From Nocardia asteroides (GTDB lineage Bacteria > Actinomycetota > Actinomycetes > Mycobacteriales > Mycobacteriaceae), in assembly GCA_019930625.1 (NCBI GenBank), contig CP082844.1, forward strand, positions 2,852,001 to 2,916,000: 64,000 nucleotides of DNA, given 5' to 3'. The notes under the pieces are model-generated. The model was given only the letters and a program-made list of their open reading frames with translations, had not been told where the DNA came from and searched no databases. Within the stretch, counting starts at the first letter, position 1, and every line of letters starts with the position of its first letter. Of the stretch, positions 1 to 64,000 are shown in pieces. The translations under genes were made by a program, and so were the position numbers.

Positions 1-693
1 GGTTCGCTCGCGGCGTTCCTGGAGCGGGTCTCGCTTGTGGCCGACACCGACCAGATCCCGGACGAAGGCTCCGGAGTGGTCACGATGATGACGCTGCACA
101 CCGCCAAGGGGCTGGAGTTCCCGGTGGTGTTCGTGACCGGGTGGGAGGACGGGCAGTTCCCGCACATGCGGGCGCTCGGCGATCCGACCGAGCTGGCCGA
201 GGAACGCCGCCTGGCCTACGTCGGCATCACCAGGGCCCGGCAGCGGCTGTACCTGACGCGTGCCGTGGTGCGTTCGGGCTGGGGGCAGCCGGTCTCGAAC
301 CCGGAATCGCGATTCCTGCAGGAGATCCCCGGTCATCTCATCGACTGGCGGCGGCTCGAGCCGGCCGGATCACCCGGGACGAGGGGCATCCGGCGGCGTG
401 GCGGGGACGACGACGGCTTGGAGCGGGACTGGACGCGCGGCGACGGCTGGTCGGAGCCGCGCCCCGGCTTGCGCGATCGCGGACCGCGCAGGCCCGCTCC
501 GGGCGGAGCGACACGCAACAACACGAACTTGGTGCTCGCCGTGGGCGATCGGGTCAGCGACGACAAGTACGGTCTCGGCCGGGTGATCGCCGCCGAGGGC
601 TTCGGGCCGCTGGCCACGGTGACCATAGATTTCGGCACCGCGGGCAAGATCCGGTTGATCCCGCAGTACAGCCGGACGTTGGTCAAGCTCTGA
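1..693 (+). CDS. uvrD1: ATP-dependent DNA helicase UvrD1/PcrA, C-terminal part (5' end outside window)
   Basis: The last 230 codons of a superfamily 1A 3'-5' DNA helicase used in nucleotide excision repair and replication-fork processing. The frame is open from the first base. Visible are the motif V region with HTAKGLE (about nt 97-117), motif VI with [14 protein letters not shown] (about nt 190-240), a variable Arg/Gly-rich linker, and a C-terminal Tudor-like module starting [13 protein letters not shown] (about nt 541) and ending at the stop. That module is typical of PcrA/UvrD1, which binds RNA polymerase through it. In M. tuberculosis uvrD1 also stands a short distance from the M23 peptidase gene and sucCD; here about 5 kb of other genes separates them. 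Confidence 0.95.
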
Positions 694-750
694 GCGGCGC
701 GGGCCTTTCGGCCCTGCCCGCCCTCGCGTCGCACCGGTAGGGTCCGCGGC

Positions 751-1176
751 GTGGATACGATCGCCCAGCACATCCTCTGGTTTCTGCCCATGCTCTGGCT
801 CGGCATGGTGCTGGCCATCTCGTTCCTCGAGGCGCCTCTGAAGTTCCGCGCCCCCGGGGTGACGCTGCCGCTCGGTCTCGGCATCGGCCGCTTGGTGTTC
901 CGGGCACTGAACGTCGCCGAGGTCGCGCTCGCCGCGCTGCTGGTGGTCGCCGCACTGATCATCGGGCCCGGCCGGGCGACCTGGTGGTGGCTGGGCGCGG
1001 CCGTGATCTTGCTGGCGGTCCAGATCCTGGCGGTGCGCCCGCCGCTGTCCCGCCGCGCCGATCGGGTGCTGGCGGGGGAGGAGCTACCGCGCTCGCACGC
1101 TCATTTCTGGTACATCGGCCTGGAGGTCGTCAAGGTCGTCGCGCTGTTCGGTCTCGCGATCGCGGCGACGCCATAG
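751..1176 (+). CDS. small integral membrane protein, unknown function
   Basis: A 141-residue protein starting at GTG 57 bases after the helicase stop. It has about four hydrophobic segments: residues 8-25, 45-70, 76-94 and 122-139. The first holds a PMLWLGM sequence and is followed by an EAPLKFRAPG stretch. There is no signal peptide with a cleavage site and no recognisable catalytic motif, so it is probably a plasma-membrane protein. Its same-strand position close to uvrD1 would allow read-through transcription, but nothing shows a shared function. The codon use matches the chromosome. I do not recognise a named family with certainty. Confidence 0.75.
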   Translation: MDTIAQHILWFLPMLWLGMVLAISFLEAPLKFRAPGVTLPLGLGIGRLVFRALNVAEVALAALLVVAALIIGPGRATWWWLGAAVILLAVQILAVRPPLSRRADRVLAGEELPRSHAHFWYIGLEVVKVVALFGLAIAATP

Positions 1177-1187
1177 GCTCGGTCGTC

Positions 1188-1748
1188 TCACCGATCCGGC
1201 CGCAGTTCGGGCGGGTCGGTGATCTCGATTCCCGCCGCATGTCGTAGCTGCGCGAGGAACATCGCCTGATCGTCGCCCGCCACGAGGTAGTGCGACACCG
1301 CCAGCCGCACGATCGTGGCCGCGACCAGCTCCGCATCGTCGCCCTCGACCATCGGCGCGATGAGCCCGCGCATGATCGGTATCACCCTGGTGATCTGCGA
1401 CAGCACGTGATCGGGCTCCACGGCGACCAGGGGGCTCAGCGAGTACGAATCCTGGAAGTCGACGATGAAGTGCAGGACGGCGTCCAGCCGGTCGTGGCCG
1501 GTCAGTCCCTCGGTCGCGGCGCGCAGCCCCTCCTCGATGTTTCGCTGCTCGTAGCTGCCGAACGCGGCGAGCAGTTCCTCCTTCGACGAGAACAGGCGAT
1601 ACAGCTTCGGCCGCGACACCTTGGCCTCGGCGGCGACATCCGACAGGCTCAGCTTGCTGTGCCCTCTTCGGCCGAGCACCTCGAAGGTGGCCCGCAGGAT
1701 CCGTGTCCGGGTCGTCGTGTCCGAGCTCGTGCCACCGTCCGAATCCAA
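1188..1748 (-). CDS. TetR/AcrR family transcriptional regulator
   Basis: A TetR-type repressor of about 186 residues. The N-terminal helix-turn-helix reads RILRATFEVLGRRGHSKLSL, then DVAAEAKVSRPKLYRLFSSK, with the usual KLYRLF recognition helix. The ligand domain is unassigned. I place the start at TTG 1748 because AGGAG lies 7 bases upstream; an ATG-initiated frame reaching 1844 would add a low-complexity Arg/Ser N-terminus. The chosen start sits exactly where a cytochrome P450 relic begins on the other strand, so the ribosome-binding site of this gene lies inside the antisense of that relic. This suggests a deletion or rearrangement brought the two together. Target genes are unknown; the 3' end converges on the small membrane protein gene. 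Confidence 0.8.
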   Translation of the reverse strand: MDSDGGTSSDTTTRTRILRATFEVLGRRGHSKLSLSDVAAEAKVSRPKLYRLFSSKEELLAAFGSYEQRNIEEGLRAATEGLTGHDRLDAVLHFIVDFQDSYSLSPLVAVEPDHVLSQITRVIPIMRGLIAPMVEGDDAELVAATIVRLAVSHYLVAGDDQAMFLAQLRHAAGIEITDPPELRPDR

Positions 1749-2031
1749 CCCCGTGCTCCTGCTGCTCGCCTCCGCGAACCGCGACGAGCGGGCGTTCGAC
1801 GACGCGGACCGCTTCGACATCGACCGACCACATCCCGGCCACAACCTCGGCTACGGCATCCACAGCTGTCTCGGTGCGGCCCTCGCACGCCTGGAAGGCC
1901 GGATAGCGCTGGACGCGCTGCTCGACTTCATGCCCGAATACGAGTTGGATCGAGCGGGTTTGCGAAGAGCGGCGCAGACCAGCGTCGCGGGCTGGACCAA
2001 CGTGCCGGTCAGATTGAGGCACTATAGGGTC
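1747..2031 (+). pseudogene. cytochrome P450 C-terminal relic
   Basis: About 95 codons encode the end of an actinobacterial P450. They include ANRDERAFDDADRFDIDRP (region after the ExxR helix), the haem-ligand loop GHNLGYGIHSCLGAALAR with the conserved Cys, and the C-terminal VAGWTNVPVRL. The N-terminal three quarters (I-helix, ExxR) are missing, and upstream in this frame lies only the antisense of the TetR gene. There is no start codon or ribosome-binding site for it. The frame stays open to 2172, beyond the normal end of such proteins. It is a remnant of a 5' truncated gene, not a functional enzyme. Confidence 0.8.
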
Positions 2032-2150
2032 GCGCTTACGCGTGGCCGGAGCACGGTCGGTAGTCATCAGGCAACAGGTGTGTCAATCGGCTGTGCCCGG
2101 TATGCCGGTTGGTTACTCCGGTGCCGCTTCGAGCTGTCCCAGCCCGTGGT

Positions 2151-2546
2151 TCAGTTTTTTTCGGGTGCGTAGAGTTCGGGCAAGAACAGCGCTTTGGCGC
2201 CGGCGCGGGTGTAGAGCTTCCGTTGGAGGGAGCGCAGGATCGTGATTGCTTCGGCGTCGCGCATCGGGCTGACCAGCTGGAATTCCACACCCGCGCCGAA
2301 CAGATCACTGCCGAAAGCCAGTTCGCTCAGGAACAGCACCCTCGCGGTCTCCACCTCGGTCAACCTCGCGCCATCGCGGACAGCCCGCCGGAGCCTGGCG
2401 GCTTCTTCATCGAACTGGTCACGGTCGGTAAACCCCAGCGCACGCACCGGAATCGGTGCGCTTGTAGCCACTCCAACCCAGCTCGCCAGGGCGGAGTCCA
2501 CGAAATCATGTTCCCTGTGTGTCAGCTTCGACATATCAAATTCCAA
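2151..2546 (-). CDS. putative immunity protein of the T7SS-type toxin module
   Basis: A protein of about 131 residues with no signal peptide or membrane segment, acidic and Leu/Ala-rich, hence probably cytoplasmic. I chose TTG 2546 (L-E-F-D-M-S-K) because GGAGA sits 7 bases upstream; the next start is ATG 2534. The open frame extends to ATG 2711, but that version would overlap 143 bases of the upstream toxin gene with Pro/Ser-rich residues and looks spurious. It starts 25 bases after the toxin stop in the same direction, the position expected for a cognate immunity gene. I recognise no family. The immunity role is inferred from position only; it could instead be a chaperone or an unrelated orphan. 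Confidence 0.6.
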   Translation of the reverse strand: MEFDMSKLTHREHDFVDSALASWVGVATSAPIPVRALGFTDRDQFDEEAARLRRAVRDGARLTEVETARVLFLSELAFGSDLFGAGVEFQLVSPMRDAEAITILRSLQRKLYTRAGAKALFLPELYAPEKN

Positions 2547-2568
2547 CGAAAGTTCTCCATATCTCGTA

Positions 2569-3495
2569 TCAACGATTACCGCCCGGTTTTCCGGGAGGCG
2601 TCCCTCCGGTGCCGCCGGGAACCCTGGAAGGGTCGAGTGATGGATCCGTGGTCCGGTTGGTGAGGCGGATGAACTCGTCCAATGGCTCCTTCGGCCGATA
2701 GACGGTGCCATGATCGTCAGTACTGGGGTCGATGATGACGATGAACCCGTCGTAGCTCATCATGACCGGGTCGCCTTTGTAGTCTTTGCCCAAACGCTCC
2801 ATTTGTGGACCTTGCATGATCTGATAGACCTTTTCCGCGAGGTCGTCCTGCGTCATCCCCTTGAAGTCCTCGCGGTGCTTGGTCCAGGAGTGACCGTAAG
2901 CGATTTCCTGAGCCATCCTCATGGCGGGATCGTTGCTCCACCCGCCCGGAGGCTGCGGCAGACCGTCATTGGCTGCCTGGAACAGAATCTCTGTCGACTC
3001 GAATAGTTGAAGTTTCTCGTTGGCCTCGGCGATCTTCGCGCCCCACTGCGCATCGGCCGTCGTCAGAGTCGACACCAAGCCGTTCAGCCGTGAGAGCTGC
3101 GTCCCCGCTTCCGAACTCCAGTCATCGACGCCGGTGATGCTCCAATCGTCGGCGACGGTGACCGGTGAGATGACGTAGTGCTGGAAGATGGTCTTGATCT
3201 CCGCCAGCGGGTATTCCATATCGCGGGCAGCGCCCCCGCATGCCGTACCGAGGTCGTAGAACGCGGTGGCGATGGTGCGCATCTGGGCTTGCTCGCGGTC
3301 GGTCTTGTCCTCGGCCATGCCGCGGGCTTGCCCCTGCCACGCGAGGTCGTGGATCACGGTACGCATCGAGTTCGATGTCTTCAGGACCACGTCCGCGATG
3401 TGGTTGGACCTGTCTGCGATGCCGACCAGCGCCGAGACGTCCCAGCTCAACACCTCCTCCGGTGTGGGTGCCACTCTAGTTTCCATCGTCGACAC
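2569..3495 (-). CDS. WXG-type secreted protein with probable C-terminal toxin domain
   Basis: A 308-residue protein. Residues 1-175 are predicted helical and resemble WXG100/PPE-like type VII secretion targets: a helix, a WQG turn at residues 53-55 and a second long helix. Residues 195-268 carry GHSWTKHREDF (H202, K206, H207), a helical stretch ending in a QGP sequence, and DPSTDDHGTVYRP. This H..KH..[DE]F then DP...T.[YF]RP spacing resembles RNase toxins of the barnase/EndoU-like (BECR) class; that match is from memory and tentative. A Pro/Gly tail ends the protein. It overlaps the EspC-like gene by 20 bases and is followed by a putative immunity gene. No full ESX secretion machinery lies in this window. 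Confidence 0.65.
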   Translation of the reverse strand: MSTMETRVAPTPEEVLSWDVSALVGIADRSNHIADVVLKTSNSMRTVIHDLAWQGQARGMAEDKTDREQAQMRTIATAFYDLGTACGGAARDMEYPLAEIKTIFQHYVISPVTVADDWSITGVDDWSSEAGTQLSRLNGLVSTLTTADAQWGAKIAEANEKLQLFESTEILFQAANDGLPQPPGGWSNDPAMRMAQEIAYGHSWTKHREDFKGMTQDDLAEKVYQIMQGPQMERLGKDYKGDPVMMSYDGFIVIIDPSTDDHGTVYRPKEPLDEFIRLTNRTTDPSLDPSRVPGGTGGTPPGKPGGNR

Positions 3496-3805
3496 CGGTC
3501 GGGATCAGATCGGTCACCGCCGCCAGTTGGGCGGCGGCCGCCAAATCGTCGTCGCGGTAGGTATTGGCCGCATGCTCGAGCAGTTCTGAGAACCGCGTGA
3601 ATCGAGCCTGCAACGCTTCTCGTGCTCGGTCCGCCAACGTGGTTGTCTGCCCAAGACTGTGCCCGACCGCAGATCCGTTCAACTTCCCGTCGACCTGATC
3701 GGCGCCCAAGGGCGCAGTTACATCTATCTCTGTCGGCAAGGCTGCCAATGCTTGCGCCGCCGTCCGCAGGCTCTCCGGGTTGACATCGAACACAAGACCC
3801 CCCAC
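3476..3805 (-). CDS. EspC-like/WXG100-type small type VII secretion partner
   Basis: A 109-residue helical protein beginning VFDVNPESLRTAAQALAALP, a pattern typical of the EspC/DUF2580 family whose members are secreted by, or help secretion through, ESX systems. No signal peptide or membrane segment is present. The annotated start is GTG 3805; an in-frame GTG 12 bases further in (at VFDV) is an alternative and would match the usual N-terminus more closely. Its last 20 bases overlap the start of the WXG-toxin gene, so the two are almost certainly translated together. I infer that it pairs with the toxin's N-terminal helices as a secretion partner. Confidence 0.65.
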   Translation of the reverse strand: MGGLVFDVNPESLRTAAQALAALPTEIDVTAPLGADQVDGKLNGSAVGHSLGQTTTLADRAREALQARFTRFSELLEHAANTYRDDDLAAAAQLAAVTDLIPTGVDDGN

Positions 3806-4095
3806 TCCAACTCGACTCTCGTCCGGCTCGACCCAGCCTAGTTCACGGTCGGCTCACTTGCTGCGAACCTCTCACCCGACGCCCCTCTTCTCGACTAGAG
3901 CGAATCCCTTGCGAGCCTGCGACTTCCGCTTCAATCGCCAAGTATTCGAACACCGAAGATCGTTCACGCAGGCATGGGCCGAGTATCGGTCGGGCCATGT
4001 CTTGGCGCGGATGCTGAGTCAGGTGGCTGAATCCCACCGCCGCTCGGCACCGGACCGGTCGGAGCGGGGTCGTAGCTGAGACACGTTCAGCGCGG
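3806..4095. other. intergenic region between the toxin module and the small-ORF pair
   Basis: I see no convincing gene. It must hold the promoter of the leftward toxin operon, but I could not pick a clear -10/-35 pair. Open frames here (for example on the minus strand 3843-4037) lack ribosome-binding sites and family signatures. Confidence 0.5.
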
Positions 4096-4227
4096 CTACC
4101 GTGAGGTGTCCGGCTTCATGCGTCCGGCGTCGATGAGGGTCTGCCGGGCCGCTGCCTTACGCGGGCATTGATCGGCGCGGCATGCCCTGTGCTGCTGCAT
4201 GATCCGGTGCGCTTCGGAAACGCTCAA
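4096..4227 (-). CDS. 43-residue Cys-containing small protein
   Basis: A short frame starting at TTG 4227 that overlaps the stop of the preceding 58-codon gene as TTGA (translational coupling). The protein begins with SVSEAHRIMQQHRACRADQC, continues PRKAAARQTLIDAGRM and ends KPDTSR. It has two cysteines five residues apart, flanked by basic residues, which suggests a small metal-binding or nucleic-acid-binding protein. Similar small proteins (HR..C....C.RKAAA...L..AGR) seem familiar from Nocardia and Rhodococcus, usually near XRE regulators, but I cannot name a family. It is transcribed divergently from the XRE gene at 4615. Confidence 0.6.
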   Translation of the reverse strand: MSVSEAHRIMQQHRACRADQCPRKAAARQTLIDAGRMKPDTSR

Positions 4228-4400
4228 CGGATGGTCGGGAGCTTCGTGCGGCCAGCCGGTAGGCCACAGGCGGGGTCGGGCCGCTCGGCGCGGGTGCGTT
4301 CACGTTCGCGTGCGGCGCGCCACTCGGCGGCTACGCGGTCGATGATCGCTTGCGCTGACATGTCGTCCTGTTCGGCGTCGCGCCACCAATCGAACCCCAT
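4224..4400 (-). CDS. 58-residue small hydrophilic protein
   Basis: A short gene starting at ATG 4400 with AGGGG nine bases upstream. The protein starts MGFDWWRDAEQDDMSAQAII, continues with a charged amphipathic helix (DRVAAEWRAARERERTRAER) and ends in a Pro/Gly-rich tail finishing LPTIR. It has no signal peptide or membrane segment. Its stop codon overlaps the TTG start of the next 43-codon gene, so the two form a tiny operon. It diverges from the XRE regulator gene at 4615, about 215 bases away. This arrangement is common around actinobacterial XRE/DUF397-type regulators, where the small proteins are possible partners; function here is unknown. Confidence 0.6.
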   Translation of the reverse strand: MGFDWWRDAEQDDMSAQAIIDRVAAEWRAARERERTRAERPDPACGLPAGRTKLPTIR

Positions 4401-4602
4401 CGCATTTCACCCCTGCTTCGTCGCTTGTCATTCGGGCGCACGCCACCCGGCGGGGTGAGGTCACCGCGAGCCGCTCACGGCTGGCGGCGCGTCCGTTCCG
4501 GACGGGACAGACGCGCCCGCCGGGTGGGTGCCGAGACAAGCGTTGCGCGGGAAACTCACTTCCGGACTGGGGAAACGGCTACAACCCGTCTACGAATCCG
4601 CC

Positions 4603-4608
4603 TACGAT
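4603..4608 (+). promoter_or_regulatory. probable -10 element (TACGAT) of the XRE gene
   Basis: TACGAT lies 6 bases before ATG 4615, which would put the transcription start at or next to the A of the start codon. No ribosome-binding site is seen, so the mRNA is probably leaderless, as is common in actinobacteria. No clear -35 hexamer was found. Confidence 0.4.
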
Positions 4609-4614
4609 CCACGC

Positions 4615-5841
4615 ATGGGGACGGATGGGGGATTGCCGCCTGATATCGGGGAGCGTTTGCGGGCCGCCAGGCAGGCGGCGGGGTTTTCGCTGGCGGAGTT
4701 GGCGGCGCGGATTCCGTTCTCGCGCAGTTATCTGGGTCATGTGGAGACTGGGACACGCGTCGCGTCTGCCGATGTGGTCGCGGCCTATATGCGCGCATGC
4801 GGTGAGATGACGTGTGATCCTGTCACACTGGTCGGTGTGTTGGGCAGAGCGGATGTCGACCGGCGGTCGTTCCTGCGGACGTCCGTCTACAGCGCGGCGC
4901 TTTCGGCTACCGCGCTGGCGACACCGTCGGATGTGGCCCGGTTGGTCCGAGTCCACGACACCGCGCGCGTCGGCATGTCGGAAGTCCGTGCTGTACAGGC
5001 AATTACCGATGCTTTTCTGCGTCTGGACGAGGTCAAGGGCGGTGGTATCGGCCGGACTGCTGTCGCGGAGTTTCTGAGTACGGATGTCGCGTCGTTGCTG
5101 CGGTCGCGGTTCGCTGATTCGAAGGTTCGTTCCGCTGCGTTCAGCGCTGCCGCCGAGTTGGCCTATCTGGCGGGTTTCAAAGCGCACGATGCGGGGGCGG
5201 ACGGTATCGCGCAGCGGTATTACCTGTCGGCGTTGCGGCTCGCGGAGGAATCCGGAGTTCCGGGACAGGATGGTTTCTGTTTCCGCATTCTCGGGTTGCA
5301 CGCCACCGATGTCCGGCAGCTGCAGCACGCCGCCGAGCTCGCCGAACGCGGAGTGGCGGCGGCGCGCGACACGGTATGTCCGGACACCATGTCCTTGTTC
5401 CTGGTCGGTCTGGCGCGCTGCTATGCCGAAACGGGGCAGCATCGAGCGGCGCGGAGCACCCTCCGGAAGGCGGAACCATGGATAGACACGGAAGTCACCA
5501 CAGAGCTACCTCGCTGGGCGGCGCTCTGGTGCCCGAACAAAGCGAGCGTAGCCAGGCAGACATCGAAAGCGTTCGCCGCCCTGGGTGACCACGCTGAGGC
5601 CGAGCGGTACCTGTACCTGTCGCATTCGATGTGGAACCCCGAGACCCACACCAGGATTCATGCGCTTTCCGCTGCGGAAACAGGGTTGATCCGATGGCGT
5701 CTCGGACGGCACGAGGACGCGGCGAAGCTGTGGCGGTACGCGCTGCCCATTCTGTCCGACGTGTCCTCTGAACGCGCATCAAAAGTATTGCGTAAGGTGC
5801 GGAAGGCTGCGCCGGAATTGTTCGCAGGCACGGCAATGTAG
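4615..5841 (+). CDS. XRE family regulator with TPR-like C-terminal domain
   Basis: A 408-residue protein. Residues 7-65 form an XRE helix-turn-helix (GERLRAARQAAGFSLAELAA, then RIPFSRSYLGHVETGTRVAS). A short linker contains RRSFLRTS followed by a small/hydrophobic stretch. The remaining 280 residues are alpha-helical with repeats of TPR character (for example FCFRILGLHATDVRQLQHAA, and LVGLARCYAETGQHRAARST). This architecture is common in actinobacterial regulators next to small partner genes. I start at ATG 4615 rather than the in-frame ATG 4528, because the latter adds a basic tail with no ribosome-binding site and 4615 has a -10 element at leaderless distance. It probably controls the divergent small-ORF pair. 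Confidence 0.85.
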   Translation: MGTDGGLPPDIGERLRAARQAAGFSLAELAARIPFSRSYLGHVETGTRVASADVVAAYMRACGEMTCDPVTLVGVLGRADVDRRSFLRTSVYSAALSATALATPSDVARLVRVHDTARVGMSEVRAVQAITDAFLRLDEVKGGGIGRTAVAEFLSTDVASLLRSRFADSKVRSAAFSAAAELAYLAGFKAHDAGADGIAQRYYLSALRLAEESGVPGQDGFCFRILGLHATDVRQLQHAAELAERGVAAARDTVCPDTMSLFLVGLARCYAETGQHRAARSTLRKAEPWIDTEVTTELPRWAALWCPNKASVARQTSKAFAALGDHAEAERYLYLSHSMWNPETHTRIHALSAAETGLIRWRLGRHEDAAKLWRYALPILSDVSSERASKVLRKVRKAAPELFAGTAM

Positions 5842-5970
5842 GCAACGTGACAGCCGCCTCCGCATGACAGCGGACGCGAGCCCATTCTTGCTCGGTGCCA
5901 GTCGAGGCGACCCGGTCCGCGAGGTGGCGCGGGTGTGGAAGCGGCCGGACTGGTGACGCGGCCGCGTCGT

Positions 5971-7317
5971 TCAGTCGCGCTGCGGGCCGAGGCTGATGCC
6001 GCGGGTCGCCAGCCAGGGGAGCGGGTCTACCTTGTCGACGCCGTTCAGCCAGACCTCGAAGTGGCAGTGCGGACCGGTGGAGAACCCGCGGTTGCCGATT
6101 GTGGCGATCTGGTCGCCGGCGAGCACGCGCTGGCCCTGCGACACCGTGGCGGTGTCGATGTGGCCGTAGATGGTGACGGTGCCGTCGTCGTGCAGCAGGC
6201 GGACCCACATGCCGAAGCCCGACGCGGGACCGGCTTCGATCACGGTGCCGTCGGCGACGGCGTAGATCGGAGTGCCGATCGGGCCCGCGATGTCGATGCC
6301 GAGGTGCTGCACGCCCCAGCGGGCGCCGAACCCGGAGGTGAAGGTGCCCGCGGCGAAGAACTTGTGGAAGAGCGGGCGAAGCTTCGCGGACTCCTGGGCA
6401 GCGAGGTCTTCGGCGTACTTCTGGCCCTTCTGCAACATGTCGTTGAACTGATCGAGATGGGCAGGCGAGGAGACGTTGAGCACCTGGGGGGAATCCGGCG
6501 CTGCTGTCGGATCGGCCACGTTCATCGACTGCGCGGCGATCTCGTGGATCTGTCCCGCGGCTTCGTAGTCGACGGCCTGCGACGGCTGCTCGGGTGCGGC
6601 GAAGGCGGCCTGCCCGGCCGCGACGACCGCGCCCGCGGCGACGGCGGCGACGGCGGCGCGACCTTTGAGCGCGGCAGGCGGCGCGGGCACGCGGTGCGCG
6701 CCACCGCGCTTGTTCGTGGATCGGCGGGCCGGAATAACGTTCGGTACGGCGGGTGCGCTGCGCTCCTGATCAACGGCCTCGGGCTCGGTGGTCTCGGTCG
6801 CCCAGGATTCCTCGGGCGCCCAGCAGCCGGTGTCGGACACCCACGATTTCTCGTCGGGCGTCCAGGAACTCTCTTCGGCCCACGCCTCGCCGGAGTTTTC
6901 GGTCCACGTGTCGCGGGAGTTCTCGGTCCACGTGTCGCCGGAGTTCTCGGTCCACGCGTCGCCTGCGTTCCATGCGCCGCCATCGGACCAGGTGCCCTGC
7001 TGAGCCCAATTCTGTTGCGCCCACGAGCTGTTCGTGTCCCAGGCGTTGTCGTAGGCGGCGCGGGGGGCGGCGTATGACTCGCTCTGGTAAGCGGGCTGGG
7101 CATAGCTTGGATCGACGGGCGCATCGGCCGCGTAGTCGTATCCACCGCTCGTGGGGTGGAAGTAGTCCGCCCGCGGCGGCGCATCGTATCCGGCGTGGTG
7201 CTGATCGAACGAGGGATCGGCGTGGCTGCCCACCGGGTCGAAGGGCTCGTCGTCGGGGCGGTAACGATGTCCCGACCGGACCCGATCAGTGGAAGCGAAG
7301 GTGGAGCTGTGGTTCAT
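5971..7317 (-). CDS. M23 family peptidoglycan endopeptidase (Rv0950c-like)
   Basis: A 448-residue protein. Residues 1-200 are acidic, Tyr/Trp/Ser-rich and disordered, with three copies of an 8-residue WTENS[G/R][D/E] repeat at 121-147. A basic patch precedes a hydrophobic Ala/Val segment at 218-241 (AAVAAVAAGAVVAAGQAAFA) acting as an internal membrane anchor or signal. The C-terminal 120 residues are an M23/LytM zinc peptidase with HLGID (H338, D342) and HCHFEVW (H417, H419), so the active site is intact. It should act on the cell wall outside the membrane, with the long N-terminus in the cytoplasm. The start at ATG 7317 overlaps the stop of a 37-codon leader frame (ATGA). The M. tuberculosis homologue is also next to sucCD. 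Confidence 0.9.
   Translation of the reverse strand: MNHSSTFASTDRVRSGHRYRPDDEPFDPVGSHADPSFDQHHAGYDAPPRADYFHPTSGGYDYAADAPVDPSYAQPAYQSESYAAPRAAYDNAWDTNSSWAQQNWAQQGTWSDGGAWNAGDAWTENSGDTWTENSRDTWTENSGEAWAEESSWTPDEKSWVSDTGCWAPEESWATETTEPEAVDQERSAPAVPNVIPARRSTNKRGGAHRVPAPPAALKGRAAVAAVAAGAVVAAGQAAFAAPEQPSQAVDYEAAGQIHEIAAQSMNVADPTAAPDSPQVLNVSSPAHLDQFNDMLQKGQKYAEDLAAQESAKLRPLFHKFFAAGTFTSGFGARWGVQHLGIDIAGPIGTPIYAVADGTVIEAGPASGFGMWVRLLHDDGTVTIYGHIDTATVSQGQRVLAGDQIATIGNRGFSTGPHCHFEVWLNGVDKVDPLPWLATRGISLGPQRD
6883..6954 (-). repeat. three tandem 24-bp in-frame repeats in the M23 gene
   Basis: Three imperfect 24-base units encode WTENSGDT, WTENSRDT and WTENSGEA. They sit in the disordered cytoplasmic N-terminal region of the peptidase, so copy-number change would alter its length without breaking the frame. 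Confidence 0.8.
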
Positions 7318-7427
7318 CGGCGGTGCCACATCGTGAAGCTGTTGAAACTCGAAAACTGCCTGATCAGCGGCGTCGATCGGTCGGATGCGGAGCGGCTCTC
7401 CGTCTGCGGAGTGCTGTGCTGCGTCAA
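7314..7427 (-). CDS. possible 37-residue leader peptide coupled to the M23 gene
   Basis: A TTG codon at 7427 stands 10 bases after a perfect AGGAGG (7438-7443, complement). It opens a 37-codon frame starting TQHSTPQTESRSASDRSTPL, Ser/Thr-rich, and ending FTMWHRR. Its stop overlaps the ATG of the M23 peptidase gene as ATGA. The M23 frame has no start codon correctly spaced from this strong ribosome-binding site, so either this leader is translated and coupled to the peptidase, or the peptidase uses a different, weakly marked start. The peptide itself has no recognisable function. Confidence 0.4.
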   Translation of the reverse strand: MTQHSTPQTESRSASDRSTPLIRQFSSFNSFTMWHRR

Positions 7428-7447
7428 AGCTTGCCGTCCTCCTAGTC

Positions 7448-7463
7448 GTGACCGTGTTGTGAC
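7448..7463 (-). promoter_or_regulatory. GTCAC direct repeat upstream of the M23 gene (possible MtrA site)
   Basis: On the coding strand of the M23 gene, GTCAC occurs twice with 11-base periodicity (GTCACAACACGGTCAC), just upstream of the AGGAGG. MtrA of mycobacteria binds GTCACA-like repeats and controls M23 peptidases and Rpf proteins in related genera. The match is short and tentative. Confidence 0.25.
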
Positions 7464-7856
7464 ATCGACCGCACTGACGGTAACGAAACGATTGCGTGCC
7501 CACAAGCGCTGCGCATGTTCCGTGACAAACATGTGAGATTGATCACGATTAGCCTGCCGATTAACTCACTGCGCTATGGGCATTCCGGAGAGGTTCCTCG
7601 ACGACGGGTTGTAGTAGTTCGTCGCGCGTTCCCGGGTTCGGCCGCTCTACCTGCCACGGTGCCGAAAACCTACTCGTCAGTAGCGGTGGCCAGCGGTTTT
7701 ACCGCTCCCGCGCACCGGTCCGTGACCTGCGCCACTTACGATGAACGTGGCCGATTGGCCCTCCATGTGACTGATTAGAGTCCGACCCGACCCGCTTCCG
7801 ACGTCGGGCCGCCAACAAAGACGTTGTCATCACAACGCAGACGAGACGGTGAGTAC
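7464..7856. other. divergent intergenic region between the M23 gene and sucC
   Basis: About 390 bases with relatively AT-rich stretches near 7480-7570. It must contain the promoters for the leftward M23 transcript and the rightward sucCD operon. I looked for the ydaO (cyclic-di-AMP) riboswitch known before some actinobacterial wall hydrolases and did not find its conserved core. Open frames here look like shadows. Confidence 0.5.
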
Positions 7857-9023
<1,167 letters not shown>

Positions 9024-9048
9024 CGACGGCCGAGTAAGGACGAAAAGA

Positions 9049-9963
9049 ATGTCTATCTTCCTGAACAAGGATTCCAAGGTCATCGTCCAGGGCATCACCG
9101 GCGGCGAGGGCACCAAGCACACCGCGCTGATGCTGAAGGCGGGCACCAAGATCGTGGGCGGTGTGAACGCGCGCAAGGCGGGCACCACCGTCGCGCACAC
9201 CGACTCCGAGGGCAACGCGGTCGAGCTGCCTGTCTTCGGCACCGTCGCGGAGGCCATCAAGGAGACCGGCGCCGACGTGTCCATCGCGTTCGTGCCGCCG
9301 AAGTTCGCCAAGGACGCCATCATCGAGGCCATCGACGCGGAGATCCCGCTGCTCGTGGTCATCACCGAGGGCATCCCGGTGCAGGACACCGCGTACGCGT
9401 GGGCCTACAACGTGGAGAAGGGCGCCAAGACCCGGATCATCGGCCCCAACTGCCCCGGCATCATCACCCCCGGCGAGTCGCTGGTCGGCATCACCCCGGC
9501 CAACATCACCGGCAAGGGCCCGATCGGCCTGGTCTCGAAGTCCGGCACGCTGACCTACCAGATGATGTACGAGCTGCGCGACTTCGGCTTCTCGACCTCC
9601 ATCGGCATCGGCGGCGACCCGGTCATCGGCACCACCCACATCGATGCCATCGAGGCGTTCGAGAAGGACCCGGAGACCAAGCTGATCGTGATGATCGGCG
9701 AGATCGGCGGCGACGCCGAGGAGCGGGCCGCGGCCTACATCAAGGCCAACGTCACCAAGCCGGTCGTCGGCTACGTGGCGGGCTTCACCGCCCCCGAAGG
9801 CAAGACGATGGGCCACGCGGGCGCCATCGTGTCCGGCTCGTCGGGCACCGCCCAGGCGAAGAAGGACGCGCTCGAGGCTGCGGGCGTGAAGGTCGGCAAG
9901 ACGCCGTCCGAGACCGCCGCGCTGGCTCGCGAGATCCTGGAGAAGGCCAGCATCAGCGCCTGA
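9049..9963 (+). CDS. sucD: succinyl-CoA synthetase alpha subunit
   Basis: A 304-residue subunit that binds CoA and carries the phosphohistidine intermediate. The N-terminal Rossmann domain begins [20 protein letters not shown] with the CoA-binding glycine loop. The middle has [10 protein letters not shown]. The C-terminal ligase domain has [18 protein letters not shown], where the His is phosphorylated. The length is normal for the family. The ribosome-binding site AAGGACGAAAAGA precedes ATG 9049, and sucC ends 25 bases upstream. A strong hairpin directly downstream ends the operon. Confidence 0.97.
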
Positions 9964-9978
9964 TCTCCCACCGCGCCA

Positions 9979-10014
9979 CGAAGGCCGCCTCCGAATTCGG
10001 GGGGCGGCCTTCGT
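9979..10014 (+). terminator. terminator hairpin after sucD
   Basis: ACGAAGGCCGCC and GGCGGCCTTCGT form a near-perfect GC-rich stem of about 14 pairs around a short AT-containing loop, 15 bases after the sucD stop. There is no long T-tract, as usual for actinobacteria. Confidence 0.75.
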
Positions 10015-10400
10015 CATGTGTGGCGGTGGGCTCCGGCTGGGGCAGCAGCCGAGCTTCCGGACCGGCCACGTGTGGAACCGCGGAGTGTCGGGCGTTCCGT
10101 CGTCCCTTCTCCCTGCACACGAGGCAGCCGGACGAATGGTTCACCGAGCTGTCACACCGATTTCCCCGCCGGTGAGAACCCGGTTGGTGTGAAAAGCGCC
10201 ATCGCGGGCAACAGTGTCAGTGAGCGGTGGGTGGTCCCGCTCTGAACTCCTGGCCGGACACCTGCCACGACCTGCCCGGATATGGGCCGACTCGCGGGTC
10301 CCGGCCGTCGCGGCGGGGTGACCTGGGCGAGGGAGTGCAGTAGCGTCAGGAGTAATCCAGCCGTGAATACCATGTACGACTCGATTTAGGAGACGACGAC
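10015..10400. other. intergenic region before the 34 kDa-antigen-like gene
   Basis: About 390 bases without a convincing gene; frames on both strands lack family signatures. The last 60 bases hold the promoter area and the TAGGAG ribosome-binding site of the next gene. M. tuberculosis has an extra oppositely oriented gene (Rv0953c) at this position, which is absent here. Confidence 0.5.
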
Positions 10401-11471
10401 ATGTCCTACCCGACCGGGGGCTCCGGGTACAACACACCCTCGCCCTCAGCGCCATCCAGCCAGAGCCCGGCAACCGGTGGTGCCAGTGCAGGTTCGAGCG
10501 CTACCGGTTCCGATGCCAAAGGTCTGCCGTTCTTCCTGGTGGTCGGCGTAGCAGCGCTCGGCGTGCTCAATTTCCTGCTCGGCTTCCTGCCGTTCCTCGG
10601 CAGCAAGCCGATCGATTTCGGCGGCACCAGGGTCAGCGGACCGGAGTCGGCCAACCTCTTCGAGGTGGCCTCCGGCGCGCCGCTGCTCGGCCTGCTGTTG
10701 CTGGGCGCCCTCCTCGCAGGCCTGTCGCTGTTGCCGAAGCAGAATTGGATCGGCGCGGCCGCCGCGGCGTCGACCGCGGGCTTCCTCGCGCTGCTGTTCC
10801 AGTCGTTCAACTTCGGTGAGGGCAGCGAGCTGAAGGTGGGCGCGTACATCCTGCTCGTGCTCGCCTTCGTGCAGGCCGCGGTGGCGATCGCCGCGACGCT
10901 GTTCGACGCGGGCATCCTCAAGGCGCCCGCGCCGCGCCCGGCCACCGCGCCGGCCGGATTCGGTCAGGGCGGCTACGGCCAGCAGCCGTCGTACGGTCAG
11001 GGACAGCAGTCTTACGGCCAGCCGGGCCAGTCCGGCTACGGAGCCAGCCCTTACGGGCAGTCCGGCTACGGCGCGCAGTCCGCTCCGCCGCAGTTCCCGT
11101 CCCAGGCGGGGCAGCCATCGCCCTACGGGCAGAGCCAGCCGGGCTACGGTCAGGCCCAGCAGGGGCAAGGTCAGCAGGGCCAGTACGGCCAACAGCCCTC
11201 GCCCTACGGGCAGAGCCAGCCGACCACTGCCTACGGCGCATCCCAGCAGCCGGGTTCGCCCTACGGCGCGCAGCCGCGCCCGGACGAGAGCGCGACCCAG
11301 CACTTCGGTGGACAGCAGCAGTCCGGTCAGCAGGCGCCCTACGGTTCGGGCTACGGACAACAGCAGGCGCAGCCGAGCCAGCAGAACAAGCCGTTCGGCG
11401 GTGAGACGGGCAGCGATCCTTCCTCGGACGCCACCCAGGCATTCCGTCCCTCGGACGACAACAACAAGTAG
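10401..11471 (+). CDS. 34 kDa antigenic protein homologue (DUF5336 membrane protein)
   Basis: A 356-residue membrane protein resembling Rv0954. A Ser/Gly/Pro-rich N-terminus of 40 residues is followed by four transmembrane segments at about 42-66, 92-111, 116-136 and 147-170. A long C-terminal cytoplasmic or wall-facing tail then has repeated GYGQ, PYGQ and SYGQ units rich in Gln, Gly, Tyr and Pro. It starts at ATG 10401 after TAGGAG with 9-base spacing. The gene stands between sucCD and perM as in mycobacteria. The mycobacterial protein has been linked to division and septal proteins; a structural role at the septum here is inferred from that. Confidence 0.88.
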   Translation: MSYPTGGSGYNTPSPSAPSSQSPATGGASAGSSATGSDAKGLPFFLVVGVAALGVLNFLLGFLPFLGSKPIDFGGTRVSGPESANLFEVASGAPLLGLLLLGALLAGLSLLPKQNWIGAAAAASTAGFLALLFQSFNFGEGSELKVGAYILLVLAFVQAAVAIAATLFDAGILKAPAPRPATAPAGFGQGGYGQQPSYGQGQQSYGQPGQSGYGASPYGQSGYGAQSAPPQFPSQAGQPSPYGQSQPGYGQAQQGQGQQGQYGQQPSPYGQSQPTTAYGASQQPGSPYGAQPRPDESATQHFGGQQQSGQQAPYGSGYGQQQAQPSQQNKPFGGETGSDPSSDATQAFRPSDDNNK

Positions 11472-11480
11472 GAACTCGGC

Positions 11481-11548
11481 GGCATCCTCCCGGCGCGGCG
11501 ACCGCGTGCGCGCGGCGCGCCTGACCCGCTCGCGCCGGGGAGGATGCC
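11481..11548. terminator. long inverted repeat between the 34 kDa-type gene and perM
   Basis: GGCATCCTCCCGGCGCG and CGCGCCGGGGAGGATGCC pair over 17 positions with one bulged G, around a GC-rich loop. It lies 10 bases after one stop and 14 bases before the next start, so it could terminate or attenuate transcription into perM. Confidence 0.6.
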
Positions 11549-11561
11549 ACGCTGAAATGCC

Positions 11562-13076
11562 ATGAGCTCCTCCAGAAACTCCTCGACCCGCCGGATCGGC
11601 GGGTCGCGCGCGTCGCGACCGCACCCCGATGCGGACGAAGCCGGGTTTCTGTCCCTCACCCCGGAGCGGTCCAGGGTTCTCATCGCGGTCGCGGGCCGCC
11701 CTTCGGCCTTCGGGCTGACCACCCTCGTCGTCCTGGTGCTCGCCGCGCTGCTGGCATCGGGCAGCGATCTCGCCGGTGTCTCGGGAGCGATCGCCGCCTC
11801 CTGGCTGGGGGTGCACCAAGTTCCGCTGGTGATCGACAAGACCTCGCTCGGCCTGCTCCCGCTGCTGCCGACCGCGCTGCTGGTGTGGCTGGCCGCGCGG
11901 GAAAGCGCGCGCGCCGTGGAACCGCACTGCACCAGAGCCGATCTCGGGTGGATCGTCGGCGCCGCCGTGGGCGGTCCGCTGCTGGTCACCTCCGTCTGCC
12001 TCGCGGTCACCGAAGACGCTTCCGGTGTCATCGCGCTGCAACCGCCGAACACGCTCGCCGCGTTCGCGTGGGTTACAGCGCTGTACCTGCTGGCCGCCGC
12101 CATCGGTATCGCCGTCCGTATCCGGCGACAGCTGTTCGTGCTTCTGCGCCTGCCCGATTGGGCCGTCTCCGGACTCTACGGCGCGGGCCGCTCCGTCTTG
12201 CGCCTGCTGGGTTGCGCCACGGCGGTCGTCGTCGTCTCGTTCCTCGCGCACATCGGCCGGCTCGGCGACATGTACCAGTCGGCGGGCAACGCCGGGGGCG
12301 TCCTCGGACTGACGCTGCTCTCACTGGCCTATCTGCCGAACTTGGTGATCCAGACCGTCGGTGTGCTGGTCGGTTCCAGCGCGCAGATCGGCGCAGCCTC
12401 CTTCGGGGTGTTCTCCGTCGTCGGCGGCCCGATCCCGGCTTTCCCGCTGCTCACCGCGGTGCCGACCGGTCCGGCGGCGGGATGGTGGCCGGTGTTGCTG
12501 CTGGTTCCCGCCGCGGTCGGCGTGCTCGGCGGGCTGGACCTCGCCCGCACCTCCACCGACCGCATCACCGCGCCGTGGGCCACGCTCACTTCCGCCGCGC
12601 TCGCCGCGTCGGCGCTGACGGTGGCAGGCACGGTCGCGGGCGGCGAACTCGGCACGATCGGCCGGGTGGGCCTGGACCTGCCGGTCTTCACCCTGATCAC
12701 GTTCGCCTGGCTGGCGATTCCCGGCTATGCGGGCTTGGCGTTCGCGCGCTGGTTCCTCGTGCCGGTCGGCGTCCCGCCTGCCGACTACACCGATCCGTAT
12801 GACGAGTATTACGACGAGGACGCCTACTACGAGGCGGACGAGCGTGACTACTACGAAGACGATGATCGTTACGAGGACGACGACTACGACTACGACTACC
12901 GCTACGACGACTACGACCGGCCGCAACTGGAAGCCCCGCTGGACGCAGAACTCGTCGACGAAGCGCCCGCGATCGAGACCGGCGGCCGCTACCGCGACCA
13001 CCCCACACCGGACATCGTCGACGCCGAGGTGGTCGAGACGGACCTGCCGGAGAGTGGCGGGGTGGACGGTCGTTAG
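11562..13076 (+). CDS. perM: PerM-like polytopic membrane protein (DUF6350), cell division
   Basis: A 504-residue integral membrane protein with about ten hydrophobic segments between residues 45 and 400 and a cytoplasmic C-terminal tail of about 90 residues extremely rich in Asp, Glu and Tyr (YDEYYDEDAYYEADERDYYE and similar). Position and architecture match Rv0955 (PerM), which stabilises the divisome protein FtsB and is needed for persistence in M. tuberculosis. The acidic tail is longer than I recall for the mycobacterial protein. It lies between the 34 kDa-type gene and purN as in mycobacteria. A short basic N-terminus (RNSSTRRIGGSRASR) precedes the first segment. Confidence 0.85.
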   Translation: MSSSRNSSTRRIGGSRASRPHPDADEAGFLSLTPERSRVLIAVAGRPSAFGLTTLVVLVLAALLASGSDLAGVSGAIAASWLGVHQVPLVIDKTSLGLLPLLPTALLVWLAARESARAVEPHCTRADLGWIVGAAVGGPLLVTSVCLAVTEDASGVIALQPPNTLAAFAWVTALYLLAAAIGIAVRIRRQLFVLLRLPDWAVSGLYGAGRSVLRLLGCATAVVVVSFLAHIGRLGDMYQSAGNAGGVLGLTLLSLAYLPNLVIQTVGVLVGSSAQIGAASFGVFSVVGGPIPAFPLLTAVPTGPAAGWWPVLLLVPAAVGVLGGLDLARTSTDRITAPWATLTSAALAASALTVAGTVAGGELGTIGRVGLDLPVFTLITFAWLAIPGYAGLAFARWFLVPVGVPPADYTDPYDEYYDEDAYYEADERDYYEDDDRYEDDDYDYDYRYDDYDRPQLEAPLDAELVDEAPAIETGGRYRDHPTPDIVDAEVVETDLPESGGVDGR

Positions 13077-13134
13077 GCTCTAACCCGGCGGTGCCGCATC
13101 CGTCCGCCATCCGATCGATCGCAGGAGTAGAGCG

Positions 13135-13791
13135 CTGACGTCCCCGTATGCCTCGTGGAAGCCCACAGCGACGCCGGCCACCGTCGTCGTGCTGGCGTCG
13201 GGCACCGGTTCGCTCCTGCGCGCCCTGCTGGACGCCGCGTCCGAACCCGGCTACCCGGCGAAGGTCGTCGCGGTCGGGGTCGACCGGCTCTGCGCCGCAA
13301 CCACCCACGCGGACGCCGAGGGCGTGCCGCATTTCCGGGTGGCGGTGAAGGACTTTCCCGACCGTGCCGCATGGGATGTCGAGCTCACCGAAGCGGTCGC
13401 CGCGCACCAGCCCGATCTGGTGGTGTCGGCGGGCTTCATGAAGCTGCTCGGTCCCGCCTTCCTGGACCGGTTCGGCGGCCGGATCATCAACACCCACCCC
13501 GCGCTGCTGCCCGCCTTTCCCGGCGCGCACGGTGTACGTGACGCGCTCGCCTACGGCGCGCGGGTCACCGGCTGCACCGTGCATCTGGTCGATGAGGGCG
13601 TGGACACCGGGCCGATCCTCGCGCAGGAGGCGGTGCCGGTGCTGGCGGGTGACGACGAGGCCACCCTGCACGAGCGCATCAAGGTTGTCGAGCGACGGTT
13701 GCTGGCGGAAGTCGTCGCCGCCGTCGCGACGCGAGGCATTGTCTCCGACGGACGAAAGGCAGTTATCCCAGATGAGCGAGTTCTCCGGTGA
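13135..13791 (+). CDS. purN: phosphoribosylglycinamide formyltransferase, apparent CTG start
   Basis: GART transfers a formyl group from 10-formyl-tetrahydrofolate to GAR in purine synthesis. The N-terminal loop reads [19 protein letters not shown], the active-site region [16 protein letters not shown], and the catalytic Asp lies in DTGPIL. The only standard start in frame, GTG 13189, would delete most of the first beta-strand. CTG 13135 lies 8 bases after GGAG, and the codons from there ([20 protein letters not shown]) give a complete N-terminus of normal length, about 218 residues. No ATG, GTG or TTG occurs in frame between 13135 and 13189. The stop overlaps the purH start. Confidence 0.9.
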
Positions 13792-15359
13792 GTGAACGCA
13801 GGCCGATCAGCAGGGCGCTGGTGAGCGTCTACGACAAGACGGGTCTGGTGGAGCTCGCGACCGGTCTGCACGCCGCGGGCATCGAGCTGGTCTCGACCGG
13901 GTCGACCGCGGGAAGGATCGCGGACGTGGGCATCCCGGTGACCAAGGTCGAGGACCTGACCGGGTTCCCGGAGACCCTCGACGGCCGGGTCAAGACGCTG
14001 CACCCGAGGGTGCACGCGGGCATCCTGGCGGACTCGCGCAAGCAGGAACACGTCGATCAGCTCGTGGAGCTCGGCGTCGAGGCGTTCCAGCTGGTGGTGG
14101 TCAACCTCTACCCGTTCACCCAGACCGTGGCGAGCGGTGCGACCCCCGACGAGTGCGTGGAGCAGATCGATATCGGCGGGCCGTCCATGGTGCGCGCCGC
14201 GGCGAAGAACCATCCTTCCGTCGCGGTGGTCGTCGACAGCGGCGACTACGACGACGTGCTGGCCGCGGTGAAGTCCGGCGGTTTCACCTTGGCCGAGCGT
14301 ACGGCCCTGGCCGCCAAGGCTTTCCAGCACACGGCGAGTTATGACGTGGCGGTCGCGAGCTGGATGACCAACGTGCTGACCGGCGACGGCGCCGCCGACG
14401 AGACGACGATCCGGTTCCCCGAGTGGCTCGGCGGCACCTGGGAGCGGTCGGCGGTGCTGCGCTACGGCGAGAATCCGCATCAGTCCGCCGCCCTGTACAC
14501 CAACGGCGACGGCAGCCTCGGCCTGGCGCAGGCACGGCAGTTGCACGGCAAGGAGATGTCGTACAACAACTACGTCGACGCCGACGCCGCCTGGCGCGCC
14601 GCCTACGACCACGAAGACCCGGCGGTTGCGATCATCAAGCACGCCAACCCGTGCGGCATCGCCCTCGGCGCCGATATCGCCGAGGCGCACCGCAAGGCGC
14701 ACGCCTGCGACCCGGTCAGCGCGTTCGGCGGGGTCATCGCGGCCAACCGTCAGGTCACCGTGGAGATGGCCGAGCAGGTCGCCGAGATCTTCACCGAGGT
14801 GATCGTCGCGCCGTCCTACGCCGACGGCGCGGTGGAAGTGTTGCAGCGCAAGAAGAACGTGCGCATCCTCGTCGCCGAGCCGCCGCGGCGCGCAGGCGCG
14901 GAGCTGCGCCCGATCAGCGGCGGCGCCCTGCTGCAGCAGCGTGACGTGCTGGACGCTCCGGGCGACGACCCGGCCGGTTGGACCCTGGCAGCGGGCGAGC
15001 CCGCCGACGCGGAAACACTCGCCGATCTGGCGTTCGCTTGGCGCGCTTGCCGGGCGGTGAAGTCCAACGCGATCCTGCTCGCGCACGACGGCGCTTCGGT
15101 CGGCGTCGGCATGGGGCAGGTCAACCGGGTGGACGCGGTCGGCCTCGCGGTACAGCGGGCCGGTGACCGCGCCAAGGGTTCGGTGGCGGCCTCCGACGCC
15201 TATTTCCCGTTCCCGGACGGGCCGCAGACTTTGATCCAGGCCGGTGTCCGCGCCATCGTCCAGCCCGGCGGTTCGGTGCGCGACCAGGAGACCATCGACA
15301 TCGCCCGTGAGGCAGGCGTCACCCTCTATCTCACCGGGGCACGCCACTTCGCGCACTGA
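13788..15359 (+). CDS. purH: bifunctional AICAR formyltransferase / IMP cyclohydrolase
   Basis: A 523-residue enzyme catalysing the last two steps of IMP synthesis. Residues 1-150 are the MGS-like cyclohydrolase domain ([43 protein letters not shown]). The rest is the AICAR transformylase domain with [13 protein letters not shown] and KHANPCGIA. It starts at GTG 13788, overlapping the purN stop by four bases (GTGA), so translation is coupled. The codon use is uniform and no motif is missing. A hairpin with a short T run follows the stop. Confidence 0.97.
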
Positions 15360-15375
15360 GATCGGTAGTGCTGGT

Positions 15376-15411
15376 GCGCCGCGTCGGATTCCCTCCGACG
15401 CGGCGCTCTTT
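15376..15411 (+). terminator. Rho-independent terminator after purH
   Basis: GCGCCGCGTCGGA and TCCGACGCGGCGC form a perfect 13-pair stem with a 5-base loop, followed by TCTTTGT, 16 bases after the purH stop. Confidence 0.85.
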
Positions 15412-15588
15412 GTATCGCGATGCTTGTTCTGACCACGAATCGCCAAGTGGCATAGAATGTTTGGCCCATTCGCGTGCTTCGAACCATGAGTTAGGTTGTG
15501 CTGCAACGTGCTAGGTAATCTCACCGGTGCGCAGACGGCGTCGCCTCCGAGATGGGCGGCGACGAGGCGGCCGGTCGCAAGCGAACAG

Positions 15589-15642
15589 CTACCCGGCCTC
15601 GATGTGAACCGCGCCGGCGGGGCAGGCGCTGTGCGCGCTGGC
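15589..15642 (-). pseudogene. possible ferredoxin C-terminal relic
   Basis: Directly after the lipoprotein stop, and in the same frame, 17 codons read ASAHSACPAGAVHIEAG and then stop. The CPAGA.H.E.G ending is the classic C-terminus of small actinobacterial ferredoxins, with the last cluster-binding Cys. No upstream ferredoxin sequence remains. It may be a relic left by a deletion, or chance. Confidence 0.35.
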
Positions 15643-16104
15643 TCAGACCGCGCTGAGTACCGTACGGTCGCCGAGCGGCTCTTTCAACGGCACCTCCAGG
15701 GTGCCGAACACCGCGATCATCGTGCACATCCGGCCGACCGCCTCGGCGCGGCTACCCGAGCGCAGCTCGACCGTCACCGTCGAGCCCGACTCGGTGACCG
15801 TGGCGTCCACGCCGTAGCACTCCGGCGACCCGGTCTCGAAGTTGACCGCTATCTTGTTGTCCGCCAAACGAGTCCACGACCGGAACGGGATCGGATGCGC
15901 GCCGACGATGGTCGGATCGGCGGTGAACTCGTTGCCCTGGTTCCCACGCGGGTCCTCGATCGGCGTGTGGGGCTCCGCGGTGGACGTGGCGCTCGCCTGC
16001 GGTGGTTTCGCGTTGTCGTCCGAGCCGCCGCAACCTGTGGCGGTGAGACAGGCAAGCACTACGGCGACAGCTGTGGCGGCGCGTCCGGCCCGGATCCGAT
16101 CCAT
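15643..16104 (-). CDS. secreted lipoprotein, unknown function
   Basis: A 153-residue protein with a lipoprotein signal peptide: basic start (MDRIRAGR), hydrophobic AAT/AVAVVLACL core and lipobox LTATGC with the modified Cys at residue 25, followed by GGSDDN. The mature part is small and Thr/Val-rich (SGSTVTVELRSGSRAEAVG) with two further Cys (near ECYG and RMCTM) that could form a disulfide. It is expected to be anchored to the outer face of the plasma membrane. I recognise no specific family, though it resembles the many small mycobacterial Lpp-type proteins. It converges with purH. Confidence 0.8.
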   Translation of the reverse strand: MDRIRAGRAATAVAVVLACLTATGCGGSDDNAKPPQASATSTAEPHTPIEDPRGNQGNEFTADPTIVGAHPIPFRSWTRLADNKIAVNFETGSPECYGVDATVTESGSTVTVELRSGSRAEAVGRMCTMIAVFGTLEVPLKEPLGDRTVLSAV

Positions 16105-16314
16105 ACCGACACCCTAGTCCCGGCGCCTATCCGACAGCGTCCCTCGGGTGCGTCCTGCACTGGGACGAACCCCACAGTGAACGTTCCGCGAACCCTGCGC
16201 GTAATGACTCCGAAAAGCGTTCGGGGGCAGTAAGTTCGGCGGGGATGTGCGCCAGGGTGTTGCGGCGCCCATCCATGTCGGATGCTCTACCAGCTTTTCT
16301 GGAAAGGAAGTATC

Positions 16315-16899
16315 GTGGTCGACACGCTGCGCGTAGGCGAAGAACTCGGGCGGGGCCAGTCCCTCCAGGGCGGGGCTTACCGCCTCACCCTGCAGGACGA
16401 CGGCAATCTAGTGCTGTCCGAGCCGGACGGGAATGTAGTGTGGGCCACCCAAACTCATGACCAGGGCGTGGAGCGGGCGGTGCTGCAGGACGACGGCAAC
16501 TTCGTCCTCTACAAGGCAGATGGCGCCGCATGGGCCACCGAGACCAACGGCCAGGCGGCCGAGCGGCTGGTCGTGCAGGCCGATCGCAACGTCGTGCTGT
16601 ACGGCGCCGACGGCATTGCGCTGTGGGCTTCCGGCACCCACACCGACTCGCCACTGCCCGCCCCGGAGGCGGAACCGGTGCAAGAGCAGGAGCAGGTCGC
16701 GGCTCCGGCCGCCGAGGAGGTGCCGCCTCCGCCGCCGGCCCCCGAGCCGCGCACCTACACCGTGGAGCCGGGTGACACCCTGTGGGCGATCGCCGAGCAC
16801 TTCTACGGCGACGGCAATCGTTACCAGGAGATCGCGGACGCCAGTGGCATCCCGAACCCGGACGCGATCAACCCCGGCCAGGTGCTGACCATTCCGTAA
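16315..16899 (+). CDS. bulb-type mannose-binding lectin domain fused to LysM
   Basis: A protein of about 194 residues. Residues 1-105 form a B-lectin (monocot mannose-binding) domain made of three repeats around LQDDGNLVL, LQDDGNFVLY and VQADRNVVLY, the QxDxNxVxY signature, with the third copy slightly changed. A Pro/Glu/Gln-rich linker follows. Residues 146-194 are a LysM domain (YTVEPGDTLWAIAEHFYGDG ... PGQVLTIP), which binds peptidoglycan. There is no signal peptide from either start. I choose GTG 16315, preceded by AAGGAAG, because family members begin MVDTL-like; ATG 16282 would add 11 residues. It is followed by a strong terminator. It could tether mannose-containing glycans and peptidoglycan if exported. 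Confidence 0.85.
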   Translation: MVDTLRVGEELGRGQSLQGGAYRLTLQDDGNLVLSEPDGNVVWATQTHDQGVERAVLQDDGNFVLYKADGAAWATETNGQAAERLVVQADRNVVLYGADGIALWASGTHTDSPLPAPEAEPVQEQEQVAAPAAEEVPPPPPAPEPRTYTVEPGDTLWAIAEHFYGDGNRYQEIADASGIPNPDAINPGQVLTIP

Positions 16900-16925
16900 C
16901 CTCGGCCGGTTCGGTAGCGACGACG

Positions 16926-16961
16926 AAGACCCCCGGTGCTCGCGCATCGGGGGTCTTTTTC
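16926..16961 (+). terminator. Rho-independent terminator after the lectin-LysM gene
   Basis: AAGACCCCCG pairs with CGGGGGTCTT across a 12-base loop and is followed by TTTTTC. It is the most classical intrinsic terminator in the window. Confidence 0.9.
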
Positions 16962-16985
16962 GAGTTCGCTCGTGGCGGAGTCCGC

Positions 16986-17240
16986 CTACCGGCTGGTGAA
17001 CGGCAGCAGCGCCATCTCGCGGGCGTTCTTCACCGCGACAGCGACCTGGCGCTGCTGCTGCGGGGTGAGCCCGGTGACCCGGCGGCTGCGAATCTTGCCG
17101 CGGTCGGAGATGAACGTACGCAGCAGGTTCACGTCTTTGTAGTCGACCGTCTCGATGCCGGCGGCGATGAGCGGGTTCTTCTTCGGACGGCGGGCCTGCT
17201 CGGCGCGAACCTTCTTAGACGGTGCTCGCTTGACTGCCAT
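16986..17240 (-). CDS. rpsR2: 30S ribosomal protein S18, zinc-free (C-minus) paralogue
   Basis: An 84-residue S18 ([20 protein letters not shown] ... [20 protein letters not shown]). It contains no Cys, so it is the C-minus paralogue that replaces zinc-binding S18 when zinc is scarce. It is the last gene of the leftward rpmB-rpmG-rpsN-rpsR cluster, 34 bases after rpsN. In mycobacteria this cluster is repressed by Zur. It converges with the lectin-LysM gene. Confidence 0.95.
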
Positions 17241-17274
17241 ATGACGAGTTCCTTCTCACGAGAACAGTGGTTGT

Positions 17275-17580
17275 CTACCAGCTCGATTTGTGCACACCGG
17301 GCAGCTCGCCCCGGTGGGCCATCTCGCGTACACGCACACGGGAGAGTCCGAACTTCCGGAGATGACCGCGCGGTCGTCCGTCGGCGGCGTCCCGATTGCG
17401 CAATCGTACCGGACTGGCATCGCGCGGCTGGCGTCGCAGTTCGGCCTGGGCGTCCGCGCGCGCGGACGCCGGCGTGCCCGGCTTCCGGATGAGCTCCTTC
17501 AGTTCGGCGCGCCGCGCGGCGTAACGCGCCACGATCTCCCTGCGCTGCTGGTCGCGTGCGATCTTCGACTTCTTGGCCAT
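17275..17580 (-). CDS. rpsN2: 30S ribosomal protein S14, zinc-free paralogue
   Basis: A 101-residue long-form S14 ([20 protein letters not shown] ... [20 protein letters not shown]) ending in GVHKSSW. It has no Cys, unlike the short zinc-binding S14. It starts one base after the rpmG stop, so it is certainly co-transcribed and probably translationally coupled. It is part of the Zur-type C-minus ribosomal protein operon that lets cells release zinc from ribosomes. Confidence 0.95.
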
Positions 17581-17581
17581 C

Positions 17582-17752
17582 TCAGCGCTCCTCGCGGAAG
17601 TCGACGTGCTTGCGCACGACCGGATCGTATTTGCGCAGGACCAAGCGGTCGGGGTCGTTGCGGCGATTCTTGCGGGTCACGTAGGTGTAACCGGTGCCCG
17701 CCGTGGACTTCAGCTTGACGATCGGGCGGATGTCGGTGGATTTCGACGCCAT
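17582..17752 (-). CDS. rpmG2: 50S ribosomal protein L33, zinc-free paralogue
   Basis: A 56-residue L33 that starts at ATG 17752 ([20 protein letters not shown]), continues [20 protein letters not shown] and ends HVDFREER. All Cys are absent, so it is the C-minus form. It stands 13 bases after rpmB and one base before rpsN. Confidence 0.95.
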
Positions 17753-17765
17753 AGGTCGGCTCCTC

Positions 17766-18002
17766 TCAGATCTTCTCGCCGCGAGCCCGCAGCCGGGCCA
17801 CCACGGCCTCGATGCCGTCCCGGTCGATGGTCTTGATGCCCTTGGCGGAGACGGTCAGCGTGACGCGCCGGCCTTCGCTGGGCAGGTAGTAGGTCTTGCG
17901 CTGGACGTTGGGGTTCCAGCGGCGGCTGGTCCGCTTGTGCGAGTGCGACACGGACTTGCCGAACCCGGGCTTGCGCCCGGTGACCTGGCAGTGGGCCGAC
18001 AT
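17766..18002 (-). CDS. rpmB2: 50S ribosomal protein L28, C-minus paralogue
   Basis: A 78-residue L28 ([20 protein letters not shown] ... [18 protein letters not shown]). Only one Cys (residue 5) remains of the CxxC pairs of the zinc-binding form. It is the first gene of the leftward C-minus operon, with a Zur-like box 20 bases upstream of its start. The divergent gene across 102 bases is the MRF homologue. Confidence 0.95.
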
Positions 18003-18021
18003 GCGGACTCCCTCCAGTAGT

Positions 18022-18036
18022 TGACAATCGTTTTAG
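18022..18036. promoter_or_regulatory. Zur-like box 1 (rpmB side)
   Basis: TGACAATCGTTTTAG is an imperfect inverted repeat similar to the actinobacterial Zur operator TGAAAATSATTTTCA (four mismatches). It lies in the 102-base gap between divergent rpmB and the MRF gene, close to rpmB. Confidence 0.55.
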
Positions 18037-18076
18037 ACAATGACTGCCGGACAATGTACCGTTGCCCAACAGCAAA

Positions 18077-18092
18077 TGAAAATCGTTACTGA
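18077..18092. promoter_or_regulatory. Zur-like box 2 (MRF side)
   Basis: TGAAAATCGTTACTGA matches the left half of the Zur consensus perfectly (TGAAAAT) and the right half partly. It sits 12 bases before the GTG of the MRF gene and overlaps the area of its ribosome-binding site (AAAGGGG). Confidence 0.6.
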
Positions 18093-18104
18093 AAGGGGTT
18101 CTCG

Positions 18105-19457
18105 GTGGCCGCGGCAGATTCCCCCCTGGTCCCACCCGCGCCCGACCGCAGGACACCCGTGGTGCTGCTCGCCGGTTTCGCCGGACTCGCCGCCGCGGGC
18201 GTGGATCGCGCGGCCGCGGTGCTCGGCATGGCTGCGGGCACCGTCGTGGTCCGCCACGATCTGGCCCAGCTGCGGGAGGGCATCGTGCATCGCACGGTGC
18301 GAACCGCGACGCGGGAAACCTCGGCCGTGCTCGAGCTCGCGCACGGCTGTGTCTCCTGCACGCTGCGCATGGATCTGCTCCCGCTGCTGTGCACGCTGGC
18401 CCGACGCGAATCGGTGGACCGCATCGTGCTCGCGCTGGACCCGGCGTTCGAGGCCGAAGCCGTGTGCCACGCCATCGAGCAGGTCGTGGTCGCCGACGTG
18501 CACGGCCGCGTCGACGGACCGGCCGGGAGTGACGTACGGGTGGAGGCGGTATTGACCTGCCTGGACGCCGATCGGTGGCTGGCTGACGCGACCGGGGAGG
18601 AGACACTCGCCGAACGCGGCCTCGCCGCTGCCGACGACGACCGGACGGTGGCGCAAGTCGCGGTCGGTCAGGTCGATTTCGCCGATGCCGTCATCGCGCT
18701 CGGCGCCGCGGACGAGCACGCGGCGGTGCTCGCCGACGCATCGGCCGACCGGGGCAAGCTCGCGGCCGTACTCGCCAGGCTGGTCCCCGGCGCGCCGGTC
18801 GCCTGGGTGGACGAGCCGGGCGCGGTCACGCCCGCCCTGGTCGAAACGCTGCTCACACGCGTCCCGGCTGATTCCCGACGCGGCAGGATCTTCGACGCGC
18901 ACGCACCGCTACTGCGTGGCCGTCCGCCCCTGACCAGCGACTACGGCGTCGAACTCGTGGAGTTCGCCGCGGCGCGGCCGTTCCATCCGGTTCGCCTGCA
19001 CGAGGCGCTGGACGTGCTGTTGGACGGTGTCGTGACCGCGCGCGGGCGCATCTGGCTGGCCACCCAGCCCGACGAGGTGGTGTGGCTGGAATCCGCGGGC
19101 GGTGGCCTGCGGGTGGGCGGCGCGGGACGCTGGCTGGCCGCGATGTCGGAGGACGAGCTGGCCGAAGCGGATCCGGAGCGCCGGGCCATGGCCGCCCTGC
19201 GCTGGGACGAGCGGTTCGGGGACCGGGACATCTCGCTGTCGATCCTGGTGCACGAGGCCGACCCGGCGGAGATTCGCGAGGCATTGCACTGGGCTCTGGT
19301 GGAGGACGACGAACTGCGGCTGGTCGAGCGCGCGCCGGAGCGCGTAGCGCAGTGGGAGGACCCGTTCGGCGAATGGCACGCCGACCCGTGCGCCGACGGC
19401 GACGAGGCCGGACAGCCTGTGGAGGACGCGAAAAGCCCGAGAGGAGAAGCGAAATGA
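18105..19457 (+). CDS. mrf: MRF-like CobW-family protein (ribosome hibernation factor recruitment)
   Basis: A 450-residue member of the CobW/COG0523 group, positioned in the C-minus ribosomal protein locus. In mycobacteria the equivalent MRF binds zinc-free ribosomes and recruits the hibernation factor MPY during zinc starvation. The CobW zinc motif region reads [16 protein letters not shown]. The expected P-loop position reads [17 protein letters not shown], lacking the Lys of GxxGxGKT, so GTP binding is doubtful. The C-terminal CobW_C-like domain ([20 protein letters not shown], then [13 protein letters not shown]) is present. It starts at GTG 18105 behind AAAGGGG. The stop overlaps the ATG of rpmE2. 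Confidence 0.85.
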
Positions 19458-19714
19458 AGAAGGGGATCCATCCGGACTACCATCCGGTGATCTTCGAGGA
19501 CGCGAGCACCGGCAAGCGGTTCCTCACCCGGTCCACGGCCACCAGTGCGCGCACGGTGGAGTGGACCGACGGCAACACCTACCCGCTGTTGACGGTGGAC
19601 GTCACCGCCGACTCGCACCCGTTCTGGACCGGCGCGCACCGCGTGCTGGACACCCAGGGGCGTGTGGAGAAGTTCGAACGCAAATACGGCAAGCGCGCGC
19701 GGAAGGAGTCCTGA
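19454..19714 (+). CDS. rpmE2: 50S ribosomal protein L31 type B (zinc-free)
   Basis: An 86-residue type B L31 ([20 protein letters not shown] ... [20 protein letters not shown]). It has no Cys, unlike type A L31. The ATG overlaps the MRF stop (ATGA), giving coupled translation, and rpmF follows after one base. It belongs to the rightward arm of the Zur-type locus. Confidence 0.95.
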
Positions 19715-19715
19715 G

Positions 19716-19889
19716 ATGGCGGTACCGAAGCGGAGGATGTCGCGGTCGAACACCCGCAGCCGCCGGTCGAATTGGAAGGCCGCGCCGGTGGACCTGGTCC
19801 CGGTGACCGTCGGGGGCGTCGTGCACAAGGTGCCGCGCAGGCTGGTCGCCGCGGTGCGCCGCGGTCTGATCGACGTCGAGCGGCTGTAG
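19716..19889 (+). CDS. rpmF2: 50S ribosomal protein L32, zinc-free paralogue
   Basis: A 57-residue L32 ([20 protein letters not shown] ... [20 protein letters not shown]). The four Cys of zinc-binding L32 are absent. It starts one base after the rpmE2 stop and is the last gene of the MRF-L31-L32 arm; a hairpin follows 26 bases downstream. Confidence 0.93.
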
Positions 19890-19915
19890 ATCGGGCGCTC
19901 GGAACCCATTGCGAC

Positions 19916-19957
19916 CGAAGCGGGGCCGACCGGAGTGATCCGGGCGGCCCCGCTTCG
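19916..19957 (+). terminator. terminator hairpin after rpmF2
   Basis: CGAAGCGGGGCCG and CGGCCCCGCTTCG form a perfect 13-pair stem, with an inner ACCGGA/TCCGGG pairing in the loop. A T-tract is absent. Confidence 0.75.
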
Positions 19958-20541
19958 TCGGGCTGTGCGTCGGCCGACCGTGCCGGCGACGGCGCGAGGG
20001 CTACGGTGATCCAATGCATTCGGCAGCGGCCGGACCGGCGATCACCATCGAGCGCGACCGGGATGGTTGCGCGGACTAATTCGATCGACCGCGGTGTTCA
20101 GCGCCGCGCGCGAGTCGGTGCACGATAACTGTCGGGTTGCTGGTGACCGTCCTCGGGCGCTGGATACTGGTCGATTGTCCGGAAATGGCTATCGAAGCGC
20201 TCCGGAACAGGGATACGCGGCCGTCGCTCGCTGCATCGGCTATCTTTTGGCTATCAAAGTGTCCGGCATCACGTCGCACTATTGCGCCCGGCTCGATTGC
20301 GATCGGATAGCCACACGGCGAAATGCATACTGACGGTAGGTTTTTGGTCGGCAGAAAAGTCCGCCGAAAATGATGCGCGCGCAGCCGGATGCCGGTACCC
20401 TCGTCCTCGAGGGCGGGTTCTCCTGGTTTTCAGGAGAACCCGTCCATCGCCAATTCCGGGGCCGTCGCGCCGGTCCCGATCTCTCGTCGCACTCTCGCCC
20501 TGCCGGAGTGCCCGCACCAGGACGCTGCGCCGCTGTGCGAC
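19958..20541. other. 584-base region without a recognisable gene
   Basis: It holds a 21-codon ATG frame at 20013 (MHSAAAGPAITIERD...) that stops early and may be a gene stub, a section of lower GC at about 20150-20360, and the hairpin at 20411-20445. Longer frames that cross it are shadows of the downstream minus-strand gene. Confidence 0.5.
20411..20445. terminator. hairpin downstream of the DUF1906 gene
   Basis: GGGTTCTCCTG and CAGGAGAACCC form a perfect 11-pair stem with a 5-base loop, with flanking GGC/GTCC extension. It lies about 100 bases past the minus-strand stop, so it could terminate transcription from that side. Confidence 0.55.
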
Positions 20542-21591
20542 TCAGTTTTTCGAGGTCAGCTCCACCGCTCCGTCGCCATCACCCGGTGCGCGCCGCTCGC
20601 CGCCGTCGTTTCCCGGCAGACCGGGAAAGTCCGGCAACAGCGCCTCCAGGCGCGCCAGCTGCTCGCCGACGAGCGCGGCGGGACCCTCGATCAGCGACAG
20701 TGGCCACGGCCAGTGCCGCCCATTCCACCGCTGCACCTGTTCGGTCAGCTCGGCCGTCGTCGCCTCCAGTTCGCTGATCTCGATGCGCAATTCGCCTACT
20801 TGCGTTCGCAACTCGGTGGTTTCTCGCTCCAAGGTGGCGATACGGGCCAGCGCCGCGGCCAATCCGTCCACCAGCGTCCGATTCCGGCCGTCCGCGTCGG
20901 CGCCCAGCTGCGGCCAGCCCGACAGCCCCGGCCCCCGCAGTTGGATCTGGATGTCGCGCAGCACTTCCTCTTGTTCCGGCGTCACGTCCGGATCCTCCCG
21001 TTCGACGAAATCCCATTGGCCGAAATCGGTTGTCTCGGCCTTGTTCACGTCACAGCGCACGCCGCCGACCGTCGCTTGGCGCCGCGTCTGATGGATGGCG
21101 CGTCTGGTTTCCACGTTCGCGCCGGACCAGGCGTCGGTCTGCCATGCCCAGGTCGCGTATCCGGCGTCCAGTGCCCGGCTGACCGCCCAGTACCCTCCGT
21201 AGATTCCGACGTTCGGCCGGCCGAGCACGGTCGCGACGCCGTCCAGATAGGCGTTGACGCGCAACTGGTCGTGCGGCGAAACGTCGAAATCCGCGGAGAA
21301 ATAGATCGGCCGGTCCACCCGCCCACCGCAGCGAAGCACCTGCGCGAGGCCCGCGCGCGCGTCCACGATGCCCGCGCCGTAGCCATCCAGCATCCGCGCG
21401 GCCGTGGTCTCCCATTTCGACACGATCGAGACGTCGTGCGTCCGCAGATCGTTCGCCTCGGCCGGGGTGAGCAGCTTGCCAGGGAGGCTCGGACCGCCCT
21501 CGGACAGATACCGCACAACGAAGTCGAACCCCGCCGCCCGAATCGCCGCGCCCCCAGGACGTCCAGCGGCGTAGTCCAGACCGAAACGCAT
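20542..21591 (-). CDS. DUF1906 glycoside-hydrolase-like protein with C-terminal coiled coil
   Basis: A protein of about 349 residues. Residues 1-200 form a DUF1906 (Rv2525c-like) TIM-barrel domain: MRFGLDYAAGRPGGAAIRAA, FVVRYLSEGG, PIYFSADFDV, VGIYGGYWAV, and WAWQTDAWSG. Actinophage lysins and secreted actinobacterial proteins carry this fold. Residues 255-310 are a heptad-rich coiled coil (LARIATLERETTELRTQVGE). No signal peptide is evident. The start at ATG 21591 matches the domain; ATG 21660 adds 23 Pro/Arg-rich residues. A catalytic role on peptidoglycan is plausible but unproven. It lies downstream of the conservon on the same strand. Confidence 0.8.
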   Translation of the reverse strand: MRFGLDYAAGRPGGAAIRAAGFDFVVRYLSEGGPSLPGKLLTPAEANDLRTHDVSIVSKWETTAARMLDGYGAGIVDARAGLAQVLRCGGRVDRPIYFSADFDVSPHDQLRVNAYLDGVATVLGRPNVGIYGGYWAVSRALDAGYATWAWQTDAWSGANVETRRAIHQTRRQATVGGVRCDVNKAETTDFGQWDFVEREDPDVTPEQEEVLRDIQIQLRGPGLSGWPQLGADADGRNRTLVDGLAAALARIATLERETTELRTQVGELRIEISELEATTAELTEQVQRWNGRHWPWPLSLIEGPAALVGEQLARLEALLPDFPGLPGNDGGERRAPGDGDGAVELTSKN

Positions 21592-21749
21592 GGCTCCCAC
21601 TGTAAGTGGGCGGGGCGGGCGAATTCGGGGCATCGCCGAATCGGGGCCGTCCGCGGGCATCTGTCAGCGGGAAACAGTCGAAGAGTCTCGAAGACCGGAG
21701 CGAAACGGGGTGAGCGGCCGTGCGATCCGCCCCGGTCGGCGACCCAGGA

Positions 21750-22559
21750 TCAGCGAGCGGGCTCCAGCTTGGGCCTGCGCGACTTCGGTGGTCCGGCCAG
21801 CTCGCGGCGGTCCGGCGCGATCAGCACCGCGGAGATCGGCACCGTCAACGCCAGCAAGCCGATGACGAACATCGGGAACACGAAGTCGAACAACTCCACG
21901 CCGTCGGGCACCTTCGCCGCCCGGTTGACGTCGAAGTGCAACGCGGCGATCGCCGTGTAATACGTGGCGGCCACACCGACGCCGAACAGCAGCACGGTCG
22001 CGGCGCGGGCCAGCGGGAAGCGCGGCGTCTGGAACAGCCACATCGTGGCGGTCGCGGTGATCACCCCGATCACACCGGAGACGATGGCCAGCCACATCGT
22101 CACGCCGACCGCCCCCTGGATCTCGAGCGAGCCGACGCCGAGGTAGTGGGTGACGCCGATACCAAGGCCCAGCACCGCGCCGCCGGGCAGCAGCAGCGTC
22201 AGCCGCGGGGTGCGCCCGATGATCACCAGCGCCGCGAATACCGCCGCGACGGAGACCACCAAGGCCGCGATCAACCTGCCCGTGTCGTAACGCATGGCGC
22301 TACCGGGCACTTTCAGGCCCAGCATGGCCACCGAGGTGGCCAGCCACACCCCGACGCCGCCGAGCGATATCGCCGCGGAAACCAGCCACACGAGCCGGAA
22401 CTGCACCGAACGCGCGCCGTGCACGATGCAGGCGAACCCGACGACCGCGCCAAGCACCGAGATGCCCAGCGACAGCGTCACCAGCCAATAGCCGAGAGCG
22501 AACTGGTCGACGGACGTTCCGGCGCCACCGCCCGCGGCCAGCACCGCGACCTCACGCAT
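21750..22559 (-). CDS. MHYT-type integral membrane sensor protein
   Basis: A 269-residue polytopic protein with seven hydrophobic segments. Internal repeats resemble MHYT domains: the conserved M/T-H-Y positions appear as GVTHYLGV (about residue 136) and AATYYTAIAALHFD (about 198-211). MHYT domains are thought to bind copper and sense diatomic gases. No output domain is attached. It overlaps the conservon GTPase gene by 8 bases, so it is the fifth gene of that operon and may feed a membrane signal to it. A C-terminal basic tail (PPKSRRPKLEPAR) ends the protein. Confidence 0.8.
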   Translation of the reverse strand: MREVAVLAAGGGAGTSVDQFALGYWLVTLSLGISVLGAVVGFACIVHGARSVQFRLVWLVSAAISLGGVGVWLATSVAMLGLKVPGSAMRYDTGRLIAALVVSVAAVFAALVIIGRTPRLTLLLPGGAVLGLGIGVTHYLGVGSLEIQGAVGVTMWLAIVSGVIGVITATATMWLFQTPRFPLARAATVLLFGVGVAATYYTAIAALHFDVNRAAKVPDGVELFDFVFPMFVIGLLALTVPISAVLIAPDRRELAGPPKSRRPKLEPAR

Positions 22560-23229
22560 GCCGGGCGGTTCCTTCCAGTTCGCTCGCTTTCAGCTGGGCG
22601 ATAGCGTATTCGGTGACCGCGGCGAGCGCCTGGCGCACTTCGATCGCGTTGCGGGCGTCGATGTCCACGATCGGCACGCCCTCACGAACCGAAAGCGCCT
22701 CGCGCAGCTCGGCGATGGGGAAGCGCGGCGCGTCCGGGAAGCGGTTGACCGCGATCAGGAACGGCAGCTTGCGCGCCTCGAAGAAGTCGACCGCGGCGAA
22801 ACTGTCCTCCAGCCGCCGGGTATCGATCAGCACCACCGCGCCGATCGCACCGCGGATCAGGTCGTCCCACATGAACCAGAACCGCCGCTGACCAGGCGTA
22901 CCGAACAGGTATAGCACCAGGTTGCCGGGCAGGATGATCCGGCCGAAGTCCATCGCGACCGTGGTGGTCTCCTTCTCCGGCGTTTCGGCGAGATCGTCGA
23001 TGCCGTCGGAGTAACGGGTCACCATCGCCTCGGTGCGCAGCGGAACGATCTCCGACACCGCGCCGACGAACGTGGTCTTGCCCGCGCCGAAGCCGCCCGC
23101 GACGACTATCTTCGTCGAAGCGACCCGGTTTTCGAAGCCTTCGGGCCCGGGGGTGCTTCCCGGTCCGGCATTCCCACTTGGCCCGGGATGTCCACTGGGC
23201 CCCAGATTCCTATAGGGCGCGGAGTCCAC
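22552..23229 (-). CDS. conservon GTPase (CvnD-like ATP/GTP-binding protein)
   Basis: A 225-residue small GTPase-like protein. After a Pro/Gly-rich N-terminus of about 35 residues come the P-loop GGFGAGKTT, TTTVAMDFGRI (switch I), LFGTPGQRRFWFMWDDLIRG (G3) and VNRFPDAPRFP in place of NKxD. Such proteins are the D component of actinobacterial conservons, which behave like bacterial versions of receptor-coupled GTPase modules. It overlaps the DUF742 gene by 20 bases and the MHYT gene by 8. Starts further in are possible, for example at VASTKIVVAG. Confidence 0.9.
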   Translation of the reverse strand: MDSAPYRNLGPSGHPGPSGNAGPGSTPGPEGFENRVASTKIVVAGGFGAGKTTFVGAVSEIVPLRTEAMVTRYSDGIDDLAETPEKETTTVAMDFGRIILPGNLVLYLFGTPGQRRFWFMWDDLIRGAIGAVVLIDTRRLEDSFAAVDFFEARKLPFLIAVNRFPDAPRFPIAELREALSVREGVPIVDIDARNAIEVRQALAAVTEYAIAQLKASELEGTARHA

Positions 23230-23581
23230 GCAATGTCCTCTCCATCAGGGAACGGCGCTCGTCATAGCTCGCCTCTTCGGTCAGGGTCGAATGCACGCGC
23301 ATGGTGCCATCGACGACCAGGTCGCCGATCACCACTCGGACCATGCCGAGCGGCCGGTCCAGATGTGCCGCGATCTCGGCGACCGACAGCCGGTGCGTGC
23401 CGAGTCGCAGTATCTCGGTGCGGATGTCGCCGGTCGGCCAGTCGAGATGTGCAGTGTACGACAAGGTTTCGATGACTGCCTCCAACGGCAGGTCGATCGC
23501 GGGTTCGGTGCGCCCGGACGTCAGGGCGTAGGGCCGGACGCGCGTGGTCGGTCGTGGTCCGGGGCCGTATGGGTTGGACAT
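23210..23581 (-). CDS. DUF742 protein (CvnC-like)
   Basis: A 123-residue winged-helix-like protein with RVRPYALTSGRTEPAIDLPL, then RLGTHRLSVAEIAAHLDRPL, then GMVRVVIGDLVVDGTMRVHS, the typical DUF742 pattern. It is the C component of a conservon, thought to bridge the histidine kinase and GTPase. It follows the roadblock gene after 7 bases and overlaps the GTPase gene. Confidence 0.9.
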   Translation of the reverse strand: MSNPYGPGPRPTTRVRPYALTSGRTEPAIDLPLEAVIETLSYTAHLDWPTGDIRTEILRLGTHRLSVAEIAAHLDRPLGMVRVVIGDLVVDGTMRVHSTLTEEASYDERRSLMERTLRGLRAL

Positions 23582-23588
23582 CTCACGC

Positions 23589-23999
23589 TCAGACAGCGGT
23601 GCGCGCGGTCGCGGTGACCACCGACCCCACCCGATCGACCAGCAGTGCCATCTCGTAGCCGATACGGCCGATGTCGTGGGACTTGTTCGCCAGCACGGCC
23701 AGATGCGAGCCGTTGCCGACGCTCATCACCAGCAGGTAGCCGCGCTGCATCTCCACGATCGACTGCATCACCTTGCCACCGTCGAACAGGGAGGCCGCGC
23801 CCATGGAAAGGCTGGCCAGACCGGCGGTGACGGCAGCGAGCTGTTCGGCGCGGTCGCTGGGCAGATGCGGACTGGTGGCCTGCAACAAGCCATCCGCCGA
23901 CACCAGCACCGCGTGGGACACGCCGGGCACATCTCGGGTGAAGCGGGCGACCAGCCAGTTCAGATTCTCGTCCGTGGTGCTGTTGTTCGCGTTGGTCAT
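23589..23999 (-). CDS. roadblock/LC7 domain protein (CvnB-like)
   Basis: A 136-residue roadblock/LC7 protein: [60 protein letters not shown]. Such proteins act as GTPase-activating or scaffold partners of the D component. The ATG overlaps the histidine kinase stop (ATGA), so the genes are translationally coupled. Confidence 0.92.
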
Positions 24000-26275
24000 G
24001 CAAGCCCTCCGTCGTTGTACTGCGCATTGGCCCGCCCGCTGCGGACCCCACTGAGATGCCTGGTCAGGTTGTTGCGAATTTCTTCCGGATCACGCGTTCC
24101 CGCGTCCTCCGCCGGCGCCAAACCGCCGGGCACCAGCTGGGCGCCGGGCCTGCGGATCGGCAGTCCGCCCACGGTACGCGCGGTGGTGGTCGGATGGCTT
24201 GCGTCCTCGGCGGCCATCCAGCCCGCGTCACCGGGCGAGGACCAAGTGTTCTCCGGCGATTGCGAGGTCGAGGGCTCGACCAGCCATTCCGAGACCATGC
24301 GCTGATAGATCGGGGTCGGTGAGGCGCCCGCGACCGGCTGCAACCGGGAGGAGGTCACCGTCGCGGGTTCCGGTGCCGCCTCCTGCGGCGGGTCGGCGGG
24401 TACAGCGGGCTTCCGGATCGGAAGACCGGACCGGGCGGTGGTCTGCGGTGCGGGGGGCTGGCTCGGAGCGGCCGCGGTGGGTCCGGTCGCGGGCTCATCG
24501 TCCTTGAACTCAGCCCACAGATCGGTGCGCGCCGGCTCCTGCTCCCGCTCGGCGGTCCGCTCACCCGCGGCGGGCGTCACCGGTGCGAACGGGCCGGTCG
24601 GGGTGCGGTCGTCAGCGCGCGGCGCGAGCACCGGCCACGGCTGGGTGGCCGGCTGTTCCGCCGGGTTGACCGCTCGGCCGACCGGAGTGGAGACCGTGGG
24701 CTGGTCGGGAGCGTCGGCGACGCGGATGGCCGGACGGCGCTGGGGCAAACCCGAACTCGTCACGCCGAAGCGAGCGGTGTCGCGCTGCGGCAGGCTCGGC
24801 ACCGGGACCAGGTTGCGCGGCTGCGCGCCGGTGGGCGGGGTGGCGAGCGAGGGCAGCTGATGCTCGGCCGTGATGTCGAGCGGCTTGCCCGCGGGGTCGG
24901 TGGCGTCCATCGGCGGCGCGACCAAGGCACCGGGCAGGTGCACGCTGGCTGTGATGCCCGGTTGCTGCGCCATCGTGGAGGTGCGGCGCAGGCTGACGGT
25001 GATGGTGTGGCGCTTGGCCAAGCGGCCGACGACGAACAGGCCCATGCGGCGCGCGGTCTCGACGGTGACCTCACCACCGGAGGCGAGCCGGTCGTTGGTC
25101 GTCTGCAGGTCTTCCAGGGACATGCCGAGACCGCGGTCGGTGATCTCGATCAGATAGCCGCCGTCCACCGCGCGCGACACCATGACGGTGACCGGCGTGG
25201 TCGGCGGAGAGTATCGCAGTGCGTTGTCGATCAGCTCGGCGAGCAGGTGCTCGATGTCGACGGCGGGCTCACCCGCGACGATGCCGTCGGGCACCGCGCC
25301 GATCTCGACCCGCTGGTAGTCCTCGACCTGGGAGACCGCGCTCCACAGCATGTCCGACAACGGCACCGGGTGCAGCTGGCCGCGACGCAGCGCGGTACCG
25401 GCGAGCACCAGCAGATTGTCGCCGTTGCGGCGCATGCGGGTGGCCAGATGGTCCAGGCGGAACAGGCTCTGCAGCCGGTCGGTGTCGTCCTCGTCGTGCT
25501 CGAGGTCCTCGATCAGCGCCAGCTGCTGCTCGACCAGCGATTGGCTGCGACGGGACAGGGTTTCGAACATGTTGCCGATCTGCAGGCGCAGGCGGGCCTG
25601 ATCGGCGGCGAGATTCAGCGCCTGCTCGTGGATCTCGTCCACGGCGCGGGCGAGCTGGCCGATCTCGTCGGTGGAGTGCACCGCGACCGGGGTGATCTCC
25701 GGTGTGGTGCCGCCCGCGCGCACCACGGCGAGCTCGTCGGGCAGCTTGATGTGCGCGACCTCGAGTGCGTCCCGCCGCAGGCGGCGGACCGGGACGACCA
25801 GGGTGCGCGCGACCGAGAGGGCCAGAGCCAGGCCCGCGAGCAGCATCCCGATGACGATCGTCGTCTCGCGCAGCGCACCCGTCTGCGCTTCGATGGTGCG
25901 GTCGGCCAGCGCACTGTCGATGGTGTCGATCAGCTGCGCGGTGGTCTTCTCGTAGGTGTCCGAGCTGACTTGCAGCGAGTCGAGCACGGCGGGGTTGGTC
26001 GCCGGGTCGGCGGCGTTCTGGCTGAAGGTGCCCAGACGGGTCTGCACCGCGTCCAGCAGCGGGCGCATATTGCCCGCGTAGTCCGGCAGGATCTGCGCGT
26101 ACTGGTAGATCATCGTGATCTCGGCGCCGGCGGCGACCAGCACGCGGGGCCGCACGCTCGGGTTGCGTCCGGCGTCCGGCGAGCCGATCAGCATGCGCTG
26201 CTGGGTGAGCACGCGCCGCGCGGTCTGCACCGACGCCAGCTGCAGGAAGTAGCGCTGGATGACCAGGTCGTCCAC
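23996..26275 (-). CDS. conservon sensor histidine kinase (CvnA-like), main body; upstream frame broken
   Basis: A 759-codon frame beginning at GTG 26275. It has an extracellular sensor region of about 130 residues ([20 protein letters not shown] ...), a second transmembrane segment ([20 protein letters not shown]), a HAMP-like linker with a long coiled region, a dimerisation helix ([20 protein letters not shown]) and an ATPase domain ([27 protein letters not shown]). A 250-residue Pro/Thr-rich tail with repeated GLP[IV]R.P motifs follows. The first transmembrane segment is encoded in another frame (26302-26429). One extra G in the run at about 26301 would account for the shift, so the gene is frameshifted, by mutation or sequence error. 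Confidence 0.85.
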
Positions 26276-26429
26276 CGACGGCGACAGCGCCAGCGCGTTC
26301 CTCGTTGTTGATTCGGAGCACGGCGAAGACGCCGGCCAGCAGCACCGGAAGCACCAGCACCACGCCGACCTTGCGGGTGACCGACCAGTTCGACAGGCTG
26401 AATTGCCAGGACCGCGGTGCAGCTTCCAT
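26276..26429 (-). pseudogene. N-terminal segment of the conservon kinase in a different frame
   Basis: From ATG 26429 the frame reads MEAAPRSWQFSLSNWSVTRK, then VGVVLVLPVLLAGVFAVL and RINNE, the usual cytoplasmic start and first transmembrane helix of these kinases. Beyond RINNE the frame becomes meaningless, while the next frame continues with [12 protein letters not shown] and the sensor domain. Removing one G from GAGGAAC (complement of about 26297-26303) restores a single protein of about 810 residues. Confidence 0.75.
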
Positions 26430-26745
26430 CCGCTTCCGTCGCCTCCGCTTCACCAGTGACCTCGGGCGCGCGTGGCTGTTCGGTATTGATTCAACCCGCA
26501 AAGAACCAACTAGAGGTCTTCTTTTTACCGCACGGAACATACCGTGCAGAGTGGTCAACGGCAATCCGGGGGAGTCGTTCTGCAAATTGCCGAATATGGC
26601 TATAGAGAACGAGTTTCGCGGTGGAATGCGTAAGGGACGCGTCAACTTCTCGCTGCGGCCATGGAAGGTGCTGGTCACCCGGGGTTGACAGGGGCGACGC
26701 GCCATGGCGGGACGCGTGCTCTGCGCACGGCGTGTCGGGAGCGCC

Positions 26746-26764
26746 CTCTCAGTTACCTCTCAGT
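26746..26764 (+). promoter_or_regulatory. MprA box before mprA
   Basis: CTCTCAGT is repeated exactly, separated by TAC (8-3-8 layout), 22 bases before the mprA ATG. MprA binds two loosely conserved 8-bp direct repeats of this kind in mycobacteria. The same layout occurs before pepD, so autoregulation is likely. Confidence 0.75.
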
Positions 26765-26785
26765 CGCTGCGGTCAAACTGGTGGC

Positions 26786-27472
26786 ATGCGCATTCTGGTG
26801 GTCGATGACGATCGGGCGGTCCGCGAATCGCTGCGCCGGTCGCTCACCTTCAACGGCTACTCCGTCGATCTCGCCGTCGACGGTGTGGACGCGCTGGAGA
26901 AGGCAACCGTCCAGCGACCGGACGCGCTCGTGCTGGACGTGATGATGCCCCGACTCGACGGGCTCGAGGTATGCCGCCGTCTCCGCAGCACCGGCGATGA
27001 TTTGCCGATTCTGGTTCTCACTGCGCGAGATTCGGTGTCCGAGCGGGTCGCCGGGCTCGATGCCGGTGCCGATGATTATTTGCCGAAGCCTTTCGCGCTG
27101 GAGGAACTGCTGGCCAGGCTGCGCGCGCTGTTGCGGCGTACCGCCGCCGATCCGGGTGAGGCCTCGGAGGCGATGAAGTTCGCTGATCTGTCGCTGGACC
27201 CGGTGACGCGGGAGGTGTCCCGTGGCGTCCGCCCGATCAGTCTCATCCGCACCGAGTTCTCACTGCTGGAAATGTTGATGGCGAACCCGCGTCGTGTGCT
27301 CACCCGCAGCCGCATTCTCGAAGAGGTCTGGGGCTACGATTTCCCAACCTCGGGAAATGCGCTCGAGGTCTATATCGGTTATCTGCGCCGCAAGACCGAG
27401 GCGGAGGGCGAACCGCGACTGATCCATACCGTGCGTGGCGTGGGCTACGTGCTGCGCGAAACGCCGCCGTAG
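26786..27472 (+). CDS. mprA: two-component response regulator MprA
   Basis: A 228-residue OmpR-family regulator. The receiver domain has the acidic pocket VVDDD (residues 5-9), the phosphorylated D51 in [10 protein letters not shown]79 and K101 in YLPKPF. A C-terminal winged helix ([20 protein letters not shown] ... [10 protein letters not shown] ... [11 protein letters not shown]) follows. It starts at ATG 26786, where the domain begins. Next to mprB and pepD this identifies MprA, which responds to envelope stress and activates pepD, itself and stress sigma factors in M. tuberculosis. It is preceded by a clear MprA box. Confidence 0.95.
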
Positions 27473-27482
27473 GTCGGCGGTC

Positions 27483-28937
27483 ATGGCACGGACACCTCCC
27501 AAGCCCCCCGTCGTCGCCGCCCTCGGCCAGGGACAGCCCGAGTCCCCGGACATGCGGCCACCCATGCCGCTGACCCGGTCGGTCTCGCTGCGGTGGCGGG
27601 TGACGCTGCTTGCCGCCTCGGTCGTGGCGATCGCGGTGGCGGTCACCTCGATCGCGGCCTACGCCTTGGTGGCGCGCGCCCTGTACGACGACGTGGACGC
27701 CCAGTTGCGCAGCCGGGCCACGGCGGTGATCGCGAGCAACCCCTACGGGTTCAACAATCTGAATCTGATGGTGGCCGCCGCCTTCTACGACGACACCGGC
27801 ATCGCCCTGATCTATCCCGATCTGGGCCGCTGGCTGCCGCCGCAGTCGACCGATCCGCCCATCGGGAGCCAGGAGCTGGCCGTCGCGCGTGGCGAGCGGA
27901 GTTCCTCGCTGCGCACCGTCGGCAATCAGCGCGCACTCGCCGTGCACACCGACTCGGGTGCGACGCTGGTCATCTCGCAGCGATTGGACCGCACCAGGGA
28001 GGTGCTCGACCGGCTCGCCTGGCTGTTGTTCGTCGTCGGCGGCTGCGGCGTGGTGCTGGCCGCGGCGGCGGGCACGGCGGTCGGCCGGACCGGTCTGCGG
28101 CCCATCGCGCGATTGACGGCGGCCACCGAGCGGATCGCGCGCACCGACGATCTGACGCCGATCCCGGTGACCGGTGACGACGAACTGGCAAGGCTCACAG
28201 AGAGTTTCAACACCATGCTGCGCGCACTGACCGAGTCGCGTGATCGGCAGCGCAGGCTCGTCGCCGACGCAGGGCACGAATTGCGTACGCCGCTGACGTC
28301 GCTGCGGACCAACATGGAGTTGCTCATCGCTTCGAGCCGTCCCGGCGCTCCCCGCCTCCCAGAGGAGGACATGGCCGGACTGCGCGCCGACGTGATAGCC
28401 CAGATCGAGGAGTTGTCGACTCTGGTGGGCGATCTGGTCGATCTCGCGCGGGAGGACGCTCCGGAAACCGTCTACGAGCGCCTGGATCTCGGGGAGGTGG
28501 TGGAACGCGCGCTCGAGCGCGCCCGCCGCCGCCGCGCGGGCATCGAGTTCGTCGCCGACCTGCGTCCGTGGTTCGTCTACGGGCACGAGGCGGGCCTCGA
28601 GCGCGCGGTGCTGAACGTGCTCGACAACGCGGCCAAGTGGAGCCCGGCCGGCGCGCAGGTCCGCATCCTCATGCGCGAAAGCGGACCCGGCCTGCTCGAA
28701 CTGTCCATCGACGACGCGGGACCCGGGATCCCCCCGGCGGAGCGCGAGTTGGTGTTCGAGCGCTTCTATCGGGTCATGTCGTCGCGGTCGATGCCGGGCT
28801 CCGGCCTCGGCTTGGCGATCGTCAAGCAGGTCGTGACGAAACACGGCGGCACCATCGCCATCGATACCTCGCAACGCGGCGGCGCCGTCGTCCGCATCGT
28901 GTTGCCCGGAGAGCCGGGCGCGCCCGCGCCCGATTGA
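27483..28937 (+). CDS. mprB: sensor histidine kinase MprB
   Basis: A 484-residue kinase that starts 11 bases after the mprA stop. There is a transmembrane helix at about 38-62, an extracytoplasmic sensor region, a second helix at about 180-200 and a HAMP linker. The phosphorylated H265 lies in DAGHELRTPLTSLR. The ATPase domain has the N-box NVLDNAAKWSP, G1 DDAGPGIP, F-box FERFYR and G2 GSGLGLAIVKQ. All catalytic motifs are present. With MprA it forms the envelope-stress system; in mycobacteria the extracytoplasmic loop is bound by DnaK and PepD-processed signals. I chose ATG 27483; ATG 27435 lies within mprA. Confidence 0.94.
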   Translation: MARTPPKPPVVAALGQGQPESPDMRPPMPLTRSVSLRWRVTLLAASVVAIAVAVTSIAAYALVARALYDDVDAQLRSRATAVIASNPYGFNNLNLMVAAAFYDDTGIALIYPDLGRWLPPQSTDPPIGSQELAVARGERSSSLRTVGNQRALAVHTDSGATLVISQRLDRTREVLDRLAWLLFVVGGCGVVLAAAAGTAVGRTGLRPIARLTAATERIARTDDLTPIPVTGDDELARLTESFNTMLRALTESRDRQRRLVADAGHELRTPLTSLRTNMELLIASSRPGAPRLPEEDMAGLRADVIAQIEELSTLVGDLVDLAREDAPETVYERLDLGEVVERALERARRRRAGIEFVADLRPWFVYGHEAGLERAVLNVLDNAAKWSPAGAQVRILMRESGPGLLELSIDDAGPGIPPAERELVFERFYRVMSSRSMPGSGLGLAIVKQVVTKHGGTIAIDTSQRGGAVVRIVLPGEPGAPAPD

Positions 28938-28966
28938 CGCAATACCGGGCAAGAGAAGACCATTTA

Positions 28967-28992
28967 CCGCACAATCTTGGTGTTCTGTGCGG
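28967..28992. terminator. hairpin after mprB
   Basis: CCGCACA and TGTGCGG form a perfect 7-pair stem around a 12-base loop, 30 bases after the mprB stop. It may end the mprAB transcript before the separate pepD promoter. Confidence 0.45.
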
Positions 28993-29123
28993 AATATTCA
29001 TCTTCGGTGGGGTATTTCGGACATTGCTCCGATCGGTTTGCCACAGGATTTGAGACATCAAGTTGGCGGTGGTTCTATTGTGCACCGGCTCCTGGGGACA
29101 GATCTCGGAAAACTGAAAGCACG

Positions 29124-29142
29124 GTCTCAGTCCGCTCTCAGT
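29124..29142 (+). promoter_or_regulatory. MprA box before pepD
   Basis: GTCTCAGT and CTCTCAGT are separated by CCG, the same 8-3-8 layout as the box before mprA. It lies 46 bases before the pepD ATG. Confidence 0.75.
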
Positions 29143-29187
29143 CGCCGTGGCCACCCTGGTCGGGACGTGAGCAGAAACGAGGAGTCC

Positions 29188-30558
29188 ATGACCGAGGATT
29201 CGAAGGACCGCCGGGAGCCGGGCCCGCCGGACGCAGGCGCGCTCGGACCGCGGGAGGCGCACGCGCCCGGTTACGGTTCGCAGGAAGCGCATCATCCCAC
29301 CGCGCCGTATCCGCAGCACCACTCGGCTGCGCCGTACCCAGGGCATCCCGCGTCCTTCGGTCCACCGAAGGACGCCACGTACCCGCAGGGTCCGGTCTAC
29401 GGCGCCCCGCCCGCACCGGCCCGCCGTCCGTTCCGTGCGGGACTGGCCGTGGGGGCCGTGGCGCTCGCCCTGGTCAGCGGTGGCGTCGGCGGTGCGGTCG
29501 GCGCGCTGGTCACGCACGGCGACGACGGCCGCGCCCCGGTGACCAACGCCTTGGACGCGCCGAAGCCGAATATGAGCAACGCGGTCAACGCTCCGGCCGG
29601 CTCCACCCAGGCGGTCGCACAGAAGGTGCTGCCCAGCGTCGTGATGATCAAAGTGGCCAGCAGCAAGGCCGAGGGCGAGGGCTCCGGAGTGGTCCTGTCC
29701 TCCGACGGCCTGATCCTTACCAACAATCACGTGGCCGCGGGCGGTGGACCGAACGCCAGGATGGAGGTTGTGTTCTCCGACGGCAGCAGTGCGCCCGCCA
29801 CCCTGGTCGGCGCCGATCCGGTCTCCGACCTGGCCGTCATCCGAGCGTCCGGCAAGAGCGGCCTGACTCCGATCGAACTGGGCACCTCGGCGAATCTGCA
29901 GGTCGGCCAGCCGGTTGTCGCGATCGGCTCGCCGCTCGGTCTGGCGGGCACGGTCACTACGGGCATCGTCTCGGCGCTGAACCGGCCGGTCGTGACCTCC
30001 GGTGACGGCAGCGAGCCCGGTCCCGCGGTCAGCCCGGTGATCGACGCGATTCAGACGGATGCCGCGATCAACCCCGGCAACTCGGGCGGCGCGCTGGTGG
30101 ACGGCAACGGCAAGCTCGTCGGAATCAACACCGCCATCGCGACGCTGGGGCCCACCGAGATGGCAGGCGGCCAGACCGGGTCGATCGGACTCGGGTTCGC
30201 GATCCCGGTCGATCAGGCGCGGCGGGTGGCCGACGAACTGATCAAGACCGGCAAGGCCACCTACGCGCAGATCGGTATCACCGTGTCGCGTCAACAGGAT
30301 CCGGCGCAGCAGATTTCCGGCGCGAAGGTCCGCGACGTCACGCCGGACGGTCCCGCCGCACGCGCGGGCATTCCGCCGGGGGCGGTGGTGACGAGGCTCG
30401 ATGACCGCCCGATCGATTCCGGGAACGCGCTCGTCGCCGCGGTCCGCTCACACCAACCAGGAGACAAGGTGAAGGTCACCTACAGCGATGAGCAGGGCAA
30501 CAACTCCAAGACCGTCGAGGTGACCCTCTCCGGCGCGCCCGCGGACGGTGGCCGGTGA
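29188..30558 (+). CDS. pepD: HtrA-like serine protease PepD
   Basis: A 456-residue membrane-anchored protease. A cytoplasmic Pro/His-rich N-terminus (1-80) precedes the transmembrane helix at 83-108. The trypsin-like domain has H181 (LTNNHV), D214 (SDLAVI) and S299 (NPGNSGGAL), so the triad is intact. A PDZ domain covers about 365-455 (GAKVRDVTPDGPAARAGIPP). It starts at ATG 29188 behind GAGGAG. In M. tuberculosis PepD acts in envelope protein quality control and is controlled by MprAB; the upstream MprA box agrees. The stop overlaps the next gene's possible GTG start. Confidence 0.95.
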   Translation: MTEDSKDRREPGPPDAGALGPREAHAPGYGSQEAHHPTAPYPQHHSAAPYPGHPASFGPPKDATYPQGPVYGAPPAPARRPFRAGLAVGAVALALVSGGVGGAVGALVTHGDDGRAPVTNALDAPKPNMSNAVNAPAGSTQAVAQKVLPSVVMIKVASSKAEGEGSGVVLSSDGLILTNNHVAAGGGPNARMEVVFSDGSSAPATLVGADPVSDLAVIRASGKSGLTPIELGTSANLQVGQPVVAIGSPLGLAGTVTTGIVSALNRPVVTSGDGSEPGPAVSPVIDAIQTDAAINPGNSGGALVDGNGKLVGINTAIATLGPTEMAGGQTGSIGLGFAIPVDQARRVADELIKTGKATYAQIGITVSRQQDPAQQISGAKVRDVTPDGPAARAGIPPGAVVTRLDDRPIDSGNALVAAVRSHQPGDKVKVTYSDEQGNNSKTVEVTLSGAPADGGR

Positions 30559-30659
30559 TGCGCGCGGTCCCCGGTGGACAGGGCCGGACGATCGATGTCG
30601 ACCCCGACGTTCTCGGCGCGGCCGCCGAGTTGCTCGGCGCAGGCGCTACGGTGAGCACC

Positions 30660-31154
30660 ATGGAAATCGATGCTCCTGTGGCGGGGCGTGCTCTGGTGGT
30701 GGTCGTCGACGACAGGACGGCGCATGGAGGTATTGACTCGCTCGGTCCGCTGGTCACCGAGCTGCTCACCGAGGCGGGTTTCCTCGTGGACGCCTCGGTG
30801 TCGGTGCAAGCCGACGAGGTGGAGATCCGCAACGCGCTCAACACGGCGGTGATCGGCGGCGTGGATCTGGTCATCTCCGTCGGCGGCACGGGCATGTCCC
30901 CGCGTGACGTGACCCCGGAGGCGACCTCGCAGGTGCTCGACCGCGAGCTGCCGGGCATCAGCGAAGCCCTCCGTTCCTCCGGCCGCGTGGCCGGCTCGCT
31001 GGACGCCGGGCTCTCTCGCGGTGTGGCAGGCGTGTCCGGAAGCACTTTGGTGGTCAACCTGCCCGGCACCCGGTCCGCCATCCGGGACGGCATGGCGACG
31101 CTCGGCCCGCTCGCCAGCCGGGTGATCGGCGAACTCTCCGGATTGGTCGAATAA
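30660..31154 (+). CDS. moaB: MoaB/MogA-type molybdenum cofactor protein (MoaB2-like)
   Basis: About 164 residues of MogA/MoaB fold: GRALVVVVDDRTAHGGID, DEVEIRNALNTAVIGGVDLV, VGGTGMSPRDVTPEAT, and GVSGSTLVVNLPGTRSA. The family adenylylates molybdopterin, although mycobacterial MoaB2 next to pepD has been linked to stress regulation rather than cofactor synthesis. I start at ATG 30660, 9 bases after TACGGT (possible -10, near-leaderless). The frame is open from GTG 30555/ATG 30558, which overlaps the pepD stop and would add 34-35 residues. That version is also plausible. Confidence 0.88.
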   Translation: MEIDAPVAGRALVVVVDDRTAHGGIDSLGPLVTELLTEAGFLVDASVSVQADEVEIRNALNTAVIGGVDLVISVGGTGMSPRDVTPEATSQVLDRELPGISEALRSSGRVAGSLDAGLSRGVAGVSGSTLVVNLPGTRSAIRDGMATLGPLASRVIGELSGLVE

Positions 31155-31336
31155 TCAGCGCACCCCCTCCCGCCGAGAACCCTCGCCCGGCCGCGCGCCG
31201 GGCGAGGGATGCGCGCTTGGCGAAGATCTTCGGCGACACTCTGCCGGAGACCACCGGCGACGAGCGCGACGACCGTGACGACGGCGGCCGCGCCGAGGAC
31301 TGGCTGCGAGCCCAAGTTCCCCCGCATCACGGCTGA
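31154..31336 (+). CDS. small conserved protein ending in PPHHG, start uncertain
   Basis: A frame of about 60 codons following moaB. It reads SAPPPAENPRPAARRARDAR, LAKIFGDTLPETTGDERDDR, then a short acidic stretch and a WLRAQVPPHHG end. A C-terminal W.R...PPHHG is a recurring ending of small actinobacterial proteins. There is no ATG or GTG in frame; ATC 31154 overlaps the moaB stop, and TTG 31217 has GAGGG 8 bases upstream and would give 39 residues. No signal or membrane segment is seen. It shares the moaB transcript and ends at a T-rich terminator. Confidence 0.5.
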   Translation: MSAPPPAENPRPAARRARDARLAKIFGDTLPETTGDERDDRDDGGRAEDWLRAQVPPHHG

Positions 31337-31382
31337 GGCCGTTATCTACGTAGTTGCTACGTACTGCCGTCGGCCATTTTTG
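31337..31382 (+). terminator. terminator after the moaB operon
   Basis: GGCCG pairs with CGGCC and encloses a second inverted repeat (CTACGTAG, loop TTG, CTACGTA); the structure is followed by ATTTTTG. It begins right after the small PPHHG gene. Confidence 0.75.
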
Positions 31383-31848
31383 TGATCCTCCAGTGATCAA
31401 TTCAGCTCGGAAGTAATCCGGCCGAGACGCTTGACCGCCGGTCGCGCATCCGCGACGTCGGCGTCGCTGTGCCCATACGCGACCATTGCGCACCTGGTCA
31501 GCCGTAGCGATCCGGTATTTATGCACGTCACGCCATATTCAGATGTGCGCAACTGTGGCGGGAGTCACCTTGAACTTTACGAAACCTCGCGTTGCGAGGC
31601 CCGTTATAGAACGTTTAATCTCCCATCGAGCCACTCCACAGTTGGACATCACAGGCCCGGGCACCGGCACGCACTACGCCGCTCGACGGAACCATGGCTC
31701 GGTTCCGGCGCCGGTAAGTTGGTTGCGCCGAAATAACAGCCGGTTACACATCGGCAACAAAGGAGCGACACACTGAGCTGGGCCTGAGAGGACCATCTGT
31801 CCAGCCTCGACGGTCGAGGTTGACTGTTTGAACCTGATGAGGGGAAGT
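31383..31848. other. long upstream region of the porin pair
   Basis: About 470 bases, less GC-rich than the surroundings, without a convincing gene. It must contain the porin promoter and probably a long 5' untranslated leader. A CCTCGACGGTCGAGG hairpin lies just upstream of the porin ribosome-binding site (GAGGGGAAGT). Confidence 0.5.
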
Positions 31849-32523
31849 ATGAGCGAGAACCGCACCAATGGTCTGCGCCGCGGTGTCCGCGTCGCGGGCA
31901 TCGGCGCTGCCGCGGCTGTAGCCATGGGCCTGCTTTCGACCGGTGCTGCCAACGCCGACACCTTCGTGCCGTTGCCGGACGGCCAGAAGGTGGGTCCCGG
32001 CGTGACGATCACCCGCAATGGTGAGCGCGCCTTGATCTCCCCGTCCCTTGCTGCGAACGGTGCCGGCCGTGTCGTGTGGGTTTCGGGGAACGCCATTGCC
32101 GATGTCGCTGTGACGCCGGAAGGTGAGATCGGCCCGAACAACGGCCCGAGCGGAAACCCGGGCACGAATAATTCGTCCACTCACGGTGCCTCGCAGTTGA
32201 GCACCGGTTACATCGTCGGCTGCCAGATCAGCATCGCCGACGACGCCATCTCCGCGGGTGTGTCGGGCAGTGTGAACCTCAGCGGCGCCAGCGCGGGCGG
32301 TTCCATCGGTATCAACCTCGGTCCCGGCGAGGTCACGTTCGTTCAGATCGATTACAAAGACATCCTCAAGCCCGGGGTGTACTCCGTCGAGTATCAGGAT
32401 GCCGAGATTCAGATCCAGGGCTGCGCTGGTTACGCGCAGGCGCGTTCGTACACGGTCGTCGAGATCATCGGCGATCACTATTCGAAGACCACCCTCTACG
32501 GGATGCCGTTCAGCATCGGCTGA
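31849..32523 (+). CDS. nfpA: MspA-family porin, NfpA-like
   Basis: A 224-residue secreted protein. The signal peptide runs to about residue 36 (basic start, GIGAAAAVAMGLLSTGAANA with an AxA cleavage site). The mature protein begins DTFVPLPDGQKV and has beta-rich porin sequence with two Cys (GCQISI and GCAGYAQARS) and a C-terminal LYGMPFSIG. It belongs to the MspA family, which forms octameric channels in the mycolic-acid outer membrane. Nocardial NfpA and NfpB form a mixed channel, and the tandem arrangement here matches that pair. It starts at ATG 31849 behind GGGGAAGT. Confidence 0.88.
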   Translation: MSENRTNGLRRGVRVAGIGAAAAVAMGLLSTGAANADTFVPLPDGQKVGPGVTITRNGERALISPSLAANGAGRVVWVSGNAIADVAVTPEGEIGPNNGPSGNPGTNNSSTHGASQLSTGYIVGCQISIADDAISAGVSGSVNLSGASAGGSIGINLGPGEVTFVQIDYKDILKPGVYSVEYQDAEIQIQGCAGYAQARSYTVVEIIGDHYSKTTLYGMPFSIG

Positions 32524-32588
32524 CGTCTGTCGAAACCAACGAACCATCCTCCCGCTGAAGCGGACTCAACCCTCGAGGGATATCAACC

Positions 32589-33260
32589 ATGATCAACCGT
32601 AAGAAGCTGGCGCGGATGGCCGGCGTCGGCGCCGCAGCCACCATCGCCATGGGCTTGTTCTCCACAGGTGCGGCGAATGCCGATACTTTCGTTCCGCTGC
32701 CGGGTGGTGAGCTTGTGAAGACGTTGTCGGATGGCACGGTGGTGACCGTTCGTCTGGTCGGTGAGTCGGCGACCATCAGTCCGTCTATGGGTGCGACGCC
32801 GTTGCATCGCAATGCGTGGGTCTCCGGTAGCGCGCAGGTCGAGCTGTCGGGTGCGGCCGGGGGCAAGATCTTCCCCGGTTACACCGTTGGTTGCCAGGTG
32901 AACATTGCTGGTGGTGGTGCCACTGGTGGTATGGATGGCAATGTGGATTGGAGTGACGGGCAGAACGTCACCGCTGGCGTGGGCGCGAACTCCGGCGGGA
33001 ATCTGTCGCTGGGGCCGGGCCAGGCGAAGTCGTTCTACGTGCTCGATCTGGAGCAGGCCGATGACTATGGCAACGAGGCGCACAAGACTCGTAATGCTTT
33101 CCGGGGCACCAGCGGTTCGGTGACGTGGTCGGATGAGACCATCGGTCTCAATGGCTGTGGTGGTTATGCCCAGGCGCGTGCTTTCGTGAGCGTCGAGGTC
33201 GAAACCGACAATGTCATCACCTGGGTGACGCTGTGGGGAGCACCCTTCAGCCTCGGCTGA
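32589..33260 (+). CDS. nfpB: MspA-family porin, NfpB-like
   Basis: A 223-residue porin subunit 65 bases after the first. The signal peptide (MINRKKLARMAGVGAAATIA ... ANA) is followed by a mature start DTFVPLPGGELV. It has the same two-Cys pattern (VGCQVNIAGG and NGCGGYAQARAF) and C-terminal LWGAPFSLG. The two paralogues share their ends but diverge in the middle, as expected for partner subunits of a hetero-oligomeric channel. Much of this gene uses GGT, GTG and GAT codons with lower third-position GC than its neighbours. A terminator hairpin follows. Confidence 0.88.
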   Translation: MINRKKLARMAGVGAAATIAMGLFSTGAANADTFVPLPGGELVKTLSDGTVVTVRLVGESATISPSMGATPLHRNAWVSGSAQVELSGAAGGKIFPGYTVGCQVNIAGGGATGGMDGNVDWSDGQNVTAGVGANSGGNLSLGPGQAKSFYVLDLEQADDYGNEAHKTRNAFRGTSGSVTWSDETIGLNGCGGYAQARAFVSVEVETDNVITWVTLWGAPFSLG

Positions 33261-33285
33261 GCGCCGGATATCCACTCGCACAACG

Positions 33286-33318
33286 GAACGGGCCTGTCGC
33301 CGTGGACGGGCCCGTTTC
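33286..33318 (+). terminator. terminator hairpin after the porin pair
   Basis: AACGGGCC and GGCCCGTT form an 8-pair stem with a 14-base loop, followed by TTCC, 26 bases after the second porin stop. Confidence 0.65.
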
Positions 33319-33373
33319 CGCGTGGATGCCGCACGAGCCGCCGCCGAAGATTTCGCGAAACATGGTCGGCGGA

Positions 33374-34039
33374 TCAGTGGAAAACGACGGTGAGCGCGGT
33401 GCGCAGCGACGCCCCCGCCACGGCGGTGGCGTGCTCGGCGTCCATCGCGACCAAGACCACGCGATCCGTGGTTCCCCGTCCCGCACCCGCACCGGAGACC
33501 AGGATGACGGCGGCATCGGTGGCGAGGGTGCGGGCAGGGCGGGTACCGGGCCCGTTCGCCTCTTCCGCGCCGATGACGTCGACGCGATCGCCCGCGCGCA
33601 GGATGTCGGCGACCGCCGTGTCGGCGAGGCGGATGGGCACGATGCGCGCTTCGCGCCCGCCGGTCGCCGCCGCGGCCAAGCGCGGACCGACGACCCGCAA
33701 GTCGGTGAACACCTCGCCCTGCCGCATGGCGCCGGTCAGCGTCGCGCCGACGAGCGCGGCGGGATCGGCGACGGCCCCCGCGGGCAACGTACCCGCCTCG
33801 CGGGGTGCGGAGCGCAGGTCGCTCGCCTCGAGGAGTCGGCCCGGGGCCAGATCCCGGCCCGCGACCACGACCGTCGTGGTCTCGGCGTCCGGGTCGCCAC
33901 GCAGGAAGAGGAACGCCGCGAGCGCGGCGAGAGCGGCGGCGAGCAGCCGTCTGGCCAGCACGGCGTCGGCCCAGGGCGGTCGCTGCCACCCGGAAGGATT
34001 CCAGCCGCCGCGGCCGAGGTCGGCGAGTGCACGAGTCAT
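33374..34039 (-). CDS. SAF-domain (CpaB/RcpC-like) membrane protein
   Basis: A 221-residue protein with one transmembrane helix near the N-terminus (VLARRLLAAALAALAAFLFL, about 27-46) and an extracytoplasmic SAF domain: TTTVVVAGRDLAPGRLLEAS, DLRSAPREAGTLPAGAV, then LTGAMRQGEVFTDLRVV. SAF domains occur in CpaB/RcpC proteins of Flp pilus assembly, but no other pilus gene is nearby, so the role is open. M. tuberculosis has a comparable gene just upstream of Rv0991c. It converges with the porin pair. Confidence 0.8.
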   Translation of the reverse strand: MTRALADLGRGGWNPSGWQRPPWADAVLARRLLAAALAALAAFLFLRGDPDAETTTVVVAGRDLAPGRLLEASDLRSAPREAGTLPAGAVADPAALVGATLTGAMRQGEVFTDLRVVGPRLAAAATGGREARIVPIRLADTAVADILRAGDRVDVIGAEEANGPGTRPARTLATDAAVILVSGAGAGRGTTDRVVLVAMDAEHATAVAGASLRTALTVVFH

Positions 34040-34127
34040 GGCCGGATCCTATGGCCGGACTTACCCTCGCCCGGCCGGGATCGCGGTGCCTTGTGGATAG
34101 TTGACCGGCTGTGGAAAACCGATCGAA

Positions 34128-34418
34128 TCAGCTGGCCACGGCCGTGCTGGTGGACGCGGTGGACCCGCTCGACGACCCGGAGTCCGAAGACGAACTCGAA
34201 CTGCTCTCGGACTTGGCGGGCTCGCTCGCGGTGGAGGAGCCACCGCGGCTGTCGGTGCGGTAGAAGCCGCTGCCCTTGAAGACGATGCCGACCGAGTTGA
34301 ACAGCTTGCGCAGCTTTCCGGAGCACTCCGAGCACACGCTCAGCGCCTCGTCGGTGAAGGACTGAACGATGTCGAAGCGGTTGTCACACTGGGTGCACGC
34401 ATACGAGTAAGTAGGCAC
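34128..34418 (-). CDS. ruc: FmdB-type zinc ribbon chaperone (Ruc/Rv0991c-like)
   Basis: A 96-residue protein. Residues 1-45 form an FmdB zinc ribbon: MPTYSYACTQCDNRFDIVQ with CxxC, then LSVCSECSGKLRK with the second CxxC. The rest is a Ser/Thr-rich disordered tail. Position upstream of the 5-formyl-THF cyclo-ligase gene matches Rv0991c, described as the redox-regulated chaperone Ruc: oxidation of its Cys releases zinc and activates it as a holdase cooperating with Hsp70. The start ATG 34418 follows an AGGATCC sequence. Confidence 0.88.
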   Translation of the reverse strand: MPTYSYACTQCDNRFDIVQSFTDEALSVCSECSGKLRKLFNSVGIVFKGSGFYRTDSRGGSSTASEPAKSESSSSSSSDSGSSSGSTASTSTAVAS

Positions 34419-34487
34419 AGGATCCTCCGCGGTGTTCGTCGATCTAGCACTCTACAGCCGACAGTGCCAACACCGCCAATCGCTGCT

Positions 34488-35096
34488 TCATTCCCCAGCG
34501 TAATGGTCGCCCAGCCGGCGCAGCCCGCCCCGTGGCGTGAGCGCCCAGCCCATCCGCAGGTCGTGCGGTTCCTCGGGGAGCCGGTCGAGGAGTTCGTCGT
34601 CCCGGACCACAGCGACCAGCCTGGCGTCCGGCCGTGCGGCGGGCAGCGTGCGGTCGTAATAGCCCGCGCCGCGGCCGAGTCGCACGCCGCGCAGGTCCAC
34701 CGCCAGCGCGGGGACCAGAATCAGCTCCGCCCTGGTCACGGCGTCCGGAGGCAGCACGCTGCCGATGGGTTCCAGCAACCCGTAGCGGGCGCGGCGCAGC
34801 GCATCCGCGCCGGTGTACTCGGCCCAGCTCAGCGGCCCCGGCGGGCCGGTGACCGGCAGCAGCACGCGCGCGCCGCCGGCCAGCAGCGCGTCCAGCATCG
34901 CCGTCGATCCCGGTTCGCCCGCGATCGGCACATACGCGCAGACCCACCCGCGCGCTCCCACCGCGCCGACCGTCGTGGCCAGGGCGAACGCTTCGTTTTC
35001 CCGCTCCGTGGCGCTCATCACAGCCCGTTGGGCGAGGAGTTCGATGCGCCATGCATGTTTATCGCGCTCGCCGGGCATCTTCACAGTGATCACCAT
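34488..35096 (-). CDS. 5-formyltetrahydrofolate cyclo-ligase
   Basis: A 202-residue enzyme that converts 5-formyl-THF and ATP to 5,10-methenyl-THF, recycling folate. Motifs: WRIELLAQRAVMSATERENE, an alpha-beta core with VCAYVPIAGEPGS, PVTGPPGPLSWAEYTG, and the ATP/phosphate loop LVPALAVDLRGVRLGRGAGYYDRTL. The start ATG 35096 follows GGGGTGAGCCT. The open frame reaches 35252, but that would overlap galU on the other strand. It diverges from galU and stands upstream of ruc, as in M. tuberculosis. Confidence 0.92.
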   Translation of the reverse strand: MVITVKMPGERDKHAWRIELLAQRAVMSATERENEAFALATTVGAVGARGWVCAYVPIAGEPGSTAMLDALLAGGARVLLPVTGPPGPLSWAEYTGADALRRARYGLLEPIGSVLPPDAVTRAELILVPALAVDLRGVRLGRGAGYYDRTLPAARPDARLVAVVRDDELLDRLPEEPHDLRMGWALTPRGGLRRLGDHYAGE

Positions 35097-35158
35097 AGGC
35101 TCACCCCGGAACCGGGTCGGCGCGACGCCGATCCGGCGGCGTGATGGATGGATAGGGT

Positions 35159-36121
35159 ATGCGTATGACAGCAAAGGCCGGACAGCCCGGTGACGCCGCG
35201 GTGGTGTCGTGCTTCCGTACGGCCGTGGTGCCCGCGGCCGGGCTCGGAACACGGTTTCTGCCCGCGACCAAGACGGTGCCCAAGGAACTTCTCCCGGTGG
35301 TGGACACCCCCGGCATCGAGCTGGTCGCCGCCGAGGCGGCCGGATCAGGCGCCGAGCGGCTGGTGATCGTCACGTCCCCCGGCAAGGACGGCGTGGTCGC
35401 CCACTTCGTCGAGGACCTGGTGCTGGAGAGCACGCTGGCCGAGCGCGGCAAGTTCAAGCTGCTCGAGAAGGTCCGCAAGGCGCCGGGGCTGCTCGACGTC
35501 ACCTCAGTGGTGCAGGAGGAGCCGCTCGGGCTCGGGCACGCCGTGGCCCAGGCCGAACAGGCCCTCGACGACGACGAGGACGCCATCGCGGTCCTGCTGC
35601 CCGACGACCTCGTGCTGCCCCGCGGCGTGCTCGACGTGATGAGCCGGGTGCGCCGTAAGCGCGGCGGCACGGTGCTGTGCGCCATCGACGTGCCCAAGGA
35701 CGAGGTCAGCGCGTACGGCGTGTTCGACGTGGCGCCGGTGCCGGACGCGGTCAACCCGAACGTCCTGCGTGTCAAGGGGATGGTGGAGAAACCCGCCCTC
35801 GCCGACGCGCCGTCGACCTTCGCTGCCGCGGGCCGATACCTGCTGGACCGCGCGATCTTCGACGCGTTGCGCCGCATCGAGCCCGGCGCGGGTGGCGAAC
35901 TGCAACTTACCGACGCCATCGCCCTGCTGATCGCCGAGGGACACCCGGTTCATGTCGTGGTGCACCGTGGGTCGCGCCACGATTTGGGCAACCCGGGCGG
36001 TTATCTTCGTGCTGCGGTCGATTTCGCACTGGAACGAGAGGAATACGGCCCCGCCCTGCGGGAGTGGCTGCAGTACCGCCTCGGTCCGGACTGGGATCCG
36101 CAGCTGACGACCGACGACTGA
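35159..36121 (+). CDS. galU: UTP-glucose-1-phosphate uridylyltransferase
   Basis: A 320-residue nucleotidyltransferase making UDP-glucose for cell-wall and capsule sugars. It has the signature AVVPAAGLGTRFLPATKTVPKE (about residues 21-42), the substrate segment VTSPGKDGVV, ALLPDDLVLP, GMVEKPALADAPS and GGELQLTDAI. TAGGGT stands immediately before ATG 35159, so the transcript is probably leaderless; ATG 35165 is the alternative start. It diverges from the cyclo-ligase gene and leads into glp. Confidence 0.96.
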   Translation: MRMTAKAGQPGDAAVVSCFRTAVVPAAGLGTRFLPATKTVPKELLPVVDTPGIELVAAEAAGSGAERLVIVTSPGKDGVVAHFVEDLVLESTLAERGKFKLLEKVRKAPGLLDVTSVVQEEPLGLGHAVAQAEQALDDDEDAIAVLLPDDLVLPRGVLDVMSRVRRKRGGTVLCAIDVPKDEVSAYGVFDVAPVPDAVNPNVLRVKGMVEKPALADAPSTFAAAGRYLLDRAIFDALRRIEPGAGGELQLTDAIALLIAEGHPVHVVVHRGSRHDLGNPGGYLRAAVDFALEREEYGPALREWLQYRLGPDWDPQLTTDD

Positions 36122-36240
36122 CGGACCCGGCCGGGGGTTTCGCCGAGCGTGGAGCGTCGGGTACGAATGATGGTTCACCGCGGTGCGCGCGAATGCGCTT
36201 GCGCCGCGGCTGGATCGCGCGCGCCCGCGCAGCGAAGTCG

Positions 36241-36283
36241 GTTGAAGTGCGGATCGGTTGAAGTGCGGATCGGTTGAGTGCGG
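36241..36283 (+). repeat. 16-bp tandem repeat upstream of glp
   Basis: GTTGAAGTGCGGATCG is repeated twice exactly, followed by a third shortened copy (GTTGAGTGCGG). It lies in the galU-glp intergenic region, 20 bases before the glp start, next to its ribosome-binding region. Confidence 0.8.
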
Positions 36284-36303
36284 AGAGGATCAGGAAGGGC
36301 TGG

Positions 36304-37560
36304 ATGCGCTCGGTTGAGGATCAGCAGATCAAGGTGACCGCCGCGGCGGTCGCGCCCCGGCCGGTCCGGGTCGCGATTTCCGAGGCACAGGGCCTGCTGT
36401 GCGCCGAGGACGTCGTCACCGAGCGGCCGTTGCCCGGCTTCGACCAGGCCGCCATCGATGGCTACGCCGTGCGCAGCGTCGATGTCGCCTCGGCCGGTGC
36501 GGACATCCGCGACGAAGACGGCGAACTCGTCGACCTCACCCTCCCGGTGGTCGGCGAGGTGGTCGCCGGTTCCCGTCAGCCGATCCGCTTGCAGCCGCGC
36601 CAGACCGTCCGGGTGGATACCGGCGCACCGATGCCGACCCTCGCCGACGCGGTCCTCCCGTTGGATTTCACCGACGGGGGGCGGGCCAGGATAAAGGTGT
36701 ACGAGCCGGTGCGCTCCGGCGATTACGTCCGGCGCGTCGGTGACGACGTCCAGCCGGGCGACGTCGCGGTACGTGCGGGAACCATCATCGGCGCCGCGCA
36801 AGTCGGTCTGCTCGCCGCGGTCGGTCACGACAAGGTGCTGGTGCACCCGCGCCCGCGACTATCGGTGATCTCGGTGGGCGAAGAGCTGATCGATATCGAC
36901 CGCACGCCCGGCCCCGGCCAGGTGTACGACGTGAACTCCTACGCGCTGGCCGCGGCCGCACGCGATGCCGGCGCGGATGTGAACCGCGTCGGCATCGTCG
37001 GTTCCGATCCGCGCCGGTTGCGCGACGTGGTCGAGGGGCAACTGGTGCGCGCCGAGGTGGTCGTCATCGCGGGCGCGGTCGGCGGCTGGGCCTCCGAGCA
37101 GATCCGGGAGGCGCTCGAAGGGCTCGGTGAACTCGAGATCACCCGTGTGGCCATGCATCCGGGCTCGGTGCAGGGCTTCGGCCGCCTCGGCCGCGACGAG
37201 GTACCGACCTTCCTGCTGCCGTCCAATCCGGTGGGCGCGCTGGTGGTGTTCGAGGTGATGGTGCGCCCCTTGATCCGAATCGCGTTGGGGCGCAGGCATC
37301 CCATGCGCCGGATCATCAGCGCGCGGACCATCACGCCGATCAGTTCCATGGCAGGACGCAAGGGATACCTGCGCGCTCAGCTCATGCGGGACGAGGCGAC
37401 CGGTGAATACCTGGTGCAACCGCTCGGCGGCGCGAACTCGTCCTCACACCTGCTCGCCACGCTCGCCGAGGCGAACAGCCTGATCGTGATCGACCCGGAC
37501 GACACCGAGATCCGTACCGGTGACGAGGTCCAAGTCGCCTTTCTGGCGCAGCGTGGCTGA
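36304..37560 (+). CDS. glp: gephyrin-like molybdotransferase Glp (MoeA family)
   Basis: A 418-residue MoeA/gephyrin-family protein: GFDQAAIDGYAVRS (domain I), VRVDTGAPMPTLADAVLPLD, the MogA-like domain RLSVISVGEELIDIDR with QVYDVNSYAL, the active region VAMHPGSVQGFGRLGRDEVP with LPSNPVGALVVFE, and a C-terminal beta domain. In corynebacteria and mycobacteria this paralogue (MoeA1/Glp) is a divisome component that binds FtsZ and the membrane receptor GlpR rather than a canonical Mo enzyme. The glpR homologue is two genes downstream. I chose ATG 36304; GTG 36274 is also in frame. Confidence 0.93.
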   Translation: MRSVEDQQIKVTAAAVAPRPVRVAISEAQGLLCAEDVVTERPLPGFDQAAIDGYAVRSVDVASAGADIRDEDGELVDLTLPVVGEVVAGSRQPIRLQPRQTVRVDTGAPMPTLADAVLPLDFTDGGRARIKVYEPVRSGDYVRRVGDDVQPGDVAVRAGTIIGAAQVGLLAAVGHDKVLVHPRPRLSVISVGEELIDIDRTPGPGQVYDVNSYALAAAARDAGADVNRVGIVGSDPRRLRDVVEGQLVRAEVVVIAGAVGGWASEQIREALEGLGELEITRVAMHPGSVQGFGRLGRDEVPTFLLPSNPVGALVVFEVMVRPLIRIALGRRHPMRRIISARTITPISSMAGRKGYLRAQLMRDEATGEYLVQPLGGANSSSHLLATLAEANSLIVIDPDDTEIRTGDEVQVAFLAQRG

Positions 37561-37563
37561 GAC

Positions 37564-38223
37564 GTGGAAGCCATGAACGTCTTCCGGGCCACACAGCACC
37601 CGGGGTGGCCCGCGCGGTTGGGCCCGGTCCGCGTGGCCGCGGGACAGGTGACCTTGCGTCCGGTGCGGCTGCGTGACGCGGCGGCTTGGAGCCGGATCCG
37701 CTTGCGGGACAGGGCGCATCTCGAGCCATGGGAGCCGACCGGTCGCGGGTCGTGGGAGGCGCGCAACCACGCCTCCAACTGGCCCTCGCTGTGGTCGAGC
37801 CTGAAAGCGGAGGCAAGGCGCGGCGCGATGATCCCGTTGGTCATCGAGGTCGACGGCGTGTTCAGCGGGCAGTTGACCGTCGGCAATATCGTGCGCGGCG
37901 CACTGCGGTCGGCCTGGATCGGTTACTGGGTGGCCAAGGATCTCAGCGGGCAAGGCGTCGCGACGGCCGCGCTGGCGCTCGGCTTGGATCACTGCTTCGG
38001 GCCGGTCGGCCTGCATCGGGTCGAGGCGACCGTGCGACCGGAGAATCTGGCCAGCCAGGCGGTGCTGCGCAATGTCGGTTTCCGGGAAGAGGGCCTGTTG
38101 CGGCGCTACCTCGACGTGGACGGCGACTGGCGGGATCACCTGCTGGTCGGCATGACCGTCGAGGAAGTGGTCGGAACGGTTCTGGACCGGCTGGTGCGAG
38201 AGGGGCGCGTCACCCTGCTGTAG
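37564..38223 (+). CDS. GNAT N-acetyltransferase, RimJ/RimL-like
   Basis: A protein of 216-219 residues in the GNAT fold: GQVTLRPVRLRDAAAWSRIR at the start, FSGQLTVGNIV, SAWIGYWVAKDLSGQGVATA (acetyl-CoA-binding Q/RxxGxG/A variant SGQGVA), and RVEATVRPENLASQAVLRNVGFREEG near the end. This is the RimJ-like gene found between glp and glpR in mycobacteria (Rv0995). It probably acetylates a protein N-terminus; its substrate is unknown. It starts 3 bases after the glp stop (GTG 37564) or at ATG 37573. Confidence 0.9.
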   Translation: MEAMNVFRATQHPGWPARLGPVRVAAGQVTLRPVRLRDAAAWSRIRLRDRAHLEPWEPTGRGSWEARNHASNWPSLWSSLKAEARRGAMIPLVIEVDGVFSGQLTVGNIVRGALRSAWIGYWVAKDLSGQGVATAALALGLDHCFGPVGLHRVEATVRPENLASQAVLRNVGFREEGLLRRYLDVDGDWRDHLLVGMTVEEVVGTVLDRLVREGRVTLL

Positions 38224-38483
38224 AACCGGCCACCGGCCGCGGTGGCATGGTGGAAGTGTGACAGGTGTGGCGGATGTGCACGGCGCGCCTGCCGGAACTT
38301 GGTGCTACCCGGAATTAGCCTACGGACGTCGATGGTGCGTCTTGCGTCATCGGCAGGGAGCCTGCGAGGGGACCGGCGTCCGCGCCGCTGCGTCGGACGG
38401 GGGCCGGCCGAGCGCGGGGCGTCTGACGCACCGTTGGCGGGCCGAGCCGGACAAAACCCAGGCGGGACGGAGGTGCTGACGCG

Positions 38484-39638
38484 ATGCCGAATTCGATCCT
38501 GTGGATCGGACTCGTCGTGCTCTGGGTCTTCGTCCTTTTCCCGATCCTCGCCGACCGCCACCCGAGAATCCGCCGGACCACCGACGCCGCGCTGGCGACC
38601 CGGGTCCTGCACCGCGGCGGAGGCAAACGACGTCTCAGGAAAGGCCCGGCCGCCGGGCACGAAACCGATCCGAACTGGCGGCCCCGCCGCGAACCGAGAA
38701 AGTACGCCCACAGCGATGATGCGGAGGACCGGATGACGACACCGGCCGACGAGCCCGTCACCGAGACCGACGAGGAGAACACGCCCGCGGCCGACGACGC
38801 CGCGGCGTCGGACATCGCTGCCGCGGCGTCCGGCATCGCTGCCGCGGCGTCCGGCATCGCTGCCGCGGCGTCCGGCATCGCTGCCGCCGAAACGGACGAC
38901 ACCGAGGTCGAGGACCTCGCGACCGCCGCACCGGACGAAGACGAGTCGGAAGACGACGACGAAGCCGCCGAAGTCGCTGCGAAGATCGACGCGGAAACCG
39001 ATGATGACGGCGTGCGCGCACACCACCCCGAGCCGGTCGCGGCCAGAATCCCACCCGCGCGCTCCACCGTGCCCGCCCGCGTGGACTTCGACTACGAGGA
39101 CTACGACGACGAGGACTACGACGACTACGACGGCTCGGGGGAACCGGAGTTCGTCCCCTCCCGCCGTGGCCGCGGCGGCTTCGACCCCGAGGCCGACGCC
39201 ATCGCCCGCGCGGCCCGCTACACCTTCCGGCAGCGTGCCGTGCTCGGCCTGCTGCTGACTGCGGTCCTGTCCGGCGCGCTCGCGCTCGTGTTCACCCCCT
39301 TGCTGTGGTGGGTCTGCGGGCTCGCCGCCACCGTGCTGGTGACCTACCTGGCCTACCTGCGCAAGCAGGTGCGGATGGAGGAGGAGATCCGCCGCAGGCG
39401 CGCGGCGCGCCTCAACCGTGGCCAGGCGGACGAAGGCGATCCACGCGCGCGCCGAGCCCGCTCCCCGCACGGCGCCATGGACCGCGACACCGCCCGCACC
39501 CTCCGCCGCCGCTCCACACTGATCGAACTCGACGACGAAGACCCCATGTTCGCCCACCTCGATCCCTTCGACCCCGCCACCGCCCGCGCCCTGCGCACCC
39601 GCACCAGCGGCGACGTCCGCCGCGCCGCCGGCGCGTGA
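38484..39638 (+). CDS. glpR: divisome membrane protein GlpR/SepX-like
   Basis: A 384-residue protein with an N-terminal transmembrane helix (SILWIGLVVLWVFVLFPILA, 3-22), a basic motif RRTTDAALATRVLHRGG, then a long acidic disordered region. That region contains four 7-residue Ala-rich repeats and a Tyr/Asp cluster (FDYEDYDDEDYDDYDG). Two transmembrane helices follow at about 253-296, then a basic C-terminal domain with TARTLRRRSTLIELDDEDPM. This matches Rv0996/GlpR and Streptomyces SepX, which place Glp at the division site. The start has GGAGGTG 8 bases upstream. Confidence 0.88.
   Translation: MPNSILWIGLVVLWVFVLFPILADRHPRIRRTTDAALATRVLHRGGGKRRLRKGPAAGHETDPNWRPRREPRKYAHSDDAEDRMTTPADEPVTETDEENTPAADDAAASDIAAAASGIAAAASGIAAAASGIAAAETDDTEVEDLATAAPDEDESEDDDEAAEVAAKIDAETDDDGVRAHHPEPVAARIPPARSTVPARVDFDYEDYDDEDYDDYDGSGEPEFVPSRRGRGGFDPEADAIARAARYTFRQRAVLGLLLTAVLSGALALVFTPLLWWVCGLAATVLVTYLAYLRKQVRMEEEIRRRRAARLNRGQADEGDPRARRARSPHGAMDRDTARTLRRRSTLIELDDEDPMFAHLDPFDPATARALRTRTSGDVRRAAGA
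38800..38883 (+). repeat. four tandem 21-bp repeats in glpR
   Basis: Four consecutive 21-base units (CCGCGGCGTCSGRCATCGCTG) encode a 7-residue Ala/Ser/Gly/Ile repeat. The last three copies are identical, so expansion was recent. They lie in the disordered cytoplasmic region and keep the frame. Confidence 0.9.
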
Positions 39639-39727
39639 TTCCGACCATTCGACCAGGTCAGGGCACCGATTCGGAGTCTGGCGGCCCGGCCTGATACAGT
39701 GTCACAGCGCGGTTCCCCGAACCGCAC

Positions 39728-39800
39728 GGGGCTATAGCGCAGTTGGTAGCGCGTCTCGTTCGCATCGAGAAGGTCAGGGGTTCGATTCCCCTTAGCTCCA
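39728..39800 (+). tRNA. tRNA-Ala(CGC)
   Basis: A 73-base cloverleaf. The acceptor GGGGCTA/TAGCTCC includes the G3:U70 identity pair of tRNA-Ala. The D arm is GCGC/GCGC, the anticodon stem TCTCG/CGAGA with loop TTCGCAT (anticodon CGC, reads GCG), and the T arm AGGGG/CCCCT with TTCGATT loop. The discriminator is A and CCA is not encoded. Confidence 0.97.
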
Positions 39801-39811
39801 CTCCGTTCGTC

Positions 39812-39847
39812 GCAGGCCCACGCTCCTGGAGAGTGTGGGCCTTCTGC
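39812..39847. terminator. terminator hairpin after tRNA-Ala
   Basis: GCAGGCCCACGCTC and GAGTGTGGGCCTTCTGC pair over about 14 positions with one G-T pair, 12 bases after the tRNA, and could serve both directions. Confidence 0.75.
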
Positions 39848-39965
39848 ATTTCCCTGGGTGTCCGCGGGCCACCCGATGTTCGCGCAGGTGGGGGTTTGTA
39901 GCGGATGCCGGTGTGCGTCGAGGCCGAGGCTCCAGCTCTGGCAGCGGCTTCGAGCGTGACGTTGC

Positions 39966-40499
39966 TCAGGCGATGGCGGTGCGCAGGGCGAACCAGCCGG
40001 TGGTGGGGTCGGCGAAGCCGTGGTACATGAGGCGGGCGCGTTGGTCTACTTCGAAGAGGCGGTAGATCGCGAGCATGGCTCGGGCGGTCGCCTCCTGTTG
40101 GAAGTCGTCGATGCGGCGGTAGCCGATGGGGTGTTCGGGGAGTAGCGCCAGGCGTGTCAGTTCGGCGGGGTCGCTGACGTCCAAGCCCATCGGTGCGGCG
40201 TCGGTGATGTGGTGGTCGTACAGGATGTCGTGCACCTGGTGGGGGTTGGGGCGGGCGGATCGGAACTCCTGGAGTTCGGTGCGCAGGGGGGCGGAGGAAG
40301 CCGACTCGCTCTGCACCAGGTCGATCACCTCGGCGTCGGGGATCGGTGTGCCGGTGTCGTCGGAAAGCGGGGCCTGTTCGAGTAGGTGCAGCATGGTGCC
40401 GCCGGGGATCAAGGGCTCCGGGGCGAGGAACAGGGTGACCGTCGGGCAGACACAACCCTGGCCGAGTAGACAGACGCGCATATGGAACGGGTCGGGCAT
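39966..40499 (-). CDS. hypothetical protein with an N-terminal Cys pair
   Basis: A 177-residue protein starting at ATG 40499, seven bases after GGAGGAG. The open frame upstream to 40649 looks non-coding. The N-terminus MPDPFHMRVCLLGQGCVCPT has three Cys in a CLLGQGCVC arrangement. The rest is acidic and helical (QVHDILYDHHITDAAPMGLD, AIYRLFEVDQRARLMYHGFA). No signal peptide or transmembrane segment is clear. I recognise no family. It converges with the tRNA. Confidence 0.65.
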   Translation of the reverse strand: MPDPFHMRVCLLGQGCVCPTVTLFLAPEPLIPGGTMLHLLEQAPLSDDTGTPIPDAEVIDLVQSESASSAPLRTELQEFRSARPNPHQVHDILYDHHITDAAPMGLDVSDPAELTRLALLPEHPIGYRRIDDFQQEATARAMLAIYRLFEVDQRARLMYHGFADPTTGWFALRTAIA

Positions 40500-40796
40500 G
40501 CGGCCCTCCTCCATGGAAACCGGGCCGGAGATACCGAGCCCGTGCCGGATCGGGACTTCGAATTGTGCCGATCGTGGAGGTGCCGTAGCGCTTCGACGGT
40601 CGACCGTGCCGCGATTACCCAGTCTAGGACCCGGCCACTGCCCGCGCATCGCTATCGGCCGCCGCCCTCCGGGTCCGCCGAGCGTTTCGCAGGTCCCTTT
40701 CGTCCGGCCCGGGTGCGCCGTGCCGTGTGAAGCACCAGGGATCGGATCAGCTTCGCTCCGAAGCTGCTTTCTCGACTCCTGCCAGGGTCGCGAAGC

Positions 40797-41249
40797 TCAG
40801 CGGATCCGGATTTCGACGGTCGGCGCGGACACGTGGAGGTAGTCGGTGGTGACGTCGACCCGCACGCGGCCGGGGCCGGTGGGTAAGGCGGCGAAGATGG
40901 TTGCGGGTGTCTGGTTCCACGCGGTGTTGTCGGTGACCGGGACGGCGACGGTGCCCGCGGCCCCGCTGTCGAGGTTGCGCCAGTGGGCGAACGCCGTGAA
41001 GGAGCACGGCATGCCCATGGGGGTGTAGCTGACGAAGCTGATGCCGAAACGGGCGGCGCCGGGGGTTCCGGTCGGTGAGGACACGCCTGCTCGGCCTTGG
41101 CCGTAGCAGGTGTCGCCGAAGGTGTGTATTACTCCGATGCTCACGAACGCGGGGTCATCCGCGGTGGCAGGGCCCGCGGATGCCGCGAACGCTCCTGTGC
41201 ACAGCGCCGCGACCAGGGCGCTCCGTCCGGTCAGCTGCCTGCCTCGCAC
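40797..41249 (-). CDS. secreted protein, unknown function
   Basis: A 150-residue exported protein. The signal peptide ends near residue 31 (RSALVAALCTGAFAASAGPA then TADD, AxA-type site). The mature part is beta-rich with two Cys (GDTCYGQGRAG and MPCSFTAFAH) likely to form a disulfide, and ends HVSAPTVEIRIR. It resembles small secreted nocardial proteins of unknown role. It is divergent from a TetR gene 156 bases away. Confidence 0.75.
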   Translation of the reverse strand: MRGRQLTGRSALVAALCTGAFAASAGPATADDPAFVSIGVIHTFGDTCYGQGRAGVSSPTGTPGAARFGISFVSYTPMGMPCSFTAFAHWRNLDSGAAGTVAVPVTDNTAWNQTPATIFAALPTGPGRVRVDVTTDYLHVSAPTVEIRIR

Positions 41250-41405
41250 TGGGGATCACGCTCCTTCTCTCGAAATGAGCACGCTCGGACGGCCATTGTG
41301 CCTGTCCGGAACCGTTCTCCACCCGATTTCCGCCGAAGCCACGGATCGTGGGCGGCGGTGTTCGAAGGACACGCGCCCGGAGGGGCGAATGCATAGCATC
41401 GGGAT

Positions 41406-42032
41406 GTGGAGCGAGGATCGTTGCTGAAGGCGCGGGCGGGCGGAAAACTGCACGGCGGCAACCACGGCATCGCGCCGGAAGAGGTGGTGGCCGCCCAGCG
41501 CGCCCGCATGCTCGTTGCGATGATCGAAGCGGCCGCGGACAAGGGTTACGCGGCGGCGACGGTGGCGGACGTCCTGAAACGAGCCGGGGTTTCGCGAATG
41601 ACCTTCTATCAGCATTTCGCGAACAAGGAGGCGTGCTTCCTTGCCGCCTACGACATGGCCGTGGAGATCGTGATGACCCGGATCGGGGACGCGCTCGCGG
41701 CCGACGGCACCTCGCTCGAGCGGATGGATCGCGCCCTCGACGCGTACTTGTCCACTCTGGCGCAGGAGCCGCAGGTGGCGAAGGTGTTCCTGGTGGAGGT
41801 GTATGCGGCGGGACGGCCGGTACTCCAGCGGCGGCTGGCGGCCCAGGCCGCTTTGGTGGACGGATTCGCGGCGGCGTTCGGCACGACCCGGCCGCATCAG
41901 CGGCTGATGGGCGAGGCGGTGATCGGCGCGGTGGTCTCCTTGGCCACCAACCGAGTCGTCGCGGGCGATTTCTCGGCGCTACCGGGACTGCGCGAGCCGC
42001 TGATGTCCGCGCTGATCAAGAACCTGGTGTGA
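41406..42032 (+). CDS. TetR/AcrR family regulator
   Basis: A 208-residue TetR protein with helix-turn-helix MIEAAADKGYAAATVADVLK, RAGVSRMTFYQHFANKEACF. It starts at GTG 41406. The ligand domain is unassigned. Its 3' end overlaps the next TetR gene, which is convergent, by 17 bases. The HTH is close to that of the TetR at 59852-60520 (FY.HFANKE.CF), so the two may be related paralogues. Its target could be the divergent secreted-protein gene. Confidence 0.88.
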   Translation: MERGSLLKARAGGKLHGGNHGIAPEEVVAAQRARMLVAMIEAAADKGYAAATVADVLKRAGVSRMTFYQHFANKEACFLAAYDMAVEIVMTRIGDALAADGTSLERMDRALDAYLSTLAQEPQVAKVFLVEVYAAGRPVLQRRLAAQAALVDGFAAAFGTTRPHQRLMGEAVIGAVVSLATNRVVAGDFSALPGLREPLMSALIKNLV

Positions 42033-42684
42033 GGCCCGACAGCCGTCCGGCGACCGCGGGCAGCCGATCGATCATCGCGACGGTGAAATCGGCGAGCAGG
42101 GCGATCAGTCCGTCACGGTCGACGTCGAGCCCGCCGTCCAGCCAGACCAGGACCAGTTCGGCCGCGCCGCCGGTGATCAGCTGGGATGTGGCGGCGATCG
42201 CGGTGTCCTGCCCTTCGGGCAGCTCGAGTACCAGGCGGGTCTGCTCGATGATGACGTCGGCCACCTGCCGCATGCCCGCGAAACGGCTGCGCATCAGCGC
42301 CTCGTCGCCGTAGGTCTGGGCGAACGCCACTCTCGCCCGCCGCGGATCGTCGGTGAGTTCGACGATGAGGGCGGCGACCCCGGCGCGGATCCGGTCGCCC
42401 GGGGTGCCCGTGGTCTCGGCGATCGCGGCCTTGGCCCGGTCGAGCGCCGCCTGCTGGATCTCGGCCAGCACGCCGGAGGCGAGCGCGTCGAGGTCGGGGA
42501 AGGCTTCGTAGAAGAAGCGCGGGCCGACCTTGGCCTGTTCACACACTCCACGCACGGTCAATGCCGACAGGCCTTGGGTGCCCATGATGTCCAGGGCGGC
42601 GTCGAGCAGCCTCCTGCGCCGGTTCTCCCGGCGCTCGGCCGTGGAGGTTCCGCGGTAGGTGCCGCTGACGGTACGGGTCACCAC
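42016..42684 (-). CDS. TetR/AcrR family regulator of the P450 operon
   Basis: A 222-residue TetR protein with helix-turn-helix LLDAALDIMGTQGLSALTVR, GVCEQAKVGPRFFYEAFPDL. It starts at ATG or GTG near 42684 and is divergent from the P450-ferredoxin genes, with a long perfect inverted repeat in the 98-base gap. That arrangement is typical of a local repressor controlling itself and the P450 operon. Its stop overlaps the convergent TetR gene by 17 bases. Confidence 0.88.
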   Translation of the reverse strand: MVTRTVSGTYRGTSTAERRENRRRRLLDAALDIMGTQGLSALTVRGVCEQAKVGPRFFYEAFPDLDALASGVLAEIQQAALDRAKAAIAETTGTPGDRIRAGVAALIVELTDDPRRARVAFAQTYGDEALMRSRFAGMRQVADVIIEQTRLVLELPEGQDTAIAATSQLITGGAAELVLVWLDGGLDVDRDGLIALLADFTVAMIDRLPAVAGRLSGLTPGS

Positions 42685-42708
42685 GCCAGCTTGACACAGT
42701 CAAAATTG

Positions 42709-42740
42709 GGAAACAAACGTTTACGGAAACGTGTGTTTCC
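42709..42740. promoter_or_regulatory. 32-bp palindromic operator between TetR and P450 genes
   Basis: The outer arms GGAAACA and TGTTTCC and the inner arms CGTTT and AAACG are arranged symmetrically about a centre at 42724/42725, with only the two bases between arms mismatched on each side. The size and symmetry suit a TetR dimer pair. Confidence 0.8.
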
Positions 42741-42782
42741 TATATCGTCGGATCATCGCAGTGTCGCGAAGGGAAGACGGTC

Positions 42783-44252
42783 ATGAGTCTGCTTGTGCCC
42801 CAGTCGATGGACGAGGTCAACGACACGGTCCGCCAGGCGCGGGCCACTTGGGCGTGGCGCGCGCAGCGTGGTGCCGCGCGGTTGGTCGCGCGGTATCCGG
42901 TGCGGGTGCGTCCGCTGGCCGATCCGCCGCCGGGCAGCGGACTGAAACCGGTGCTCGGCGACTTCGGGCTCCCCGGCATCGGCTACACCCTGCACGCGCT
43001 GGCCGATCCGATCCAGTTCGCGCGCGCGAGATTCGATCGCCTCGGCCCGGTGCAGTGGTTCGGCATGCTCGGTCGGCGGATGGTCACGATCGGCAGCCCG
43101 GAGGGCTACGAGGCGGTGATGCTGGACCGGAACAAGGTGCTGTCGGCGCAGCGGGCCTGGGAGTGGCTGATCGGCCCGTTCTTCCACGGCGGACTGTTGC
43201 TGCGCGACTTCGACGACCACCTCTACCATCGGCGTATCATGCAGCAGGCGTTCACGCGTCCGCGATTGATCGGCTACCTGGACATGACAACGCCGCGGAT
43301 CACCCGCGGCATGGCGCGGTGGGAGCCCGCCGACGACTTCCGCGTCTACCGCGCGATCAAGAAACTGCTGCTCCAGCAGGCCACCGAAGTCTTCGCGGGC
43401 GCCGAGCTCAGCGAGGACGCCGCACGGTTGGAGCGTGCCTTCGAGGACGCGGTGCGCGGTGGCGCCGCGCTGATCCGGGCGAACGTGCCCGGCGGGGTGT
43501 GGGCCCGCGGCGTGCGCGGGCGCCGGGTGCTCGAGAAGCACTTCCGCCGTGAGTTGCCCGCCAAGCGCGCGGGCGGCGGCAACGACCTGTTCAGCGTGCT
43601 CTGCCGGGCGAGCACCGCCGAAGGCGAGACCTTCACCGACAGCGAGGTGGTCGAGCACATGATCTTCGTGATGATGGCCGCCCACGACACCAGCACCATC
43701 GCCGCGTCCATGCTCGTCTACGAGCTCGGCAGGCATCCCGAATGGCAGGAGCGGCTGCGCGCCGAATCGCTCGCGCTGGGCAAGCCCACGCTGGACTACG
43801 ACGATCTCGACCGCCTGCCCTCGCTCGACCTCGCGTTCAAGGAGGCGCTGCGGGTCTACTCGCCGGTGGCCCAGCAGGTCCGCCAGACCATCGCCGACAC
43901 CGACATCCTCGGCTACTACTTGCCGAAGGGGACGTTCATCCTCTGCGGCACGTACGGCCTCATGCGCACCGAGCAGTACTGGCACGACGCCGACACCTTC
44001 GACCCGGAGCGTTTCGCCGACCACCGCCGTGAGGACAAATCGCACCGCTTCGCGTGGGCGCCCTTCGGCGGCGGCGCGCACAAGTGCATCGGCCTCTACT
44101 TCGGCGGCATGACGGTCAAAGCCGTTGTGCACCAGATGCTGTTGCGGTATCGCTGGAGCGTGCCGGACGGCTACCGGATGCCGCTGGTCGCCGGGACGGG
44201 TCCGGTGCCTGCCGATGGACTGCCCATCCGGCTGGAGCGGATCGACCGATGA
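42783..44252 (+). CDS. cytochrome P450 monooxygenase
   Basis: A 489-residue P450, longer than most actinobacterial members. The I-helix oxygen-activation motif is AAHDTST, the ExxR motif lies in FKEALRVYSP, the PERF motif in FDPERFADHRR, and the haem loop is FGGGAHKCIGLYFG with Cys435. No signal peptide or membrane anchor. It is probably redox-partnered by the ferredoxin whose start overlaps its stop (ATGA). The substrate is unknown; the general sequence style recalls sterol or lipid-oxidising CYP136/CYP51-like enzymes, which I cannot confirm. It is regulated by the divergent TetR. Confidence 0.93.
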   Translation: MSLLVPQSMDEVNDTVRQARATWAWRAQRGAARLVARYPVRVRPLADPPPGSGLKPVLGDFGLPGIGYTLHALADPIQFARARFDRLGPVQWFGMLGRRMVTIGSPEGYEAVMLDRNKVLSAQRAWEWLIGPFFHGGLLLRDFDDHLYHRRIMQQAFTRPRLIGYLDMTTPRITRGMARWEPADDFRVYRAIKKLLLQQATEVFAGAELSEDAARLERAFEDAVRGGAALIRANVPGGVWARGVRGRRVLEKHFRRELPAKRAGGGNDLFSVLCRASTAEGETFTDSEVVEHMIFVMMAAHDTSTIAASMLVYELGRHPEWQERLRAESLALGKPTLDYDDLDRLPSLDLAFKEALRVYSPVAQQVRQTIADTDILGYYLPKGTFILCGTYGLMRTEQYWHDADTFDPERFADHRREDKSHRFAWAPFGGGAHKCIGLYFGGMTVKAVVHQMLLRYRWSVPDGYRMPLVAGTGPVPADGLPIRLERIDR

Positions 44253-44434
44253 GAATCGTCGCCGACCGCATCGTGTGCGCGGGGCACGGCATGTGTGAAG
44301 CACTGGCGCCCGACCTGTTCCGGGTCGGTGGCGACGGAATCGTCGCGCCGCCGGAGACCGTCGAGCCGTCGGAGCGGGAACTTCTGGAGCTGGTCGTCGA
44401 CAGTTGCCCGGTCGGTGCGCTGCGCCTGGCCTGA
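44249..44434 (+). CDS. [3Fe-4S] ferredoxin, P450 partner
   Basis: A 61-residue ferredoxin (MRIVADRIVCAGHGMCEALA ... DSCPVGALRLA). It has three cluster Cys (C10, C16, C53) and lacks the fourth, the pattern of [3Fe-4S] ferredoxins that donate electrons to actinobacterial P450s. Its ATG overlaps the P450 stop, giving coupled translation. Confidence 0.92.
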   Translation: MRIVADRIVCAGHGMCEALAPDLFRVGGDGIVAPPETVEPSERELLELVVDSCPVGALRLA

Positions 44435-44520
44435 GGCCCCCGGGTCCGTTTTGCGTCCTCAGGGGTGGGTACCGCGAACTGCGACGCTCTTCCCATCGAC
44501 GCGAGAGGACCGTGAACCTC

Positions 44521-44754
44521 ATGGCCACCTGCGACACCTGCGGAAACGAGTACGACAAGACGTTCACCATCACCCGGGACGGCGAGTCCGCCACGTTCGA
44601 CAGCTTCGAATGCGCGATCAACGCCATGGCTCCGACGTGCACGCACTGTTCCTGCCGCATCCTCGGCCATGGCGTCGAGGCGCGCGGCGACTACTTCTGC
44701 TGCGCGCACTGCGCCCACGAAGCGGGTCATCCCGCACTCGTCGACCACGTCTGA
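44521..44754 (+). CDS. Cys-rich metallothionein-like small protein
   Basis: A 77-residue protein with nine Cys at 4, 7, 31, 40, 43, 45, 60, 61 and 64 plus several His: ATCDTCGNEYDKTFTITRDG, FECAINAMAPTCTHCSCRIL, YFCCAHCAHEAGHPALVDHV. This resembles small prokaryotic metallothionein-type or treble-clef zinc proteins. It follows the ferredoxin gene by 86 bases on the same strand and may share the transcript. I choose ATG 44521 with AGAGGA upstream; GTG 44512 is also in frame. Confidence 0.8.
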   Translation: MATCDTCGNEYDKTFTITRDGESATFDSFECAINAMAPTCTHCSCRILGHGVEARGDYFCCAHCAHEAGHPALVDHV

Positions 44755-44785
44755 CTCGCTGGATCGGCGCCGGTTGCGAGCCCGA

Positions 44786-45556
44786 TCACCCGCGCGGTGC
44801 GTGACTTCGCCGCACGTCGAGCCCGGCGGCCACCGCCGCTTCGGCGAGTACCTGCTCGAGCATGGCCGGTGTGAGGCGGCCGGTGAAGGTGTTCTGCTGA
44901 CTCACGTGGTAGCAGCCGAACAGGTGCAGCGGGCTACGGTCGGCGTCGGTCGCGGTCAGTTCCACGTGCGCGCCGTGGCCGAACTTCGGTCGCGGGCGCG
45001 GGACGACCCATCCGGCGCGCGCCAGCACCGGGAGCAGGGCTTGCCAACCGAACGCGCCGAGCACCACCACCGAGCGCGCGGTGGGGGTCAGCAGGCCCAG
45101 TTCGGTCTCCAGCCAGTGGCTGCAACGATCGCGTTCCTCCGGCGTCGGTTTGTTGTCCGGCGGCGCGCAGTGCACGGGGGCGGTGATCCGCACGCCGTCG
45201 AGTCGCAGGCCGTCGTCGACACCGACCGCGGTCGGCTGGTTGGCCAGACCGACCGCGTGCAGCGCCGCGTAGAGCACATCGCCGCTGCGGTCGCCGGTGA
45301 ACATACGGCCGGTCCGGTTGCCGCCATGCGCGGCGGGCGCGAGTCCGACGATCAGCATCCGCGCGTCCCCCGGACCGAATCCGGGGACCGGGCGGCCCCA
45401 ATAGGTCTGGTCGCGGAAGGCGGCCCGCTTCTGTTTCGCGACGAGTTCGCGCCAGGCGACCAAGCGTGGGCAGGCGAAGCAGTCGGCGACCGCCGCGTCG
45501 AGTTCTGCGATGGTCCGGCACACGTCAGTGCGGGGTGCTCGGGTCGGCGTCGTCAC
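44786..45556 (-). CDS. type-5 uracil-DNA glycosylase (UdgB-like)
   Basis: About 256 residues of a family 5 Fe-S uracil-DNA glycosylase that removes uracil and deaminated bases. It has an N-terminal Cys pair (DCFACPRLVAWRELV), motif GLAPAAHGGNRTGRMFTGDR, and HVSQQNTFTGRLTP as the C-terminal motif, with additional Cys (PVHCAPPDNK, DRCSHWLE) for the cluster. The start is uncertain: GTG 45556 (TTPTRAPRTDVCRTIAELDA) fits the family length; ATG 45637 would add 27 residues. It converges with the Cys-rich gene. Confidence 0.9.
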   Translation of the reverse strand: MTTPTRAPRTDVCRTIAELDAAVADCFACPRLVAWRELVAKQKRAAFRDQTYWGRPVPGFGPGDARMLIVGLAPAAHGGNRTGRMFTGDRSGDVLYAALHAVGLANQPTAVGVDDGLRLDGVRITAPVHCAPPDNKPTPEERDRCSHWLETELGLLTPTARSVVVLGAFGWQALLPVLARAGWVVPRPRPKFGHGAHVELTATDADRSPLHLFGCYHVSQQNTFTGRLTPAMLEQVLAEAAVAAGLDVRRSHAPRG

Positions 45557-45907
45557 GCCCCATATGGCGCTCGCACCGGTGCCACGGCCCGGCTGCCGCG
45601 GCGGTACGGCGATGTCGGTCGAAGATCGGGGTCTCATTCATCAGCGCTCCGTTCGGCGGTGCCACGGGATCGGCGAACCGGACGATCATGCCCACTATGC
45701 ATCAGCCGTGCGGGCCGATGCCGCCCCGTGACGATCCGCCTCGCGCGTGCCGGACCGCTTCGGACATCTGTCCAGTTCAGCGACGTGATCGGGCGTCCTT
45801 CGGGCTGGACATGTGATCGGTACCACCCGGTCCGGGTTGGTAGCATGGCGATTCCGACCGACCGGATGCGGTGGTTCACCTCCGGCTTCCATCGAAAGAG
45901 TCTTTTC
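45557..45907. other. divergent intergenic region before the effector-binding pair
   Basis: About 350 bases between the glycosylase start and the first effector-binding-domain gene. I see no separate gene; the rightward frame is open but looks like non-coding read-through upstream of 45908. A short ATG frame at 45845 leads in frame into the next gene and is a weaker start. Confidence 0.5.
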
Positions 45908-46351
45908 ATGCAGTTTGAAATCGTCGAGCGGGACGAGACGTGGGTTGCCGGGCTGCCGGTGCGCAGCCCCAAACGCGCGCTCGGGGAACTGCGTGACCGC
46001 GATCTGGAGGCCGCGTGGGCTGCGGTGTTGCACCAGGAACTCGGCGGGCCGCTGGCCAGCGCCTACACCGATTACACCGGGGAGCTGGGCACCTACAACA
46101 CGCAGATCGTCGGCTACCAGTGCTCCTCCTTCGACGACGTCACCCGCGGTCACTTGGTCGCCCGGTTGCCGCGCGGCGCCTACGCCCGGTTCTCCTCGGT
46201 CGGTAACTTCCCGCAGGTGATGACCGACCTGTGGACGCAGATCGCCTACGCCGAGGAGCACAACCAGATCAAGCGCACCTATACCGGCGATTTCGAGTGT
46301 TATCCGCACGCCTACAAGATCGATCTGTACTTGGCGGTAGACGCGCGATGA
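45908..46351 (+). CDS. stand-alone GyrI-like effector-binding domain protein 1
   Basis: A 147-residue protein starting MQFEIVERDETWVAGLPVRS and continuing ELGTYNTQIVGYQCSSFDDV, GHLVARLPRGAYARFSSVGN and FECYPHAYKIDLYLAVDAR. This is the AraC effector-binding (GyrI-like/Cass2) fold that binds cationic or drug-like ligands, but no DNA-binding domain is attached. ATG 45908 matches the domain start. Its stop overlaps the next gene's ATG. The pair sits near UDG without other obvious partners. Confidence 0.75.
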   Translation: MQFEIVERDETWVAGLPVRSPKRALGELRDRDLEAAWAAVLHQELGGPLASAYTDYTGELGTYNTQIVGYQCSSFDDVTRGHLVARLPRGAYARFSSVGNFPQVMTDLWTQIAYAEEHNQIKRTYTGDFECYPHAYKIDLYLAVDAR

Positions 46352-46782
46352 GCTATGCGATCGTGGTGCGTGCCGAGGCGATCTACGGCGGGCTGGTGGT
46401 TCCGCGCGTGCGCCCGAGCTTCAAGGTCAGCAACAGCGACCTGATCGACTTCCTCAAGGACCGGCTGCGTGACCGGGCGGGCGAGGATCGTCCGATGTAC
46501 ACGGTGTACGTGCCGGACCCGGCCGGGAACTACAACGCGGTGGTCTGCTTCGAGTACCCCTCCCCGGACGTCGTGCCGGTGGGCGATGTCCTGGTGCGGG
46601 TGCCGAAAGGCGTTTATGCCCGCTTCGCGCCCAACGGCGACTATCACGATCCGGTGGAGGACGCCTGGGCGCAGGTCGATGACGCGACGGCGTCCGCCGA
46701 GATCACTCGCGCCTATCGGGAAGAAATCGAGATCTGGCACGGGCCGGAGTCGGTCGAGTTGTTCATTTCGATCCTCGTTTAG
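46348..46782 (+). CDS. stand-alone GyrI-like effector-binding domain protein 2
   Basis: A 145-residue paralogue-like protein starting MSYAIVVRAEAIYGGLVVPR, with VPVGDVLVRVPKGVYARFAP and ESVELFISILV near the end. It repeats the [KP]G.YARF signature and the C-terminal hydrophobic strand of the previous protein, so the two may be ancient duplicates that form a heterodimer. The ATG overlaps the previous stop (ATGA). No output domain is visible. Function is unknown; ligand sensing or sequestration is the likeliest role. Confidence 0.7.
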   Translation: MSYAIVVRAEAIYGGLVVPRVRPSFKVSNSDLIDFLKDRLRDRAGEDRPMYTVYVPDPAGNYNAVVCFEYPSPDVVPVGDVLVRVPKGVYARFAPNGDYHDPVEDAWAQVDDATASAEITRAYREEIEIWHGPESVELFISILV

Positions 46783-47038
46783 CTTGCTGAATAGTAACTA
46801 TCTCCGAACCAACTGGTCTCCACGTTATTTTCGATACTGATTGCTTGCCGGTTGACCTGGGAAAATAGTCGGTGTACCGGAGAGTTTTCGGAAGATTAGC
46901 CGGACGGCTGGTCAATTCCTGCCCGATGACGGATACTGCCCTGGGCAACTTCATCTCGGCTCAGGCCGTGGGGGCTGCATCGGGCTGGATCGGGCTGGAC
47001 TATCGCGCAGGGCGGCGCGGCGATGGAGTAGGAACAAC

Positions 47039-47812
47039 ATGACTGTGGATCTGATTGCAGTCGTGCCGAGGAACTCCCGTGGGCGGGGAGTGCGGCGGTA
47101 TTACGACGCGCAATCCGAGTGTGCGTTCTTTGTCTCCGAACCGGGTGTGTCACCGGAGCTCTGGCACCGGTATCTCGGCGGGGCACTGGATGTTTACCGG
47201 CGCTTCGGCGTCGAACACGCACTCGAATACGACACGGTCGCCGACGGCGAATCGACGTCGCTGTTCTTCGCCGCGCTCGACGCCGACGGCGACATGGTCG
47301 CCGGGGTGCGGATGCAGGGGCCCTACACCGACGCGGAGCAGGCGCACGCGCTGGTCGAGTGGGCCGGTCATCCGGGCGCCGAGGAGGTGCGCCGGATGAT
47401 CGCCGATCGGATACCGCACGGGGTGGTCGAAGCCAAGGGGGCGTGGGTCGCGCGCGACGCGGCCAAGCGAGCCGAGTTGGGCGCCGCGATCTCGCGCACC
47501 GTGCTGCACGGCGCGCGCCTGCTCGGCGCGCGCTACGGCTTCGCGACGGTGGCATCGTTCACCGTGGCCCGTCATTCGGCCTGCGGGGCGGTGCCCGCCG
47601 AGCACATCCCTTCGGTGCCGTATCCGGACGAGCGCTACCAGACCGTTCCGCTGTGGTGGGACACCCGCGGTTACGCCGTGTTCGCCGAGGAAGCGCAGCG
47701 GTCGCTGACGCACGCCGAACAGGACGCGCTCGGCCTGCCGGCCGCACGTCCGCTCGACACGCGGTGCGCGATCGGCTGTGGGACGGAGGGCCGGCGCGGA
47801 TATGGGCGATGA
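47039..47812 (+). CDS. acyltransferase-like (GNAT superfamily-type) protein in the Rv1355c-like operon
   Basis: A 257-residue soluble protein that starts with AGTAGGAACAAC before ATG 47039. Features include SLFFAALDADGDMVAGVRMQ (a beta-strand pair typical of GNAT and autoinducer-synthase-like folds), EAKGAWVARDAAKRAELGAA and VLHGARLLGARYGFATVASF. No signal peptide. I infer an acyl/aminoacyl transferase of N-acyl amino acid synthase or GNAT type. It overlaps the ThiF-nitroreductase gene by 11 bases, so the two belong to one translation unit. Confidence 0.65.
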   Translation: MTVDLIAVVPRNSRGRGVRRYYDAQSECAFFVSEPGVSPELWHRYLGGALDVYRRFGVEHALEYDTVADGESTSLFFAALDADGDMVAGVRMQGPYTDAEQAHALVEWAGHPGAEEVRRMIADRIPHGVVEAKGAWVARDAAKRAELGAAISRTVLHGARLLGARYGFATVASFTVARHSACGAVPAEHIPSVPYPDERYQTVPLWWDTRGYAVFAEEAQRSLTHAEQDALGLPAARPLDTRCAIGCGTEGRRGYGR

Positions 47813-49937
47813 CCCCAACCGAGTAGCGGACCACCGGCCGCTGATCCTCGACTCCACCGATCCGGAAGATGCCCGGATACTCGCCGGGTTGCGCGCGGAC
47901 CCGCACATCGAATTCCTCGATCTACGTGCGTCGTTGCACGTGGAGTACGAAAGAATGGTCGCCGCGCCGGATATCGCGGAAGGCCCGGAGGCGGATCGCT
48001 GGATCTACTATCCGTGGCGCGCGACGGTGGTCGGATTGCCGGGGCCGCGTACTTTCCGGATGATTCGGCTGGACCGCAATCGGAACAAACTGACCAGAGC
48101 CGAGCAGGATCGCTTGGCCGGACAAACGATCGGGATCATCGGACAAAGCGCGGGGCACGCTATCGCGCATCTGCTCGCACTCGAGGGCGTTTGCGGTGAA
48201 TTACGCTTGGCCGACTTGGATGAAATCGAGTTGTCCAATTTGAACCGGGTTGCGGGAACGCTGTTCGACGTCGGCGTCAACAAAGCGGTGGTAACCGCGC
48301 GCCGTATTGCCGAGTTGGATCCCTATCTGCCGGTACAGGTCTTCGAATCCGGCGTCGACGAGAATTCGGTGGACGAGTTCTTGGCGGGGCTCGCGATCGT
48401 GGTCGAGGAATGTGATTCGCTCGATATGAAACTGGTGGTTCGCGAGGCGGCGGCCCGGCACCGCGTTCCCGTCCTGATGGAGACCAGCGATCGGGGTTTG
48501 CTGGATGTGGAGCGTTTCGATCTGGAACCTCAGCGCCCGGCGTTTCACGGATTACTCGGCGACGTCCGCGCACAGGACTTGCGCGGGCTGACTTCGAGGG
48601 AGAAGGCCCCGTTCGTGGTGAAGCTGCTCGGCGCTGCCGCATTGTCACCGCGGCTGGGCGCGAGCCTGGTCGAGGTCGGCGAGACGGTGACCAGCTGGCC
48701 GCAGCTGGCCGGGGACGTCACGCTCGGCGCCGCGAGCGTGGTCGCCGCCGTCCGGCGCATCGGACTGGGGTGGAAGCTGGATTCCGGTCGCGTGCGGGTC
48801 GACGTGGAACAGCATCTCGACGAGTTGGCCGATCCGCCGCCGAACGACGAGCCGGTGTGGGCCGAAGCGACGCCGGAGGCCGTTGCGGGGCCCGTCGACA
48901 GTGTCCTGGCCTGCGCGCAGCGGGCGCCGTCCGGCGGAAACATGCAGCCCTGGTCGCTGCGAGCCGCAGCGAGCGACATCTTCATCGAGCTGGCGCCGGA
49001 GCACAGCACCGCGATGGATATCGGCTATCGCGGCAGCGCCGTCGCGCTCGGCGCGGCCGTGTACAACGCGCGGGTCGCCGCGGCCGCGCACGGGATTCTC
49101 GGCCCGCACGAGTTCATCGAGGGTGCGCCGGGGTCCGGCCTGCTCGTCGCGCGCCTGCGGCTGGGAAACGACCGGAGCGCCGAAATGGCCGCCGACTATC
49201 CCGCCGTATTGCGGCGCGAGACCAACCGCAGGGTCGGCACCGGGGCCAGACTGGCCGACGGGGTACTCGATGCCCTCGCCGAAACCGCCGAATCGGCCGG
49301 CGCGCACGTGCGTGCGGTGGTGGACCGGCGGGGCATCGAAGCAGCTGCGCATTTGCTGAGCGATTCCGATCGAATCCGCTATCTCACGCCCCGGTTATAC
49401 GAGGAAATGCTCGCCGAAGTTCGTTGGCCGGACGACGACCCGGAGACCGGGATCGATGCCCGCAGCCTGGAACTGACCGACGACGAGTGGGCGGCATTCG
49501 AGATCACCACCCGCGCCGACGTCATGGCGCAGTTGCGCTCCTGGTCGGGTGGTTCGGCGCTGGGGAAATACACCGGTGACCGGGTGCGGTCCAGCTCGGC
49601 CATTCTGGCGGTGACGTTCGAGGCGACCGACCCGCGATTGACCGACTACGCGGAGGCGGGCGCGGCGGTCGCGCGGGTTTGGGTGCAGGCCGAGCGCCTC
49701 GGATTGTGTGTGCAACCGATTTCGCCGGTATACCTCTACGCCCGACGCCCGGCGGAACTTGCTGCGATTTCCCCCGACTTCACGGATACACTAGCGTCAC
49801 TTCAGGGCCGTTTCCTGGACCTGCTGGAAGTGCCTGAGCATGAGACCATGGCGTTGGTGCTTCGCCTGAGCTACGCCTCCGCCGCCACCGTACGCAGCAG
49901 GCGGCGTCCGGTGCTCGGTGTGGACACCAGTAGTTAG
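47802..49937 (+). CDS. ThiF/E1-like domain fused to nitroreductase domain (Rv1355c-like)
   Basis: A 711-residue protein. After a leader of about 90 residues, residues 105-330 form an E1/ThiF adenylation domain: GIIGQSAGHAIAHLLALEG and the LADLDEIELSNLNRVAGT motif, but no CxxC zinc pair. Residues 365-710 form a nitroreductase-like FMN domain (QRAPSGGNMQPWSLRAA ... ALGAAVYNARVAAAAHGILG). It corresponds to M. tuberculosis Rv1355c (MoeY), also near the GGDEF-EAL gene Rv1354c. Substrate unknown. It overlaps the upstream gene by 11 bases and the GGDEF gene starts 17 bases downstream, so it is the middle gene of an operon. Confidence 0.88.
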   Translation: MGDDPNRVADHRPLILDSTDPEDARILAGLRADPHIEFLDLRASLHVEYERMVAAPDIAEGPEADRWIYYPWRATVVGLPGPRTFRMIRLDRNRNKLTRAEQDRLAGQTIGIIGQSAGHAIAHLLALEGVCGELRLADLDEIELSNLNRVAGTLFDVGVNKAVVTARRIAELDPYLPVQVFESGVDENSVDEFLAGLAIVVEECDSLDMKLVVREAAARHRVPVLMETSDRGLLDVERFDLEPQRPAFHGLLGDVRAQDLRGLTSREKAPFVVKLLGAAALSPRLGASLVEVGETVTSWPQLAGDVTLGAASVVAAVRRIGLGWKLDSGRVRVDVEQHLDELADPPPNDEPVWAEATPEAVAGPVDSVLACAQRAPSGGNMQPWSLRAAASDIFIELAPEHSTAMDIGYRGSAVALGAAVYNARVAAAAHGILGPHEFIEGAPGSGLLVARLRLGNDRSAEMAADYPAVLRRETNRRVGTGARLADGVLDALAETAESAGAHVRAVVDRRGIEAAAHLLSDSDRIRYLTPRLYEEMLAEVRWPDDDPETGIDARSLELTDDEWAAFEITTRADVMAQLRSWSGGSALGKYTGDRVRSSSAILAVTFEATDPRLTDYAEAGAAVARVWVQAERLGLCVQPISPVYLYARRPAELAAISPDFTDTLASLQGRFLDLLEVPEHETMALVLRLSYASAATVRSRRRPVLGVDTSS

Positions 49938-49953
49938 CGCGATCGGAGACAAT

Positions 49954-51822
49954 GTGCCACGGCGGACACTCGACTCGTTGGTGACCCAGGTCGCCTCTGA
50001 GCTCATGGGTGTGGACGCCACGACGATGGTCGCCGCCACCGAACGCGTGCTCGCGCACTTGGTCGAGTACTTCGACGTGGACTTCAGCTACGTGCGCCAC
50101 ACCGACCGTGAACGTCGAGCAACCGTGCTCATCGCGGAGTGGCCGCACCGGCAGCACGTGCCGGATCCGGACCCGCTCGGCGTGATCTACTTCGACGGCG
50201 CCGACCCGGTGTTCCGTGCGCTGGAGAACGCGACCGAGCCGATGGTCGCCCGTCCGACCCCGGAGTTCGCCGATTACCAGGAGACCGTCCGCCGGGGGTC
50301 CGGCATCGCCGGAGTGACCTCGGCGGCCGTGCCACTGCTGTCGCGGGGCGAGCCGACCGGCGTGCTCGGGTTCGTCAAGTCGGGTGACCGGGAGTGGAGC
50401 ACCCGCGAACTCAACGTGCTCAAAGCCATCGCGGCGCTCTTCGCGCAATTGCAGGCGCGGGTGGTCGCGGAGGAACGTCTCCGATATATCGCGCTGCACG
50501 ACGACCTGACCGGCCTGGCGAACCGGCGAGCGCTGCTCGAGCACATGGAAGAGCGATTACGTTCCGGTAGCCCCGGCCCGGTGGCGGCCTTCTTCCTCGA
50601 CCTGGACCGCTTGAAAGCTCTCAACGACTTCCTCGGTCACACCGCCGGGGACAACTTCATCCGCACGTTGTCGACGCGATTGCGGGAGAACCTCGACCCG
50701 AACGACATGATCGCCCGACTAGGCGGCGACGAGTTCGTCATCGTGCCCGCCAAACCGATGGACGCGGTGGCCGCCGAATACGAGGCCAACCGGATCCAGC
50801 AGTTGATCGCCCGGCGCGTCACCGTCGGCGGCGAGTCCGTCAGCCGGGGAGCCAGCGTCGGAGTGGCGCTGGGCATCCCCGGTGAGACCACTGTCGCCGA
50901 CGTGCTGCGACGCGCCGATCATGCGCTGTTGTCGGCGAAGTCGGGCGGCGGCAACGGCGTCGCGGTGTTCACCGACACCATGCGCGCCCAGTTCGAACTC
51001 CAGGACGACGTGGAGCTCAACCTCCGCGGCGCGGTGTCGGACGGCTCGCTGCTGCTGCACTACCAGCCCGAGGTGGACCTGCGCACGGGTCGCATCGTCG
51101 CGCTGGAGGCGCTGGTCCGCTGGCTGCACCCGACCAGGGGGCTGCTGCCGCCCGCCGCGTTCGTCACCGTCGCCGAAGCCACCAACCTGGCCGGTGAGCT
51201 CGGACGCTGGGTCATCCGGTCGGCGTGCGCGCAGTTCGCCGAATGGCGCAGGCGGGGTATGGCCGGCAACGTGGTGATGCGGATCAACGTGTCGCCGGTG
51301 CAGTTGGTCAGCCTCGATTTCGTCGAGCGCATCGAGGACATCCTTCGCCTGTTCGGCATCGACGGCAGCTCTGTGTGCCTGGAGATCACCGAGCACGTCG
51401 TGGTCCAGGATCTGGCCCGCACGCAGGTCACCCTGCGCGGATTGAAGCGGATGGGCGTGCAGATCGCCATCGACGACTTCGGTACCGGCTACAGCTCGCT
51501 GTCGCATCTGAAGGCGCTGCCGGTGGACGCGGTGAAGATCGATCGGGGGTTCGTGCAGCGGCTCGGCGCCAGCACCGACGATCTGGCCATCGTGAAGTCC
51601 ATCATCGGCTTGGCCGGCTCGTTCGGGCTGGGCGTCGTCGGAGAGGGCGTCGAGACGGCGGTCGCCGCGCGGACGCTGGTCGGCCTCGGCTGCTACCGCG
51701 CGCAGGGCTTCCTGATCGCGCGGCCGATGCCCGCCGAGCAGGTCGAGGAGCATCTCGTGGCAGGCCGGATCCCGCTCGATCTGGATCTGCCCCGCGCCGG
51801 GCGCGGCTTGCCCGCGCACTGA
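49954..51822 (+). CDS. GAF-GGDEF-EAL diguanylate cyclase/phosphodiesterase (Rv1354c-like)
   Basis: A 622-residue protein that makes and/or degrades cyclic di-GMP. A GAF-type sensor covers about 1-175, including VARPTPEFADYQETVRRGSG. The GGDEF domain covers about 185-335 with intact RLGGDEFVIV. The EAL domain (about 350-600) has ALEALVRW, INVSPVQL, ITEHVVV, DDFGTGYSSL and EGVET, all as in active phosphodiesterases. The RxxD I-site before GGDEF is changed (DPND), so product inhibition there is unlikely. I chose GTG 49954 with GGAG 5 bases upstream. It is the third gene of the operon with the ThiF fusion. Confidence 0.93.
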   Translation: MPRRTLDSLVTQVASELMGVDATTMVAATERVLAHLVEYFDVDFSYVRHTDRERRATVLIAEWPHRQHVPDPDPLGVIYFDGADPVFRALENATEPMVARPTPEFADYQETVRRGSGIAGVTSAAVPLLSRGEPTGVLGFVKSGDREWSTRELNVLKAIAALFAQLQARVVAEERLRYIALHDDLTGLANRRALLEHMEERLRSGSPGPVAAFFLDLDRLKALNDFLGHTAGDNFIRTLSTRLRENLDPNDMIARLGGDEFVIVPAKPMDAVAAEYEANRIQQLIARRVTVGGESVSRGASVGVALGIPGETTVADVLRRADHALLSAKSGGGNGVAVFTDTMRAQFELQDDVELNLRGAVSDGSLLLHYQPEVDLRTGRIVALEALVRWLHPTRGLLPPAAFVTVAEATNLAGELGRWVIRSACAQFAEWRRRGMAGNVVMRINVSPVQLVSLDFVERIEDILRLFGIDGSSVCLEITEHVVVQDLARTQVTLRGLKRMGVQIAIDDFGTGYSSLSHLKALPVDAVKIDRGFVQRLGASTDDLAIVKSIIGLAGSFGLGVVGEGVETAVAARTLVGLGCYRAQGFLIARPMPAEQVEEHLVAGRIPLDLDLPRAGRGLPAH

Positions 51823-51926
51823 GATCACGGCCGCATCCGCCGGTGGGCGGCTGGTTGTCCTTTTCTTTCACGGCCGTTCACCCACCGTTGGTCGCCGGTA
51901 ACCCGATCCGCTGCAACATCGGCCAC

Positions 51927-53054
51927 GTGCGCATAGTTCAGCTTGCGAACTTCTACGGTCCGCGTTCGGGTGGGCTGCGCACGGCGCTGCACCACCTCGG
52001 CGAGGGCTATGTCTCCGCAGGCCACGACGTGGTGCTGATCGTGCCGGGTCCGCGCCGATCGGAGGAGATCCTGCCCACGGGGGTCGTGCGGATCACGCTG
52101 CCCGCGCTGGCCATTCCGTGGACCGGGGGCTACCGTGCCGCGGATCCCCGCCGGGTGGCCGACGTCCTGGACGGATTGCGGCCCGACGTGCTCGAGGTGT
52201 CCGACCGGCTGACACTGCGCGGCTTCGGTCGCTGGGCGCGGCGTCGCGACGTGACCGGCGTGATGATCTCGCACGAGCGGCTCGACCGGCTGCTGGGGCA
52301 GGTGCTGCCCGGCCCGGTGGCGCGCCGGTGCGCCGACGTAGCCAACCGGCGCACCGCCACCGACTACGACATGGTGGTGTGCACCACCCGGTTCGCGCGC
52401 GAGGAGTTCCAGCGCATCGGCGCGGCGAATGTCGAATTGGTCCCGCTCGGTGTCGACCTCGAGCTGTTCCGCCCGGACCGGCGTGATCGCGGGCTGCGGG
52501 CCGATCTCGGCGTGCCCGGTCATCCGCTGCTGGTGCACTGCGGCCGGTTGTCGGTCGAGAAGCGGGTGGATCGCAGCATCGAGGCGGTCGGCGCGTTGCG
52601 CGACGCCGGGATCGAGGCGCGGTTGGTCGTCGCGGGGGACGGGCCGCGCCGGGACGCGCTGCAACGGCGGGCTCGCGCGCTGGCTCCGCTGCCCGGCGGG
52701 GTGCCCGCCGTGCACTTCACCGGTTTCATCTCCGACCGCGAGATGGTCGCCAAACTGCTTGCCACCGCGGACGTCTCGCTGGCGCCGGGCCCGCACGAGA
52801 CCTTCGGACTCGCCGCTCTGGAAGCGCTCGCGGCAGGCACACCCGTGGTGGCCAGCCGATCCTCGGCGCTGGCCGACATCGTGACCGCCGACTGCGGCGC
52901 GGTGGCCGCCGATCATCCGTCCGCTTTCGCGCAGGCGGTCAGCGACGTGCTGGCCATGCCGCAGGCCGGTCGGCGCCGAGCCGCACGCAGCCGCGCCGAG
53001 CAGTTCACCTGGCCGCGCGCCGTCGCGGGCATGCTCGCGGTGCTCGGGCGGTAA
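51927..53054 (+). CDS. GT4 glycosyltransferase, PimC-like
   Basis: A 375-residue GT-B glycosyltransferase. The N-terminal domain begins VRIVQLANFYGPRSGGLRTA with the GGL acceptor loop. The C-terminal domain has LVHCGRLSVEKRVDRSIEAV, LVVAGDGPRRDAL, the ADVSLAPGPHETFGLAALEA nucleotide-sugar motif and GTPVVASRSSAL. The N-terminus resembles the mannosyltransferase PimC, which adds mannose to phosphatidylinositol mannosides; donor and acceptor here are unproven. It starts at GTG 51927. No transmembrane segment, so it is probably cytoplasmic and membrane-associated. Confidence 0.85.
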   Translation: MRIVQLANFYGPRSGGLRTALHHLGEGYVSAGHDVVLIVPGPRRSEEILPTGVVRITLPALAIPWTGGYRAADPRRVADVLDGLRPDVLEVSDRLTLRGFGRWARRRDVTGVMISHERLDRLLGQVLPGPVARRCADVANRRTATDYDMVVCTTRFAREEFQRIGAANVELVPLGVDLELFRPDRRDRGLRADLGVPGHPLLVHCGRLSVEKRVDRSIEAVGALRDAGIEARLVVAGDGPRRDALQRRARALAPLPGGVPAVHFTGFISDREMVAKLLATADVSLAPGPHETFGLAALEALAAGTPVVASRSSALADIVTADCGAVAADHPSAFAQAVSDVLAMPQAGRRRAARSRAEQFTWPRAVAGMLAVLGR

Positions 53055-53117
53055 CGGCGTTGCGGTCGGAGACCGTCGCCTGGACTACCCTGCGGGAAAC
53101 CGATTCGGCGATTCGAG

Positions 53118-54008
53118 ATGGGATGCGCAGTGCTGGGTAGAAGTCGCGGGCGAGCGGGTCGAACGACGGTGCGCGAGGGGAAGGTTCTGGTCACCGGTGC
53201 CGCCAGCGGCATAGGCCGGGCCACCGCCATGGCCGCCGCAGCGGACGGCGCCGAACTGGTGCTCACCGACATCGATGCCGAAGGCCTGGACGCCACGGTG
53301 ACCGACATCCGCGCCGCGGGCGGCCGCGTCGCCCTGGCGGAAGCGCTGGATATCACCGACTACGACGCGGTGCGCGCCTTCGCCGATCGGGTGCACGCCG
53401 AACTCGGCAGCCTGGACGTCGTCATGAACATCGCGGGCACGTCGGTCTGGGGGACGGTGGAGAACCTGGAGCACAAGCACTGGCGGCGCATGGTGGAGGT
53501 CAATCTCATGGGCCCGATCCACGTCATCGAGACCTTCGTGCCGCCGATGGTGCGCGCGGGCAAGGGTGGCGCGCTGGTGAACGTGTCCTCCGCGGCGGGT
53601 CTGCTCGCCTTGCCGTGGCACGCGGCATACAGCGCGGGCAAATACGGCATTCGCGGCGTGTCGGAGGTCCTGCGCTTCGATCTGGCGCAACACGGCATCA
53701 CGGTGCACCTGGTGGCGCCGGGCGCGGTGAACACGCCGCTGGTGCGCAGCGTCGAGCTGGTCGGGGTGGACAAGGAGGACCCGAAGATCAAGCGGCTCAC
53801 CGCGGCCTTCGCCGAGCACGCGGTGCCGCCGGAGAAGGTGGCGACGGCGATCCTGCGCGGGATCGAACGCAACCGGTTCCTGGTCTACAGCTCGTTCGAC
53901 ATCCGATTCGGCTACTGGTGGGCGCGCAAATTCGCCTTCCCCTACGAGTTCGTGATGCGCCGCACCAGCGCGCGGTTCAGCAGGCTGCTGGCTTCGACGG
54001 GCAGTTGA
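53118..54008 (+). CDS. short-chain dehydrogenase/reductase
   Basis: A 296-residue SDR with the nucleotide motif [21 protein letters not shown] after the second strand (VLTDIDAEG, suggesting NAD), [26 protein letters not shown] and YSAGKYG (YxxxK catalytic). The C-terminus ([20 protein letters not shown]) is hydrophobic and typical of membrane-associated actinobacterial SDRs. GTG 53130 is an alternative start. Its end overlaps the convergent soxR gene by 32 bases. Confidence 0.93.
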
Positions 54009-54465
54009 GATGCACGTCGAGCACGCGCGCGCCGGGTCCCTCGGCGCCGAGCCGGTCGTGCTCGTTGACCAGGCGACAGGTGCCCAGCGACAGGCAGCCG
54101 CAGCCGATGCAACCGGTGAGGCTGTCGCGCAGGCGGATCAGCTGGGTGATCCGGTCGTCGAGGTCGGCGCGCCACGCGGTCGACAGCGTCTCCCAGTCGC
54201 GCCGGGTCGGAGTGCGGCCCTCGGGTAGCTGATCGAGGGCTGCCCGGATCTCGCTCAGCGGTATGCCGACGCGCTGGGAGATGCGGATGAACGCCACGCG
54301 GCGCAGGGTCTCGCGGGCGTATCTGCGCTGGTTCCCGCTGGTGCGTCTACTCGTGATCAGTCCTTCCCGTTCGTAGAAGTGCAACGCGGAGACCGCCACT
54401 CCACTACGCTCGGAAAGCTGCCCCGGGGTCAGCTCTTTCGCCCGCCAATCGGCTGCTGTCGACAT
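53977..54465 (-). CDS. soxR: redox-sensing transcriptional regulator SoxR
   Basis: A 162-residue MerR-family regulator: helix-turn-helix [40 protein letters not shown], a dimerisation helix, and the [2Fe-2S] motif [12 protein letters not shown] with Cys 119, 122, 124 and 130. The N-terminal ribosome-binding site is GGAGGAG. In actinobacteria SoxR responds to redox-cycling compounds such as phenazines. An 18-bp near-palindrome just upstream resembles the SoxR box. The 3' end overlaps the SDR gene, possibly a target. Confidence 0.94.
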
Positions 54466-54484
54466 GCACGCTCCTCCCTACTCA

Positions 54485-54502
54485 CCTCAACAATACTTCA
54501 GG
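54485..54502. promoter_or_regulatory. SoxR box in the soxR-arcA gap
   Basis: CCTCAACAATACTTCAGG matches the SoxR operator pattern CCTCAA-N6-TTGAGG with one base changed. It lies 20 bases upstream of the soxR start and about 100 bases before arcA, so it may control soxR itself, arcA or both. Confidence 0.75.
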
Positions 54503-54602
54503 TTAGGGTGTGGGGGACCGGATTCGGGGGATCACGGACCGGTCGGCATTCGAAGCCGAGGAATTCCGTGCTCTCCGGGCCGCGGCGCACTACGGTCTGA
54601 TC

Positions 54603-55859
54603 ATGGGAGCAGATGCTGTGTCCGCGCAGGAGGGTGCGCGTTTGGCCGTGACGTCCGAGGTCGGCGCGCTGCGTACGGTGCTGCTGCACCGTCCCGGCAG
54701 CGAGCTGCGCAGGCTTACCCCGCGCAACAACGATCAGCTGCTGTTCGACGGCATCCCGTGGGTGGAGCGCGCCCAGCAGGAGCACGACACCTTCGCCGAG
54801 GTGCTGCGCGGGCGCGGCACCGAGGTGCTGTTGTTGTCCGACCTGCTCGCCGAAACGCTCGCGGTCAGCGGCGCGGCCCGCGTCCAGGGCATTTCCGCCG
54901 CGGTCGACGCGCGCAGGCTCGGGCACGCCCTGGCCGACGAGCTGGCCGCATTCCTGCGCGGCGTGCCCGCCGCGGAACTGGCCGAGATTCTCATGGCGGG
55001 CATGACATTCGACGAATTGCCGTTCGGGCCCGACGCCACCTCGCTGGTCCGCCGCATGCACCACGGCGGTGACTTCGTCATCGACCCGCTGCCCAATCTG
55101 CTGTTCACCAGGGACTCGTCGTTCTGGGTCGGTCCGCGTGTCGCGATCACCTCGCTCGCGCTGCCCGCCCGCAGCAGGGAGACCTCGCTGACCGACCTCA
55201 TCTACGCCTTCCATCCCCGTTTCCTCGGGGTGCGCCGCGCCTACGAATCGCATACCGCGCCGATCGAGGGCGGTGACGTGCTGCTGCTGTCGGAGGGCGT
55301 GGTGGCGGTGGGCGTCGGCGAGCGCACCTCGCCCGCGGGCGCGGAAGCGTTGGCGCGCAGCCTGTTCGACGACGACCTGGCCCACACCGTACTGGTGCTG
55401 CCGATCGCGCAGACGCGCGCGACCATGCACCTGGACACGGTGTGCACCATGGTCGACGCCGACGCCGTCGTGATGTACCCCGCGGTGCGTGAGTCGCTGT
55501 GCGCTTTCACGATTCGCAAGGAGGACGACTACGGCGGCCGGCTCGGTAGCGGCCGGGTCAGCATGCGCGGGCCCGACCCGTTCCTGCCCGCGGCCGCCGA
55601 GGCGATGGGCATCGACAAGCTGCGGGTGATCGACACCGGCCTGGACGGGGTCACCGCCGAACGCGAGCAGTGGGACGACGGCAACAACACCCTTGCGCTG
55701 GCTCCCGGCGTGGTGGTCGCCTACGAGCGCAACGAGATGACCAACGCCAGACTCGAGGACGCCGGGATCGAGGTGCTGCGCATTCCCGGGTCCGAATTGG
55801 GCTCCGGCCGCGGCGGACCTCGTTGCCTGTCCTGCCCGCTGTCCCGAGACGACGTGTGA
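54603..55859 (+). CDS. arcA: arginine deiminase
   Basis: A 418-residue enzyme hydrolysing arginine to citrulline and ammonia. Motifs: [69 protein letters not shown] (catalytic His), and the C-terminal nucleophile in [12 protein letters not shown] (C408). The start ATG 54603 lies 6 bases after TACGGT, suggesting a leaderless transcript; a frame beginning at GTG 54510 overlaps the SoxR box region. No arcB or arcC follows, as in M. tuberculosis (Rv1001). Confidence 0.95.
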
Positions 55860-55866
55860 GCCCGCC

Positions 55867-56226
55867 ATGTTCACCATCACGGTCTCCCACGAATCGCCGG
55901 TGCCGCCCTACGAGCAGTTGCGCCTCGGCGTCATCGCCCAGGTGCGTTCCGGCGAGCTGACCGCCGGAACCAAGATCCCGACCGTCCGCGCCCTTGCCGC
56001 CCAACTCGGCTTGGCCCCGAACACGGTCGCGCGGGCCTACCGTGAGCTGGAGGCCGACGGAGTGGTCGAAACGCGGGGCAGGCAGGGGTCGTTCATCGCG
56101 TCGTCCGGTGACCCGACCAGGGACGTAGCGGGCCGCGCGGCCACCGCATACGTCGCGACGGTGCGCAGGCTGGGATTGGACGACGCCGCCGCGCTGCGAT
56201 ACGTGCGAGCGGCCCTCGAAGGCTGA
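55867..56226 (+). CDS. short GntR-family (YtrA-like) regulator
   Basis: A 119-residue GntR protein with a winged helix-turn-helix: PPYEQLRLGVIAQVRSGELT, IPTVRALAAQLGLAPNTVAR, RELEADGVVETRGRQGSFIA, and a short 35-residue C-terminal tail with no ligand domain. The YtrA subfamily usually controls ABC transporters, but none is near. It starts 7 bases after the arcA stop, so it is probably co-transcribed with it, unlike in M. tuberculosis. Confidence 0.9.
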   Translation: MFTITVSHESPVPPYEQLRLGVIAQVRSGELTAGTKIPTVRALAAQLGLAPNTVARAYRELEADGVVETRGRQGSFIASSGDPTRDVAGRAATAYVATVRRLGLDDAAALRYVRAALEG

Positions 56227-56233
56227 CCACGCC

Positions 56234-57859
56234 TCACCTCCAGCTGGGCAGCCAGAGGTGGTCGTGCCAGTTGCCCGGGGTGATCGGCAGGGCGGTGAGA
56301 ATCGGCCAGAGCCAGATGAAGTTGGCGATCACCAGACCCAGGTAGAGACAGACCGCGAGCAGTCCGAGACTGCGTCGTTCGTTCGGTGGGGCGGGCAGGT
56401 AGGTCCCGGCGGGGCTGCGCGGAATGGTGGAGGGGCGCGCCGGGCCCAGCACGTCGCCGAGCGCGAGCGCCACGCCCATCACCAGGAACGGGGCCATCGG
56501 GACGGCGTAGAAGTAATACATCTGCCGGTCGAGGGTGGCGAACCAGGGCAGCAGCGCGGCGCCGTAGCCGACCAGCACCGCGCCGTAGCGCCAGTCGCGG
56601 CGGACCACGGTGCGCCACAGCATCCAGGCCAGTACCGGACCCGCGACCCACCAGATGGCCGGCGTCCCGATCAGCATCACGGCCTTCACGCACTGGGTCT
56701 GCCCGCAACCGGTGACCCCGCTGTCGGCGTAGTAGTACAACATCGGGCGCAGGCCCATGGGCCAGGTCCAGGGTTTGGATTCCCAGGGGTGATGGTTGCC
56801 CGCCGAATTGGTGAGCTCGGTGTGGAATTCCAGCGACCTGGCGTTGAAGTACCAGAGCGAGCGCAGCGCGTCCGGCGCCACATGTGACCAGAATCCGCCG
56901 GTACCGATCGGGTCGGTCGGCGCCGACGGATTGCCCGGCATGTGCCGGTACACGCCGGTCTCGCTCGCGAACCAGGCCCAATAGCTCGCCAGGTAGACGC
57001 CGAGCGGCACGAGCACCAGTGCGTAGAGCGCGGGCCCGATATCGCGCAGCGCCACGCCGAGCCAGGGGCGGCGCACCCCGTACGTCCGCCGCGCCGAGAG
57101 GTCGAAGTAGACGCTCATCAGGCCGAAGGCCGCGATGAAATAGATGCCGGACCATTTGGTTCCGCAGGCCAGGCCGAGCAGCACGCCCGCGCCGAAACGC
57201 CACCAGCGCACCCCGAGGCGGGGTCCGGAGTCCGTCACGCCGATCCGGCCCTTGGCGTCCGCGCGCGCGAGCCGGGCGCGCATCTCGTCGCGGTCGACGA
57301 TCAGGCAGCCGAAGGCGGCGGTGACGAACAGCGCCATGAAGATGTCGAGCATGCCGATACGCGAGGAGACGAAGGTGAGCCCGTCGGCGATCAGCAGGAT
57401 GCCCGCGATCGCGCCGATCAGGGTGGAGCGCGCCATCCGGCGCACGATCCGGATCACCAGCAGCACCAGCACGGTTCCGGCGAGAGCGGCGGTGAAGCGC
57501 CAGCCCCAGCCGTTGTAGCCGAACATCGCCTCGCCGACCGCGATGAGTTGCTTGCCGACCGGGGGATGCACCACCAGCCCGTAGCCGGGGTTGTCCTCCA
57601 CCCAGCCGCCGGTGAGCATCTGCCAGGCCTGCGGGGCGTAGTGCTTCTCGTCGAACACCGGTGTGCCCGCGTCGGTCGGGTAGTTGAGCATCGTGAAGCG
57701 CGTGACCGCGGCGATCGCGGTGAGAAACGCCGTCACCAGCCAGCCGCGCAGGCGATCGGCCGGGCCGAAGTCGGGCGGCGGCCGCAGCGGTCCCGGACTC
57801 GACCAGGAGGGCACGGTTCCGAACCGTGCGGTCGCGCGCTGGTCGGTCACCTGGGTCAC
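56234..57859 (-). CDS. pmt: dolichyl/polyprenyl-phosphate-mannose-protein mannosyltransferase
   Basis: A 541-residue integral membrane O-mannosyltransferase (Rv1002c-like) that transfers mannose from polyprenyl-phospho-mannose to secreted proteins at the outer face of the membrane. About ten transmembrane helices are visible. The first periplasmic loop has PVFDEKHYAPQAW with the catalytic D-E (about residue 66) and HPPVGKQLI. Later comes a MIR-less C-terminal part with YYADSGVTGCGQTQCVKAVM (two Cys) and YYFYAVPMAPF. I start at GTG 57859, 7 bases after TACGAT. It diverges from rsmI as in M. tuberculosis. Confidence 0.95.
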   Translation of the reverse strand: MTQVTDQRATARFGTVPSWSSPGPLRPPPDFGPADRLRGWLVTAFLTAIAAVTRFTMLNYPTDAGTPVFDEKHYAPQAWQMLTGGWVEDNPGYGLVVHPPVGKQLIAVGEAMFGYNGWGWRFTAALAGTVLVLLVIRIVRRMARSTLIGAIAGILLIADGLTFVSSRIGMLDIFMALFVTAAFGCLIVDRDEMRARLARADAKGRIGVTDSGPRLGVRWWRFGAGVLLGLACGTKWSGIYFIAAFGLMSVYFDLSARRTYGVRRPWLGVALRDIGPALYALVLVPLGVYLASYWAWFASETGVYRHMPGNPSAPTDPIGTGGFWSHVAPDALRSLWYFNARSLEFHTELTNSAGNHHPWESKPWTWPMGLRPMLYYYADSGVTGCGQTQCVKAVMLIGTPAIWWVAGPVLAWMLWRTVVRRDWRYGAVLVGYGAALLPWFATLDRQMYYFYAVPMAPFLVMGVALALGDVLGPARPSTIPRSPAGTYLPAPPNERRSLGLLAVCLYLGLVIANFIWLWPILTALPITPGNWHDHLWLPSWR

Positions 57860-58001
57860 GCCCCGATCGTATGCTGTCGCGCCACGGTGGTAATTCAGGC
57901 CGTACCAGTTGGGTGCGTCCGGCTCGCCGTCGAATCCGCGTGAGTTGTGGAGTTCCCCGGTGTGCCGGTCGGTTCCCGTGGCCGGGCCGATACGCTGCTC
58001 G

Positions 58002-58880
58002 ATGGATGTGCTCGACGTGGACAGGAGTGTGGTGACGCAGGTGGCAGGGGGCAGGCTCGTGCTGGCGGCGACACCGATGGGCGACGTCGGGGATGCCTCG
58101 CAGCGCCTGCGCGATGCCCTGTCCACAGCGGACGTGGTGGCCGCCGAGGACACGCGGCGGACCAGGTCGCTGGCCAAGGCGCTCGGCGTGGAGCTGTCGG
58201 GCCGGGTGGTCAGCTTCTACGATCACGTCGAGACCGCGCGGATCCCGATGCTGCTCGACGAGATCGCGGGCGGGCGCACGGTGCTGCTGGTGACCGACGC
58301 GGGCATGCCGTCGGTGAGCGACCCGGGCTACCGCATGGTGGCGGCGTGCGTCGAGCGCGACTTGGCGGTGACCTGCCTGCCCGGCCCTTCGGCGGTGACC
58401 ACGGCCCTGGCGCTGTCGGCGTTGCCGGTGGAACGGTTCTGCTTCGACGGATTCCCGCCGCGCAAATCCGGCCAGCGCCGGGAGTGGTTGCGGACCTTGA
58501 TCGCCGAACCGCGCGCCTGCGTCTTCTTCGAGGCGCCACATCGGCTCGCCGACTGCCTGGCCGACGCGGTGGAGGTCCTCGGCCCGGACCGCCGCGCCGC
58601 CGTGTGCCGGGAACTGACCAAGACCTACGAGGAAGTGGTTCGCGGCACCCTGGCCGAACTGGCCGCTTGGGCCGTCGAGGGCGCGCGTGGCGAGATCACG
58701 GTGGTCCTCGCCGGCGGTGAGCCCGCCTCCGCCGACCCCTCGGACCTGGTCGGGGACGTCGAAACCCTCACCGCGACCGGCCTGCGCCTCAAGGATGCCT
58801 GCGCCGAGGTCGCCGCCGCACACGCCGTCTCCCGCCGCGAACTCTACGATGCGGTTCTCACCGCGCGCCGCACGTCCTAG
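58002..58880 (+). CDS. rsmI: 16S rRNA (cytidine(1402)-2'-O)-methyltransferase
   Basis: A 292-residue SAM-dependent tetrapyrrole-methylase-fold enzyme that modifies C1402 of 16S rRNA. Motifs: LVLAATPMGDVGDASQRLRD, VVAAEDTRRTRSLAKALG, SFYDHVE, LLVTDAGMPSVSDPGYRMV, CLPGPSAVTTALALSALPVE, FFEAPHRLADCL and RELTKTYEEVVRGTL. I choose ATG 58002, which follows TACGCT by 6 bases (leaderless); GTG 58029 would start at the domain. It diverges from pmt across 142 bases. Confidence 0.95.
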   Translation: MDVLDVDRSVVTQVAGGRLVLAATPMGDVGDASQRLRDALSTADVVAAEDTRRTRSLAKALGVELSGRVVSFYDHVETARIPMLLDEIAGGRTVLLVTDAGMPSVSDPGYRMVAACVERDLAVTCLPGPSAVTTALALSALPVERFCFDGFPPRKSGQRREWLRTLIAEPRACVFFEAPHRLADCLADAVEVLGPDRRAAVCRELTKTYEEVVRGTLAELAAWAVEGARGEITVVLAGGEPASADPSDLVGDVETLTATGLRLKDACAEVAAAHAVSRRELYDAVLTARRTS

Positions 58881-58969
58881 CCGGTACGCGCCGCGCGTCG
58901 ACCGGGTGTGAAATTTCGCTCCGCCGTGGGTGGTCGACCAAGGGTGCGGCGGCGGGCAAGATCGTCGGT

Positions 58970-59722
58970 ATGACATCTCTGGAGAGCAAGGCCACGACGT
59001 TTCTCGGGTTGCACGTGCCCGGGGATCCGGGAGTCTTCCCGACGGTGTGGGATGCCTGGTCCGCGAAAGTGGCTGTGGAGGCGGGTTTTCCGGCCTTGAC
59101 GGTCGGTAGTCATCCGCTCGCCGAATCGATCGGCCGCGGGGACGGGGAAGGGATGACGTTCGAAGAGTCCCTGGCCCGGGTAGGCCAGATCACGGCGGCG
59201 GTGGACGTACCGGTGTCGGTCGACATCGAGTCGGGATACGGACTGGAACCCGCGCGGCTGATCGAGGGCTTGCTCGAGGCGGGGGCGATCGGACTGAACA
59301 TCGAGGACACCGTGCACAGCGAGGGCAGGCGCCTGCGCGCGGCGCAGGAACACGCCGACCTCGTGCGCGGATTGCGCGAGTCCGCCGACAAAGCGGGCGT
59401 GCACGTGGTGGTCAACGCGCGCACCGATCTGTTCCTGCGCAAGGACGGCGACGACGCCGATCGGGTCGACCGCGCGATCGAGCGCTTGCGGCTGGCTGCC
59501 GAGGCTGGCGCGGACGTGTTGTTTCCGGTGGGCCGCCACGCCGAGGCCGACCTGCGCCGCCTGACCGCCGAACTGCCGCTGCCGGTCAGCGCCACGGTCC
59601 AGCCGGATCAAGCCGACAAGGCGGCCCTCGCCGACCAGGGCGTCGCGCGGATCACTTTCGGCCCTTACTTGCAGGCCGCGCTGACCAGGGAGGTCAATAC
59701 CCTCCTCGATCGGTGGAAGTGA
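58970..59722 (+). CDS. isocitrate lyase/PEP phosphonomutase family protein
   Basis: A 250-residue TIM-barrel enzyme of the ICL/PEPM superfamily: FPTVWDAWSAKVAVEAGFPA, LTVGSHPLAES, VSVDIESGYG (metal-binding Asp, as in D-x-E/D-x-G-YG), GLNIEDTV and VVNARTD. The KKCGH motif of true isocitrate lyases is absent, so it belongs to the PEP mutase/oxaloacetate-hydrolase/carboxyphosphonoenolpyruvate branch. Its substrate cannot be told from sequence. It starts at ATG 58970. Confidence 0.88.
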   Translation: MTSLESKATTFLGLHVPGDPGVFPTVWDAWSAKVAVEAGFPALTVGSHPLAESIGRGDGEGMTFEESLARVGQITAAVDVPVSVDIESGYGLEPARLIEGLLEAGAIGLNIEDTVHSEGRRLRAAQEHADLVRGLRESADKAGVHVVVNARTDLFLRKDGDDADRVDRAIERLRLAAEAGADVLFPVGRHAEADLRRLTAELPLPVSATVQPDQADKAALADQGVARITFGPYLQAALTREVNTLLDRWK

Positions 59723-59761
59723 GACCGGGGACGGGCTCGTCCTTGTGGCAGGTCCGCGACC

Positions 59762-59801
59762 GGAGGCCGAGCCCACCGGTACGGCGGTGAGCTCGGCCTC
59801 G
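59762..59801. terminator. bidirectional terminator between the PEPM-family and TetR genes
   Basis: GAGGCCGAGC and GCTCGGCCTC form a perfect 10-pair stem with additional inner pairing (CACCG/CGGTG), 40 bases after the PEPM-family stop and 50 bases after the TetR stop on the other strand. Confidence 0.75.
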
Positions 59802-59851
59802 CACGGTGGACCGAGTCGTTCGTGTGCGGGCGGTGAACCGGCCGGCGGTGT

Positions 59852-60520
59852 TCAGGAGGGAACGGGCAGCCCTAGCGCGCTCATGACGAACTGAACGAAC
59901 AGCGGCGCCAGATCCGGCACCCGAGCCGGCCCTTCGGCGACGATCACGCGGCGCGTCCGCTCGCCGATCGCGTCCGGGATCAGGGCGATCAGTCCGTCGG
60001 ACAGTTCCGGAAGCGTCGGGTCCGCCGCGCGGGCCTGGTCGTAGAACACCCGATACAGCTGCGCGAAGCGGTCGACGGCCAGGTCGCGGTAGCCGACGGC
60101 GGCCTGGTTCACCTTGAACGACTCCACCAGCACCAGCCGGGCGAAATCCGGCTCGGTGGCGACGGTCTGGCAGAAGGTGACCACGATGGACTCGATCTTG
60201 GCGTAGGCGTCGGCGTCCGGCGGCAGTTGGGCCAGTTCGTCCGCGATCCGAGTCGCCATGATGTCGACCCCGGTGTGCACCGCTTCGGCGAAGCACTCCT
60301 CTTTGTTGGCGAAATGGTCGTAGAAGGTGGTGCGCGAGACGCGGGCTCGGGCCACGATGTCGGTGAGTGTGGTCGCCGGGTAGCCCTTGTTGTCCACGGA
60401 CTCCACCATGGCCTCGACCAGCCTGCCGCGTTGCGACGTGAGCACGGCTTCGCGTGCCACCCGATGCCGCTCGGCGAATCCGGACCGCTGAACGGATGTC
60501 GCCGCGTGGTGCTGGCCCAT
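59852..60520 (-). CDS. TetR/AcrR family regulator
   Basis: A 222-residue TetR protein: AMVESVDNKGYPATTLTDIV, ARARVSRTTFYDHFANKEEC. The start ATG 60520 follows AGAGGG; ATG 60664 adds a Pro/Arg-rich tail. The C-terminal ligand domain resembles that of the TetR at 41406. It ends against the bidirectional terminator. It lies upstream of metS on the same strand but about 225 bases away, and no target is evident. Confidence 0.88.
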   Translation of the reverse strand: MGQHHAATSVQRSGFAERHRVAREAVLTSQRGRLVEAMVESVDNKGYPATTLTDIVARARVSRTTFYDHFANKEECFAEAVHTGVDIMATRIADELAQLPPDADAYAKIESIVVTFCQTVATEPDFARLVLVESFKVNQAAVGYRDLAVDRFAQLYRVFYDQARAADPTLPELSDGLIALIPDAIGERTRRVIVAEGPARVPDLAPLFVQFVMSALGLPVPS

Positions 60521-60745
60521 GTGTGCCCTCTCTGTGCCGGAACCGATCCCGAACGGAACGTCGTCGTACCGATCGCACACGGTTCTGGGCCGTCGCAGGG
60601 GGCCGCGAACCGGTGTTTCATTATCCGACAACGCATTACACGGCGGGAAGGCAGGTGGACCCACCCGTGGGCAGGCCTTCGGGTGACACCGCGAAACCGT
60701 TGTGCGCCTTATGGTTCCGGCCCACCGGCGGGCGGGCCGGAACAG

Positions 60746-62305
60746 TCAGTCCTTCGGTTCGATGTACTTCGGGAACACCGGTTCGGGTGCGGGCAACGCC
60801 ACACCGGGCTCGATCGGCGTCGCGATATCGGCGAACGTCCGGCTCTGTTGACCCAGCTGGTCGAGGATGCGCTCCGCCGACCCCGGTATCACCGGCTGCA
60901 CCAGGATCGCGACCACGCGCAGCACCTCCAGCGTTACGTACAGCACGGTGGCCTCGCGCGCGAGATCATCCGGCGTGCCGGACTTCGCCAGCGCCCAGGG
61001 CGCCTGCGCGGAGAAGTACCTGTTCGTCTCGCCCAGCGTCAGCCAGATCGCCTCCAGCGCCAGATGCATCTGCTGCGCGTCGAATTCGGCGCGGCAGCGC
61101 TCCAGCAGACCACCCGCCAGATCGAGCAGGGCGCGGTCGTCCTCGGTGAACTCGCCGGGCGTGGGCACCACGCCGCCGCAGTCGCGCGCGACCAGCTTGG
61201 TGCTGCGCTGCACGAGGTTGCCGAACTCGTTGGCCAGATCGCTGTTGATCCGGCTCACGATGGCCTCGTGGCTGTAGCTGCCGTCCTGGCCGTAGGAGAT
61301 CTCGCGCAGCAAGAAGAAGCGCACCGCGTCCAAGCCGTAGTTCTCGACCAGTTCCAGCGGGTCGACCACGTTGCCGACCGACTTGGACATCTTCTCGCCC
61401 TTGTTGTACAGGAACCCGTGCACGAACACGCGTTTCGGCAGCTCCACACCCGCCGACAGCAGGAACGCGGGCCAGTACACCGTGTGGAACCGCGTGATGT
61501 CCTTGCCGATGATGTGCACGTCGGCGGGCCAGAACTTGCCGAACGCGACGGAATCGGTATCCGGGAAGCCGACGCCGGTGATGTAGTTGGTCAGCGCGTC
61601 CACCCACACGTACATGACGTGATCCGGGTGGCCGGGCACCGGCACGCCCCAATCGAAGGTGGTACGCGAGATGGACAGGTCCTTCAGACCCGCCTTGACG
61701 TAGCTGACGATCTCGTTGCGCCGGGTCGCGGGCCCGATGAATTCCGGGTGCTCCTCGTAGAGCGCCAGCAGCTTGTCCTGGTAGGCCGACAGCCGGAAGA
61801 AGTAGTTCGACTCCTCGGTCCAGGTGACCGGCGTCTTGGATTCGGTGGAGATGCGGGTGCCGTCCTCGAGCACCGTGGTCTCCTCGTCGGTGTAGAACGC
61901 CTCGTCCCGCACCGAGTACCACCCCGAGTAGTTGCCCAGGTAGATGTCGCCACTGGCCAGCATCCGCTCCCAGATGGCGGCGCAGGCCTCCCGGTGATCG
62001 GCATCGGTGGTGCGGATGAACCGATCGAAGGAGATGTCGAGCGTCTTGTCCAGCGCCTCGAACACATCGGAGTTGCGGGCCGCGAGCTCTTCCACCGGGA
62101 TGCCCTCGGCGGCCGCGGCCTGCTGCATCTTCTGGCCGTGCTCGTCGGTGCCGGTCATGAAGAACACGTCGTAGCCGTCGAGGCGCTTGAAACGGGCGAT
62201 GGCGTCGGCGGAGATGTACTCGTACGCATGCCCGATATGCGGCGCGCCGTTGGGATAGGCGATGGCCGTGGTGATGTAGAAGGCGGGGCGGTCAGCTTCG
62301 CTCAT
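60746..62305 (-). CDS. metS: methionyl-tRNA synthetase
   Basis: A 519-residue class I synthetase charging tRNA-Met. The HIGH signature is PHIGHAYEY (near residue 22) and the KMSKS loop [14 protein letters not shown]. Between them are [16 protein letters not shown] and [11 protein letters not shown]. There is no CxxC zinc knuckle set and no C-terminal tRNA-binding domain, so it is the short form common in actinobacteria (Rv1007c-like). The start ATG 62305 is preceded by TACAGTAG at near-leaderless distance; 62332 is the open-frame limit. It diverges from tatD. Confidence 0.96.
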
Positions 62306-62403
62306 GGTGTGTCTACTGTAATGCGCGTGCATTCTTCCGCTCGCGTGAATATGCCCGTCGCCGATTCGCGGGTCCTCGTGTCCGCGCCGCGCGGGGACCG
62401 CTG

Positions 62404-63231
62404 ATGAGCGCCGGACGTCCCGCGCCGGAGTTGCCCGAGCCGCTGTCGCCGATCGTGGACGCGCACACCCACCTGGACGCCTGCGGCGCGACCGACGCGG
62501 CCTCCACCGCGGCGATCGTGGACCGCGCCGCTTCGGTCGGGGTCGGCCGGGTGGTCACCGTTGCCGACGACTTGGCCGCCGCGCGGTGGGCGGTGCGGGC
62601 CGCGCACTGGGACGAGCGCGTGTTCGCCGCCGTCGCGCTGCACCCGACCAGGGCGAACGCGCTCGACGACGACGCGAAGGCCGAACTCGAGCGCTTGGCC
62701 GGGGACCCGAGGGTGGTCGCCGTCGGCGAGACCGGCCTCGATTACTACTGGCCGGGCAAGCTGGACGGCTGTGCCGACATCGAGACGCAGATCGAGGGTT
62801 TCCGCTGGCACATCGACCTGGCCAAGCGGGTCCGCAAGCCGCTCATGATCCACAATCGCGAGGCCGACCACGACCTGCTGACCGTACTGCTGGACGAGGG
62901 CGCGCCCGACAGCGTGATCTTCCACTGTTTCTCCTCGGACACGAACATGGCGCTGTCGTGCGTGGCCGAGGGGTACATCCTCAGTTTCTCCGGGACGGTG
63001 AGTTTCAAGAACGCGCACGAGTTGCGGGAAGCGGCCAAGGTCGTGCCCGACGATCAGATCCTGGTCGAGACGGATGCGCCGTATCTGACCCCGCACCCGT
63101 TCCGTGGAGCGCCGAACGAGCCGTACTGCCTGCCGTACACCGTGCGAGCGCTGGCCGAGTTGCGCGAGCAGGATCCACTGGAACTGGCGAAGATCACCAC
63201 CGCCAACGCCCGTCGCGTCTACCGCATCTGA
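62404..63231 (+). CDS. tatD: TatD family metal-dependent hydrolase
   Basis: A 275-residue TatD DNase-like TIM-barrel enzyme: [10 protein letters not shown] (metal His pair), [11 protein letters not shown] (Glu), [11 protein letters not shown] (His), VIFHCFSSD (His) and LVETDAPYL (Asp), the complete two-metal site. Members cleave DNA from the 3' end and may take part in repair or DNA turnover. It starts at ATG 62404, 98 bases from metS, and is followed by rpfB as in M. tuberculosis (Rv1008-Rv1009). Confidence 0.95.
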
Positions 63232-63428
63232 GCGAGGCGCGCGTATCCGCAAGGGCACTGTCGAATGCCCGCACGGGGGCTAGGTATGCGAAATGTGTCC
63301 TAAGTCACTTTTGGTATGTCGTTTCGTGATTTACCTGCGCTGTCGATATTTGATCGTGATATTGAAAAGGCGCTGTTCCTGAGCTTGCTGTTGTCGGCGC
63401 CCGACCCTCTCGTTATCGTGCTGTGACC

Positions 63429-64000
63429 ATGTCCCCCTTCACGCGGATCAACCAGTCGCGTTCGCCGCTGCTGCACATCGCGGTCGGCGCGTTGCTGCTG
63501 ACGTTGATCGTCGGCGCCGGTCTCGCGATCATGAATCGCAAGACGGTCACCGTCGTGGTGGACGGCGAGAAGCTGTTCCAGACCACGATGTCGCCGGACG
63601 TGCGTGGCGTACTGAAGGCCGCGGGCTTCGCCGTGACGGAGCGGGACAAGGTGGCCCCCGCCCTGGCCGCGCGCATCGCCGACGGCGCCACCATCACGCT
63701 CAACCGCGCGCGCGAAGTCGCTCTGTCCGTGGACGGGATGACGCAGAAGGTGTGGACCACCGGGGTGACCGCGGGTGAAGCGCTCGAGCAGTTGAAGATC
63801 CCGAAAGAGGTGTACGTCTCACCCGCGCGCGACGAGCGGCTCCCGCTGCAGGGCGCCGCGCTGTTGATCGCGACTCCGCGCATGGTCTCGCTGCTCGACG
63901 GCCTCGGCAATCCGGTGGACGTGCGCGCCGCGGCGCCCACCGTCGGCGAATTCCTGAAGGTGACGGGCATCCCGCTGATCGAGCAGGACTCCGTCGAACC
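63429..64000 (+). CDS. rpfB: resuscitation-promoting factor RpfB, 5' part (runs off the window)
   Basis: The first 190 codons of RpfB, a secreted peptidoglycan-cleaving resuscitation factor. A basic start (MSPFTRINQSRSPLL) precedes a membrane anchor (IAVGALLLTLIVGAGLAIM, 17-36). Then come DUF348 repeats: RKTVTVVVDGEKLFQTTMSP, ITLNRAREVALSVDGMTQKV, and LLIATPRMVSLLDGLGNPVD. The G5 and Rpf catalytic domains would lie beyond the end. GTG 63423 is in frame two codons earlier. The position after tatD matches M. tuberculosis. The 190-base upstream region is AT-rich and must contain its promoter. Confidence 0.92.
   Translation, partial: MSPFTRINQSRSPLLHIAVGALLLTLIVGAGLAIMNRKTVTVVVDGEKLFQTTMSPDVRGVLKAAGFAVTERDKVAPALAARIADGATITLNRAREVALSVDGMTQKVWTTGVTAGEALEQLKIPKEVYVSPARDERLPLQGAALLIATPRMVSLLDGLGNPVDVRAAAPTVGEFLKVTGIPLIEQDSVE

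Follow-up and report, generated by a model that had tools for sequence, protein, structure and literature searches.

Described oxazolone pathways and cyclic-di-GMP enzymes

The closest described system is TrzAS (Rv1356c-Rv1355c of M. tuberculosis, with counterparts in M. smegmatis and R. jostii RHA1), reported as a pair of N-acyl tryptazolone makers in December 2025 (PMC12856293). The TrzA/TrzS pairs of these three species yield N-acyl tryptazolones, and in cells the three homologue pairs tested all gave tryptophan-derived oxazolones only; the acyl chain length varies among species, phenylalanine is also acylated in vitro by M. tuberculosis TrzA, acyl-tryptophan is mostly extracellular, and no tryptazolone could be detected in M. 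tuberculosis itself (PMC12856293). The same paper provides mutant data for M. smegmatis TrzS Asp217, Arg540 and Gln651, has a trzAS deletion in R. jostii RHA1, and presents the function of N-acyl oxazolones in bacteria as a major question still to be solved.

TyzACB (Rv2336, Rv2338c, Rv2337c), the tyrazolone system described in PMC10404671, likewise combines an acyl synthase, a ThiF cyclase and a flavin-dependent oxidase (FDO). It differs from TrzAS in using Tyr/Phe and in a ThiF of another subcluster (PMC12856293), and its ThiF and oxidase are encoded by separate genes; the words “GGDEF” and “cyclic di-GMP” have 0 occurrences in PMC10404671, which mentions no cyclic-di-GMP gene. OxzAB of Pseudoalteromonas rubra (described in PMC12856293) is, like TrzAS, a two-gene system of an acyl synthase and a ThiF-FDO fusion, but with Tyr/Phe products and a ThiF of subcluster 2, TrzS belonging to subcluster 1.

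In M. tuberculosis, trzAS adjoins rv1354c, whose product has been shown both to synthesize and to hydrolyze cyclic-di-GMP. The M. smegmatis counterpart MSDGC-1/DcpA (MSMEG_2196) is the sole GGDEF/EAL enzyme of that species, and its deletion left nitrogen-dependent aggregation unchanged (PMC12632254). What cyclic-di-GMP does in mycobacterial biofilms has been called unclear and no quorum-sensing system has been described in mycobacteria (PMC12632254).

A trzAS-like locus in Nocardia

The window analyzed here, the whole 64,000-nucleotide stretch of Nocardia asteroides contig CP082844.1 (positions 2,852,001 to 2,916,000), carries on its plus strand a trzA-like gene (47039..47812), a trzS-like gene (47802..49937) and a dcpA-like gene (49954..51822). 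The reading frames and overlaps given in the original prediction were confirmed, with the trzA-like gene ending at 47812 and the ATG of trzS at 47802 (an 11-base overlap), and a gap of 16 bases between the end of trzS at 49937 and the GTG of the third gene at 49954, ahead of which lies a GGAG. Seven terminator-like sites were counted where shuffled sequences gave 3.0, and two of the seven lie just 3′ of the third gene (51839-51860); a consensus scan, whose consensus does not cover the promoters of this organism, returned no sigma-70-type promoter at the locus. Co-transcription, on which the original prediction depended, has been reported for the M. smegmatis counterpart MSMEG_2199-2196, including a ThiF gene (Bharati 2013, as cited in PMC5741613). 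From sequence comparison, the locus is most likely a trzA-trzS-dcpA operon, in which the pair probably makes a small tryptophan-derived lipid with a cyclic-di-GMP making and breaking enzyme alongside. The locus is like TrzAS in gene order, in the pairing of an acyl synthase with a ThiF-FDO fusion, in the conserved Asp, Arg and Gln and in the neighboring cyclic-di-GMP gene; unlike in M. tuberculosis, no EAL-only gene such as Rv1357c lies next to trzA in the window.

TrzA had no Pfam or NCBIfam match, although its predicted fold is that of GNAT, N-acyl amino acid synthase and acyl-homoserine-lactone synthase proteins (matching FeeM and the acyl-homoserine-lactone synthases), in agreement with the GNAT/autoinducer-synthase-like assignment made from the sequence earlier. 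The protein is a predicted acyl-CoA-dependent amino acid N-acyltransferase with L-tryptophan as its predicted substrate, and supplies the upstream N-acyl amino acid synthase that is a feature of the TrzAS family.

TrzS is a single 711-aa fusion scoring 913 bits against the NF005901 “Rv1355c family protein” model (cut-off 476). Its ThiF adenylation domain (residues 91-226, 48072..48479; PF00899, E 3.9e-20) is joined, in one chain unlike in TyzACB, to a flavin-dependent oxidase of nitroreductase fold (about residues 368-704, 48903..49913; PF00881, E 1e-7; NF047509, which matches residues 368-704 but scores under that family's cut-off). The ThiF core motifs GQSAGH and DLDEIELSNLNR named in the original prediction are both present and, as it had also stated, the protein lacks a CxxC zinc site, the mark of E1/MoeB-type carrier activators; any CxxC occurs in just 2 of 124 TrzS family members. 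Asp205 (48414..48416), Arg526 (49377..49379) and Gln638 (49713..49715) are the likely counterparts of Asp217 (cyclization), Arg540 (desaturase) and Gln651 (FMN site) in M. smegmatis numbering, as mapped by spacing via a near relative of M. smegmatis (locus L100) and not on the M. smegmatis sequence itself. These positions are conserved in 124, 123 and 99 of the 124 aligned sequences, respectively, so that the window TrzS combines the Rv1355c-family ThiF-FDO fusion with the catalytic Asp, Arg and Gln of the family.

By homology to the enzymes of M. tuberculosis, M. smegmatis and R. jostii, we infer acylation, cyclization and desaturation in this Nocardia, its product being predicted. TrzA would N-acylate L-tryptophan from acyl-CoA, the ThiF half of TrzS would activate the carboxylate of N-acyl-tryptophan with ATP and then close it to an oxazolone (azlactone) ring, and the oxidase half would desaturate the oxazolone in an O2-driven step to N-acyl tryptazolone. 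The original link of acylation, adenylation and redox chemistry to cyclic-di-GMP is supported, with two revisions: the nitroreductase domain held to carry out a reduction is a flavin-dependent oxidase (desaturase), and “uncharacterised” is outdated for both enzymes, whose relatives make N-acyl tryptazolones (PMC12856293). N-acyl tryptophan and tryptazolone may resemble acyl-homoserine lactones in structure, their maker sharing the acyl-homoserine-lactone synthase fold.

The third protein was assigned by Pfam, motifs and family tree as the counterpart of Rv1354c and DcpA, with which it shares the GAF-GGDEF-EAL architecture and the position 3′ of trzS. All three domains expected from the earlier reading were found: GAF (approximately 49963..50463; PF01590, E 4.4e-9; predicted GAF fold, model pLDDT 94.6), GGDEF, the diguanylate cyclase (50491..50955; PF00990, E 3.9e-34), and EAL, the phosphodiesterase (51019..51726; PF00563, E 1.5e-70), whose closest solved chain is 5yrp_A. 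The GGDEF, EAL and DDFGTGY motifs are intact, and in a 129-row alignment GGDEF/GGEEF was kept in 125 rows, EAL in 124 and DDFG in 127. Full-length matches in Mycobacterium-type genomes (genus g2) shared 49-61% identity with the window enzyme. The L100 enzyme, from a locus with trzA-trzS-dcpA in a row, is ~58% identical to the window protein and shares 98% identity with PDB 5yrp across its EAL domain; it falls within the same quick tree (82 rows) as the window enzyme, which belongs to one gene family with its M. smegmatis counterpart.

Linkage of trzAS to cyclic-di-GMP genes

Gene order was compared in named loci from the best 80 of 152 relatives, a set that leans to near relatives. Of these best 80 of 152, 53 had TrzA immediately upstream of TrzS in the same orientation, 16 had it at another place in the locus and in 11 it was not found, and a GAF-GGDEF-EAL gene was directly downstream of TrzS in 61; linkage of the acyltransferase gene to the fusion therefore recurs in many genomes and is not a trait of one strain. 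The GAF-GGDEF-EAL gene lay ≤6 kb from TrzS in 74 of 77 assessable loci, counting L048, where the partner's start is visible at the locus end, and setting aside three loci that end too early (L027, L080 and L038, the last with 1.6 kb 3′ of trzS in which no partner lies and, upstream, the terminal part of a family member). In a set of 298 genomes from the order that reaches as far as Acidimicrobiaceae, it lay ≤10 kb from 40 of 44 TrzS copies, after 13 of 57 TrzS-search rows (ThiF stand-alone or split) along with 8 of 72 partner-search rows (E > 1e-110, GGDEF-EAL part only, six genomes) had been dropped and one genome (G152) counted as without trzS. The orthologous partner was thus absent nearby for 4 of 44 copies and in 3 of 77 assessable named loci. 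Conversely, the enzyme occurred without trzS in 12 of the 298 genomes (or 11, when a trzS broken across contig ends is taken as present) and in 3 of 37 in genus g3.

In one genus (g3), a non-orthologous membrane GGDEF protein was encoded ≤1.2 kb from 30 of 31 stand-alone TrzS-type cyclases; 28 of the 37 genomes had both genes, eight had neither and one had the GGDEF gene only. Two trzAS copies without the usual partner had another GGDEF protein near, and eight loci of another ThiF type had no GGDEF gene. Six other window neighbors were found in only 0-3 of 54 non-Nocardia named loci. The TrzAS chemistry was already known; the surprise is its constant company of a cyclic-di-GMP enzyme, in some cases an unrelated one, which suggests a signaling system. 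The counts treat relatives as independent; the linkage may largely be common descent, and linkage does not equate to function.

Possible meaning of the coupling

We consider it probable that the trzA-trzS-dcpA operon joins tryptazolone-type chemistry to a functionally tied cyclic-di-GMP enzyme, a tie inferred from comparative genomics. The third enzyme would make and hydrolyze cyclic-di-GMP, and either would read the product or the state of the pathway, most simply via its GAF domain or protein contact, or its cyclic-di-GMP output would act at the tryptazolone's site of action. Since DcpA is the only such enzyme in M. smegmatis, it should there mediate any effect that tryptazolone has on cyclic-di-GMP. 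Linkage repeated with non-orthologous enzymes brings together the role of the oxazolones and that of mycobacterial cyclic-di-GMP.

More tentatively, and with rather less than even probability, TrzAS and the neighboring enzyme may form a dedicated small-molecule-to-cyclic-di-GMP signaling module in mycolic-acid bacteria and more distant Actinomycetota, with N-acyl tryptophan or tryptazolone sensed by the adjacent synthase (GAF-GGDEF-EAL, membrane GGDEF or other GGDEF). With such a module, mycobacteria would possess a signal and its receptor, a pairing of a kind that they reportedly lack. The stand-alone membrane GGDEF proteins gave no GAF match, so that a GAF-ligand model cannot cover all cases. 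BDSF-type signals are made by enzymes other than those of the TrzAS type. As a precedent, in RpfR/BDSF-type signaling (PMC8846402) a cyclic-di-GMP enzyme reads an acyl signal with its sensor domain, although RpfR has a PAS sensor and a fatty-acid signal where the window enzyme has GAF.

Conservation of the GAF domain was examined as proof of product sensing and rejected. In Mycobacterium-type genomes the GAF/EAL identity ratio was 0.82 for unlinked (n = 19) and 0.94 for linked copies (n = 55; L165, an unlinked copy of another family, left out and L141, with trzS split by contig ends, set to linked), but the 19 unlinked copies are mostly one clade, the two rows of a second clade (L170, L171) run the opposite way, and the p-value of the comparison takes relatives to be independent.

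The genes could instead share an operon and have separate functions, with the enzyme under a promoter of its own and responsive to nucleotides (GDP, for example), and with tryptazolone as a separate stress lipid. For MSMEG_2196, a start site of its own and a monocistronic transcript are also reported (PMC5741613), its GAF domain is reported to bind GDP (cited in PMC8846402), and the enzyme persists without trzS in the 11-12 genomes noted above; the non-orthologous GGDEF proteins adjoining other TrzS-type cyclases and the loss of most other window neighbors outside Nocardia make this explanation unlikely. A reverse flow, in which cyclic-di-GMP from the third enzyme governs the making or the release of tryptazolone, would draw on the same linkage and on acyl-tryptophan being mostly outside cells, and is likewise unlikely: the nine proteins scanned in and around the operon contain no PilZ domain, and no cyclic-di-GMP or other riboswitch was found at the locus among the Rfam families tested (matches up to E 1, the single one being to a miRNA, put down to chance, with 28 of 60 bits).

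Substrate of the pair and upstream neighbors

The Nocardia pair might perform the same reactions on another amino acid or chain length and make a different acyl oxazolone, given that the window TrzA is 33-44% identical to the aligned non-Nocardia members, that chain length differs among species and that M. tuberculosis TrzA accepts phenylalanine in vitro; we regard this as quite unlikely, as tryptophan was the source of every oxazolone that the three tested pairs gave in cells and the window TrzS falls in the same equivalog model (NF005901). The “peptide-modifying” chemistry of the original prediction is unsupported because the carboxylate activated in relatives is that of N-acyl-tryptophan. 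Rv1355c carries a “MoeY” label. That TrzS, in keeping with its ThiF/E1 fold, activates a peptide, a protein tail or a molybdopterin carrier in the manner of an E1 is extremely improbable in view of the lack of CxxC, the absence of carrier-protein domains from the nine locus proteins that were scanned and the published action of the relatives on small molecules, which contradicts it for them.

In a further difference from the described TrzAS system, two overlapping plus-strand genes for a Cass2 effector-binding protein (45908..46351; PF14526, E 8.8e-26) and a second Cass2/GyrI-like protein (46348..46782; PF14526, E 4.8e-10) lie upstream in the window. Among the named loci (best 80 of 152), each occurred in 25 of the 26 from Nocardia and in 3 of the 54 others, and in genus g3 these genes are located away from trzS, so the pair was rejected as part of the module and placed outside the core. 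A close Cass2 homologue occurred in 13 of the 298 genomes, in three related genera and always with a TrzS-type ThiF match. Some mycobacterial loci also contain P450 and methyltransferase genes, which could possibly serve in tailoring.

Organization and predicted chemistry of the operon

The window (2.85–2.92 Mb of a 7.4 Mb genome) belongs to a Nocardia near N. abscessus, N. araoensis and N. asiatica, its TrzS being 89–90% identical to theirs. The trzA-like gene (47039–47812) and the trzS-like ThiF-flavin-dependent oxidase (FDO) fusion gene (47802–49937) overlap by 11 bases, and a 16-base gap separates the latter from the GAF-GGDEF-EAL gene (gene 3; 49954–51822). In relatives, trzA overlapped trzS in 62 of the 78 pairs lying on one strand within 400 bp of each other. 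From trzS to its partner, the orthologous GAF-GGDEF-EAL gene, the median distance was 10 bases across 93 pairs (same strand, within 1 kb); these distances are approximate since start codons were taken by position and stop codons partly omitted.

The original prediction was of an uncharacterised small-molecule signalling or peptide-modifying pathway; the operon itself is a member of an already published kind. The published study (PMC12856293, J Biol Chem, December 2025) demonstrated acylation of L-tryptophan from short acyl-CoAs by Rv1356c (TrzA), followed by TrzS-catalyzed cyclization with ATP and desaturation with O2 to an N-acyl tryptazolone; TrzS D217A abolished cyclization, and R540A and Q651A impaired the oxidase half. 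Window TrzS carries Asp205, Arg526 and Gln638, conserved in 124/124, 123/124 and 99/124 sequences, respectively. At the homologous locus L100, the Asp, Arg and Gln of TrzS are spaced exactly as published, and the gene 3 homologue of this genome is 98% identical across the EAL domain to PDB 5yrp, which we take to be M. smegmatis DcpA. It is very probable that the locus converts N-acyl amino acids to oxazolones, and somewhat less so that tryptophan is the amino acid used here.

Linkage of trzS to the GAF-GGDEF-EAL partner

Among the best 80 of 152 loci matched by window TrzS, 61 had the partner as the next gene downstream in the same orientation, and 13 more had it within 6 kb in another position, L048 being counted with the other 12 for the partner start visible at its end. 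The partner was not seen in three (L061, L064 and L087); L027, L038 and L080 were set aside because they end too early. At the Nakamurella locus L080 the partner start is visible downstream before the locus ends, and at the Nakamurella locus L038 no partner occurs in the 1.6 kb downstream of trzS. Linked partners were found in Nocardia, Mycobacterium/Mycolicibacterium, Rhodococcus, one Pseudonocardiales bacterium and six Acidimicrobiaceae.

In the order sample (298 genomes, 44 near-full-length trzS copies), the partner lay <300 bp downstream of 34/44 copies, at 324 bp in one and at 2.6–5.8 kb in five, with none for the remaining four. By genome, 39 had both genes, one trzS only, 12 the partner only (including G152, with trzS split by contig ends) and 246 neither; a Fisher test on these counts ignores relatedness. 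Under uniform control criteria (33% identity and half the length), each of six further window neighbours was present in 0–3 of 54 non-Nocardia loci, TrzA in 41/54 and gene 3 in 45/54.

Non-orthologous GGDEF neighbours

Genus g3 (37 genomes) has two kinds of TrzS-type genes, full-length trzS and stand-alone ThiF. The orthologous partner was <300 bp downstream of 27/28 full-length copies, 13/28 had an additional GAF-GGDEF-EAL family member within 6 kb (as at L116:4215–7918), and by genome 28 had both genes (including G306, with trzS split over contigs), three the partner only and six neither. There are 31 copies of the stand-alone ThiF protein across 28 genomes. The three examined in detail were 50–52% identical to the ThiF half of window TrzS, and the GGDEF protein encoded beside them matched neither GAF nor EAL and had roughly five hydrophobic helices according to a simple hydropathy count. 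This GGDEF protein was encoded on the same strand within 1.2 kb in 30/31 cases, the 31st ThiF copy starting 521 bases from the contig start. Both proteins were found in 28 genomes and neither in eight; the GGDEF protein alone occurred in G331, as a weak 38% match, and 1.1 kb away from it is that genome's second full-length trzS, which lacks the usual partner. Five more distant g3 ThiF proteins were encoded on contigs without the GGDEF protein (four) or 2.4 Mb away (one). Three g3 genomes of 4–5.6 Mb carried 16–19 GGDEF genes; by chance, one would be expected within 1.2 kb of an estimated 1–1.5% of genes. The constant GGDEF position within a genus partly reflects common descent.

Two trzAS copies of family f4 lack the usual partner (L120 in G003 and L130, the second copy of G017) and have mutually orthologous GGDEF proteins (70% identical), encoded 0.6 and 5.3 kb away from trzA, respectively; one has a GAF match below Pfam's cut-off. 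Because f4 genomes carry 11–34 GGDEF genes (five genomes), the 5.3-kb case alone has little weight. Profiles built for this analysis revealed an extra GGDEF gene at 6/6 Acidimicrobiaceae loci and at six mycobacterial-type loci (L036, L042, L044, L062, L067 and L098). No GGDEF gene was found within ~8 kb or up to the contig end at L145–L152 (another ThiF type, from four Nocardia and four members of family f12), L139 (a divergent ThiF-FDO copy, 34%) or L103 (the second trzS copy of G191).

Relation to cyclic-di-GMP

A functional tie of some kind between the locus and cyclic-di-GMP is probable. The GAF-less partners favour such a tie and also make a GAF-ligand model insufficient as a complete account; for them, either the membrane part would need to serve as sensor or cyclic-di-GMP itself would need to carry the tie. 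That the neighbouring synthase directly senses a TrzAS metabolite seems rather unlikely. The literature searched, mostly without subscription papers, showed no tryptazolone–cyclic-di-GMP connection beyond one sentence of PMC12856293 placing trzAS next to rv1354c and rv1357c, and “P450”, “methyltransferase”, “GAF” and “c-di-GMP” have zero occurrences in that text. As far as this literature shows, the linkage frequency and its recurrence with non-orthologous enzymes are new.

Co-transcription of MSMEG_2199 to MSMEG_2196, and also a monocistronic MSMEG_2196 message, were reported by Bharati 2013, as cited in a passage of PMC5741613. MSMEG_2198, labelled “ThiF family protein” in an excerpt of PMC5656591, is taken here as trzS of M. 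smegmatis; this locus tag is absent from the relevant passages of PMC12856293. Passages of PMC12632254 describe MSMEG_2196 as the one GGDEF/EAL enzyme that M. smegmatis has, and report that nitrogen-dependent aggregation was the same after the gene was deleted. According to parts of PMC2994820, Rv1354c both synthesizes and degrades cyclic-di-GMP in vitro and rescued long-term survival of the M. smegmatis mutant, and a review passage (PMC8846402) gives GDP as an inhibitory ligand of the DcpA GAF domain.

Neighbouring genes and locus variants

Upstream of trzA, two overlapping genes (45908–46782) encode Cass2/GyrI-like small-molecule-binding proteins, a pair present at 25/26 Nocardia and 3/54 other named loci (Rhodococcus); these proteins might capture the reactive oxazolone or break it down. 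A cytochrome P450 gene followed by a short ORF, ferredoxin-like by eye, occupies 42783–44434; this P450 was found at 12/26 Nocardia loci and 0/54 others. Cytochrome P450 genes adjoin trzS at some mycobacterial trz loci, and SAM methyltransferase genes do so at some (L055:8155–10598, L077:3621–5960, L103:10105–11550), perhaps for tryptazolone tailoring.

The reading frame of the Acidimicrobiaceae GAF-GGDEF-EAL gene is already open ~140 residues before the usual GAF start (L068:8291–11969). A second GGDEF gene comes next and overlaps it, after which L068 and L075 have a further conserved gene, without a Pfam match in L068. In the other ThiF type, L147 (7212–10123) and L148 (7024–9800), with no GGDEF gene in the locus, encode a ~600-aa protein whose second half contains the ThiF domain and whose gene overlaps one for KAS III (FabH-like). 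L150 (1648–3566) encodes a ThiF protein of 430 aa, and its gene overlaps that of a GNAT acetyltransferase. In two Nocardia genomes (L135:10138–11995 and L025:7977–10253), gene 3 homology is spread over two reading frames, reflecting either a frameshift or a sequencing error.
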